A stretch of 37,012 nucleotides of DNA from Candidatus Omnitrophota bacterium (GTDB taxonomy: Bacteria > Omnitrophota > Gorgyraeia > Zapsychrales > Zapsychraceae): positions 1 to 37,012 of the forward strand of contig JAKLDK010000007.1 of the NCBI GenBank assembly GCA_022703565.1, read 5' to 3'. A program made the position numbers and the translations under genes. Of the stretch, positions 1 to 37,012 are shown in pieces. Numbering within the stretch: position 1 is the stretch's first letter; each line of letters opens with the position of its first letter. The notes beneath the pieces are model-generated. The model ran no database searches. It was not told where the DNA came from and saw only the letters and a program-made list of their open reading frames with translations.

Positions 1-33
1 TACTTGCCCCACAACATCTTTTATATTATCCAT
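1..33 (-). CDS. Possible start of a small protein gene downstream of dnaN (DciA/DUF721-like?), partial
   Basis: An ATG on the minus strand opens a frame reading MDNIKDVVGQV before the window ends. It lies 34 bases after the dnaN stop and is co-directional with dnaN. In many bacteria a DUF721 (DciA helicase-loader) gene follows dnaN or recF here, and such proteins often open with a similar short helix. Eleven residues are too few to assign a family, and no clear Shine-Dalgarno precedes the ATG. The identity is a guess from position. Confidence 0.3.
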   Translation of the reverse strand, partial: MDNIKDVVGQV

Positions 34-67
34 GAAAGAGCTTGTTTATCTATTATTTTTTAAAAAT

Positions 68-1156
68 TTATATTCGCATCGGTAAAACCAAATACAAATA
101 ATTATCTAAACGCATGACCGCGGCCTTGTCTTCACCCAAAAATTCCATATCAATCTCGTCGCTACTAACATTCTTAAAGAAATCTATTAAAAACTGCGGA
201 TTGAACCCCACCATTAATTCCTTACCAATATAATCAATCTTAATCTCTTCGCGGGATTCGCCAACATCCGGAGTAGTTTTGGATATTACCATTTTATCTT
301 TAAATACTTCGAATTTGATCGCTTGAAAATCCGGAGTGGCTAATAAGTTGGCCCGGCGAATAGCCGCTAAAATATCGTCCCGCTTAACCTTAACTTTTTC
401 CGCAATCGGCTTAGGAATCACCTGATTGTAATTGGGAAATTCGCCCTCTATAATCCGTGTTGCAATTAATATACCGTCAATATCAAACAGCGCCTGGTTG
501 GTTCCCACAATAAAAGAAACACTGCCAACTTCTTTTAAATTACGAGAAATTTCCTGCACCGCTTTAAAGGGTATAATGATATTAAGCTCTTTTTTAATTC
601 CCCGGCTTAATTTATTTTCTATTTTCGCTAATCTGCGGCCATCTGTTGCCACCAGTTTAATTTGCTCATCATTAATTTCTACCAAAATACCATTTAAAAC
701 ATAACGGGATTCTTCATGGGAAACAGAAAAAGACGTTAATCTCATCATTTCTTTTAAAGTTTTCTGTTCCATTAAAATAACTTCCTTATCCTTAAACTCC
801 GGAAATTTTGGAAATTCATCTTTCGGTAGCCCAATTAATTTAAACCGGCAATTTAAACCTTCAATATCAATTTGATTATTTTTCTTAACAGAAACAACTA
901 CTTCGCCGTTTGGCAATTCTTTAATAATATCACTGAATCTTTTCGCTGGGATAGTTATTGCGCCCTCTTCCAGGATTTCCACAGGTATTTCACAGGATAT
1001 ACCTATATCTAAGTCAGTCGCATTTAATCTTAAGGTATCCTTTTTAGTTTCTATTAATATATTAGATAATATAGGTAATGTAGATTTACTAGTAATAACA
1101 TTTTGTACAGTTTGGATGGCTTGTAATAAATTTTCTTTGGAAAGTTTGATTTTCAT
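68..1156 (-). CDS. dnaN: DNA polymerase III beta subunit (sliding clamp)
   Basis: This is the sliding clamp that tethers the replicative polymerase to DNA; it acts as a ring-shaped dimer. The protein is 362 residues with the usual three-domain length. Family features include the N-terminal segment KSTLPILSNILIE, the central motif SRYVLNGI and the C-terminal ending YLVLPMRI. An upstream GTG (1165) is in frame, but the ATG at 1156 sits 10 bases after a strong GGAGGT, so it is the better start; GTG would leave only 2 bases. It follows dnaA in the same direction with a gap of about 150 bases, the classical order beside the origin. The start region overlaps a degenerate parS-like sequence (1149-1164). 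Confidence 0.97.
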   Translation of the reverse strand: MKIKLSKENLLQAIQTVQNVITSKSTLPILSNILIETKKDTLRLNATDLDIGISCEIPVEILEEGAITIPAKRFSDIIKELPNGEVVVSVKKNNQIDIEGLNCRFKLIGLPKDEFPKFPEFKDKEVILMEQKTLKEMMRLTSFSVSHEESRYVLNGILVEINDEQIKLVATDGRRLAKIENKLSRGIKKELNIIIPFKAVQEISRNLKEVGSVSFIVGTNQALFDIDGILIATRIIEGEFPNYNQVIPKPIAEKVKVKRDDILAAIRRANLLATPDFQAIKFEVFKDKMVISKTTPDVGESREEIKIDYIGKELMVGFNPQFLIDFFKNVSSDEIDMEFLGEDKAAVMRLDNYLYLVLPMRI

Positions 1157-1305
1157 GTGAAACACTACCTCCTATTATTTACATTGAATAAACCAGCAGT
1201 ATCCGTAATAGAGCCTGTTAATAATTTGAATAAAAATTTAAACTATTGCAAGTAATAACTTTAAAAAAAATTTTAAGCCTAACAACATGTGCAAAGGCTG
1301 TCTTC

Positions 1306-2640
1306 TTACTGTTTAATTAAATTGCTTAATAAAGTGACGGTAAAGCGTATATCTTCATCCTTTAAAATCAAATCTTCGATTTTTTTACAAGAATGCAATA
1401 CGGTCGTATGATCTTTTCCGCCAAAGGCATTGCCAATTTCCGGTAAAGACAAGTTTGTCAATTGTCTGGACAGATACATCGCGATTTGCCTAGGCAGAAC
1501 AATGTTTTTATTCCGCCGCTTTGACCTTAAATCAGCCAATGCAATTTTATAAAAATCAGCGACCTTTTTTTGTACCACATCTATGCCAATGACCTTAGAT
1601 GTTTCTTGTACCATATCTTTTAAAATGAGTTTTGTTAATTCAAGTGTGATGGGCTTATCTTCCAATAACGAATAAGCGGCAACCCTGATTAACGCTCCTT
1701 CCAGCTCGCGGATATTGCTTTTAATCTGATCGGCGATAAAATAAATTACATCATCGGGAATCTTGATTGGTTCATGTTCTATTTTTTTATGCAAAATCGC
1801 GACGCGCGTTTCAAAATCCGGCGCTTGAATATCGACGGTTAATCCCCACAAAAAACGAGTTTTTAAACGCTCTTCCAGATTTGTAATGTCTTTGGGCGGT
1901 TTATCCGAGGTGATAATAATTTGCTTACGATTATTGTGTAACTCATTAAAGGTATGAAAAAATTCTTCTTGGGTTGATTCTTTACCGGCAATAAATTGAA
2001 TGTCGTCAATTAACAGCACATCCATATTGCGGTATTTGTTACGAAATTGTGCTGTTGAACCTTTGCGGATAGCATCAATAAGTTCGTTAGTAAATTGTTC
2101 GGACGAGAGATAACACATTTTAAAGCTATTATTAAACTGAATAATTTTATGAGTAATGGCTTGAATTAAATGGGTTTTACCTAAACCGACCGGGCCATAA
2201 ATAAAAAGCGGATTATACGCCTTGGCCGGAGATTCCGCGACAGCCAAGCTGGCGGCGCAAGCCAAACGATTGGATGAACCGACCACAAAATTATCAAAAG
2301 TAAATCTTTCGTTTAATTTGGAAGAGGTCGTTGTTACGTCCCGGAAACCTTTTTCCAGCTGGCTAAGCCGGGCGTGAGTATCGTTTCCTACAATATTGGA
2401 ATTAACAGTAAACTCTAAAACAATTTTGTTTTGGGAAAGCTCGCTTAAGATGTTTTCTAAAAGGTCTTTGTAGTGTTCTACAATCCAATTTTTAAAGAAA
2501 TCATCCGGAGTCTCGAGGATAATAACATTATTGCCATCGGTCTTGACCTTTAGTGCGGCAAACCAAGTATCGTAAGAAGCTTTCCCCACCTTGGCTTGAA
2601 TGCTCGTCTGAGCTTGCTCCCAAATTCGTTCTAAGTTCAT
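1306..2640 (-). CDS. dnaA: Chromosomal replication initiator protein DnaA
   Basis: This AAA+ ATPase binds DnaA boxes at the origin and melts DNA. The protein has 444 residues. Domain I (about 1-80) contains the WF motif region ASYDTWFAAL. The AAA+ core has Walker A GPVGLGKT at 149-156 and Walker B LLIDD at about 209-213. The C-terminal DNA-binding domain carries the DnaA signature GGKDHTTVLHSCKK near residues 406-420. It is divergent from rpmH across the presumed origin and is followed by dnaN. No Shine-Dalgarno lies before the ATG. An extended -10 (TGCTATACT) ends 7 bases upstream, suggesting a leaderless mRNA. Confidence 0.98.
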   Translation of the reverse strand: MNLERIWEQAQTSIQAKVGKASYDTWFAALKVKTDGNNVIILETPDDFFKNWIVEHYKDLLENILSELSQNKIVLEFTVNSNIVGNDTHARLSQLEKGFRDVTTTSSKLNERFTFDNFVVGSSNRLACAASLAVAESPAKAYNPLFIYGPVGLGKTHLIQAITHKIIQFNNSFKMCYLSSEQFTNELIDAIRKGSTAQFRNKYRNMDVLLIDDIQFIAGKESTQEEFFHTFNELHNNRKQIIITSDKPPKDITNLEERLKTRFLWGLTVDIQAPDFETRVAILHKKIEHEPIKIPDDVIYFIADQIKSNIRELEGALIRVAAYSLLEDKPITLELTKLILKDMVQETSKVIGIDVVQKKVADFYKIALADLRSKRRNKNIVLPRQIAMYLSRQLTNLSLPEIGNAFGGKDHTTVLHSCKKIEDLILKDEDIRFTVTLLSNLIKQ

Positions 2641-2647
2641 TTTATAA

Positions 2648-2656
2648 AGTATAGCA
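2648..2656 (-). promoter_or_regulatory. Extended -10 promoter of dnaA, probably giving a leaderless transcript
   Basis: On the minus strand TGCTATACT matches the extended -10 pattern TGnTATAAT with one change. Only 7 bases separate it from the dnaA ATG, so the predicted start of transcription falls at or next to the start codon. No good -35 is visible, which is tolerated with an extended -10. Inference from sequence only. Confidence 0.45.
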
Positions 2657-2888
2657 AATTAATAAGTTGTGTCGTTTGGCTGACTATCTCGACGTTAATA
2701 ACGGTGATTGCATAAGTTGTTTATTTACAAGCACTTATGGCTTTATACAAAACATTTCAACAAGTTTTCCACAGGACAACAATTAAGATCTTTTTCAAAC
2801 AATATTTGTGCAACATTGATTTGTCAGAATATTTTTGGGCAGAAGAAATGATATTACCTGAATGTTGCGCTTGTTGGTGCAACACAAT

Positions 2889-2904
2889 TTCTTCACGTGA
2901 AAAA
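2889..2904. promoter_or_regulatory. Degenerate parS-like ParB site in the origin region
   Basis: The sequence TTCTTCACGTGAAAAA keeps the central CACGTG and matches 13 of 16 positions of TGTTTCACGTGAAACA. A perfect copy lies at 5519-5534. Weak parS copies near the origin are common, but three mismatches may abolish binding. Confidence 0.35.
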
Positions 2905-3132
2905 TATAAAAAATTATTAAATAACAAAAATTTACTAAAAGGATTTTATATTATAACAAAGAAAAATTTTATTTCAAATTAAAAATTTAATACAGATGAA
3001 AAATATTGTCTGGCAAAGAGTTAAATTGTATAAACAGTTTTTCATTGCTTGAAAAACATGACGAGAACGGCTTCTTTTTTTGTGTTGTTTTCGCAAATAA
3101 AGCAAACTTTCGTATGACTTCAAGGAAAGAGC

Positions 3133-3160
3133 TTGACTAGGAAAGTTCGTATGTTATAAT
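3133..3160 (+). promoter_or_regulatory. Sigma70-type promoter of the rpmH operon
   Basis: TTGACT (3133-3138), a 16-base spacer and a perfect TATAAT (3155-3160). The predicted transcription start is at about 3167, only a few bases before the rpmH ATG at 3170, leaving no room for a Shine-Dalgarno. Confidence 0.8.
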
Positions 3161-3169
3161 TTACAAACT

Positions 3170-3307
3170 ATGAAAAAACATATTAAGACACCAACAAATA
3201 TTAAAGGCAAAAGACGGCACGGATTTTTGGTCAGAATGCGTACAAGTAACGGACGCGATGTGTTAAACAGGCGCCGTGCTAAAGGGCGCAAAAAAGTTTC
3301 AATATAG
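3170..3307 (+). CDS. rpmH: 50S ribosomal protein L34
   Basis: This 45-residue basic protein of the large ribosomal subunit is recognised by the family core HGFLVRM and the C-terminal [13 protein letters not shown], matching the usual HGFRARM...[11 protein letters not shown] pattern. Length is typical. It opens a rightward cluster with yidD (14 bases later), yidC and jag. No ribosome binding site precedes it, and the -10 box ends 9 bases before the ATG, so it is probably translated from a leaderless mRNA. The rnpA gene that normally follows rpmH is absent here. Confidence 0.95.
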
Positions 3308-3321
3308 TCTGCGTCGACAAA

Positions 3322-3531
3322 ATGATACGAATTGCCTCCTTTTTTATCATTATTTACCAGAAAATCGGACAAATTTTTTTACCAAGGGCTTGTCGCTTTC
3401 ATCCGCGATGTTCAGATTATGCTTTAGAAGCCTTAAACAAACACGGATTTTTAAAAGGAACAGGTATGGCTTGTAAAAGAATTTTACGTTGCCATCCTTT
3501 TTCCGACGGAGGCTACGATCCCGTAGAATAA
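3322..3531 (+). CDS. yidD: Membrane protein insertion efficiency factor YidD
   Basis: This small protein assists YidC-dependent membrane insertion at the inner face of the membrane. It has 69 residues, typical for the family. It carries the hallmark cysteine motif FLPRACRFHPRCSDYALEAL and the C-terminal RCHPFSDGGYDPV. The N-terminal segment (IASFFIIIYQKIGQIF) is the usual amphipathic or membrane-associated helix. It sits directly between rpmH and yidC; rnpA, normally found between rpmH and yidD, is missing. No Shine-Dalgarno is visible, so translation may depend on coupling with rpmH or on another mechanism. Confidence 0.95.
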   Translation: MIRIASFFIIIYQKIGQIFLPRACRFHPRCSDYALEALNKHGFLKGTGMACKRILRCHPFSDGGYDPVE

Positions 3532-3533
3532 AT

Positions 3534-5135
3534 ATGGAAAAACGATTTTTATTAGCGACACTATTATCTTTTATGCTTTTGTATTTCTGGGCTTCTTCCC
3601 AGCAAAAAGCATATATAGCGAAAAAAGGCCCAATTGTTACGGCTACGGCTGATGTCACAGCAACAATTAAAAAAGACGATGCCCCCTCCCTTCCTCCCGC
3701 GCCAGTTGAGATAAAAAAACTTAATGAAAAGACCTCTTTGTTAGAAAACGATAAACTATCGCTAGAATTTTCTAATATTGGAGGAGCGCTTAACAGGGTT
3801 ACAATAAAAGAATATAACGCTTCTTTGCCGGTTTTAGATATAGCAAGCTTGGCAGTAACAGAAATTTTAGAATTTACAATAGAAAGCTTAAGCCCCGATA
3901 CCATTGTATATGTTTATGAAGATAATGATAAAAAAATCACCAAAAAGTATCAATTAAAAAAAGATGACTATATTGTCCAATCTGAAAACAATATTCAATT
4001 TAAAAACAAAATGTCCACTCTGGACGAATTATTTAATGCCTACACAATTAATACGTCCAATCTGAGCGACGCTAAAATAAGCGCAACCGCAAAGCAAGAT
4101 CATGGTTTGTTTGAATACGCAGTTTCATATGACAACAAATATGAGCGCAAAAACAATGCTTTTAAATTTGACAGCAAAGAACAAAAATCTGTCGATGGAA
4201 AAATTAATTGGGTTGGTTTTCGCGATCGATATTATTGTGTTCTTGTGAAACCAAATTTTGACACCAAAGGCTTCACCGTTTTACCTAGAGATACCAATAA
4301 ATTAAGCCTGCAAATTAAGCCAAATATTGTAACTGATTCGACGACAAAGAGTTTAAGCTTGAGTACAACTATTTTCTATGGGCCGGAAATTACTGGCCTT
4401 TTAAAGCAATATAATTTGGGTTTTGAAGAAATTAAATTATATTATAAAAAGGTAGCATTGTTTGATATTGCTGCTAAATTCATTCATTTTATGATGAATT
4501 TATTTTATAAATTAGTTCATAATTGGGGTGTAAGTATAATTTTAATCAGCATTTTTGTATATTTGCTTACATATCCATTGACCATGCGAGCGATGTTGTC
4601 TGCTAAGAAAATGCAGGAAATTCAGCCTAAAATGACTGTTTTAAGGGAAAAACACAAAAGTAATCCCCAAAGGCTTAATAAAGAAATGATGGAGCTATAT
4701 AAAGAGTATAAGATTAATCCTTTGGGTGGTTGTTTGCCCATGGTACTACAATTACCGGTTTTTATTGGGTTGTACCAGGTTTTATGGCGCTCAGTACAAT
4801 TTAAGGGAGCAAAATTTCTTTGGATGCAGGATCTTTCTTTGCCAGATAGGTTTTTAAAATTTCCGATAACATTGCCTTTGTTGGGCGATTATTTAAATTT
4901 ATTGCCATTAATTATGATAGTGGTTATGTTTTTCCAACAAAAATTATCTACAAAGAATATGGCTGGGCTAGATCCCAATCAGGTGGCTCAACAAAAGATG
5001 ATGGCGATCTTTTTCCCCATATTTTTAGGATGGATTTTTTATAATTTTGCCAGTGGATTGACGCTATATTTTACTTGTTTTTACGTTTTTTCTATGATTA
5101 CTCAATTGAAAATCTCCAAATATACCAAAGCGTGA
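3534..5135 (+). CDS. yidC: Membrane protein insertase YidC (Gram-negative type)
   Basis: This insertase places membrane proteins with or without the Sec translocon. The protein has 533 residues. It has an N-terminal membrane anchor (about 5-23, LLATLLSFMLLYFWASS), a large periplasmic beta domain (about 30-300) and a C-terminal 60KD_IMP domain (about 308-533) with several hydrophobic segments and the family motif INPLGGCLPMVLQLPVFIGL. The large periplasmic domain indicates a two-membrane envelope. The chosen start (3534, MEKRFLL) lies 2 bases after the yidD stop; a longer frame from 3489 would overlap yidD and add an arginine-rich tail unlike the family. Translation is probably coupled to yidD. 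Confidence 0.96.
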   Translation: MEKRFLLATLLSFMLLYFWASSQQKAYIAKKGPIVTATADVTATIKKDDAPSLPPAPVEIKKLNEKTSLLENDKLSLEFSNIGGALNRVTIKEYNASLPVLDIASLAVTEILEFTIESLSPDTIVYVYEDNDKKITKKYQLKKDDYIVQSENNIQFKNKMSTLDELFNAYTINTSNLSDAKISATAKQDHGLFEYAVSYDNKYERKNNAFKFDSKEQKSVDGKINWVGFRDRYYCVLVKPNFDTKGFTVLPRDTNKLSLQIKPNIVTDSTTKSLSLSTTIFYGPEITGLLKQYNLGFEEIKLYYKKVALFDIAAKFIHFMMNLFYKLVHNWGVSIILISIFVYLLTYPLTMRAMLSAKKMQEIQPKMTVLREKHKSNPQRLNKEMMELYKEYKINPLGGCLPMVLQLPVFIGLYQVLWRSVQFKGAKFLWMQDLSLPDRFLKFPITLPLLGDYLNLLPLIMIVVMFFQQKLSTKNMAGLDPNQVAQQKMMAIFFPIFLGWIFYNFASGLTLYFTCFYVFSMITQLKISKYTKA

Positions 5136-5139
5136 CAGT

Positions 5140-5355
5140 ATGCATAAACAAGAAAAGCAGCACACAGATAGCTTAGAAATTGATGGCAATTCAGTAGAAA
5201 ATGCGATTCAAAAAGCCCTGTCTATATTAAAAGTTTCCCGCGAAGAAATTAATGTGAAAATTGTTTGCGAAGAAAAAAAGGGCTTATTTGGCATGGCAGG
5301 AGAGACTCCGGCCAAAATAAAAGTTACCTTGAAAGAAAAGCATAAAAAAACTTGA
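5140..5355 (+). CDS. Stand-alone Jag N-terminal domain protein (KhpB/Jag_N only)
   Basis: The 71-residue protein matches only the N-terminal domain of Jag/KhpB: SVENAIQKALSILKVSREE, then the motif KKGLFGMAGETPAKIKV. Full-length Jag continues with KH and R3H RNA-binding domains, which are absent. The frame ends with a TGA after a lysine-rich tail, and I see no KH or R3H coding remnant in the following 200 bases, so a simple recent frameshift is unlikely. It follows yidC by 4 bases, the usual location of jag. Function of a lone Jag_N domain is unknown; it could still dock to a partner near the membrane. Confidence 0.85.
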   Translation: MHKQEKQHTDSLEIDGNSVENAIQKALSILKVSREEINVKIVCEEKKGLFGMAGETPAKIKVTLKEKHKKT

Positions 5356-5400
5356 AAAATCTTTTATCTGTAAGAAAATAGGGTAAAAGAAATAAACTGA

Positions 5401-5438
5401 GATTTTGCGATGGAAAGAAAAATTTTCATTGCCAAATC
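5401..5438 (+). other. Strong hairpin in the jag-parA gap
   Basis: Arms 5401-5416 and 5423-5438 pair at 15 of 16 positions (two G-U, one T/C mismatch) around a 6-base loop GAAAAA. No T tract follows, so it is not a classical terminator. The 200-base gap (5356-5555) holds otherwise only the parS site. It may be an RNA processing or stability element between the rpmH and parA transcripts; function unknown. Confidence 0.5.
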
Positions 5439-5518
5439 GAAAGTCTCCACAAGTTTTATTTTAGAAACGCCGAGGTAATGCCGAGAGTACCTTTTTTATT
5501 GAAAAATCTCGGATAAAA

Positions 5519-5534
5519 TGTTTCACGTGAAACA
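5519..5534. promoter_or_regulatory. parS: Perfect parS centromere site
   Basis: TGTTTCACGTGAAACA is identical to the conserved 16-base parS bound by chromosomal ParB proteins, and the palindrome extends two bases further on each side (5517-5536). It lies 21 bases before parA, so ParB bound here could nucleate the partition complex and also influence parAB transcription. Confidence 0.95.
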
Positions 5535-5555
5535 TTATTAGGACTAGCGGGCAAA

Positions 5556-6368
5556 ATGGGCAAAACAATAGCAATTTGTAATCAAAAGGGCGGTACCGGT
5601 AAAACCACTACAGTTGTAAACTTATCAGCTACTCTAGCCGAACAAAATCAAAAAGTTTTAGTTATCGATACTGATCCGCAAGGCAATGCTACCAGTGGAT
5701 TGGGTATTAACAAAAGCGAAGTAGAAAATACAATTTACGAAGTACTTTTAAATAAGATTTCTGCCGAAGAAGCTATTATCAAAACAGTTGTTTCCAGTTT
5801 GGACATAATTCCTTGCAACATTAGCTTGACCGGTGCCGAAATAGAATTGGTCGGAGCTTTGTCGCGGGAGACCAGATTAAAAAAAGCTTTGCATAATTTG
5901 ACTAATATTTATGATTATATAATTATTGATTCTCCACCATCTCTTGGACTTTTAACTTTAAATTCATTAGTTGCTTGCGATTCGATTTTGGTTCCAATTC
6001 AATGCGAGTTTTATGCTCTCGAAGGAGTGTCGCAATTGATGAATACATTTAATCTTATAAGAGAAGGGCTGAATCAAAACTTAACAATAGAAGGCGTTTT
6101 ATTAACAATGGCGGATTTTCGTACAAATCTTACCAATGAAGTTATTAATGAAATCAGATCATATTTTAAAGAAAAAGTTTATAAGACAATTATTCCACGC
6201 AACGTTAGGCTCAGCGAAGCGCCAAGTCATGGCCAGCCAATAACAGTTTATGACAGCACTTCTATTGGTGCGCAAAAATATCGCGAATTGGCTTGTGAGA
6301 TTTTGAATGGGCCTTGCGCATCTCATAAACAGTTGCAGGACAAAGGCTTAGGAGGAATTGCCGCATGA
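5556..6368 (+). CDS. parA: Chromosome partitioning ATPase ParA (Soj)
   Basis: This deviant Walker ATPase dimerises on the nucleoid and drives origin segregation with ParB. It has 270 residues. The deviant Walker A QKGGTGKTT starts at residue 10, the DTDPQGN motif lies at about 39-45, and IDSPPSLGLL marks Walker B near 124. The region RNVRLSEAPSHGQP is the usual Soj C-terminal signature. It sits just after a perfect parS and 34 bases before parB. The C-terminal tail after about residue 250 (GPCASHKQLQDKGLGGIAA) is slightly longer than in many homologues. Confidence 0.97.
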   Translation: MGKTIAICNQKGGTGKTTTVVNLSATLAEQNQKVLVIDTDPQGNATSGLGINKSEVENTIYEVLLNKISAEEAIIKTVVSSLDIIPCNISLTGAEIELVGALSRETRLKKALHNLTNIYDYIIIDSPPSLGLLTLNSLVACDSILVPIQCEFYALEGVSQLMNTFNLIREGLNQNLTIEGVLLTMADFRTNLTNEVINEIRSYFKEKVYKTIIPRNVRLSEAPSHGQPITVYDSTSIGAQKYRELACEILNGPCASHKQLQDKGLGGIAA

Positions 6369-6402
6369 TAATTTCGCACATAACAATTAAACGGAGGATA
6401 TA

Positions 6403-7248
6403 ATGGAACATAAAGCTTTGGGCCGAGGATTGTCTGCGCTTATTCCGGAAAAGTTTTCTGCGAGCGAAACGGCTGGCAATGTCCGACAAGTTAAGATCTC
6501 ATTAATCCGCGATAATGCTTTGCAGCCGCGAACAAATTATGATCCAAATAAATTAGCCGAGTTAAAGGCTTCAATTAAAGAAAAAGGATTGCTACAGCCG
6601 ATTTTGGTACGGGAAAAACAAGATGGTTACGAAGTTATTGCCGGAGAAAGACGCTTAAAAGCCGCGCGCGAATTAAATTTAGGCGAGATTCCGGTTATTG
6701 TGAAGGATGTCACTGATCAAGAGGCTTTGGTCTTAGCCTTGATTGAGAATATTCAACGAGAAGAGCTTAACGCTATTGAAGAGGCGGAAAGTTATAAAAA
6801 ATTAATCAATGATTTTTCTTTTACACAAGAAACGGTGGCCCAGTCGGTTGGAAAAGACCGCTCGACGATAGGAAATCTTTTGCGGTTATTAAAATTGCCG
6901 GAAAATATTAAAAAAGGTTTATATAAAGGTGAAATTTCCGTCGGGCATGCCCGAGCGTTGTTAAGCGTTGAAGACACAAAAAAACAAACCAAGCTTTATG
7001 GGCAAATTATTAAAAAAGGTCTTTCAGTGCGTGATTTAGAGCGCTTAACCCAAACCAATTTAGCCGGAAAAGCAAAAGAAGTTATTAAAAAAAGACAAGA
7101 TGTTGTATTGTTGCAGGATAATTTGCAGAAATTGTTTGGGACTAAGGTAAACATCGTCGAGAGAAACAAAAAAGGCAAGATAGTTATCGATTTCTATTCT
7201 TTTGAGGATTTAGAGAGAATTGTAAAAATATTGATCAAAACAAAATAG
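6403..7248 (+). CDS. parB: Chromosome partitioning protein ParB (Spo0J), CTPase clamp
   Basis: ParB binds parS, loads as a CTP-dependent sliding clamp and spreads. The protein has 281 residues. The N-terminal ParA-stimulating peptide resembles GRGLSALIPE (about 7-16). The CTP-binding region contains EVIAGERRLKAARE, followed by the helix-turn-helix segment FTQETVAQSVGKDRSTIGNL and a C-terminal dimerisation domain. A strong GGAGG lies 7 bases before the ATG. It follows parA and is followed by yicC, whose ribosome binding site overlaps its stop codon. Confidence 0.97.
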   Translation: MEHKALGRGLSALIPEKFSASETAGNVRQVKISLIRDNALQPRTNYDPNKLAELKASIKEKGLLQPILVREKQDGYEVIAGERRLKAARELNLGEIPVIVKDVTDQEALVLALIENIQREELNAIEEAESYKKLINDFSFTQETVAQSVGKDRSTIGNLLRLLKLPENIKKGLYKGEISVGHARALLSVEDTKKQTKLYGQIIKKGLSVRDLERLTQTNLAGKAKEVIKKRQDVVLLQDNLQKLFGTKVNIVERNKKGKIVIDFYSFEDLERIVKILIKTK

Positions 7249-7255
7249 GAGAAAT

Positions 7256-8077
7256 ATGTTAAAAGGAATGACGGGTTTTGGCACGGCGCAAATATCACAG
7301 GACGACATCAAAGCGACGGTAGAAATTAAATCTTTAAACCATAAATATTTTGACATAACATATTATTTGCCAATTGGTTTTGGCTCAATTGAACAAAAAA
7401 TTAAAGATGTCGTCCAAAAACAGATCAGCCGGGGGCGCGTAACTGTTGCTGTGAAATTGTCGCAAAAATCATCTCAAACAATCGCGCTTAATATCGACGC
7501 TGCAAAAAAATATATGCAACATGCGAGAAAGCTGCAAAAAGATTTTGATTTGCCTTTTAATATTACTGCAGCTGATTTGATTAAATTGCCGGGAGTTTTA
7601 GAGACCAAGGAAACATCGTTGGATTTAGAAGCACTATGGCCTAAAACCGAAAAGGCTTTAAAGCACGCTTTAAACAATTTAATTAATATGCGCTTGCGTG
7701 AAGGCAAGGCGATTTATGCGGATTTGTCCAGCCAACTTTCTAAAATGATAGCGCAAATAAAGAGAATTAAAACCAGAGCCCAAGACCTTTTAATACAGCA
7801 AAAGAAGAAAATGAACGACGAAGAATTTTCCGCTTTTCAAAAAAGCAATGATATTAACGAAGAATTAACGCGCCTAACGCATTATATTGAAGAAATGCAA
7901 AAATTATTAAAGAACGAAACCACAATAGGCAAGCAGATCGATTTTGTAGCCCAAGAAATGCAGCGTGAAACAAATACGATCGGCTCCAAGCTGCAAGACA
8001 AGATAGTCGCCAGCGCCGTAATTCTCCTTAAAAGTAAAGTCGAGAAAATACGAGAACAATCCCAGAATGTTGAATAA
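7256..8077 (+). CDS. yicC: YicC family endoribonuclease
   Basis: The 273-residue protein has the YicC family N-terminus MLKGMTGFGTAQ and the family C-terminal half with EEMQKLLKNETTIGKQIDFVAQEMQRETNTIGSK split across 7891-7990. Members are reported as endoribonucleases affecting sRNA and mRNA stability. AGGAG (7247-7251) precedes the ATG by 4 bases and overlaps the parB stop. It overlaps gmk by 11 bases, the very common yicC-gmk arrangement, suggesting translational coupling. Confidence 0.92.
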   Translation: MLKGMTGFGTAQISQDDIKATVEIKSLNHKYFDITYYLPIGFGSIEQKIKDVVQKQISRGRVTVAVKLSQKSSQTIALNIDAAKKYMQHARKLQKDFDLPFNITAADLIKLPGVLETKETSLDLEALWPKTEKALKHALNNLINMRLREGKAIYADLSSQLSKMIAQIKRIKTRAQDLLIQQKKKMNDEEFSAFQKSNDINEELTRLTHYIEEMQKLLKNETTIGKQIDFVAQEMQRETNTIGSKLQDKIVASAVILLKSKVEKIREQSQNVE

Positions 8078-8657
8078 ACTTGATGGCAAAATAATTGTTA
8101 TTTCCGGGCCATCGGGCTCAGGCAAAACTACTTTATATTCCTCTTTAATGAAAAAAGCCTCGTTACGCCGCAAGCTTGCACGCACAATTTCAGTAACGAC
8201 GCGCGAAAAACGAGGCGGCGAAATTAACGGGAAAGATTACTTTTTTATTAGCCGACGAGAGTTTATAAACAAAATCAAGCAAGGCCAATTTCTTGAACAT
8301 GAAAAGGTCTTTGATAATTATTACGGGACATTAAAGTCACAAGTACGGCAAAAATTAGAACAGGGCAAAAATGTTGTTTTAGCCATTGACGTTAAAGGCG
8401 CGAAAACGGTAAAAGCTCTGCACAAAAAAGCGGTTTTAATTTTCATAAAACCACCGTCAACGGCTATTTTAAAAGCAAGGCTGGTCAAAAGAGGTACGGA
8501 AGATAAAAAAACGCTTAACGCCCGGCTTAAACGAGCGTTTATGGAAATGAAGCAAGCGGGTAAATATGACTATGTTGTGGTTAATAATGGCCTGAAGCAG
8601 GCGACCCAAAAGCTTGAAAACATAATAACTTACGTAATAAAGGGTAAGGGCTTGTAA
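8067..8657 (+). CDS. gmk: Guanylate kinase
   Basis: Guanylate kinase phosphorylates GMP to GDP with ATP. The 196-residue length is usual. The P-loop SGPSGSGKTT is near residues 13-22, the GMP-binding region TTREKRGGEINGKDYFFISR follows, and VLAIDVKGAKTVK matches the conserved IDxxGA region. It overlaps the end of yicC and precedes rpoZ by 127 bases containing a new promoter, so rpoZ can be transcribed separately. A 9-base-pair hairpin with T-rich 3' arm (8656-8681) after the stop may act as a weak terminator. Confidence 0.95.
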   Translation: MLNKLDGKIIVISGPSGSGKTTLYSSLMKKASLRRKLARTISVTTREKRGGEINGKDYFFISRREFINKIKQGQFLEHEKVFDNYYGTLKSQVRQKLEQGKNVVLAIDVKGAKTVKALHKKAVLIFIKPPSTAILKARLVKRGTEDKKTLNARLKRAFMEMKQAGKYDYVVVNNGLKQATQKLENIITYVIKGKGL

Positions 8658-8679
8658 AAAGAGCGCTATTAAGTTCTTT

Positions 8680-8708
8680 TTGACAAGACAGTCTTGATAT
8701 GGTATATA
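8680..8708 (+). promoter_or_regulatory. Sigma70-type promoter upstream of rpoZ
   Basis: A consensus TTGACA (8680-8685), a 17-base spacer and TATATA (8703-8708). It overlaps the 3' arm of a possible terminator hairpin after gmk, so one transcription unit may end where the next begins. The predicted leader is about 70 bases. Confidence 0.75.
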
Positions 8709-8784
8709 TATTCCCTATTAAAATTAATATTAAGATGGGGATTTTTTATTTTTTGCCTAAAGACAAAAGAGAGGATGTAATTTT

Positions 8785-9054
8785 ATGGAATATCGTGCAA
8801 TCGAAAACTATATAAAGAGAGCCAAGGGTAGTATTTATAAATTATCGCGTATGGCTGCCATTCGAGCGTTAGAACTAGCCGAAGGGCGGAAACAGCTCGT
8901 CGACATGCCGTTATCCAGCAAATTAACCTCAGTTTCTTTAGAAGAAATCAAACAAGGCAAGATTGAGATGAAGGGTGCCAATTCAGTTTCCGCGCAGGAA
9001 AAGAAAGCAATACAAGAAACAGCCGCGGAAGAAGAAAAAGATAATAAAGAATAA
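8785..9054 (+). CDS. rpoZ: RNA polymerase omega subunit
   Basis: Omega helps assemble RNA polymerase by clamping the beta-prime subunit. The 89-residue protein contains the family core YKLSRMAAIRALELAEGR and the segment KLTSVSLEEIKQGKI. The C-terminal third is an acidic, lysine-rich low-complexity tail (ETAAEEEKDNKE). A GAGAGGATG motif supplies a ribosome binding site upstream. It follows gmk, as in most bacteria, and precedes a CoaC gene by 5 bases. Confidence 0.93.
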   Translation: MEYRAIENYIKRAKGSIYKLSRMAAIRALELAEGRKQLVDMPLSSKLTSVSLEEIKQGKIEMKGANSVSAQEKKAIQETAAEEEKDNKE

Positions 9055-9059
9055 ACGCC

Positions 9060-9599
9060 GTGAAAAATAAACACATTGTTTTGGGGGTGACGGGAAGCAT
9101 TGCTGCTTATAAATCTGCTGATATAATTAGGCGATTAATGGATCGTGGCTTTAAAGTTTCGGTAATAATGACTGATGAAGCAAAACGTTTTATAACTCCT
9201 TTAACCCTGTCAAGCTTGTGCCAAGAAAAAGTTTATTCCGAGATGTTCGAAGAGACTATCCCTTGGGAAGAAAATCATATTCCCTTAGGCGAAAAAGCCG
9301 ATTGTCTTGTGATTGCACCGGCAACGGCCAATATTATTGGAAAAATAGCGGGGGGCATAGCGGATTGTTTGCTGAGCTGTACGGTTATATCAACAGACGC
9401 GCCGATTATAATTGCTCCAGCTATGAATTTTAGAATGTATAAAAATGTTGCGGTTCAGGCTAACATTAATACGCTAAAATCTCGAGGGGTTAAGTTTGTA
9501 GGCCCGATTAAAGGCAAAATGGCCTGCGGCTCCGTTGGAGAAGGACATCTTGCTGAAGTGGATGAAATTGTTAAAGCGGTTGTTGCGGCGGTGAAATGA
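9060..9599 (+). CDS. coaC: Phosphopantothenoylcysteine decarboxylase (CoaC), without CoaB domain
   Basis: This flavoprotein decarboxylates 4'-phosphopantothenoylcysteine in coenzyme A synthesis. The 179-residue protein starts with GTG. It has the HFCD-family N-terminus VLGVTGSIAAYKSADI, the active-site region NHIPLGEKADCLVIAPATAN and the substrate-clamp motif APAMNFRMY. In most bacteria CoaC is fused to CoaB (about 400 residues, called Dfp); here the frame ends after the decarboxylase and three tRNA genes follow. CoaB must be encoded elsewhere or replaced. It follows rpoZ by 5 bases, the typical operon neighbour. Confidence 0.93.
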   Translation: MKNKHIVLGVTGSIAAYKSADIIRRLMDRGFKVSVIMTDEAKRFITPLTLSSLCQEKVYSEMFEETIPWEENHIPLGEKADCLVIAPATANIIGKIAGGIADCLLSCTVISTDAPIIIAPAMNFRMYKNVAVQANINTLKSRGVKFVGPIKGKMACGSVGEGHLAEVDEIVKAVVAAVK

Positions 9600-9605
9600 T
9601 TTTAT

Positions 9606-9676
9606 GGCGTGGTAGCCAAGTGGCCAGGCAGCGGTCTGCAAAACCGTTAACACCGGTTCAAATCCGGTCCACGCCT
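9606..9676 (+). tRNA. tRNA-Cys (GCA)
   Basis: Acceptor arms GGCGTGG and CCACGCC pair perfectly; the anticodon loop CTGCAAA gives GCA; the T-loop is GGTTCAAATCC. The discriminator is T, as usual for Cys. CCA is not encoded. A T-run follows directly, which may end a transcript. Confidence 0.95.
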
Positions 9677-9771
9677 TTTTTCGTCAAGCATTTGTGGTAT
9701 ATTGACAATGCCGTAAAAATTACCCGAGAGGGATAAAAAGCAATAACAAAAATTTTTGTAATGTTTTTTAT

Positions 9772-9854
9772 GGGCAAGTGGTGGAATGGCATACACGCAG
9801 GACTTAAAATCCTGTGACTGCAAGGTCGTGAGGGTTCGACTCCCTCCTTGCCCA
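9772..9854 (+). tRNA. tRNA-Leu (UAA)
   Basis: Acceptor arms GGGCAAG and CTTGCCC pair perfectly. The anticodon loop CTTAAAA gives UAA. A long variable arm (class II tRNA) precedes the T-arm GGGTTCGACTCCC. The discriminator is A, as expected for Leu; CCA is not encoded. Confidence 0.96.
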
Positions 9855-9871
9855 TTGTATTTTGTATTGCC

Positions 9872-9945
9872 GGACCCGTAGCTCAGTTGGTTAGAGCGCT
9901 TCCTTGACATGGAAGAGGTCACAAGTTCGAGCCTTGTCGGGTCCA
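9872..9945 (+). tRNA. tRNA-Val (GAC)
   Basis: Acceptor arms GGACCCG and CGGGTCC pair perfectly. The anticodon stem CTTCC/GGAAG encloses TTGACAT, giving anticodon GAC. T-arm ACAAGTTCGAGCCTTGT has one imperfect pair. CCA is not encoded. It lies 17 bases after tRNA-Leu, so both are probably co-transcribed. Confidence 0.96.
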
Positions 9946-9990
9946 TGTTAAACAATTTCTTGTTGAGCTTTTTGGTTTACTAGGAACATT

Positions 9991-11724
9991 ATGGATTATT
10001 CAAAACAAATAGATAAGTTAAGACACAGCTGTGCGCATATTATGGCTCAGGCAGTAAAAGAGCTGTGGCCGGAGGTGAAGGTGACAATCGGCCCGGCTAT
10101 TGATGACGGATTTTATTATGATTTTGAAAGAAAAGAACCTTTTACCGACGAAGATTTAGCCGTGATTGAAAAGAAAATGCGGCAGATTATTGAAAAGAAG
10201 CCTGTTTTTAAACAAAGCTTTATGCCCAAAGATAAGGCAATAGAATTTTTTACAAAACAAGGCGAAACTTATAAGGTGGAATTAATTCAGGCGTTGCCGG
10301 ATAAAGAAGTGTCTTTGTTTACGACTGGCGAAAACGGTTTTGTTGATTTATGCAAAGGGCCGCATGTTGAGAATGCCGGCGAGATAAAAGCCTTTAAATT
10401 ATTATCTGTCGCCGGGTCATATTGGCATGGAGATGAAGACAATGCGCGCTTGCAAAGAATTTATGGCACATGTTTTGAAAACAAAGAAGCGTTAGACGAG
10501 CATTTAAAGCTTTTAGATGAAGCGCAAAAACGCGACCACCGTAAGTTGGGCGTGCAATTAGATTTGTTTAATTTTTATCATGAAGAGGCTGGCGCGGGCT
10601 TGGTTTTTTATCATCCCGACGGGGCTATGTTAAGAAAGATCGTCACAGATTATATTCAAGAAGAAAATTTAAGGCGCGACTATCAGATAGTAACTACGCC
10701 GCATATATTAAAAGGTAATTTGTGGCAACAAAGTGGGCACGCCGGATACTATCGCGAAAACATGTATTTCTTTGAGGTAGATAAAGAAGAGTTTGCGGTT
10801 AAGCCGATGAATTGTCCCGGGCATGTTTTAATTTATAAATCGCACACCCGTTCCTATCGAGACATGCCGATTAAATATTTCGAATTAGGCACAGTATATC
10901 GACGAGAAAAGGCTGGTGTTTTACACGGGCTTTTGAGGGTGCGCGGCTTTACTCAGGATGATGCACATATCTTTTGCCGTCGGGAACAGATAAAAGAACA
11001 AATTATGCAGGTTATCGATTTTGTTTTCTCGGTAATGAAAGATTTTGGATTTTCAGAATTTAATATCGAGTTAAGTACGCGCCCGGAAAAGTTTATCGGC
11101 AAAGTCGAAGACTGGGATGAGGCAACAAAAGCTTTAGAGAATGCGCTGATTGAGAAAAAACTAAAATATCAAATTAACGAAGGCGACGGAGCGTTCTATG
11201 GGCCGAAAATAGATATTAAATTGCGAGATGCTTTAAAAAGAGAGTGGCAATGTGCGACAATACAATGTGATTTCGCGCTTCCCCAAAGATTTGATATGGC
11301 CTATGTTAATGAAGAAGGAAAAGAAGATCGTCCCATTATGATTCATCGGGCTATTTTAGGCAGCGTTGAGCGCTTTATCGGAACATTGATAGAGCATTAC
11401 GGCGGAGCTTTTCCGGTTTGGTTATCGCCAAAACAAGTATTGATTATTCCGATCAAAGAAGACATCGCGGATTTTGCCAATAAAGTCAAAGAAGAATTAC
11501 AAAGCAAGAATATTCGCGTTATAATTGATAGCCGAAATGAAAGCTTAAACAAACGTATTCGTGAGGGCACGATGAGCAAAGTGCCATACATTTTAGTTGT
11601 TGGTGCTAAGGAAAAAGAAACGCAAGCGGTGTCGGTTAGAAAATATGCTAAAGGCGATTTAGGCGTAATGCCATATACGGCTTTTATTGAGAAAATACAA
11701 GAAGAAATCAAAAATAAAATTTAA
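9991..11724 (+). CDS. thrS: Threonyl-tRNA synthetase lacking the TGS domain
   Basis: ThrRS charges tRNA-Thr. The 577-residue protein opens directly with the editing domain (HSCAH zinc/editing motif at about 12-16 and LCKGPH further on), then the class II catalytic core (motif 2 region YRREKAGVLHGLLRVRGFTQ) and an anticodon-binding domain from about residue 475. The N-terminal TGS domain of about 60 residues is missing. An in-frame TGA lies 27 bases before the ATG, so no longer version exists. Editing residues remain, so proofreading of serine is expected to persist. It leads the infC-rpmI-rplT cluster. Confidence 0.96.
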   Translation: MDYSKQIDKLRHSCAHIMAQAVKELWPEVKVTIGPAIDDGFYYDFERKEPFTDEDLAVIEKKMRQIIEKKPVFKQSFMPKDKAIEFFTKQGETYKVELIQALPDKEVSLFTTGENGFVDLCKGPHVENAGEIKAFKLLSVAGSYWHGDEDNARLQRIYGTCFENKEALDEHLKLLDEAQKRDHRKLGVQLDLFNFYHEEAGAGLVFYHPDGAMLRKIVTDYIQEENLRRDYQIVTTPHILKGNLWQQSGHAGYYRENMYFFEVDKEEFAVKPMNCPGHVLIYKSHTRSYRDMPIKYFELGTVYRREKAGVLHGLLRVRGFTQDDAHIFCRREQIKEQIMQVIDFVFSVMKDFGFSEFNIELSTRPEKFIGKVEDWDEATKALENALIEKKLKYQINEGDGAFYGPKIDIKLRDALKREWQCATIQCDFALPQRFDMAYVNEEGKEDRPIMIHRAILGSVERFIGTLIEHYGGAFPVWLSPKQVLIIPIKEDIADFANKVKEELQSKNIRVIIDSRNESLNKRIREGTMSKVPYILVVGAKEKETQAVSVRKYAKGDLGVMPYTAFIEKIQEEIKNKI

Positions 11725-11726
11725 AC

Positions 11727-11741
11727 AGGAGGTGTGATATT
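11727..11741 (+). promoter_or_regulatory. Shine-Dalgarno and AUU start codon of infC
   Basis: A full AGGAGGT (11727-11733) is followed after 5 bases by ATT (11739-11741). Reading from ATT gives [11 protein letters not shown], the conserved IF3 N-terminus. The next in-frame ATG at 11766 lacks a ribosome binding site and would delete that motif. Confidence 0.85.
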
Positions 11742-12293
11742 CAAAAATATGTCCGTGTAAATGAAATGATTAGGTCCGCGGAAGTAAGGGTAATTGGGCC
11801 CGAAGCAGAACAACTGGGTGTCGTCGGAATAAAAAGAGCTATAGATTTAGCTCGTGAACATGAACTTGATTTAGTTGAAATCTCTCCCAGCGCAAAACCG
11901 CCAGTATGCCGAATAATGGACTACAGCAAGTACAAGTATGATCAAGAAAAAAAAGAGAGGCGTATAAAGCGACATCAACACGTCATTCATTTAAAACAAA
12001 TTAGGTTAAAGCCGCATATCGGACAAGGTGATTATCAGGTTAAGTTAAAGCAAGTTATCGGATTTTTGGATAAGAAAGATAAGGTTAAAATTAATATGAT
12101 GTATCAAGGGCGGGAAATGATGCATCAAGAATTGGGCCGAGATATTGTGGAAAGAATGGTTGCTGATTTGTCCGGCTATGGTGAACCAGAAAAAGCACCG
12201 CTTTTAGAAGGCAAAGTTTTGTCGGTTACAATTGCGCCTATAACGGCGGATAAGAAAAAAGCTGTAGAACAACCCGAAGAAGATAATACATAA
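11739..12293 (+). CDS. infC: Translation initiation factor IF-3, with rare AUU start
   Basis: IF3 binds the 30S subunit, prevents premature subunit joining and proofreads start codons. With the AUU start the protein has 184 residues and begins with the family motif [17 protein letters not shown]; the ATG-initiated frame from 11766 would lose the first nine residues. The linker and C-terminal domain are complete ([31 protein letters not shown]). In other bacteria IF3 represses its own mRNA because it discriminates against AUU, so the same autoregulation is expected. It precedes rpmI and rplT in the conserved order. Confidence 0.93.
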
Positions 12294-12321
12294 GGCATGG
12301 TTTTTTAAGAAAGGAAGCAAG

Positions 12322-12519
12322 ATGCCAAAATTAAAAACAAACAAATCCGCTGCTAAGCGGTTTAAACGAACCAAATCCGGCAAGTTTAAGAAGAGAAGCG
12401 CTCGTCGAGGACATATTCTTGGAAAAATGTCACGCAAGGCTAAACGACACTTGCGTAAAGGGTCATATGTTTCCAAGTCGGACACAAAGAGGATAAGGAG
12501 GCTGTTGCCATATGGTTAG
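12322..12519 (+). CDS. rpmI: 50S ribosomal protein L35
   Basis: This 65-residue basic large-subunit protein has the family start [20 protein letters not shown] and the motif [24 protein letters not shown] upstream is a ribosome binding site. The last 8 bases overlap the start of rplT, suggesting that L20 synthesis is coupled to L35 translation. Confidence 0.96.
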
Positions 12520-12895
12520 AGTTAAGAGTTCAGTCGTCGCTAAAAGACGAAAAAAGGCTGTTTTGAAACAAACAAAAGGTCAGTTTGGCCATCGTAGCCG
12601 TCGCTATATACAAGCCAAGCGTTCTTTAATGAAAGGTATGGTTTTTCAATATCGAGACCGAAAAGCCAAGAAAAGAGAATTTCGATATCTTTGGACTATT
12701 AGAATTAATGCCGCTTGCCGCGCCCAAGGCATAACTTATAGCCGATTTATCAAAGGGCTTAAAGATGCGAACATTATTTTAGATCGTAAGGTTTTAGCCG
12801 ATTTTGCTGTTAATTCTCCGGAAGTATTTCAAAAATTAGTAAAAGTTGCCAAAGGGGAAAAACCAATAAAACCAGCAGAGGCAATCGCTAAATAA
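12512..12895 (+). CDS. rplT: 50S ribosomal protein L20
   Basis: L20 binds 23S rRNA early in large-subunit assembly. The 127-residue protein has the family N-terminus [20 protein letters not shown] and the segments [20 protein letters not shown] and YSRFIKGL. It overlaps rpmI. In other bacteria L20 represses the infC-rpmI-rplT unit by binding the mRNA; no specific site was identified here. The gene ends just before a terminator hairpin. Confidence 0.97.
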
Positions 12896-12909
12896 TTTAT
12901 GTTTGTGCC

Positions 12910-12937
12910 CGGGAGCCGTCAATGGCTCCCGCTTTTA
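12910..12937 (+). terminator. Rho-independent terminator after rplT
   Basis: A GC-rich perfect 8-base-pair stem CGGGAGCC/GGCTCCCG with a 6-base loop, followed by CTTTTAT. It lies 14 bases after the rplT stop and ends 17 bases before trkA, separating ribosomal genes from the potassium system, although read-through may supply trkA. Confidence 0.75.
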
Positions 12938-12953
12938 TAAAGCGAGTCAAGAT

Positions 12954-14315
12954 ATGAAAATTCTAATTATTGGAGCCGGCCGAATAGGCGCCAATCTAGC
13001 GCGAGCATTATCTAAGGAAGAACATGAAGTTTATGTTGTTGAGAATAATGAATCTATTGCTCGCAAGGCTAATGAAAAACTAGATGTTAAAGTAATCAAT
13101 GGCAGTGGAACCGATCCAAAAGTCTTAAAAGAAATTAATATCCAAAATGTTGATTTGGTAATTGCGGTTACTGTTTCGGACGAAACCAATCTCTTAGCTG
13201 GTGCCTTGACTTCCGTGTTAGGCGCAAAAAAAGTTATTGCTCGCATTAGAAACAAAGAATTAGCCAAAACTATCAAACAAGCCGGATACCAAACCTTTAA
13301 TATCGACGATATTATTAATCCGGAAGATTTGGCCGCGGATGAAATTGTTAAAGCCATACACACTCCGGGGACATCTGATCTTGGGGATTTTGCCGACGGT
13401 AAAATACTTCTGCGCGCTTTTGACATTCCTCAAGAATCCCCAATCAAGGGATTGCAAATTTCCGATTGTCACGACGAGGACTTTCCTTGGCCTTTTTTAA
13501 TTGTGGCGATTTCTCGGAATGGCGAAGTAGTAATTCCCAAAGGGAGTGATACGATTGAGCTTAAAGACAGAATTTATGTTCTTTTACCGGCTCAATCGGT
13601 GGGAGAATTTTTAAGTTTTATTAATCCGGGAATTAAGCAACCAACCAAGGCCATTATATACGGAGCGACAGATATTGGGGAAAGAGTAGCAATGCTTTTA
13701 TCCAAGAGCGTTCCTGACTTGCTGTTGGTTGAAGAAAATAAGGCCAAAGCTGAAGCGATTGCTAGCCGGCTAGAAAATGTCCGCATTATTAACGGCTCAA
13801 TGTCAGAACAAGAGGTAATGAAAGAGTGCGGGGTAGAAGCTGCCGATGTTTTTGTAGCTACGACCAAAAACGATCACGCCAATTTAATCAGTGCGTTATT
13901 GGCGAAGAAAATGGGAGCTAAGTACGCGATTATCACGACGGATCAGCCGGATTACGTTGCAATTACAGACGCTTTAGATATCGATGTAATTATTAACCCG
14001 CATCTACTCGCGGTAGAGCAGATTTTAGGCTTGGTGCGCGGTAAAGGGATTCAATATGTAACCAAGCTTTTGAAAATTGAAGCCGAAGCTTTAGAGCTTG
14101 TTCCGGCGGAAGAAGCTATAATTACCAGAACGATTTTAAGCCAAATAAAATTTCCTAAGAATTCTATTGTTGGGGCAATTTGCCGAGGCACGGAGGTATT
14201 TCTGGCTAAAGGCGATACACAAATAATGGCTGGGGACAAAGTTATCGTTTTTTGTAAAAAAGAAGTTGTTACAAAATTGACTGGTTTGTTTTTGTCTCCC
14301 AATAAAGCTTCTTAA
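12954..14315 (+). CDS. trkA: Trk potassium uptake regulatory subunit TrkA
   Basis: TrkA is the cytoplasmic nucleotide-binding gating ring of the TrkH potassium channel. The 453-residue protein has two repeats of RCK_N plus RCK_C. The first Rossmann motif is IIGAGRIGANLARAL at the N-terminus; the second is degenerate (IIYGATDIGERVAML, about 230). The start at 12954 (MKILIIGAG) fits the family; a longer frame from 12903 would encode peptide through the terminator hairpin. It is directly followed by trkH, its channel partner. Confidence in the pair is high. Confidence 0.95.
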   Translation: MKILIIGAGRIGANLARALSKEEHEVYVVENNESIARKANEKLDVKVINGSGTDPKVLKEINIQNVDLVIAVTVSDETNLLAGALTSVLGAKKVIARIRNKELAKTIKQAGYQTFNIDDIINPEDLAADEIVKAIHTPGTSDLGDFADGKILLRAFDIPQESPIKGLQISDCHDEDFPWPFLIVAISRNGEVVIPKGSDTIELKDRIYVLLPAQSVGEFLSFINPGIKQPTKAIIYGATDIGERVAMLLSKSVPDLLLVEENKAKAEAIASRLENVRIINGSMSEQEVMKECGVEAADVFVATTKNDHANLISALLAKKMGAKYAIITTDQPDYVAITDALDIDVIINPHLLAVEQILGLVRGKGIQYVTKLLKIEAEALELVPAEEAIITRTILSQIKFPKNSIVGAICRGTEVFLAKGDTQIMAGDKVIVFCKKEVVTKLTGLFLSPNKAS

Positions 14316-14334
14316 ACAATGCACAAAACAATTT

Positions 14335-15789
14335 ATGCATAAACGAATAGTTTTTTATGTTATATCTCTTATTATTAGGATAGAAAGCCTTTTTTTATTG
14401 TTTCCTTTTTTATGGGCGCTAAAGGACGATATCCGTAGTAGCGAAACTTTTGTTTTTGGTTTGATGCTAATTTTGGGAATTTTTGTTTCGACGGTAATTT
14501 CTTTCTTTTATCGTACTCCTAAAAAAGATTTTGAAAGAATTACAATAAAAGATTGTTTTGCCATTGCCGGATTAAGCTGGATTGTGATGTCGGCTTTTGG
14601 CGCGCTTCCGTTATATTTAACAAAAGTAGTTCCTACTTTTACGGACGCCTTCTTTGAAATAGCAAGCGGATTTACGACAACGGGTGCTTCGATCTTTTCT
14701 GATGTCGAAGTTTTACCGCGAGGAATTTTGTTTTGGCGCAGCTTAACGCATTGGATGGGCGGTATGGGAATTATAGTTTTGTATATTGCTCTTTTGCCGG
14801 CGCTAGGAGGCAGCAATTTTCAGCTTTTTCGGGCCGAAGCTTCGGGATTGACAGTTGATAGAACGGCAACGCGTATTCGTGAAACCGCCCGTGATTTGTG
14901 GGTTGTGTATACTATTTTTACAATAATTGGCGTAACTTTGTTGTTTATTGGCGGAATGTCTTTTTTTGATGCTCTTTGTCACGCGTTTGGCGCAATTGCA
15001 ACCGGTGGTTTCTCGACAAAGAATATAAGCATCGGAGCTTATAATCCTTTTTGTCAATGGGTTATTGTTTTTCTGATGCTAGCCGGTGGAATTAATTTTA
15101 TTTTGCATTATCATGCGCTGAAGGGAAAGCCTTTAAATTATTTAAGGGATCAGGAATTTAAATTTTATTGCACTGTTGTGCTCGTAAACATTACAATTGT
15201 TGCTTTTGTTTTATTTTTAAACAAAATAAGTCAGAGTCCGGTGCGAGATGCTGTTTTTCAGGTTGTTTCTCTGTCAACATCGACAGGATATGCTACTAAA
15301 AACTTTGACTTATGGCCTTCTTTGCCAAAATATTTGTTTTTGTTTGCGATGATAATGGGCGGGTGCGGCGGGTCAACTAGTGCCGGGTTAAAAGCTATAA
15401 GGTTTTTTGTAATATCTAAAGTTGCCAGAAGGTCGGTTATCCAGGCTGCGTTTCCTAACGCAATAATGCCGATTAAGGTTAATGGCAAAACGTTATCTGA
15501 ATCGTTGATTTCAGGCGTGTTTGTATTTTTTACTTTATATGTTTCTACCTTAGCGATAGGAACTTTGTTGCTTCTGTTTTTTGAAGGATGTGATATTCAA
15601 ACTGCTTCTACGGCAGTTATTACAACGTTAGGCGGAATCGGCCCGGGTTTTGGTAAAGTAGGCCCTATGACAAATTATGGCTGGATGTCAATCCCGGGGA
15701 AATGGGTTTTGTCTTTTATGATGTTGGCTGGGCGTGTTGAACTTTACACCATGTTTCTGTTGTTTAATCCGGCTTTGTGGAAGAAATAA
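14335..15789 (+). CDS. trkH: Trk potassium uptake channel subunit TrkH
   Basis: This integral membrane K+ translocating subunit has 484 residues, usual for the family, with about ten hydrophobic segments. Selectivity-filter-like loops are visible: SGFTTTGAS (about 113-121), AIATGGFSTKN, SLSTSTGYATKNF and TLGGIGPGFGKVG. It lies 19 bases after trkA and ends one base before pheS. The gene placement between rplT and pheS interrupts the widespread infC-rpmI-rplT-pheS-pheT order. Confidence 0.95.
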   Translation: MHKRIVFYVISLIIRIESLFLLFPFLWALKDDIRSSETFVFGLMLILGIFVSTVISFFYRTPKKDFERITIKDCFAIAGLSWIVMSAFGALPLYLTKVVPTFTDAFFEIASGFTTTGASIFSDVEVLPRGILFWRSLTHWMGGMGIIVLYIALLPALGGSNFQLFRAEASGLTVDRTATRIRETARDLWVVYTIFTIIGVTLLFIGGMSFFDALCHAFGAIATGGFSTKNISIGAYNPFCQWVIVFLMLAGGINFILHYHALKGKPLNYLRDQEFKFYCTVVLVNITIVAFVLFLNKISQSPVRDAVFQVVSLSTSTGYATKNFDLWPSLPKYLFLFAMIMGGCGGSTSAGLKAIRFFVISKVARRSVIQAAFPNAIMPIKVNGKTLSESLISGVFVFFTLYVSTLAIGTLLLLFFEGCDIQTASTAVITTLGGIGPGFGKVGPMTNYGWMSIPGKWVLSFMMLAGRVELYTMFLLFNPALWKK

Positions 15790-15790
15790 A

Positions 15791-16825
15791 ATGATAAATT
15801 TTGCAGAAATAAGAAAACAAATTGAAATTGATTTGGCAGCGGTTAATGATAAAAACAGCCTCGAGGTTTTTCGTATAAAATATTTAGGTGGCAAAGGCGT
15901 GGTTAAAGAAGTTTACAGTTCTCTTTCTTCCGTTGCTCCGGGAGATAAGCCGTCTTTTGGAAAAGAAGCCAATGCTCTAAAAAATGATCTTTCCGCGATG
16001 ATTGAGCAAAAAACATTAGAAATTAAAAGTTTGGGTTCAAAGTCAAGTGACAATCAAATTGACCTTACCTTGCCGGGTGTTTTTCAAAAAGTTGGCCGGC
16101 CGCATGTTTTACATCAAACCATAGAAGAAATATGCGCTTCTTTTGAAAAGCTGGGATTTGTGGTGCAAGAGGGGCCGGAAATAGAAACTGAATTTAATAA
16201 TTTTACAGCATTAAATATCCCGGCGGAACATCCTTCGCGCGATAGTTTTGATACATTCTATGTGCAAGCCGAAGACACGACCAATAAGGGGCGGAATTTG
16301 CTTTTAAGAAGCCAAACATCGCCGGGACAAATCAGGGTTATGCAAAACAATAAACCACCCTTGGCGGTTATCATTCCGGGGAAAGTTTATCGCCCCGATG
16401 CGGTTGATGCAAGCCATTCATTTATGTTTCATCAGATCGAAGGCTTGTTAGTTGATGTAGATGTTAAATTTTCTGATTTAAAAGGCCTTTTGACTGTTTT
16501 TTGCCAGAAATTCTTCTCGGAAGAGATTAAAATGCGTTTCCGTCCGCATTACTTTCCTTTTACTGAACCATCGGCGGAGGTAGATATTTCCTGCTATATT
16601 TGTAAAGGTAAAGGATGCAGTGTTTGCGGTAAAAAAGGATGGCTGGAAATCATGGGCTGCGGGATGGTGCATCCCAAGGTGTTTGAACATGCCGGATATC
16701 CAAAAGGCAAATATACGGGTTTAGCGTTCGGCATGGGTGTTGAAAGAATTGCCATGTTAAAATATGGAATTAATGATATTCGCTTGTTTTATGAAAACGA
16801 TAAAAGATTTCTGGAGCAATTTTAA
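15791..16825 (+). CDS. pheS: Phenylalanyl-tRNA synthetase alpha subunit
   Basis: PheS carries the class II catalytic core of the alpha2-beta2 PheRS. The 344-residue protein starts at 15791; an upstream ATG (15734) lies within trkH and adds non-homologous residues. An N-terminal coiled-coil arm (about 1-90) is followed by the catalytic domain with HVLHQTIEEI, the motif 2 segment PGKVYRPDAVDASHSFMFHQ, and motif 3 region GLAFGMGVERIAML. The cysteine cluster CYICKGKGCSVCGKKGWLE is a common family insertion. The gene abuts trkH and precedes pheT by 3 bases. Confidence 0.97.
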   Translation: MINFAEIRKQIEIDLAAVNDKNSLEVFRIKYLGGKGVVKEVYSSLSSVAPGDKPSFGKEANALKNDLSAMIEQKTLEIKSLGSKSSDNQIDLTLPGVFQKVGRPHVLHQTIEEICASFEKLGFVVQEGPEIETEFNNFTALNIPAEHPSRDSFDTFYVQAEDTTNKGRNLLLRSQTSPGQIRVMQNNKPPLAVIIPGKVYRPDAVDASHSFMFHQIEGLLVDVDVKFSDLKGLLTVFCQKFFSEEIKMRFRPHYFPFTEPSAEVDISCYICKGKGCSVCGKKGWLEIMGCGMVHPKVFEHAGYPKGKYTGLAFGMGVERIAMLKYGINDIRLFYENDKRFLEQF

Positions 16826-16828
16826 ACA

Positions 16829-18859
16829 ATGAAACTTAGTCTTAATTGGTTAAAACGATATATACAAGTTAATCTAACTGCCGACGAGCTTTCTCACAAG
16901 CTGACTATGGCGGGAATAGAAGTAGAGAAAGTGTCGAAAGAAAACAATGATGTTGTTTTTGATTTGGAAGTAACGCCTAACCGCCCGGATTGTTTAAACG
17001 TTATTGGTTTTGCCCGGGAGCTTTCGGCGATTTTGGATCAGAAAAAACAAATTCCTAGTTTTAAGCCCCATAAAATGCCGACCAAGAAATACGATATACA
17101 AGTTGATGATAAAAAAGATTGTGCTCGATACATCGGAACATTAATAGAAAATGTTCACGTTAAGCCAGCTGTTGATTGGATGGAATCTCTTTTAAAGAGC
17201 ATCGGTGTGCGTACGGTAAACAACCTTGTTGATATTACAAATTTTTGCTTAATGGAGACGGGCCAGCCAATGCATGCTTTTGATGCGGACAAGATCTCAG
17301 GAAATAAGATTATTGTACGCCGGGCGAAAAAAGGCGAAAAAATAGTTATGATTGACGGGGTGGAACGTGAATTAGACCCGTCAATTTTAGTTATTGCGGA
17401 TGACAAAAAACCTGTTGCTGTTGCCGGCATAATGGGTGGAAAAGAATCCGAAGTAACGGAAAAAACACATAATGTTTTGCTTGAAAGTGCTTATTTTGAC
17501 CCGGTTTTAATTCGTCGGGCAGCAAGAAAGCTTGGATTGTCGACGGATTCTTCATATCGTTTTGAACGGGGAGTTGATTTTGATATGGTGGAATCTGGAG
17601 CGAACCGAGCCATTGATTTAATTTTAGAATTAGCCAAAGGAGATATTACTAAGAAAGATGAAGTTAAAGCCGTTAGTAAGCTTAAATTGTCAACCAGCAT
17701 AGTTGTTTCAATTGAGCAGATAAATGGATATCTTAATGACAAACTGTCAATCCATGCTTGTAAAAAGATTTTAAATAATTTAGATTTTGAGGCAACTTTA
17801 TTCGGCAAAAACAAGATTAAGATTACGCCGCCTTCATTTCGTGGCGATATTAAACAGGAAGTGGATATTGTGGAAGAAATTGCCCGCATTGTAGGCTATG
17901 ACAACTTACCGTCCACCACACCTTTAATTAAGCCATCGCAAATCCTGCCCGACGAAAAGAGACAAAAAAGAAATGCGATAAGAAAAGCCTTGTTATCGCA
18001 AGGCTTAAATGAAATTATAACCTATACGATGGTTAACAAGCGGTCTTTAGAAAAAACCAGGCAAGAGAGCTTGTCCGGAATAAGCATAATTAATCCGTTA
18101 AGCCAGGACCAAGAAATATTGCGTCCGGCGTTATTAGCCAGCCATTTGAATGTTTTAGCAGCTAACATCAATCATCAGCAAAAAGATTTAACTGTTTTTG
18201 AAACAGGCAAGATTTACATTGGTGGTTCGGAAAAAGAAGTATTGGCTGTTGCTCTTAGTGGTAAACAAAACAGTGACTGGCGAAACCACGCCAGAAAAAC
18301 GGTTAATTATTATGATTTAAAAGGTGTTCTGGTTAAAACAATTCAAGATGTTTTTGGTGCGGAAATTACCGTAAAGCATATAAAGAAAAATTATTTTGAC
18401 GAAACACAAAGTGTCGCTATCTTTTTAAAAGGACAAGAAATTGGCGAAATGGGATTATTGTCTGATGAGGTTGTAAATAATTTTGACATCAAGAATGCGA
18501 AGGTATTGTTTGCGCAGCTTGATTTGGAAAAGCTATTAAAAGAGGATTGGCGTCATAAAAAGTTTGTTCCAGTGTGCGAGTTTCCGGCGATTATACGGGA
18601 TGTCAGCTTGGCGATAAAAACAGAAATAAATTTTGCCGATATAACACAAGAAGCTTTTCTTTTAGGGGAAGGCATTTTAAAATCAATTGATTTTATTGAG
18701 GAATATTTGGGTGAGAAAATACAAAAAGGTTATCGCGGCATAGTTTTCTCTTGCTCGTACCAGTCGGACAAGAAAACGTTGACCGACGATGAAATTACAA
18801 AACTGCATCAAAGAATAGTAGCTTCTATAATTCAGAAATTTTCCGCTATCCAGCGGTAG
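16829..18859 (+). CDS. pheT: Phenylalanyl-tRNA synthetase beta subunit, short form without tRNA-binding N-domain insert
   Basis: PheT binds and proofreads tRNA-Phe and completes the PheRS heterotetramer. The 676-residue protein is about 110 residues shorter than common bacterial PheT because the EMAP/OB-type tRNA-binding domain near the N-terminus is missing: MKLSLNWLKRYI leads straight to EVTPNRPDCLNVIGFARELS. The B3/B4 editing domain (TGQPMHAFDADKI), B5 and the catalytic-like core follow, and the C-terminal FDX-ACB domain (FPAIIRDVSLAI...KTLTDDEI) is intact. It starts 3 bases after pheS. Confidence 0.96.
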   Translation: MKLSLNWLKRYIQVNLTADELSHKLTMAGIEVEKVSKENNDVVFDLEVTPNRPDCLNVIGFARELSAILDQKKQIPSFKPHKMPTKKYDIQVDDKKDCARYIGTLIENVHVKPAVDWMESLLKSIGVRTVNNLVDITNFCLMETGQPMHAFDADKISGNKIIVRRAKKGEKIVMIDGVERELDPSILVIADDKKPVAVAGIMGGKESEVTEKTHNVLLESAYFDPVLIRRAARKLGLSTDSSYRFERGVDFDMVESGANRAIDLILELAKGDITKKDEVKAVSKLKLSTSIVVSIEQINGYLNDKLSIHACKKILNNLDFEATLFGKNKIKITPPSFRGDIKQEVDIVEEIARIVGYDNLPSTTPLIKPSQILPDEKRQKRNAIRKALLSQGLNEIITYTMVNKRSLEKTRQESLSGISIINPLSQDQEILRPALLASHLNVLAANINHQQKDLTVFETGKIYIGGSEKEVLAVALSGKQNSDWRNHARKTVNYYDLKGVLVKTIQDVFGAEITVKHIKKNYFDETQSVAIFLKGQEIGEMGLLSDEVVNNFDIKNAKVLFAQLDLEKLLKEDWRHKKFVPVCEFPAIIRDVSLAIKTEINFADITQEAFLLGEGILKSIDFIEEYLGEKIQKGYRGIVFSCSYQSDKKTLTDDEITKLHQRIVASIIQKFSAIQR

Positions 18860-18886
18860 ATGCACTACCTCTAAAATAATTCGTCT

Positions 18887-18913
18887 TTGCAACAAAACAA
18901 AAAGTGTTATAAT
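18887..18913 (+). promoter_or_regulatory. Promoter of the 6S-like RNA
   Basis: A perfect TATAAT (18908-18913) with TTGCAA (18887-18892) 15 bases upstream. Predicted transcription start is at about 18919-18921, exactly where the folded RNA begins. Confidence 0.65.
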
Positions 18914-18916
18914 GTA

Positions 18917-19072
18917 AATGTCCCTGCTGTGTGCGTTAGGGTTAATTAAAAAAGAACCAACACATTCTTTATGGGAATAATCCTTTTAACGTATCGTAAG
19001 GATACTTAAAGATGTTCCCACTTGGTGAAACGGTTCACCTTTTATTATCCCGACGGCATTGGTGGGGATTTA
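18917..19072 (+). ncRNA. ssrS: 6S RNA-like small RNA (ssrS candidate)
   Basis: The segment folds into a rod. A long closing helix pairs 18922-18941 with 19049-19067, interrupted by small bulges and containing several G-U pairs. An open central region follows, with a small hairpin GGTGAA-ACGG-TTCACC (19024-19039) on its 3' side. The terminal stem pairs TGGGAA (18972-18977) with TTCCCA (19015-19020) and ATCCTT (18980-18985) with AAGGAT (18998-19003). This closing-stem, bubble and terminal-stem layout is that of 6S RNA, which binds sigma70 RNA polymerase. Synteny agrees: in many bacteria ssrS sits close to 5-formyltetrahydrofolate cyclo-ligase, rny or pheT-side genes. The small size (about 155 bases) and by-eye folding keep confidence moderate. 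Confidence 0.65.
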
Positions 19073-19089
19073 TTTTGCGAGCAAATTTT

Positions 19090-20439
19090 ATGGCCAAACG
19101 AAAAAACATTCTTAATGACGAAGGTAATTTGTTTATTGTTGCCAATAAAGAGGCAATGTTTGCCAATTCGCCTTTATCAGTTAGAGTGCGGCCCAGAACT
19201 TTAGATGAAGTTGTTGGACAAGAGCATGTGTTGGGCAAAGAAACTCTTCTGCGGCGCTCAATTGCCGCTGATCGGCTATCTTCAATCATTCTTTATGGCC
19301 CTCCGGGTTGCGGTAAAACAACAATTGCTTTGTGCGTTTCAGCTGAAACAAAAACTCATTTTGAAAAAATAAACGCTGTCTCCTCCAATATTGACGAATT
19401 AAGGCAAATTACTCAAAATGCCAAAATGCGCTTTGTGACTTCTCAGAAAAAAACAATTCTTTTTATCGACGAGATTCATCGTTTTAATAAGGCCCAGCAG
19501 GATGTTCTAATGCCGGATTTAGAAGAAGGTTATGTTGTTTTGATTGGAGCAACAGTTTTTAATCCGTTTTTTTCTCTAACGGCGCCGCTTTTATCGCGTT
19601 CGATAGTCTTAGAGTTGCAACCTTTAACGCAAGATGCCGTTAAAAAGATTTTATTCCGGGCAATTGAAGATAAAGAAAGAGGCCTCGGAAAATATAATTT
19701 AGAAATTGATGAGAAAGCGATCGGCTTTTTGGCAGATATTTGTGATGGCGATGCCCGACGGGCGTTAAACGCTCTAGAGATAGGCGTTTTAACAACAAAA
19801 CCCGACAGCCAAGGAAAAATTAATTTTAATTTAATTGTTGCGCAGTTGTCAATCCAGAAAAAGCAGGTTAACTATGACCGAGACGGAGATAACCATTATG
19901 ATACCGCCTCCGCCTTTATCAAATCAATGCGCGGAAGCGACCCTGATGCGGCTCTTTATTGGATGGCGAAAATGATTTATGCTGGAGAAGACCCGAGGTT
20001 TATTGCCCGTCGTATTTGTATTTGTGCGGCCGAAGATGTCGGGAATGCTGATCCGCAGGCTCTTGTTCTGGCAAATAGCGCGATGCAGGTTGCAGAATTT
20101 ATCGGGCTACCTGAAGCGAGAATTCCTTTGGCCCAGGCCGCCGTTTATGTCGCTTGTGCGCCTAAATCTAACGCTGTTTATTTGGGAATTGATGCGGCGA
20201 TAGATGATATAAAAAATGGAAGATTGCAAGAGGTACCGATACATTTAAAAGATGCTAGTTATCCAGGGGGAAAACAACTGGGGAGGCAAAAAGACTACAA
20301 GTATGCCCATGATTATGAAGGCCATTATGTCGAACAAGACTATATGTCGATAAAGAAAATATACTACAATCCTACCGAAATCGGCAAAGAAAAACTAATA
20401 AAAGAGCGGCTGGAAGCTTTGCGTCGAAAAAAGGCCTAA
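19090..20439 (+). CDS. rarA: Replication-associated recombination protein RarA (MgsA)
   Basis: RarA is an AAA+ clamp-loader-like ATPase acting at stalled forks. From the ATG at 19090 it has 449 residues. The family signature SPLSVRVRPRTLDEVVGQEH is followed by Walker A YGPPGCGKTT, Walker B LFIDEIHRFNKAQQD and the C-terminal tetramerisation region with MRGSDPDAALYWMAKM and HLKDASYPGGKQLG. A longer frame from 19012 runs through the 6S-like RNA and is unlikely; starts at 19129 (TTG) or 19156 (ATG) are also possible, because no clear ribosome binding site decides the start. Confidence 0.93.
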   Translation: MAKRKNILNDEGNLFIVANKEAMFANSPLSVRVRPRTLDEVVGQEHVLGKETLLRRSIAADRLSSIILYGPPGCGKTTIALCVSAETKTHFEKINAVSSNIDELRQITQNAKMRFVTSQKKTILFIDEIHRFNKAQQDVLMPDLEEGYVVLIGATVFNPFFSLTAPLLSRSIVLELQPLTQDAVKKILFRAIEDKERGLGKYNLEIDEKAIGFLADICDGDARRALNALEIGVLTTKPDSQGKINFNLIVAQLSIQKKQVNYDRDGDNHYDTASAFIKSMRGSDPDAALYWMAKMIYAGEDPRFIARRICICAAEDVGNADPQALVLANSAMQVAEFIGLPEARIPLAQAAVYVACAPKSNAVYLGIDAAIDDIKNGRLQEVPIHLKDASYPGGKQLGRQKDYKYAHDYEGHYVEQDYMSIKKIYYNPTEIGKEKLIKERLEALRRKKA

Positions 20440-20572
20440 GGGCTTTTCTTGAGGTGTAACTTATTGCTATTGATTTGTTTGCACAAGATACGAGAAGTTT
20501 CTAGTTGTGTAATTATAAAATAAATGATAATATATTGCGCATTAAACGTAAAAACATTTATAAAAGCATGTT

Positions 20573-21142
20573 TTGCAAAAATTGTTAAATACAAATAAAA
20601 AAGAAATTAGAGAAAGGATTTCACATCTTTTAAACAATCAAGAGGAGAAAGAGCGAGTTAGAAAAAGCTTAATTATCGAAAATAAGCTTTTTAAATTAGC
20701 GGGATTCGCAAAAGCTAAAACAATTTTGTTTTACGCTTCTTTTGATGGAGAAGTTGATACATACCAAATGATTAGAAAAGCTCAAAAGTTGGGGAAAAAA
20801 ATAGCCTTACCTGTTATTGCCAAAGAGAGACGAGAATTGCTCTTAGCTTTAATAGGTTCGGTGGACGAATCTCTTCAGGATGGTCCTTACGGCATTAAAG
20901 AGCCAATTTTAAACGAAACAAATCAAATTTCAGCCGATGTGATTGATTTTGTGGTCGTGCCAGGAGTTGCTTTTGATAAAAACAGAAATCGTTTAGGGCG
21001 CGGCGGAGGCTACTATGACCGCTTTTTAGCCCGATTGGCCAAAAATATTCCCACTGCCGGACTAGCTTTTGATTTTCAAATCGTTGATCAACTTCCCGTC
21101 GAAAGACATGATTTTGCGGTAACCAGCCTAATTACTAACTAA
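20573..21142 (+). CDS. 5-formyltetrahydrofolate cyclo-ligase
   Basis: This enzyme converts 5-formyl-THF to 5,10-methenyl-THF with ATP. The 189-residue protein has the N-terminal motif KTILFYASFDGEVDT and the ATP-binding signature NRLGRGGGYYDRFLA. The N-terminus has no ATG: TTG at 20573 or TTG at 20582 must serve. A -10-like TATAAA (20559-20564) with TTGCGC 18 bases earlier lies just before the start, and the only nearby ATG (20568) is out of frame and ends after six codons. It sits between rarA and rny, the classical 6S-RNA neighbourhood. Confidence 0.92.
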   Translation: MQKLLNTNKKEIRERISHLLNNQEEKERVRKSLIIENKLFKLAGFAKAKTILFYASFDGEVDTYQMIRKAQKLGKKIALPVIAKERRELLLALIGSVDESLQDGPYGIKEPILNETNQISADVIDFVVVPGVAFDKNRNRLGRGGGYYDRFLARLAKNIPTAGLAFDFQIVDQLPVERHDFAVTSLITN

Positions 21143-21163
21143 AACGCACGCTCTCCTTACAGC

Positions 21164-21190
21164 AAAAGGAATCAGTATTCCTTTTATTTT
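21164..21190 (+). terminator. Rho-independent terminator after the cyclo-ligase gene
   Basis: A perfect 9-base-pair stem AAAAGGAAT/ATTCCTTTT with a 4-base loop CAGT, followed by ATTTTA. It lies 22 bases after the stop codon and before the rny ribosome binding site. Confidence 0.75.
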
Positions 21191-21211
21191 AATAGAGAGG
21201 AGTTAGTTATC

Positions 21212-22783
21212 ATGGAATCAAATGTTCAAATTCAAAGCGTAGGGCTATTTTTATTATTTGCTGTTGTTTTCTTTGGCGGATATTCTTTGCGTTGGTTTTT
21301 TGCCGGTAAGAAATTGCGTGAAGCCGAAGAAAAAGCAAAAATCCTAGTTGACGCGGCAAAAAAAGACGTTGAATCCCGAAAAAACCAGGTTGAGCTACAA
21401 GGAAAAGACCTTTTAATCAAATTAAGACAAGATTTTGAGCGCGAGACAAAAGAGAGGCGCGATGAAATTGTCGGCGCAGAAAAAAGGATTACGCAAAAAG
21501 AAGAAAACCTTGATAAAAGAGTCGATCTTCTTGAGCGCAAAGAAAAAGACATTAATGCCCGTATTGTTTCGTTGCGGGAAAGCGAAGAGAAGACTCAAAA
21601 GCGCGGGGAAGAATTAACCAAGCTTATTGAAGAGGAAAAGAAAAGATTACAAACAATCTCTTCAATGTCCGAGGAAGATGCGAAAAAGCTTCTACTCTCC
21701 CGTTTAGATGACGAACTTTTGCAGGAAAAAGCAACCCGAATTAGAAAAAACGAAGAAGAGACCCGTGAAATTTGCGACAAGAAATCACGACAAATAATCA
21801 CGACAGCGATTCAAAAATGCGCTTCCGAGCATACTTCCAATTCAACCGTAACGGTTGTTGTATTGCCTAGCGATGAAATGAAAGGCCGTATTATCGGGCG
21901 CGAAGGGCGTAATATCCGCGCGCTGGAAGCTGCTGCCGGAGTCGATATTATTATAGACGATACTCCCGAAGCGGTAACTATTTCGGGATTTGATATGTAT
22001 AGGCGAGAAATTGCTAAATTAGCTTTGGAAAATTTAATTGCTGACGGTCGTATTCATCCGGGACGCATTGAAGAGGTTGTCGAAAAAGCCAAGAAAGATA
22101 TGGAAGCGCAAATCAAAGAAGAAGGCGAAAAGCTGGCTTTTGATTTGGGTGTGCACGCGATGCATCCGGAACTGATAAAGCTCGTAGGAAAACTTAAGTT
22201 TAGGACTAGTTACGGGCAAAACGGATTGCAGCACACCAAAGAAGTTGCAATGTTAATGGGGGCCATGGCCGCCCAGCTGGGATTAGATACCAAGCTAGCT
22301 ATTCGGGCCGGGCTTTTACATGACATTGGAAAAGTTGTGGCGCAGGAAGTAGAAGAAGGCACCCATGCTGTTGTCGGCGGAACATTAGCTCGTAAATATG
22401 GCGAACGTGAAGAAGTTGCTAACGCCGTTGAAGCTCATCACGAGGAAGTTGAAACAGCGACGATTTATGGGGTTTTGCTTTGCGCGGCGGATGCTATCTC
22501 GGCTGCTCGTCCGGGTGCCAGAGCCGAAACGTTGGAAACTTATGTGAAGAGGCTGGAAAACTTAGAGCGAATTTCATATTCGTTTAAGGGTGTAAACAAA
22601 GCTTTTGCTCTTCAAGCAGGGCGAGAAATTCGTATAGTAGTTGACCCGGAAAAAATTAATGATGACGAAGCTGTTGTTCTTTCTCGTGATATCAGAAAGA
22701 AAATTGAAGAAGAAATGGAATATCCTGGACAAATAAAAGTTATTGTCCTTCGTGAAACTAGAGCGGTTGAATACGCGAAATAA
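21212..22783 (+). CDS. rny: Ribonuclease Y
   Basis: RNase Y is a membrane-anchored endoribonuclease that starts mRNA decay. The 523-residue protein has one N-terminal membrane helix (about 10-30), a long coiled coil (about 35-190) rich in K/E/R, a KH domain with MKGRIIGREGRNIRALE, and an HD domain with RAGLLHDIGK and AHHEEVE. This is full length. A GAGAGGAG motif precedes the ATG. It is followed after 6 bases by ymdB, its usual partner. Confidence 0.97.
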   Translation: MESNVQIQSVGLFLLFAVVFFGGYSLRWFFAGKKLREAEEKAKILVDAAKKDVESRKNQVELQGKDLLIKLRQDFERETKERRDEIVGAEKRITQKEENLDKRVDLLERKEKDINARIVSLRESEEKTQKRGEELTKLIEEEKKRLQTISSMSEEDAKKLLLSRLDDELLQEKATRIRKNEEETREICDKKSRQIITTAIQKCASEHTSNSTVTVVVLPSDEMKGRIIGREGRNIRALEAAAGVDIIIDDTPEAVTISGFDMYRREIAKLALENLIADGRIHPGRIEEVVEKAKKDMEAQIKEEGEKLAFDLGVHAMHPELIKLVGKLKFRTSYGQNGLQHTKEVAMLMGAMAAQLGLDTKLAIRAGLLHDIGKVVAQEVEEGTHAVVGGTLARKYGEREEVANAVEAHHEEVETATIYGVLLCAADAISAARPGARAETLETYVKRLENLERISYSFKGVNKAFALQAGREIRIVVDPEKINDDEAVVLSRDIRKKIEEEMEYPGQIKVIVLRETRAVEYAK

Positions 22784-22789
22784 TAAAGT

Positions 22790-23608
22790 ATGAAAATATT
22801 ATGCCTAGGAGATTGTGTCGGCCAGCCGGGGCGACATGCGTTGCAAACGGAACTAAGGAATATTGTAAAAGAATATTCGATAGATTTTGTTATTGCTAAC
22901 GGAGAAAATGTCGCCGGAGGGGCGGGGTTAACTTCGCGCTTAGCTAAGCAATGTTTTGAGGCCGGGTGTGATGTAATAACCTTGGGCGACCATGTTTGGG
23001 ATCAAAAAGAACTCGAAGAATATTTGCCCAATGCTGATTATGTTATCCGTCCGGCTAATTTTCCGGAAGGAGCTCCGGGCAAAGGATATTGTATAAAAAC
23101 AGCTAAAAATGGCAATAAAGTCGCGGTGGTTAGTCTGTTGGGGCGGGTTTTTATTCGTTATTATGTCGATTGCCCTTTTCGCAAGCTAAAAGAGATTGTG
23201 GATCAAATAAAAAAAGAAACACCGGTAATTGTTGTTGATTTTCACGCTGAGGCAACAAGCGAAAAGATTGCCCTAGGTCATTTTATAGACGGAGAAGTTT
23301 CGGCTGTTGTGGGAACACATACGCATGTGCAAACAGCCGATGAGCAAATATTGCCGAAGAAAACAGCTTATATTACCGACCTTGGAATGACCGGGCCGTT
23401 TGATTCAGTTATTGGACAAGAAAAGAAAAATATTATTGACCGGTTTTTAACCAGTATGCCGGTAAAGTTCCATGTAGCTAAAAAGGACATTCGTTTAAAT
23501 GGCGTAATTATTGACGTTGATACAACAACCGGCAAAGCCAGTTCTATTATCAGAATACAAAAGAATGCTCCTGATTTAATAGAGGCTGAAAAAGGCAATA
23601 ACGAATAA
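22790..23608 (+). CDS. ymdB: YmdB-type metallophosphoesterase (2',3'-cyclic nucleotide phosphodiesterase family)
   Basis: The 272-residue protein matches the TIGR00282/YmdB family: LCLGDCVGQPGRHAL at the N-terminus, ANGENVAGGAGLT, RPANFPEGAPGKGY, VDFHAEATSEKIALGHF and VVGTHTHVQTAD. Members hydrolyse cyclic nucleotides through a two-metal centre. In the usual GNHTWD motif the metal-binding asparagine is aspartate here (LGDHVWDQKEL, about residues 65-75), so metal binding may be altered though not necessarily lost. It is 6 bases after rny; the pair is conserved in many bacteria. Confidence 0.93.
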   Translation: MKILCLGDCVGQPGRHALQTELRNIVKEYSIDFVIANGENVAGGAGLTSRLAKQCFEAGCDVITLGDHVWDQKELEEYLPNADYVIRPANFPEGAPGKGYCIKTAKNGNKVAVVSLLGRVFIRYYVDCPFRKLKEIVDQIKKETPVIVVDFHAEATSEKIALGHFIDGEVSAVVGTHTHVQTADEQILPKKTAYITDLGMTGPFDSVIGQEKKNIIDRFLTSMPVKFHVAKKDIRLNGVIIDVDTTTGKASSIIRIQKNAPDLIEAEKGNNE

Positions 23609-23623
23609 GAGCACATAATTATC

Positions 23624-23652
23624 TTGTAGTTATTTTTGATATATATTATAAT
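23624..23652 (+). promoter_or_regulatory. Promoter of the PilZ gene
   Basis: TTGTAG (23624-23629), a 17-base spacer and a perfect TATAAT (23647-23652). The predicted leader is about 45 bases and ends in AAAGGAGG before the ATG. Confidence 0.65.
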
Positions 23653-23704
23653 CCTAATAAATATTAATACTTTTGCAAAAAACAGTTTGTAAAAGGAGGC
23701 TTCC

Positions 23705-24088
23705 ATGGCTAAATGGGAAGGCTTAGACCGAAGAAAATTCCCCAGAATTAAATATCCTTGCCTAGTTGTAATCCATAATAACGAAGATGATAAAGACGTG
23801 CTTTTAACTCACACCGAAAATATTGGTATCGGCGGAGTATGCGTAATATTTAAGAAAAATATCAAGGTTTTTTGTCCGGTTGACCTAGAAGTAGATTTAA
23901 TGGATTTTGGCGAACACATTAAATGCCAAGGCCGCGTTGTCTGGAATGTGCAGCGCAAGATGAGCGAACAAAAAAAGCCGTTGTTTTATGATATTGGAAT
24001 TGAATTTCAAGACATTAAAGACGAAGACCAGGCGCGCATAGAAGAGATTGTATGCCGCTTAGAAGATAAAGAGAAGGAAGCCGCCTAA
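23705..24088 (+). CDS. PilZ domain protein (putative c-di-GMP receptor)
   Basis: The 127-residue protein is a single PilZ domain. The RxxxR switch is DRRKFPRIKYP (about 8-18), and the second motif region is ENIGIGGVCV, where the usual D/NxSxxG serine is replaced by glycine (N-I-G-I-G-G). The beta strands VDLEVDL, CQGRVVW and YDIGIEF fit the fold. A strong AAAGGAGG lies before the ATG. It has its own promoter and no obvious functional partner among the neighbours; c-di-GMP binding is likely but the changed serine should be noted. Confidence 0.85.
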   Translation: MAKWEGLDRRKFPRIKYPCLVVIHNNEDDKDVLLTHTENIGIGGVCVIFKKNIKVFCPVDLEVDLMDFGEHIKCQGRVVWNVQRKMSEQKKPLFYDIGIEFQDIKDEDQARIEEIVCRLEDKEKEAA

Positions 24089-24145
24089 AACATTTCCTAA
24101 AAACACTTTCGCAATATTTCAACTTAAGGGTGAAGGTTTATTTAT

Positions 24146-25474
24146 ATGGTTAAGGTCAGATTTGCTCCCAGTCCGACGGGATACTTACATATTGGTGGTG
24201 CTCGAACCGCACTGTTTAATTGGCTTTATGCCAAGTCGCAACAAGGCCAGTTTATTTTACGAATAGAAGACACCGATTTAGAGCGCTCAAAAAAAGAATA
24301 TGAAGATGAAATCCTCTTTAGCATGAAATGGCTCGGAATGGATTGGGATGAGTTGCATTATCAAAGCAAGCGGTTTGATTTATACCGCGCGAAAGCCGCA
24401 CAACTTGTTTCCGAAGGCAAGGCTTACCAAGAAAATGGCGCAACGCTTCTCAAAACTACCAAACAAGAAATAAAAATCTTTGATTTAATTCGCGGTGAAA
24501 TTACTTTCGACACAACTAATTTTATCTCTTTAAAAGAAGACGGCACTCCGTTTTTTAATGCGCAAGGAGAGCCTGTTCTTAAAGATGAGGTTTTGATAAA
24601 ACATGACGGGTCTCCAGCTTATAATTTTTGTTGTGTAATTGATGATTCGGCAATGGAAATTACGCATGTTATTCGCGGCGAAGACCATATTTCCAATACT
24701 CCCAAACAAATTTTGATGTATCAGGCCCTAGGTTTAAAACCGCCTAAGTTTGCGCACTTACCTTTAATTATGGGTGAAGATGGTGGAAGATTGTCAAAAA
24801 GAACAGGCGCCGTTGCGGTAAGCGATTATCGCAAAATGGGATTTCTGCCGGAAGCTATTGTAAACTATTTAATGCTTTTGGGCTGGTCTCCGGGTAATAA
24901 TCAGGAAATTATTGAACTGCTTTCTGCGGTTAAGAATTTTTCTATCAAAAAAGTAAATAAAGCTGCGGCAGTGTTTTCAATGGAGAAATTAACGTGGATT
25001 AATGGCGAATATATTAAGAAAAAAGACCCGAAGGCCTTGGCCGAATTAATAAAGCCATTTTTAGATGAAGCCGGGATAAATTATAAAGATAAAGCCCCGG
25101 CGCTTTTGGCGCAGGTGGTCAAATTATATCAAAAAAGGATTCCGACGCTAAAAGATTTTATTCCTCGTGCTGGTTATGTTTTTTATGATGAAATTAGTAT
25201 TCCGCTTGAATTAAAAGAGAAATATTTAACGGCGGATAAAAAGCCGGCGTTTAATTTATTAAGCGAAAATATAAAAATCCTTTCTGATTTTAATGCTAAA
25301 ACAGCTGAAGAAACGTTTAGAGAGATAGTTAAAGATTTAAATATTGATAGCGCCGAACTTGTGCATCCGGTTAGAATAGCTTTGACTGCCAGTGAAGTTG
25401 GTCCGGGTTTGTTTGAAACAATGGAAATGCTAGGTAAGAATTTAACTGTTAAAAGGTTGCAGCAGGCGATATAA
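24146..25474 (+). CDS. gltX: Glutamyl-tRNA synthetase
   Basis: GluRS is a class I synthetase. The 442-residue protein starts with RFAPSPTGYLHIGGARTALF (the HIGH motif is HIGG), continues with RIEDTDLERS and HVIRGEDHISNTPKQILMYQ, and has the KMSKS-type GRLSKRTGA. The C-terminal anticodon-binding region is somewhat short compared with the usual 470-490 residues. Because a GlnRS gene is also present, this enzyme is probably the discriminating type; I cannot confirm this from sequence. It is followed by a terminator hairpin. Confidence 0.96.
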   Translation: MVKVRFAPSPTGYLHIGGARTALFNWLYAKSQQGQFILRIEDTDLERSKKEYEDEILFSMKWLGMDWDELHYQSKRFDLYRAKAAQLVSEGKAYQENGATLLKTTKQEIKIFDLIRGEITFDTTNFISLKEDGTPFFNAQGEPVLKDEVLIKHDGSPAYNFCCVIDDSAMEITHVIRGEDHISNTPKQILMYQALGLKPPKFAHLPLIMGEDGGRLSKRTGAVAVSDYRKMGFLPEAIVNYLMLLGWSPGNNQEIIELLSAVKNFSIKKVNKAAAVFSMEKLTWINGEYIKKKDPKALAELIKPFLDEAGINYKDKAPALLAQVVKLYQKRIPTLKDFIPRAGYVFYDEISIPLELKEKYLTADKKPAFNLLSENIKILSDFNAKTAEETFREIVKDLNIDSAELVHPVRIALTASEVGPGLFETMEMLGKNLTVKRLQQAI

Positions 25475-25480
25475 TTTTTC

Positions 25481-25527
25481 TGCCCTTTCTTTAGACAAAG
25501 AAAAAGAGAAGGGGCAATTTTATTTTT
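25481..25527 (+). terminator. Terminator-like hairpin after gltX
   Basis: TGCCCTTTCTTT pairs imperfectly with AAAGAGAAGGGGCA and is followed by ATTTTATTTTTG. It lies 6 bases after the gltX stop. Confidence 0.65.
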
Positions 25528-25532
25528 GTGCA

Positions 25533-25624
25533 TTTAGAAAATTTGCCCAAACCAACTTACAGTTTTTTACCAGAAGAAGTTGGCAAGTGGCAAAAACAAC
25601 TATTTATTTTTAGAAAATTTGCCC
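25533..25624. repeat. 16-base direct repeat pair in the gltX to tRNA-Gln gap
   Basis: TTTAGAAAATTTGCCC occurs exactly at 25533-25548 and 25609-25624. A third, degenerate copy (TCTAGAAAAT ... TTTGCCCTG) runs from about 25666 into the 5' end of tRNA-Gln (25687-25695). The gap 25475-25688 has no convincing gene. Confidence 0.7.
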
Positions 25625-25660
25625 TGCCCTTTTTGAAAGACAAAAAAGGACAAGGGCAAA
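25618..25660. repeat. Long imperfect inverted repeat upstream of tRNA-Gln
   Basis: Arms TTTGCCCTGCCCTTTTT (25618-25634) and AAAAAAGGACAAGGGCAAA (25642-25660) pair nearly completely around a 7-base loop. Its outer arm repeats TTTGCCCTG, the first bases of the tRNA-Gln region. Confidence 0.7.
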
Positions 25661-25688
25661 CTTGTTCTAGAAAATATAAAGGTAACTT

Positions 25689-25759
25689 TGCCCTGTGGTG
25701 TAACGGTAGCACCTGAGATTCTGGATCTCATTGTTTAGGTTCGAAACCTAACGGGGCAG
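25689..25759 (+). tRNA. tRNA-Gln (CUG)
   Basis: Acceptor arms TGCCCTG and CGGGGCA pair with one G-U; the anticodon stem TGAGA/TCTCA encloses TTCTGGA, giving CUG; the T-arm is TAGGTTCGAAACCTA. The discriminator is G and CCA is not encoded. It reads CAG; a UUG-anticodon tRNA for CAA must lie elsewhere. Its last 17 bases are repeated 141 bases downstream. Confidence 0.95.
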
Positions 25760-25900
25760 TAGTTTTCTTTTGTCCCGCATTTTGCGGGACAAAAGAAAAC
25801 TACATCTCTGAAATGCGAACCTATGCGAAGCATGGGTTCCGACTGCAAGAAGTCCCAAACGTGAGCAAAACGAACATTTGGGAGAAACCTAACGGGGCAG
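25743..25900. mobile_element. 141-base hairpin element bounded by copies of the tRNA-Gln 3' end
   Basis: A 17-base direct repeat GAAACCTAACGGGGCAG lies at the tRNA 3' end (25743-25759) and again at 25884-25900. Between them stand three tandem hairpins: a perfect 20-base-pair stem (25759-25778 with 25784-25803), GAACCTATGC/GCATGGGTTC with a GAA loop (25817-25839), and TCCCAAA/TTTGGGA (25853-25883). The layout resembles attL/attR repeats left by an element that integrates at tRNA 3' ends. No integrase is encoded, so it would be a non-autonomous or decayed element. A local duplication is the alternative. Confidence 0.5.
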
Positions 25901-25917
25901 AAGAACATAACTAATTT

Positions 25918-26481
25918 ATGCTAGCTTTTTTATCTTCATTTCTTATTATCTTTATTGCGGAGATGGGCGACAAAACCCAGCTTTTGGCGATAGCTTTTGC
26001 TTCAAAATACAAAATTTACCAAGTTATTATCGCCATATCTTTGGCTACTTTTATATGTAATGCGATAGCTGTTTTGTTGGGCGGTTTCTTAGTCGCAGTT
26101 GTTCCTTTAGATATAATTTCGTTTCTGGCCGCAGTGTCTTTTATTTGCTTCGGCATATGGACATTACGCGAGAAGGGTACTGATAGGGCAAAAGAAACAA
26201 ACTCTAATCTCGGACCGTTTTTAACTGTTTTGTTTGCTTTTTTATTCGCTGAGCTCGGAGACAAAACTCAATTGGCAACAATTAGCTTGGTTGTTGAGTA
26301 TAAAAACATACTGGGAGTTTTATTGGGAGCAACGGCGGGAATGATTTTATCCAACGTAGTAGGAATGATTGTTGGACTTTTGCTCAAGAAGCATTTACCG
26401 GAAAAAGTTATTAAATGGATCTCAGCCTTAATATTTATTTTCTTCGGGATTTTCGGTCTTACTAGGCTATTGTTTTTTTAA
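25918..26481 (+). CDS. GDT1/TMEM165 family (UPF0016) cation exporter, probably Mn2+
   Basis: The 187-residue membrane protein has six predicted helices in two repeats, each with the family motif: EMGDKTQLLA (about 15-24) and ELGDKTQLAT (about 114-123). The acidic residues in these motifs bind the transported cation; bacterial members (MneA) export Mn2+. The preceding 17 bases follow directly on the tRNA-derived repeat and show no strong ribosome binding site. No yybP-ykoY manganese riboswitch was recognised upstream. The gene converges on the permease gene with only 8 bases between stops. Confidence 0.92.
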   Translation: MLAFLSSFLIIFIAEMGDKTQLLAIAFASKYKIYQVIIAISLATFICNAIAVLLGGFLVAVVPLDIISFLAAVSFICFGIWTLREKGTDRAKETNSNLGPFLTVLFAFLFAELGDKTQLATISLVVEYKNILGVLLGATAGMILSNVVGMIVGLLLKKHLPEKVIKWISALIFIFFGIFGLTRLLFF

Positions 26482-26489
26482 ATGGGTAG

Positions 26490-27758
26490 TTACCCCCAAA
26501 CAATCCATACGAAAAAATATGCCGTACTTACTGCTGCCAAAGTAAACGGCAAACCGACTTTTATAAAATCTTTAAAATGAACGTTAATGCCCTCTTTTTT
26601 TAATAATCCGCAAGCTACAATATTGGCTGAGGCTCCAATCGGAGTGATGTTTCCGCCTAAACTAGCGCCGATTAAAAGCCCGAATAAAAACAAATATGGT
26701 TGAATGTGAAGATTATTAGCCATTGTGATTGCAACCGGAAGCATAGCCGCCAGGAAAGGAACATTATCTACAAAGGCGGAAACGATAACCGCAACAACTA
26801 CGATTAAAGTATAACCGAAGAAAATATTTGTTCCGACTAAATCCGATAAGGCCAGGGCAATTTTCTCAATCCAGCCGGTTGAAGTAAGGCTTCCGACGAT
26901 AATAAAGACTCCCATCAAAAAGAAGGTTGTATCCCAATCCAAACGTTTAAGCCCTTTCCAAAGATTTTCTTTTAAGAATAATTTCTGCCAGACAACGCAA
27001 ATCACCGCGGCGATCATGCAAATAATTCCGGCTAAAGAAGAAAAGCCGGTATCAAAGAAGGAAGAAAGAGCTAAGGATATAATCAGAGCAACTAAAACGA
27101 TTGTCGGAAAGAAAGAGTTTACTTTTTCAGTTGGAATCAGTTCGAGCTTTTCTTTGTTGCTTTTAAAGAAATGATGCAGAACAAAGAAGGAAGCAATAGC
27201 TCCTAATTCAACAGCAAAGAAAATGCTGGGACGACCCTTGTAAGAGAAGAAATCCATAAAATTCATTTTGGCAAAACCTCCTAAAAGCATGCTGGGAGGA
27301 TCGCCAATCAAAGTAGCCGACCCTTGTAAATTGCTTGATATAGCGATTGCAATTAACATATTCATTGGATTAATCTTAAGTTTTTTCGCTAAGGAGAGAG
27401 CTATGGGCGCAACAATCAAAACAGTTGCCACGTTTTCTACGAAAGCAGAAATAAAACCAGTTAAGGCGCAAATAAAAAGAATAGCCCAGCAGGTATTCTT
27501 GGCTTTATTAACAATGATTTCAGCCAAATAAGCTGGCATACGGCTTTCCATAAAGATATCAGCGACGAAAAGAGTTCCGACAAAAATACCCATAACGTTC
27601 CAGTTAATAGCATAAAAAGCCTCTTTCATGGATAAAGCGCCTAAGATTATTAAGAGAAGGCTAGAGGCAACAGCGACTATAGTTCTTTTGTGAGGTAAAA
27701 TAACAAACAAAATATAGGCTAGAATAAAAATACTTAAAGCAACAAGCTCTTTTGGCAT
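26490..27758 (-). CDS. ArsB/NhaD (ion transporter superfamily) permease
   Basis: This 422-residue polytopic membrane protein has about 11-12 hydrophobic segments and the family's duplicated layout. Typical motifs are FVENVATVLIVAPIALSLA with SNLQGSATLIGDPPSMLLG in the first half, and FVDNVPFLAAMLPVA with GGNITPIGASANIVACG in the second. Such proteins are anion or Na+/H+ transporters (ArsB, NhaD, CitM relatives); the substrate cannot be told and no arsR or arsC is adjacent. The ATG at 27758 follows AAAGGAG by 8 bases; TTG at 27764 is in frame but too close. It is one of few leftward genes here. Confidence 0.9.
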   Translation of the reverse strand: MPKELVALSIFILAYILFVILPHKRTIVAVASSLLLIILGALSMKEAFYAINWNVMGIFVGTLFVADIFMESRMPAYLAEIIVNKAKNTCWAILFICALTGFISAFVENVATVLIVAPIALSLAKKLKINPMNMLIAIAISSNLQGSATLIGDPPSMLLGGFAKMNFMDFFSYKGRPSIFFAVELGAIASFFVLHHFFKSNKEKLELIPTEKVNSFFPTIVLVALIISLALSSFFDTGFSSLAGIICMIAAVICVVWQKLFLKENLWKGLKRLDWDTTFFLMGVFIIVGSLTSTGWIEKIALALSDLVGTNIFFGYTLIVVVAVIVSAFVDNVPFLAAMLPVAITMANNLHIQPYLFLFGLLIGASLGGNITPIGASANIVACGLLKKEGINVHFKDFIKVGLPFTLAAVSTAYFFVWIVWG

Positions 27759-27780
27759 AATCAAACTCCTTTAGAGCTTT

Positions 27781-27808
27781 ATTTTAGAGAAAGAGTTCTT
27801 AATGTCAA
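27781..27808 (-). promoter_or_regulatory. Promoter of the ArsB/NhaD-type permease gene
   Basis: On the minus strand TTGACA (27808-27803), a 16-base spacer and TAAAAT (27786-27781), about 22 bases before the ATG. Confidence 0.65.
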
Positions 27809-27878
27809 ATGAAATCGGAAACTTAGCCGCCTGTAATCGGCAACCTATTTAGCCAGGGGTAAGGTTAATACTAATTTG

Positions 27879-27907
27879 TTGCAAAACACCTCGGGTTAAG
27901 TTATTAT
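27879..27907 (+). promoter_or_regulatory. Promoter of glnS, probably giving a leaderless transcript
   Basis: TTGCAA (27879-27884), a 17-base spacer and TATTAT (27902-27907). The glnS ATG at 27919 is only 11 bases after the -10, so the transcript would have about five or fewer leader bases, and no Shine-Dalgarno is present. Confidence 0.6.
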
Positions 27908-27918
27908 TTGTAATAACT

Positions 27919-29616
27919 ATGAGCGAATTACACGACAAAAATAACGAATCTTTGGACTTTATTCGGCAGAAAGTTGCTGATGATTTGAAGTCGGGTAAGA
28001 ATAACGGGAAAGTTTTAACCCGTTTCCCGCCGGAACCAAACGGATATTTGCATATCGGCCATGCCAAATCAATTTGCCTGAATTTTGGCGTTGCCCGTGA
28101 ATTTAATGGTTTATGCAATCTGCGTTTTGATGATACTAATCCCACCAAAGAAGAACAAGAATATGTAGATTCAATAAAAGATGCGGTTAAATGGCTGGGT
28201 TTTGATTGGGGCAACCGTGAGTTTTATGCTTCCGATTATTTTGAGAAAATTTATGGGTTTGCGATAGAACTTATTAAAAAAGGAAAAGCTTTTGTTTGTG
28301 ATTTGACGCCGGATGAAATTCGAAAATTCAGAGGGACATTGACGGAAGGCGGCAAAGAGAGCCCTTTTCGTAATCGCTCTCTCGAGGAGAACCTAAGGCT
28401 TTTTGAAGAAATGCGCCAAGGCAAATATAAAGACGGAGAAAAAGTTTTAAGAGCCAAGATTGATATGAATTCCGGGAATATTAATATGCGCGACCCGGTT
28501 ATTTACCGCATTTTGCATACGCCCCACAATCGTACCGGGAATAAATGGTGCATATACCCGATGTATGATTTTGCTCACGCGCTTTCTGATTCTATTGAAG
28601 GGATAACTCATTCTTTGTGTACGCTTGAATTTGAAGATCACCGGCCTTTGTATAATTGGATTTTAGAAAATTTATCTGTGTCTTCTCATCCTGAGCAAAC
28701 TGAATTTGCCCGGCTTAATATGAATTATACGGTAATGAGCAAGCGCAAGCTTCTTTTTTTAGTCGAAAAAGGGCTAGTGTCGGGGTGGGATGACCCCAGG
28801 ATGCCGACGATAGTTGGAATGCGGCGGCGTGGTTATTTGCCTCAATCAATACGCAATTTTTGCGATGTGATCGGAATTGCCAAAAGAGAAAATGTTATTG
28901 ATATCGAGCTTTTAGAGCATTGTTTGCGGGAAGATTTGAACAAGCAAGCATTGCGGGTAATGGGAGTTTTACGGCCAATAAAAGTTGTGATTGATAATTA
29001 TCCGGACAATAATGGCGAAGAGCTGGAAGCAATTAACAATCCGGAAGATTTATCTGCCGGAACCAGGAAAATTAAATTTTCAAAAGTAATTTATATTGAA
29101 CGAGATGACTTTTCCGAGAATCCGCCTAAGAATTATTTTCGCTTATCCGTCGGAGCCGAGGTAAGATTGCGCTATGCTTATTTTATAAAATGCGTAAGCA
29201 TTATTAAAGATGACAAAACCGGTGAAATTGTTGAGCTACATTGTACATATGACCCCGCAACAAAAGGCGGAAATTCACCCGATGGGCGCAAGGTTAAAGG
29301 AACCATTCATTGGGTTAGCTCGGATAATTGCGTTGCTGCCGAAGTGCGTTTGTATGACCGTTTGTTTACCAAGGAAAATCCAGCTGAAGCCAAAGACGAA
29401 GATTTTACCAGCTTTTTAAATGATAAGTCGTTGGAAGTAATAAAGAATTGTAAGCTGGAGTCGAGTTTAAAGGCAGCTCCAAAGGGAGCTGTTTTTCAAT
29501 TTGAACGTTTGGGATATTTTTGCGTCGATCCTGATTCGCAGCCCGGTAGTATGGTTTTTAACCGTACGGTTACTCTTAAAGATACTTGGGGCAAGATTAA
29601 TCAAAAACAAAAATAA
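27919..29616 (+). CDS. glnS: Glutaminyl-tRNA synthetase
   Basis: GlnRS charges tRNA-Gln directly. The 565-residue protein has the class I signature [28 protein letters not shown], the GlnRS-specific [19 protein letters not shown] and the KMSKS motif VMSKRKL. The C-terminal two-barrel anticodon-binding domain is complete (about 340-550). Length matches the bacterial family, which was originally acquired from eukaryotes. It lies 2.2 kb after tRNA-Gln, separated by two transporter genes, and has its own promoter. Confidence 0.97.
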
Positions 29617-29693
29617 GGTTTTGGCAATACAAATTCTTCTGGCTTATTTTAAAATTAATGGTAAATTGTATAGAAAATAAAGGAGGAGTTACA

Positions 29694-30203
29694 ATGAATA
29701 AAAAAATAATCAGCTTAACAGTTTCTTTGGTGTTGTTTTCCGGAGTTTTAGTTTTAAGCGGAGTTGCCGCAGATAAAAAAAGTGATAAAGTTGAAACGCA
29801 AGCGCCGGATTTAGCTGCGCAAAGAGAGCAAATGCGCCAAGAAATCATGGCACAGATAGGCTTGACCGACGAACAAAAACAGCAATTAAACAAAATGCAG
29901 GAAGATTATGCTAATAAGACAAAAGAGGTCGGGCAAAAATTAGTTGAGGCAAATAAAGCATTGCGTACAGAGCTAGACCAGCAGAATTCAGATAAGAAGA
30001 ATTTAAACAAAGTTGTTTCCAATATTAAAAAGATTCAAGGCGATATGTTAGATTTGCGAATTGAGAATATTCTGGATACCAAAGCGCTTCTAACTGCCGA
30101 ACAATATACCAAATTACAACAAATAGAAGATGAGCGTAGAAAACAATTCCAGGCTAATATTAAAAGCAATATGCAGCAGCCGGATGGCTTGACTGGCAAA
30201 TAA
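29694..30203 (+). CDS. Spy/CpxP-like periplasmic protein with LTxxQ motifs
   Basis: The 169-residue protein has a signal peptide (about 1-25, ISLTVSLVLFSGVLVLSGVA, cleavage after VAA). The mature part is predicted helical and has two LTxxQ motifs, LTDEQKQQL and LTAEQYTKL, as in Spy/CpxP envelope-stress chaperones. AAAGGAGGAG lies before the ATG at 29694; an upstream ATG at 29658 precedes that site and is rejected. It is followed by a strong bidirectional terminator. Chaperone function is inferred from the motifs only. Confidence 0.85.
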   Translation: MNKKIISLTVSLVLFSGVLVLSGVAADKKSDKVETQAPDLAAQREQMRQEIMAQIGLTDEQKQQLNKMQEDYANKTKEVGQKLVEANKALRTELDQQNSDKKNLNKVVSNIKKIQGDMLDLRIENILDTKALLTAEQYTKLQQIEDERRKQFQANIKSNMQQPDGLTGK

Positions 30204-30222
30204 GAGTTTTAGCTCGAATTTT

Positions 30223-30260
30223 AAAAGGCGTATGTTTAACAACATGCGCCTTTTTTCTTT
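30223..30260. terminator. Bidirectional rho-independent terminator
   Basis: A 14-base-pair stem AAAAGGCGTATGTT/AACATGCGCCTTTT with one G-U pair and loop TAAC, followed by TTTTTTCTTTTT on the plus strand. On the minus strand the hairpin is followed by AAAATT, so it can also serve the convergent gene ending at 30261. Confidence 0.88.
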
Positions 30261-30659
30261 TTAGTATCCGTCAGATTCTGTTTTATTGATTTGAAAAGAG
30301 TTGATTTGCCATCCAACATCGCTGTCGGTGAGTTCAAAAGTCCATTCTTTCCCCGACGGCAGGGTGTTCCCGGGAGGAAAATCCAAGGAAACTGTTATAA
30401 AAGCTTTGAGCTGGCCTTTTTCTTTTTTAAATGATTTGTTTAATATTTTATAAGATTGTAAATCGTAAATTGGCGGGCATTTCTTCGGGTCTTCCCAGAA
30501 ATTAAAAACAAAAGTCAAATCATTGCTTTTCCAAAGGGATAAAACTTTGCTCGTGGTTTGTATTGCTTCCCGGCGCTTAAAGAATGGCCGGGCTAAGAAA
30601 TTAAGGGCTAATAATACAAGCGCGCTGGCAATGATGATTTTTTTTGTCCGCTGGTCCAT
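30261..30659 (-). CDS. Small membrane-anchored protein of unknown function
   Basis: I do not recognise this 132-residue protein. It has a single N-terminal membrane helix (about 8-25, IIIASALVLLALNFLA) after a short basic start, so the rest probably faces the periplasm. The soluble part has alternating strands and aromatic residues (LTFVFNFWEDPKKCPPIYD, FITVSLDFPPG) that could suit a small alpha+beta fold, but no family is clear. A good AGGAG lies 8 bases before the ATG. It is divergent from the peptidoglycan-binding lipoprotein gene. Confidence 0.8.
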   Translation of the reverse strand: MDQRTKKIIIASALVLLALNFLARPFFKRREAIQTTSKVLSLWKSNDLTFVFNFWEDPKKCPPIYDLQSYKILNKSFKKEKGQLKAFITVSLDFPPGNTLPSGKEWTFELTDSDVGWQINSFQINKTESDGY

Positions 30660-30757
30660 GGTTTATTCTCCTAATATTAAAAAAGCGAAATAATGATTTT
30701 ATTTTAGCAGAAAATATTTATATTATAAATAACAAAAAACAGGAAAATTCCAAAAGA

Positions 30758-31300
30758 ATGAAGCCAAAAACACTATTAATATTGTCTTTAATCCCGGCGA
30801 TGGCTATCTTTTACGGTTGCGATAGGGTTTATCGTATGCTGGATAAGGGTGGCGCGGAAGAAAAAGAATTGGTGGGGGAAATACTTCCTTTTGAAGACAA
30901 TGAGAAGGTCAAAGAAATACAAGCCTTGCTTAAAGTGTATGGTTATAGCCCGGGCAGTGTTGACGGTGTGCTAGGCCCTTCTACTCGAGAGGCAATCGCT
31001 AAGTTTCAAAAAGACCAAGGACTAGAAATTACCCGTTCGGTTAGCCTGGATACTTGGCAAAAACTCAATGTTTTTACTGAAAATGGTTTGGTTAAAGATG
31101 GTGAACTTAATCTAATAGAGATTCAACAGCTATTGTTTGCGGCCGGGTATAATCCCGGTAAAATTGACGGAAAGATTGGGCCGTCCACGCACAAAGCTAT
31201 AAAAGCGTTTCAAAAAGGACATAATGTACATTCTGATGGCAAAATCGGATATAAAACACTCACCTTATTGGCAAAATATTTAAAAAAAGACACGCCTTAA
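30758..31300 (+). CDS. Lipoprotein with two peptidoglycan-binding (PG_binding_1) domains
   Basis: The 180-residue protein has a lipoprotein signal with lipobox IFYGC (cysteine at about 21). Two PG_binding_1 domains follow: about 55-110 (IQALLKVYGYSPGSVDGVLG ... TREAIAKFQKDQGL) and about 125-175 (IQQLLFAAGYNPGKIDGKIG ... THKAIKAFQKGHNV). It probably links an envelope membrane to the wall; no catalytic domain is present. The start at 30758 is chosen for the signal peptide; a longer frame from 30644 has no signal peptide. No strong ribosome binding site is visible. Confidence 0.87.
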   Translation: MKPKTLLILSLIPAMAIFYGCDRVYRMLDKGGAEEKELVGEILPFEDNEKVKEIQALLKVYGYSPGSVDGVLGPSTREAIAKFQKDQGLEITRSVSLDTWQKLNVFTENGLVKDGELNLIEIQQLLFAAGYNPGKIDGKIGPSTHKAIKAFQKGHNVHSDGKIGYKTLTLLAKYLKKDTP

Positions 31301-31328
31301 CAATAGGTGTTCCCTTTTGATTAGGCTC

Positions 31329-31357
31329 TTGCAATGCCGCTTTTTTATCCATATAAT
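31329..31357 (+). promoter_or_regulatory. Promoter of the BioD-like/thiolase/nadE operon
   Basis: TTGCAA (31329-31334), a 17-base spacer and a perfect TATAAT (31352-31357). The leader to the ATG at 31421 is about 57 bases. Confidence 0.7.
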
Positions 31358-31420
31358 AATCATTTAAGATTGCTAATAATATGAATATTAATAATCGGCC
31401 AAAGAAAAACAGGAGTGCTA

Positions 31421-32530
31421 ATGAAAAAAGAGAAAAGAATAAAAAATATTTTCTTGTCATCGATACATAAAGATGCCGGAAAAACAACTGTTTCTTTAGG
31501 CCTGTATCAAGCTTTTAAGGAAAAAAACCTTAAGGCTGCTTTTATGAAGCCGGTTGGGCAGGAAGTCGTTAATGTGGGCGAATATAATATTGATAAAGAT
31601 TCATATTTGATGGCGGAAGTTTTTAAGTGCGGAAAGAAATATCGGGAAATGAGCCCGGTTACAATCGGACGAGGATTTACGGAACAGTATATTTTTAATC
31701 CCCGCAAAGAAAAATTAAGAAAAGACATTCAGCGAGCTTTTGATGTCTTAAAGAAAAATAAAGATGCGATTATTGTCGAAGGTACCGGCCATGCCGGGGT
31801 GGGTTCTGTTGTTGATGTTTCCAATGCGCAAGTTGCTAAGCTCTTGAATTCCAAGGTTATAATAATTAGCGAGGGCGGAATAGGGAAGAGTATCGACGAG
31901 ATAATGCTTAATAAAGCCTTGTTTGATTTAGAACAGGTAGAAGTTATCGGTGTTATTGTAAATAAAGTTTTACCGAGTAAATATTATAAAATAAAGAAAG
32001 TTTTAGGCCGCGGTTTGGCTAATAAGGGCATGAAGCTTTTGGGGGTATTGCCGGTCCGGCCATTATTAAGTGCTCCGACAGTTGAACAGGTTCAACACCA
32101 ATTGCAAATGCAAATCTTATGCGGCAAAGAAAGCCTGCAGCAGCGGGTAAGAAATACCATTGTTGCCGCAATGGAACCGCATAACATGGTTCATTACTTG
32201 GAAGACGGAACGCTGGTGTTGGCTTCAGGAGACAGAATTGACAATATTCTTTTAGCCGTAAGTTCCCACTTGGTTCGGGAGGGTAAGACTTTTCAAATTG
32301 CGGGTATAATTTTAACCGGTGGATTAATGCCGAATACAAAGATTATTGATTTGCTTAGGAAAAGCTCTATTCCGGTTTTGATAACTGACGACGACACATA
32401 TACTGTTGCGGCTAAGGTCGAGAATTTGATTTGTAAAATTCAGAAAACTGATAAAGATAAAATTGTCGAAGTAACCAAATTAATCAAAAAATATGTTGAT
32501 GTTAAGACGATATTAGAAAGTTTTAAATAA
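31421..32530 (+). CDS. BioD-like P-loop and DRTGG domain protein (COG0857 type)
   Basis: The 369-residue protein has an N-terminal dethiobiotin-synthetase-like P-loop domain (SSIHKDAGKTTVSL at about 13-26; VKPVGQ-like MKPVGQE) and a C-terminal DRTGG-type domain (about 215-330, with the segment AGIILTGGLMPN). Together these match the regulatory N-terminal half of long phosphotransacetylases, here without the Pta catalytic domain. DRTGG domains are thought to sense nucleotides. AGGAG lies 5 bases before the ATG. It is 1 base from the following thiolase-like gene, so the two are probably linked in acetyl-CoA metabolism; a role in biotin synthesis is less likely as no bio genes are present. Confidence 0.82.
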   Translation: MKKEKRIKNIFLSSIHKDAGKTTVSLGLYQAFKEKNLKAAFMKPVGQEVVNVGEYNIDKDSYLMAEVFKCGKKYREMSPVTIGRGFTEQYIFNPRKEKLRKDIQRAFDVLKKNKDAIIVEGTGHAGVGSVVDVSNAQVAKLLNSKVIIISEGGIGKSIDEIMLNKALFDLEQVEVIGVIVNKVLPSKYYKIKKVLGRGLANKGMKLLGVLPVRPLLSAPTVEQVQHQLQMQILCGKESLQQRVRNTIVAAMEPHNMVHYLEDGTLVLASGDRIDNILLAVSSHLVREGKTFQIAGIILTGGLMPNTKIIDLLRKSSIPVLITDDDTYTVAAKVENLICKIQKTDKDKIVEVTKLIKKYVDVKTILESFK

Positions 32531-32531
32531 T

Positions 32532-33713
32532 ATGCCTAGCCTAAAGTTAACAAAAAATATCTATATCCTTGATGGGGTAAGGACTGTTTCGAGCATTCCT
32601 TTCAAAACCCTTAAGGGTTTTAATGCGGCTCAACTAGGATCCATTTTAATCAAGGCTTTATTGAAAAGGACAAAAATAGCTAAAAATAAAATCAGCCAGG
32701 TTATTATGGGAAATGTTGTCTCCTCCGGAACAGGGCAAAATATTGCCCGTCAAATTGCTTTACTGTCCGGATTAGCGCATAGTGTTAATGCTTTCAGCGT
32801 CGATTATGTGTGTGGTTCTGGCTTGCAGGCTTTATATCTGGGGGCACAAAGCCTTGTTTGCGGTGAGGATGATTTTATTATTGTCGGAGGAGTAGAAAGC
32901 ATAACTAACGCGCCATTTCTGTTAGATAGAAAAGCTGTTTTATCAAAAGAAAAAACGGATTCCATCGATAGCTTAAAACAAGATGGTTTATATTGTAACC
33001 TTACTCAAAAGCGCATGGGAGAGCTCGCGGAAGCTTTAGCTTCGGAATATGGCATATCCCGCGAAGCGCAGGACAACTATGCTTTAAATAGCCATAAAAA
33101 AGCCTGTGCGGCACAAGAAAAAAAATCATTTAAAGGCGAGATTGTTGTTGTGAATCAAGAAGATAGCGAAGAAAAAGATGAACGTCCTCGTAAAAGATTA
33201 GGATTAGATGTTTTATCGGAATTTCCGGCAGTTTTTAAAGAAGGCGGAACCGTAACCGCGGCGAATAGTTCTGTGCCGTGCGATGGAGCGGCTTGTTTAG
33301 TGTTGGCAACGGAAAGTGCAATTAAAAAATATAATTTGAAGCCTTTAGCTAAGATTGTAGGGGTATCTTCGGTGATGATGGATCCTAACAAAACATTTGA
33401 GGCGACAGTGGCTGTTATTAATGAATGCTTAAATAATACGCAGCTTAATATCAAAAATATTGATTTGTTTGAAGTGGCGGAAGCTTTTGCTGTTCAGGCA
33501 ATATATACTCAAGAAAAACTAGGGATTCCGCCGGATAAAATGAATATCTCCGGTGGGGACGTAGCCTTAGGCCATCCTTTAGGCGCGGTAGGAGCCAGAA
33601 TCCTGGTTACTTTAATACATGCGTTAAGAAATGAAAAACTAAAAACAGGCATTGCTGCGGTTCCCTTTGGTGGTGGCGGGGCAATCGCAGTTGCTGTTGA
33701 GCAGATGAGATAA
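32532..33713 (+). CDS. Thiolase-like protein lacking two catalytic residues
   Basis: The 393-residue protein aligns end to end with acetyl-CoA acetyltransferases. The acyl-accepting cysteine is present (Cys94 in DYVCGSGLQA) and so is the catalytic histidine (His348 in GGDVALGHPLGAVGAR). However, the NEAFA motif reads VAEAFAVQ (Ala at 316) and the CxGGG motif reads AVPFGGGG, with Pro at position 378 instead of the cysteine that deprotonates substrate. Classical thiolysis or Claisen condensation is therefore doubtful. It lies between the BioD-like gene and nadE in one operon. It may be an acyltransferase, a thioesterase-like enzyme or a non-catalytic partner. Confidence 0.85.
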   Translation: MPSLKLTKNIYILDGVRTVSSIPFKTLKGFNAAQLGSILIKALLKRTKIAKNKISQVIMGNVVSSGTGQNIARQIALLSGLAHSVNAFSVDYVCGSGLQALYLGAQSLVCGEDDFIIVGGVESITNAPFLLDRKAVLSKEKTDSIDSLKQDGLYCNLTQKRMGELAEALASEYGISREAQDNYALNSHKKACAAQEKKSFKGEIVVVNQEDSEEKDERPRKRLGLDVLSEFPAVFKEGGTVTAANSSVPCDGAACLVLATESAIKKYNLKPLAKIVGVSSVMMDPNKTFEATVAVINECLNNTQLNIKNIDLFEVAEAFAVQAIYTQEKLGIPPDKMNISGGDVALGHPLGAVGARILVTLIHALRNEKLKTGIAAVPFGGGGAIAVAVEQMR

Positions 33714-33714
33714 A

Positions 33715-35385
33715 ATGATACGAATAGCCTTAGCCCAAATAAATGTTACCGTCGGTGATATTAACGGAAACAAAAATAAGATTTTACAAACCCTTAAGCT
33801 GGCTCAAGAAAAAACGGTTGATATCATTGCTTTTCCCGAGCTGGTCCTCTGTGGTTATCCTCCGGAAGATTTGTTGTATAAAAAATATTTTATTCAAGAA
33901 AATATCAAAGCCGTCCGCGATATTGCCAAGGAAGTGAAGGATATTGTGGCCGTAGTCGGATTTGTTGACATGGATAAAAATGAAAAGAAATATAATTCTG
34001 CCGCAATTATGTTCAATGGAAAAATCCTAGATATTTATCATAAGCACGAATTGCCTAATTATGGTGTATTTGACGAGAAGCGATATTTTGAAAGCGGCAA
34101 ATCCGAAAATATTTATTTCTTTGGCAATACAGTTTGGGGTGTAAATATTTGCGAGGATATATGGAAAGATAAAGGTGTGTATTTAAAGCAGGCTAATAAT
34201 GGCGCCAGTGTAATAATTAATATTTCTTCTTCTCCGTATGAAATGGATAAACTTAAAACTAGACGGAATTTGCTTTGTAAAAGAGCGAAGGAAAGCAAAT
34301 GTTATGCTTGTTATGTTAATTTGGTTGGGGCCCAGGATGAGCTGGTTTTTGATGGTGCCAGCCTGGTTGTGTCTCCGACGGGAAAAATAATTGCTTTAGC
34401 GAAGCAATTTGTTGAAGATTTATTGATAGTTGATTTGCCGGAAGGGAAAACAAAAAACAAGCCCAAGAGGGTTATAACAATATCTAAAACCATAAAAAAC
34501 AAAACAAATCTCGTGCACAATAAAGTTATACGTGAATATTCTGCAATCGAAAGCATGTATCAAGCGCTTATTATCGGGACGAGGGATTATATAAATAAAA
34601 ACGGATTTAAGAAGGTTGTCGTGGGTTTAAGCGGAGGAATTGATTCGGCTATTGTTGCGAAAATTGCGAAAGAAGCAATTGGCGCTCAAAATGTAATCGC
34701 GGTTACAATGCCGTCAATGTTTACCTCTAATGAAACAAAGTCAGATGCTAAAGCGCTGGCGGAGCAGCTTAGAATAAAATTATTAGAAATACCAATCAAA
34801 GAGATTTATGACAGTTATATAAATACGCTAAAGAATGATTTCGCCGGATTATCTTCGAATATAACAGAGGAAAACATTCAGGCTCGCATAAGAGGAAATA
34901 TATTAATGGCGCTTTCTAATAAGTTTGGCTGGTTAGTTTTGACGACTGGAAATAAATCTGAATTAGCCGTTGGATATTGTACTCTATACGGAGATATGTC
35001 CGGCGGCTTTGCAGTTATCAAGGATGTTTTTAAAACCAAGGTGTATGAATTGGCTAAGCTGATCAATCAAAAAGAGCCGGGAATAATTCCGGAAACAATT
35101 ATTCGGCGTCCGCCAACAGCTGAATTACGGTTTAATCAAAAAGATCAGGACAGCCTTCCTGCCTACGAAGTTTTGGATAAAATTTTGGTTGAATATATTG
35201 AAAAACACCGCTCTATTAGCCAAATCGCAAAGATGTTTGACCGAGCCCTTGTGGCTAAGGTAATAAAATTGGTCGATTTGAGCGAATACAAAAGACGACA
35301 AGCGCCCCCAGGAGTTAAGATAACACACCTCGCCTTTGGCAAAGATAGGCGTTTACCGATAACAAATAAATATAAAGAAGAATAG
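33715..35385 (+). CDS. nadE: Glutamine-dependent NAD+ synthetase
   Basis: This enzyme amidates deamido-NAD+ to NAD+ with glutamine as nitrogen source. The 556-residue protein has an N-terminal nitrilase-type glutaminase (catalytic Glu in FPELVLCGYPPEDLL, Lys in KHELPNYGVFDEKRYF, Cys in VNICEDIW) and a C-terminal synthetase with P-loop GLSGGIDSA and TTGNKSELAVGYCTLYGDMS. Length and domain order match the family. It starts one base after the thiolase-like stop and ends the operon; a 419-base gap follows. Confidence 0.97.
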   Translation: MIRIALAQINVTVGDINGNKNKILQTLKLAQEKTVDIIAFPELVLCGYPPEDLLYKKYFIQENIKAVRDIAKEVKDIVAVVGFVDMDKNEKKYNSAAIMFNGKILDIYHKHELPNYGVFDEKRYFESGKSENIYFFGNTVWGVNICEDIWKDKGVYLKQANNGASVIINISSSPYEMDKLKTRRNLLCKRAKESKCYACYVNLVGAQDELVFDGASLVVSPTGKIIALAKQFVEDLLIVDLPEGKTKNKPKRVITISKTIKNKTNLVHNKVIREYSAIESMYQALIIGTRDYINKNGFKKVVVGLSGGIDSAIVAKIAKEAIGAQNVIAVTMPSMFTSNETKSDAKALAEQLRIKLLEIPIKEIYDSYINTLKNDFAGLSSNITEENIQARIRGNILMALSNKFGWLVLTTGNKSELAVGYCTLYGDMSGGFAVIKDVFKTKVYELAKLINQKEPGIIPETIIRRPPTAELRFNQKDQDSLPAYEVLDKILVEYIEKHRSISQIAKMFDRALVAKVIKLVDLSEYKRRQAPPGVKITHLAFGKDRRLPITNKYKEE

Positions 35386-35734
35386 CTGTTTCTTCCCTGC
35401 CTACGCAGAAAGCCAGGCTTTAGCTGCAGAGCCACATTAATTTGTAAAGTGCTTTATTCGAAAGAACCTCCAATCAATAAGATAGTAAAAACAATTGAAC
35501 CGAGGTTGTGCGTTAGAAACATTTTCTCGAATAGAATTGCTAAAAGAAAATGTTCCAACAAGATCGGCCGCTTTCCTTAAGATTCTATTCGAGAAAAATG
35601 GTGCTCCAATCCAGAGTAGATTTTCTAATGAGAAACTTGGGTTGAAACAATATCAAAATATTTCTCAATGATTTTGTCGATTTTCTTCCTGAAGCCCGAA
35701 GCAATACAACAGAATCGCCTATTCTATTTCTTCC
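35386..35734. other. Gene-free structured region after nadE
   Basis: No supported gene. The segment carries a 16-base perfect inverted repeat (35522-35537 and 35582-35597, 44-base spacer). The left arm overlaps a competing 10-base-pair hairpin (35518-35527 with 35545-35554), so the two structures exclude each other. A palindrome AAAGCC-A-GGCTTT is at 35409-35421. No T-run follows the large stem, so it is not an ordinary terminator. It may be a leader RNA, a small RNA or a decayed repeat element. Confidence 0.6.
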
Positions 35735-35762
35735 TTGTATAATAAAGGCGCTATAGTATAAT
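35735..35762 (+). promoter_or_regulatory. Promoter of the TPR lipoprotein gene
   Basis: TTGTAT (35735-35740), a 16-base spacer and a perfect TATAAT (35757-35762). The leader is about 36 bases and includes AGAGGTG before the ATG. The structured region lies upstream of this promoter, so it is not in this transcript. Confidence 0.65.
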
Positions 35763-35804
35763 TATGGAGTTTATCAATTAATCGAAACAACAAAGAGGTG
35801 AAAA

Positions 35805-36338
35805 ATGAAAAGAATGTTTATTTTGTTAACAATCGCTTTATTTGCCTTTGGTTGCGGTAAAAAAGAGGCCAAAGAAAACTTTCAGGGAGTGACTTCCAAA
35901 ACGGGATACGTTAAGGAAGGACAGAAATATTTGCAACAAGGAGAGGTTGTTAACGCGATAAAAAGCTTTGACAAGGCGATTCAGCAAGAACCTACCAATG
36001 CGGCTAATTATTTAATTCTCGGACAATTATATATGCGCCTAAAAAGTTATGATAAAGCAGCCGATACTTTTTCTGCGGCGGCTAGAATAGCTCCGGATAG
36101 CGGGGAAGTTTTCTATTTATTAGCTTTTAGCGAGGCTTTGGGTGGCAAAAGAGAATATGCGATTAAAGCGGCTCAACAAAGCGCTGTTCTTTTCCAGAAG
36201 AAGAATGAAATCGAGAAAATGAACAAAGCTCTGGTGTTGTGGAAGAGCTTGTCTGATGCGAATCAGCCTCCAGCAGCAGTAGCGGCCGATGTTCCCGCTG
36301 GGGCAGTGGTTGTCCCAGATGCTGGTATGGACAAATAA
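35805..36338 (+). CDS. TPR-repeat lipoprotein
   Basis: The 177-residue protein has a lipoprotein signal with lipobox FAFGC (cysteine about 17). Residues about 33-140 form roughly three TPR motifs (VKEGQKYLQQGEVVNAIKSF, YLILGQLYMRLKSYDKAADT, and a third from FYLLAFSEALGGKREYAIKA). A proline/alanine-rich tail follows. It is probably a scaffold in the envelope; partners are not evident. A strong terminator stem follows, inside the next frame. The lipoprotein is a plausible substrate of the adjacent Lnt. Confidence 0.85.
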   Translation: MKRMFILLTIALFAFGCGKKEAKENFQGVTSKTGYVKEGQKYLQQGEVVNAIKSFDKAIQQEPTNAANYLILGQLYMRLKSYDKAADTFSAAARIAPDSGEVFYLLAFSEALGGKREYAIKAAQQSAVLFQKKNEIEKMNKALVLWKSLSDANQPPAAVAADVPAGAVVVPDAGMDK

Positions 36339-36353
36339 TATTATCATAAGTTA

Positions 36354-37012
36354 ATGTTTAATTTAAAGCCGAAAGAAGTGTTGCTCGTGATTCTTTCGGC
36401 TTTTTTATTTTATTTGTCTTTTCCCAATTTTATTTATTTTAAGGGTTTTTCTTTTTTTGTATGGATTTTTGCTGTGCCATTATTCTTTTCGTTTGATTTG
36501 TGCGAATGGAAAAAAGCCTTGAGGCTGGGTTTATTGCAGGGATTGTTGTCTTATTTTCTACTAATTAATTGGTTGCTTCCCGTCGATAAAAGATTATATT
36601 TGCTTGTTGTTGCTTTGTTGTCTTCACAAGTCTTTATTTTCTCTTTATTTTACGTAGCTTATCGAAAGCATAATATTTCTTGGCCTTTGTTTTCTGTCCC
36701 GGCCTTGTGGGTTATTTCCGAATTCTTAAGAGAAAATCTTATGGGTGGTTTTTCTTGGAATTTAGCTAATTCTCAAACTTTTTCCTTGGCTAATTTGCAA
36801 ATTGCAAGTATAACCGGCCCCTATGGGTTATCTTTTATAATTATTTTTGTTAATTATGGGTTGTATTTAGCGCTTAAGAGTTGTCGGTCAGTATATAAAA
36901 TTATTATTACGTTCAGCCTCGTCTTGGGCCTTCTTATCTTTGGATATATAAGGCTGAATTTAGCCAGTCACAAACAAGATGAAACCTTAAAAATTTGCAG
37001 CATCCAACCCAA
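36354..37012 (+). CDS. lnt: Apolipoprotein N-acyltransferase, N-terminal part (runs off the window)
   Basis: Lnt adds the third acyl chain to lipoproteins at the inner membrane. The visible 219 codons are very hydrophobic with several membrane helices, and contain the family segments LSFPNFIYFKGFSFFVWIFA near the start and ALWVISEFLRENLMGGFSWN, followed by LANLQIASITGPYGLSF. The catalytic nitrilase domain would lie beyond the window end. The ATG at 36354 has no ribosome binding site and the first codons overlap the upstream terminator, so a start at a later TTG or GTG (36381 or 36387) is possible. Confidence 0.88.
   Translation, partial: MFNLKPKEVLLVILSAFLFYLSFPNFIYFKGFSFFVWIFAVPLFFSFDLCEWKKALRLGLLQGLLSYFLLINWLLPVDKRLYLLVVALLSSQVFIFSLFYVAYRKHNISWPLFSVPALWVISEFLRENLMGGFSWNLANSQTFSLANLQIASITGPYGLSFIIIFVNYGLYLALKSCRSVYKIIITFSLVLGLLIFGYIRLNLASHKQDETLKICSIQP
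36365..36416 (+). terminator. Rho-independent terminator overlapping the start of lnt
   Basis: A 13-base-pair stem AAAGCCGAAAGAA/TTCTTTCGGCTTT with a 13-base loop, followed by TTTATTTTATTTG. It ends the TPR lipoprotein transcript, yet it lies within codons about 4 to 20 of the lnt frame. Confidence 0.8.

Follow-up and report, generated by a model that had tools for sequence, protein, structure and literature searches.

In the genome of a Candidatus Omnitrophota bacterium (1.87-Mb assembly, 92% complete), the 3' end of an intact tRNA-Gln(CTG) gene is found a second time shortly downstream, with hairpins in between. This raises the question of whether the intervening DNA is an insertion directed at the tRNA gene, and if so, which kind of element it represents. 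We analyzed the locus within a stretch of 37,012 nucleotides (contig JAKLDK010000007.1 of assembly GCA_022703565.1, hereafter the window) and compared it with related genomes, using assemblies that are draft and fragmented and sample sizes in the tens. The locus is composed as follows.

24146-25474, + strand: gltX-type synthetase gene (Pfam; tblastn), syntenic with tRNA-Gln(CTG) in relatives and used as anchor for orthologous sites.
25533-25687, + strand: upstream stretch with hairpins and two 16-nt copies of TTTAGAAAATTTGCCC, resembling the 5' end of tRNA-Gln.
25689-25759, + strand: intact tRNA-Gln with CTG anticodon, CCA not encoded (ARAGORN; Rfam RF00005).
25743-25759, + strand: repeat copy 1, within the intact tRNA-Gln, positions 57-73 (exact repeat; breakpoint mapping).
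25743-25883, + strand: putative inserted unit of 141 bp, made up of a regenerated tRNA 3' end and three hairpins, with its insertion point between C56 and 57 (from the repeat, the breakpoint and a homologous unit in genome G001).
25759-25803, no strand assigned: hairpin 1, a perfect 21-bp stem with a 3-nt loop (25759-25779 paired with 25783-25803).
25817-25839, no strand assigned: hairpin 2, GAACC-TATGCGAAGCATG-GGTTC, with T-stem-like arms enclosing a GCGAAGC mini-hairpin.
25840-25883, + strand: 44-nt module including hairpin 3 (25853-25883), flanked directly by TTC on one side and GAA on the other, both part of the downstream T-arm copy.
25884-25900, + strand: repeat copy 2 (exact repeat), the putative displaced original tRNA-Gln 3' end, positions 57-73.
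25918-26481, + strand: GDT1-family transporter gene (Pfam), downstream flank.

The tRNA-Gln(CTG) gene is intact, the ARAGORN call being one base longer on each side than the Rfam one, and its final 17 bases (GAAACCTAACGGGGCAG) occur in two exact copies offset by 141 bases, as a preliminary description of this DNA had claimed. The repeat starts just 3' of the T-loop residue C56 and ends with the discriminator base, and the locus thus presents an intact target and a displaced 3' fragment as direct repeats. An insertion between C56 and 57, the left end of which supplies a new 57-73 segment, would have kept the tRNA intact while displacing its old 3' end by 141 bp downstream. Counting recurrences with at least 16 of 17 matches at most 500 bp downstream, we found the tRNA's own last 17 nt again for 6 of the 88 tRNAs of an unbiased set, versus none in 2031 mismatched controls (tRNA end against the flank of another isotype), which shows that the repeat is not due to chance.

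On the 5' side, the copies and hairpins at 25533-25687 are possibly the marks of further insertions, and similar hairpins precede tRNA-Gln in three other genomes (G032, G038, and G013). Hairpins made of copies of the tRNA-Gln 5' end (TTGCCCTG...CTGGGCAAA) were observed across 25475-25687, and several relatives have them as well in the gap separating gltX from tRNA-Gln (loci L175, L194, and L009). The window carries two neighbouring class I Glu/Gln-type synthetase genes, at 24146-25474 and 27919-29616, the latter being glnS-like with both anticodon-binding domains present, as well as a match to the 6S/SsrS RNA at 18918-19072 (+) with 54.5 bits, above the Rfam gathering score.

The 158-nt stretch covering the unit and the second repeat copy folds with -68.5 kcal/mol, versus -36.8 +/- 4.2 in dinucleotide shuffles (z = -7.6), none of the 200 shuffles being equally stable. 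Hairpin 1 begins at the discriminator base (G25759) as previously described, and with 21 bp its stem is one pair longer than had been reported; being U-rich ahead of the stem core and A-rich behind, it is unlike the usual intrinsic terminator on the + strand. Hairpins 2 and 3 are weaker, yet still better than shuffles (z about -3), so that all three hairpins that had been claimed between the repeats were recovered. The unit is too small to hold a gene, as had also been pointed out, and any enzyme acting on it would have to do so in trans. No second full copy of the 141-bp unit is present in the 1.87-Mb assembly. The multiple near-identical genomic copies expected of a MITE were not seen, only a 24-nt match to hairpin 2 beside tRNA-Met being found in this genome. 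A group I intron within the tRNA was rejected, the tRNA-Gln being intact and no Rfam intron match being found; the Rfam search returned no match for the hairpin unit either.

The synteny between gltX and tRNA-Gln(CTG) is kept in 17 relatives (tblastn), and the 3'-end repeat is absent at 16 of these orthologous sites, which means that empty sites exist and that the unit is not fixed. At the remaining site (G053, locus L011), a different insert is present, in which hairpins are combined with copies of the tRNA end in both inverted and direct orientation. This insert and one found behind tRNA-Arg (G038, L102) have GGATGGCCGACCCG...GGAGGGCGCC modules in common, and both contain inverted as well as direct copies of tRNA T arms. 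In the sister species G001, where tRNA-Gln(CTG) was not found in an 82% complete assembly, a homologous unit of three hairpins follows tRNA-Gln(TTG) and aligns with the window unit along its entire length. It is flanked by a repeat of the 3' end of that very tRNA (GAACCCTGGCTGGGCAG); its hairpin 2 is nearly identical to that of the window unit, and its hairpin 1 has changed in sequence with the pairing kept. In the window genome, the own 3' ends of tRNA-Lys (contig C182) and tRNA-Met (C107) are repeated downstream amid hairpins. The preliminary description had proposed looking for empty tRNA-Gln sites and for units next to other tRNA 3' ends, and had named as evidence against a mobile element the fixation of the same bases at this locus in all relatives, with no copies elsewhere and no empty site; empty sites and related units at other tRNA genes are what we found.

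These distributions bear on the possibility that the hairpins form a functional transcribed trailer, protecting or processing the tRNA-Gln precursor. Such a role would fit the strong fold that starts on the discriminator base and the maintained pairing of hairpin 1 in the sister species. It seems highly improbable, as the structure is absent at nearly all orthologous loci (16/17) and matches no Rfam family, and as a trailer or processed RNA leaves the own-end repeats at other tRNAs unexplained.

Hairpin 3 occurs, in reversed orientation, at the T-loop of a tRNA-Lys copy (G009) and of a tRNA-Glu copy (G038), in both cases exactly between TTC and GA(A/C) of the downstream T-arm copy of the respective tRNA. 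A search of GTDB genome contigs with its 31-nt pattern retrieved only two Omnitrophota contigs, both already among the relatives compared; these exact matches belong to Omnitrophota GWA2_47_8 and DeMMO3_17, the window genome being of the same order as both and of the same family as one. Such structures could also have arisen without any mobile element, through error-prone repair (template switching or fold-back duplication) that left scars in the naturally fragile stem-loop DNA of tRNA genes, the neighbouring nuclease genes of the GIY-YIG type being neutral passengers. The inverted tRNA copies found besides direct ones at some loci (G053; tRNA-Arg of G038), the perfect palindromes, and the general frequency of hairpins near tRNAs (1.30 per kb) are in line with this view. 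Yet, scars would hardly account for one hairpin module that is found, in both orientations, at an identical T-loop position in three tRNA species from three genera, and the nucleases cluster by tRNA isotype (see below); we therefore consider this explanation quite unlikely.

The position of the breakpoint is shared well beyond tRNA-Gln. Downstream 3' copies start between C56 and 57 for tRNA-Gln (window and G001), two tRNA-Lys, and tRNA-Glu, -Arg, -Met, -Val, and -Ser, and they start in the anticodon loop for tRNA-Thr, -Leu, and -Ser; 5' copies, lying upstream, in most cases extend as far as the D arm or the anticodon arm. For tRNA-Thr (G009), tRNA-Ser (G035), and tRNA-Leu (G006), the intact tRNA is flanked by its own 5' and 3' halves, broken at the same loop position. 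At the tRNA-Thr locus (L101, G009:C61), the intact gene has its 5' half (1-35) on one side and its 3' half (36-76), together with some flanking sequence, on the other, and both joints carry hairpins. In some units, the duplication extends 7-11 bp beyond the tRNA.

The preliminary description had suggested that the 141 bp could be a miniature tRNA-targeting element in need of an integrase in trans, or else a processed RNA attached to the tRNA transcript. The tRNA-restoring insertion anatomy and the displaced 3' fragment implied by the first of these readings stand, but a dedicated tyrosine integrase finds no support. In its fuller form, this alternative posits a MITE-like miniature integrative element with a T-loop target, the repeats being attL and attR. 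An intact tRNA followed by an insert and a displaced 3' fragment is indeed the anatomy of integrase islands, and judged by anatomy alone it would do equally well; crossovers in T- and anticodon loops are also known for integrases (Islander, PMC4383910; Ms6, PMC1762012). However, just two tyrosine recombinases (PF00589), both of XerC/D size, are found in the 92% complete window genome, none lies in the unit, and none of 30 tyrosine recombinase loci has a tRNA nearby. Furthermore, the units fit many tRNA species, each with its own 3' end, some of the duplications run past the tRNA, and the enzyme class that tracks tRNA fragments is the GIY-YIG endonuclease and not the integrase. Movement by an integrase thus seems unlikely.

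A GIY-YIG open reading frame lies between the intact tRNA and a displaced 57-77 copy in the tRNA-Val insert of G038 (L099/L142), and we therefore surveyed the stand-alone GIY-YIG genes of the window genome and 18 relatives (n = 68). A tRNA gene lies at most 600 bp from 28 of them, always on the same strand (28/28), and is absent within this distance for the other 40. Based on tRNA density, we estimate the expectation at ~3%; among control loci, a tRNA was found within 1.5 kb of 1/20 Y1 transposase genes and 0/30 tyrosine recombinase (Xer) genes. A second set, drawn from 25 genomes at greater distance, showed a weaker association, with 4 of 27 GIY-YIG genes near tRNAs, one of these on the opposite strand. 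Partial copies of the adjoining tRNA are present near 14 of 30 GIY-YIG-linked tRNAs, typically in the order 5' half, GIY-YIG gene, intact tRNA, or intact tRNA, GIY-YIG gene, 3' fragment, and hairpins reach a density of 1.97 per kb near GIY-YIG genes versus 0.22 at Xer loci. For 13 of the 28 GIY-YIG proteins, the nearest protein from other genomes lies beside a tRNA of the same isotype, versus 2.6 expected from label shuffling (p = 4e-4), and across the family the endonuclease is thus linked to its target type. Part of this clustering may be due to vertical inheritance at orthologous loci, orthology having been partly checked, but orthology does not account for the isotype-matched pairs whose isoacceptors differ (Ser GGA/TGA, Gln TTG/CTG, Arg ACG/TCG). 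By sequence, the closest solved structures are UPF0213 proteins, and a search of viral contigs with one of the GIY-YIG proteins found no relatives. In L146 and L170, the GIY-YIG frames extend into the adjoining tRNA gene, the final residues being translated tRNA sequence.

GIY-YIG genes occupy the orthologous gltX-tRNA-Gln(CTG) site in three relatives (G032, G034, and G038), the G038 gene being frameshifted or truncated; the G032 locus reads GIY-YIG, tRNA(1-37), GIY-YIG, intact tRNA, and its two GIY-YIG genes are preceded by the same hairpins. The two GIY-YIG genes standing there in tandem beside gltX (L175, G032:C159), with the tRNA-Gln 5' half between them, are identical. At the tRNA-Gln(TTG)-glmU locus, the window genome has a GIY-YIG gene and no repeat, and the orthologous locus in G001 carries the hairpin unit (glmU was identified at both loci by eye from its translated start). 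The sole GIY-YIG/tRNA pair of the window genome has no displaced tRNA fragment, and the 141-bp unit itself encodes no GIY-YIG endonuclease, both of which weigh against a tie to such an enzyme; related units at other tRNAs do encode one.

The Y1 loci used as controls also speak to a further possibility, namely that the hairpins are of the REP/BIME type, mobilized by a Y1 (RAYT) transposase that happens to favour tRNA arms. GCGAAGC mini-loops and GGAG/GTAG-like feet on the hairpins are reminiscent of such repeats, and Y1 transposases occur in 16 of the 19 genomes examined. A Y1_Tnp search detected none in the window genome, however, only one of the 20 Y1 loci lies near a tRNA, and the Y1 flanks read in relatives contain repeats of other kinds and lack tRNA fragments, so that we regard this possibility as very unlikely. 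In L043 and L046, Y1 transposase genes of relatives lie between direct copies of other short repeats, such as AATTAGGTACGCGTCCCCGGAATTATT.

We propose instead, as a moderately probable explanation, that the 141-bp unit is a tRNA-restoring T-loop insertion, now gene-less, belonging to a family of GIY-YIG homing-type elements. The insertion and its targeting to the tRNA are well supported; the link to an endonuclease and the mode of mobilization are what we infer, the tie of the gene-less unit to a GIY-YIG nuclease being suggested by the shared breakpoint, locus, and hairpin style. The family would consist of small hairpin-bearing inserts in the T-loop or anticodon loop of Omnitrophota tRNA genes, some of them with a GIY-YIG gene of ~85 residues. 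The endonuclease, perhaps acting as a dimer, would recognize one particular kind of tRNA gene by its dyad-symmetric stem-loop DNA and cut it at the loop, and repair of the break would copy in the endonuclease gene, the hairpins, and a tRNA piece by which the target is restored. Hairpin units without a gene, like that in the window, may be moved in trans, or may be remnants or decay products, and the hairpins could serve as aids to recognition or be by-products of fold-back repair, a contribution of which is suggested by the inverted tRNA copies at some loci.

Parts of this scheme have precedents. In fungal mitochondria, mobile open reading frames replace the 3' end of the gene they enter, and double-hairpin elements are hairpin-only mobile modules; the likeness lies in endonuclease-linked inserts bringing a substitute gene end, the difference in their organellar location and their protein-gene targets.

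In phages, SegB, a free-standing GIY-YIG homing endonuclease of T4-type phages, is described as being encoded among tRNA genes and spreading the tRNA region (Brok-Volchanskaya 2008, as cited in PMC13096335; PMC2988022), and in phage T6 it drives the tandem amplification of tRNA-segB units (PMC13096335), which resembles the GIY-YIG/tRNA tandem of G032. Common to both systems is a GIY-YIG enzyme among tRNA genes, and the location of the 141-bp unit in its target gene, together with the empty alleles at 16 of 17 orthologous sites, is as expected of a SegB-type homing element. Yet, SegB is a phage enzyme with a target listed as a tRNA intergenic region (table in PMC2988022), whereas the Omnitrophota units reside on a bacterial chromosome, with breakpoints inside tRNA loops and displaced tRNA halves; unlike SegB, their enzymes are single-domain proteins of ~85 aa, and hairpin-only units exist. 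Integrating elements are known to leave tRNA fragments (PMC9897764, PMC4383910, PMC3293823). Integrase islands in tRNA genes (Islander, PMC4383910) share with the Omnitrophota units the split target, the gene restored by the element, the displaced end fragment, and the T- and anticodon-loop sites, but the latter units have no integrase, measure 100-400 bp, and hold a GIY-YIG gene or only hairpins. The element disrupting tRNA-Thr in Caldiarchaeum is also a small mobile element that leaves a tRNA fragment beside the tRNA, but it is archaeal, 1.8 kb long, and associated with a predicted DNA recombinase and tRNA introns (PMC3293823). We place the 141-bp unit in neither class, because a SegB-type element would encode an endonuclease, which it lacks, and because no integrase was found that would make it an integrase island; by analogy, it would act as SegB-like elements do, homing to tRNA genes, and its displaced fragment gives it the anatomy of an integrase island.

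The tiny tRNA-loop insertions linked to small GIY-YIG enzymes appear to form a lineage-wide group that was previously undescribed; the open-access papers searched contain no description of a GIY-YIG element inserted in the loop of a bacterial tRNA gene, which is weak evidence of absence. It is quite possible, if a little short of probable, that Omnitrophota chromosomes host minimal homing elements, in which single-domain GIY-YIG nucleases, each directed at the dyad-symmetric loops of certain tRNA genes, enter these along with DNA hairpins, restore the tRNA by means of a fragment they carry, and spawn gene-less units, the present one among them, that are moved in trans from one tRNA gene to another. 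If so, tRNA-linked homing endonucleases would not be restricted to phages but would remodel tRNA loci throughout a bacterial lineage, which would account for the tRNA halves and hairpins around tRNA genes. Such elements would also provide a ready system in which to test how very small nucleases select the stem-loop DNA of a tRNA gene, and a candidate function for the abundant small GIY-YIG proteins of uncultured bacteria that are annotated without one.
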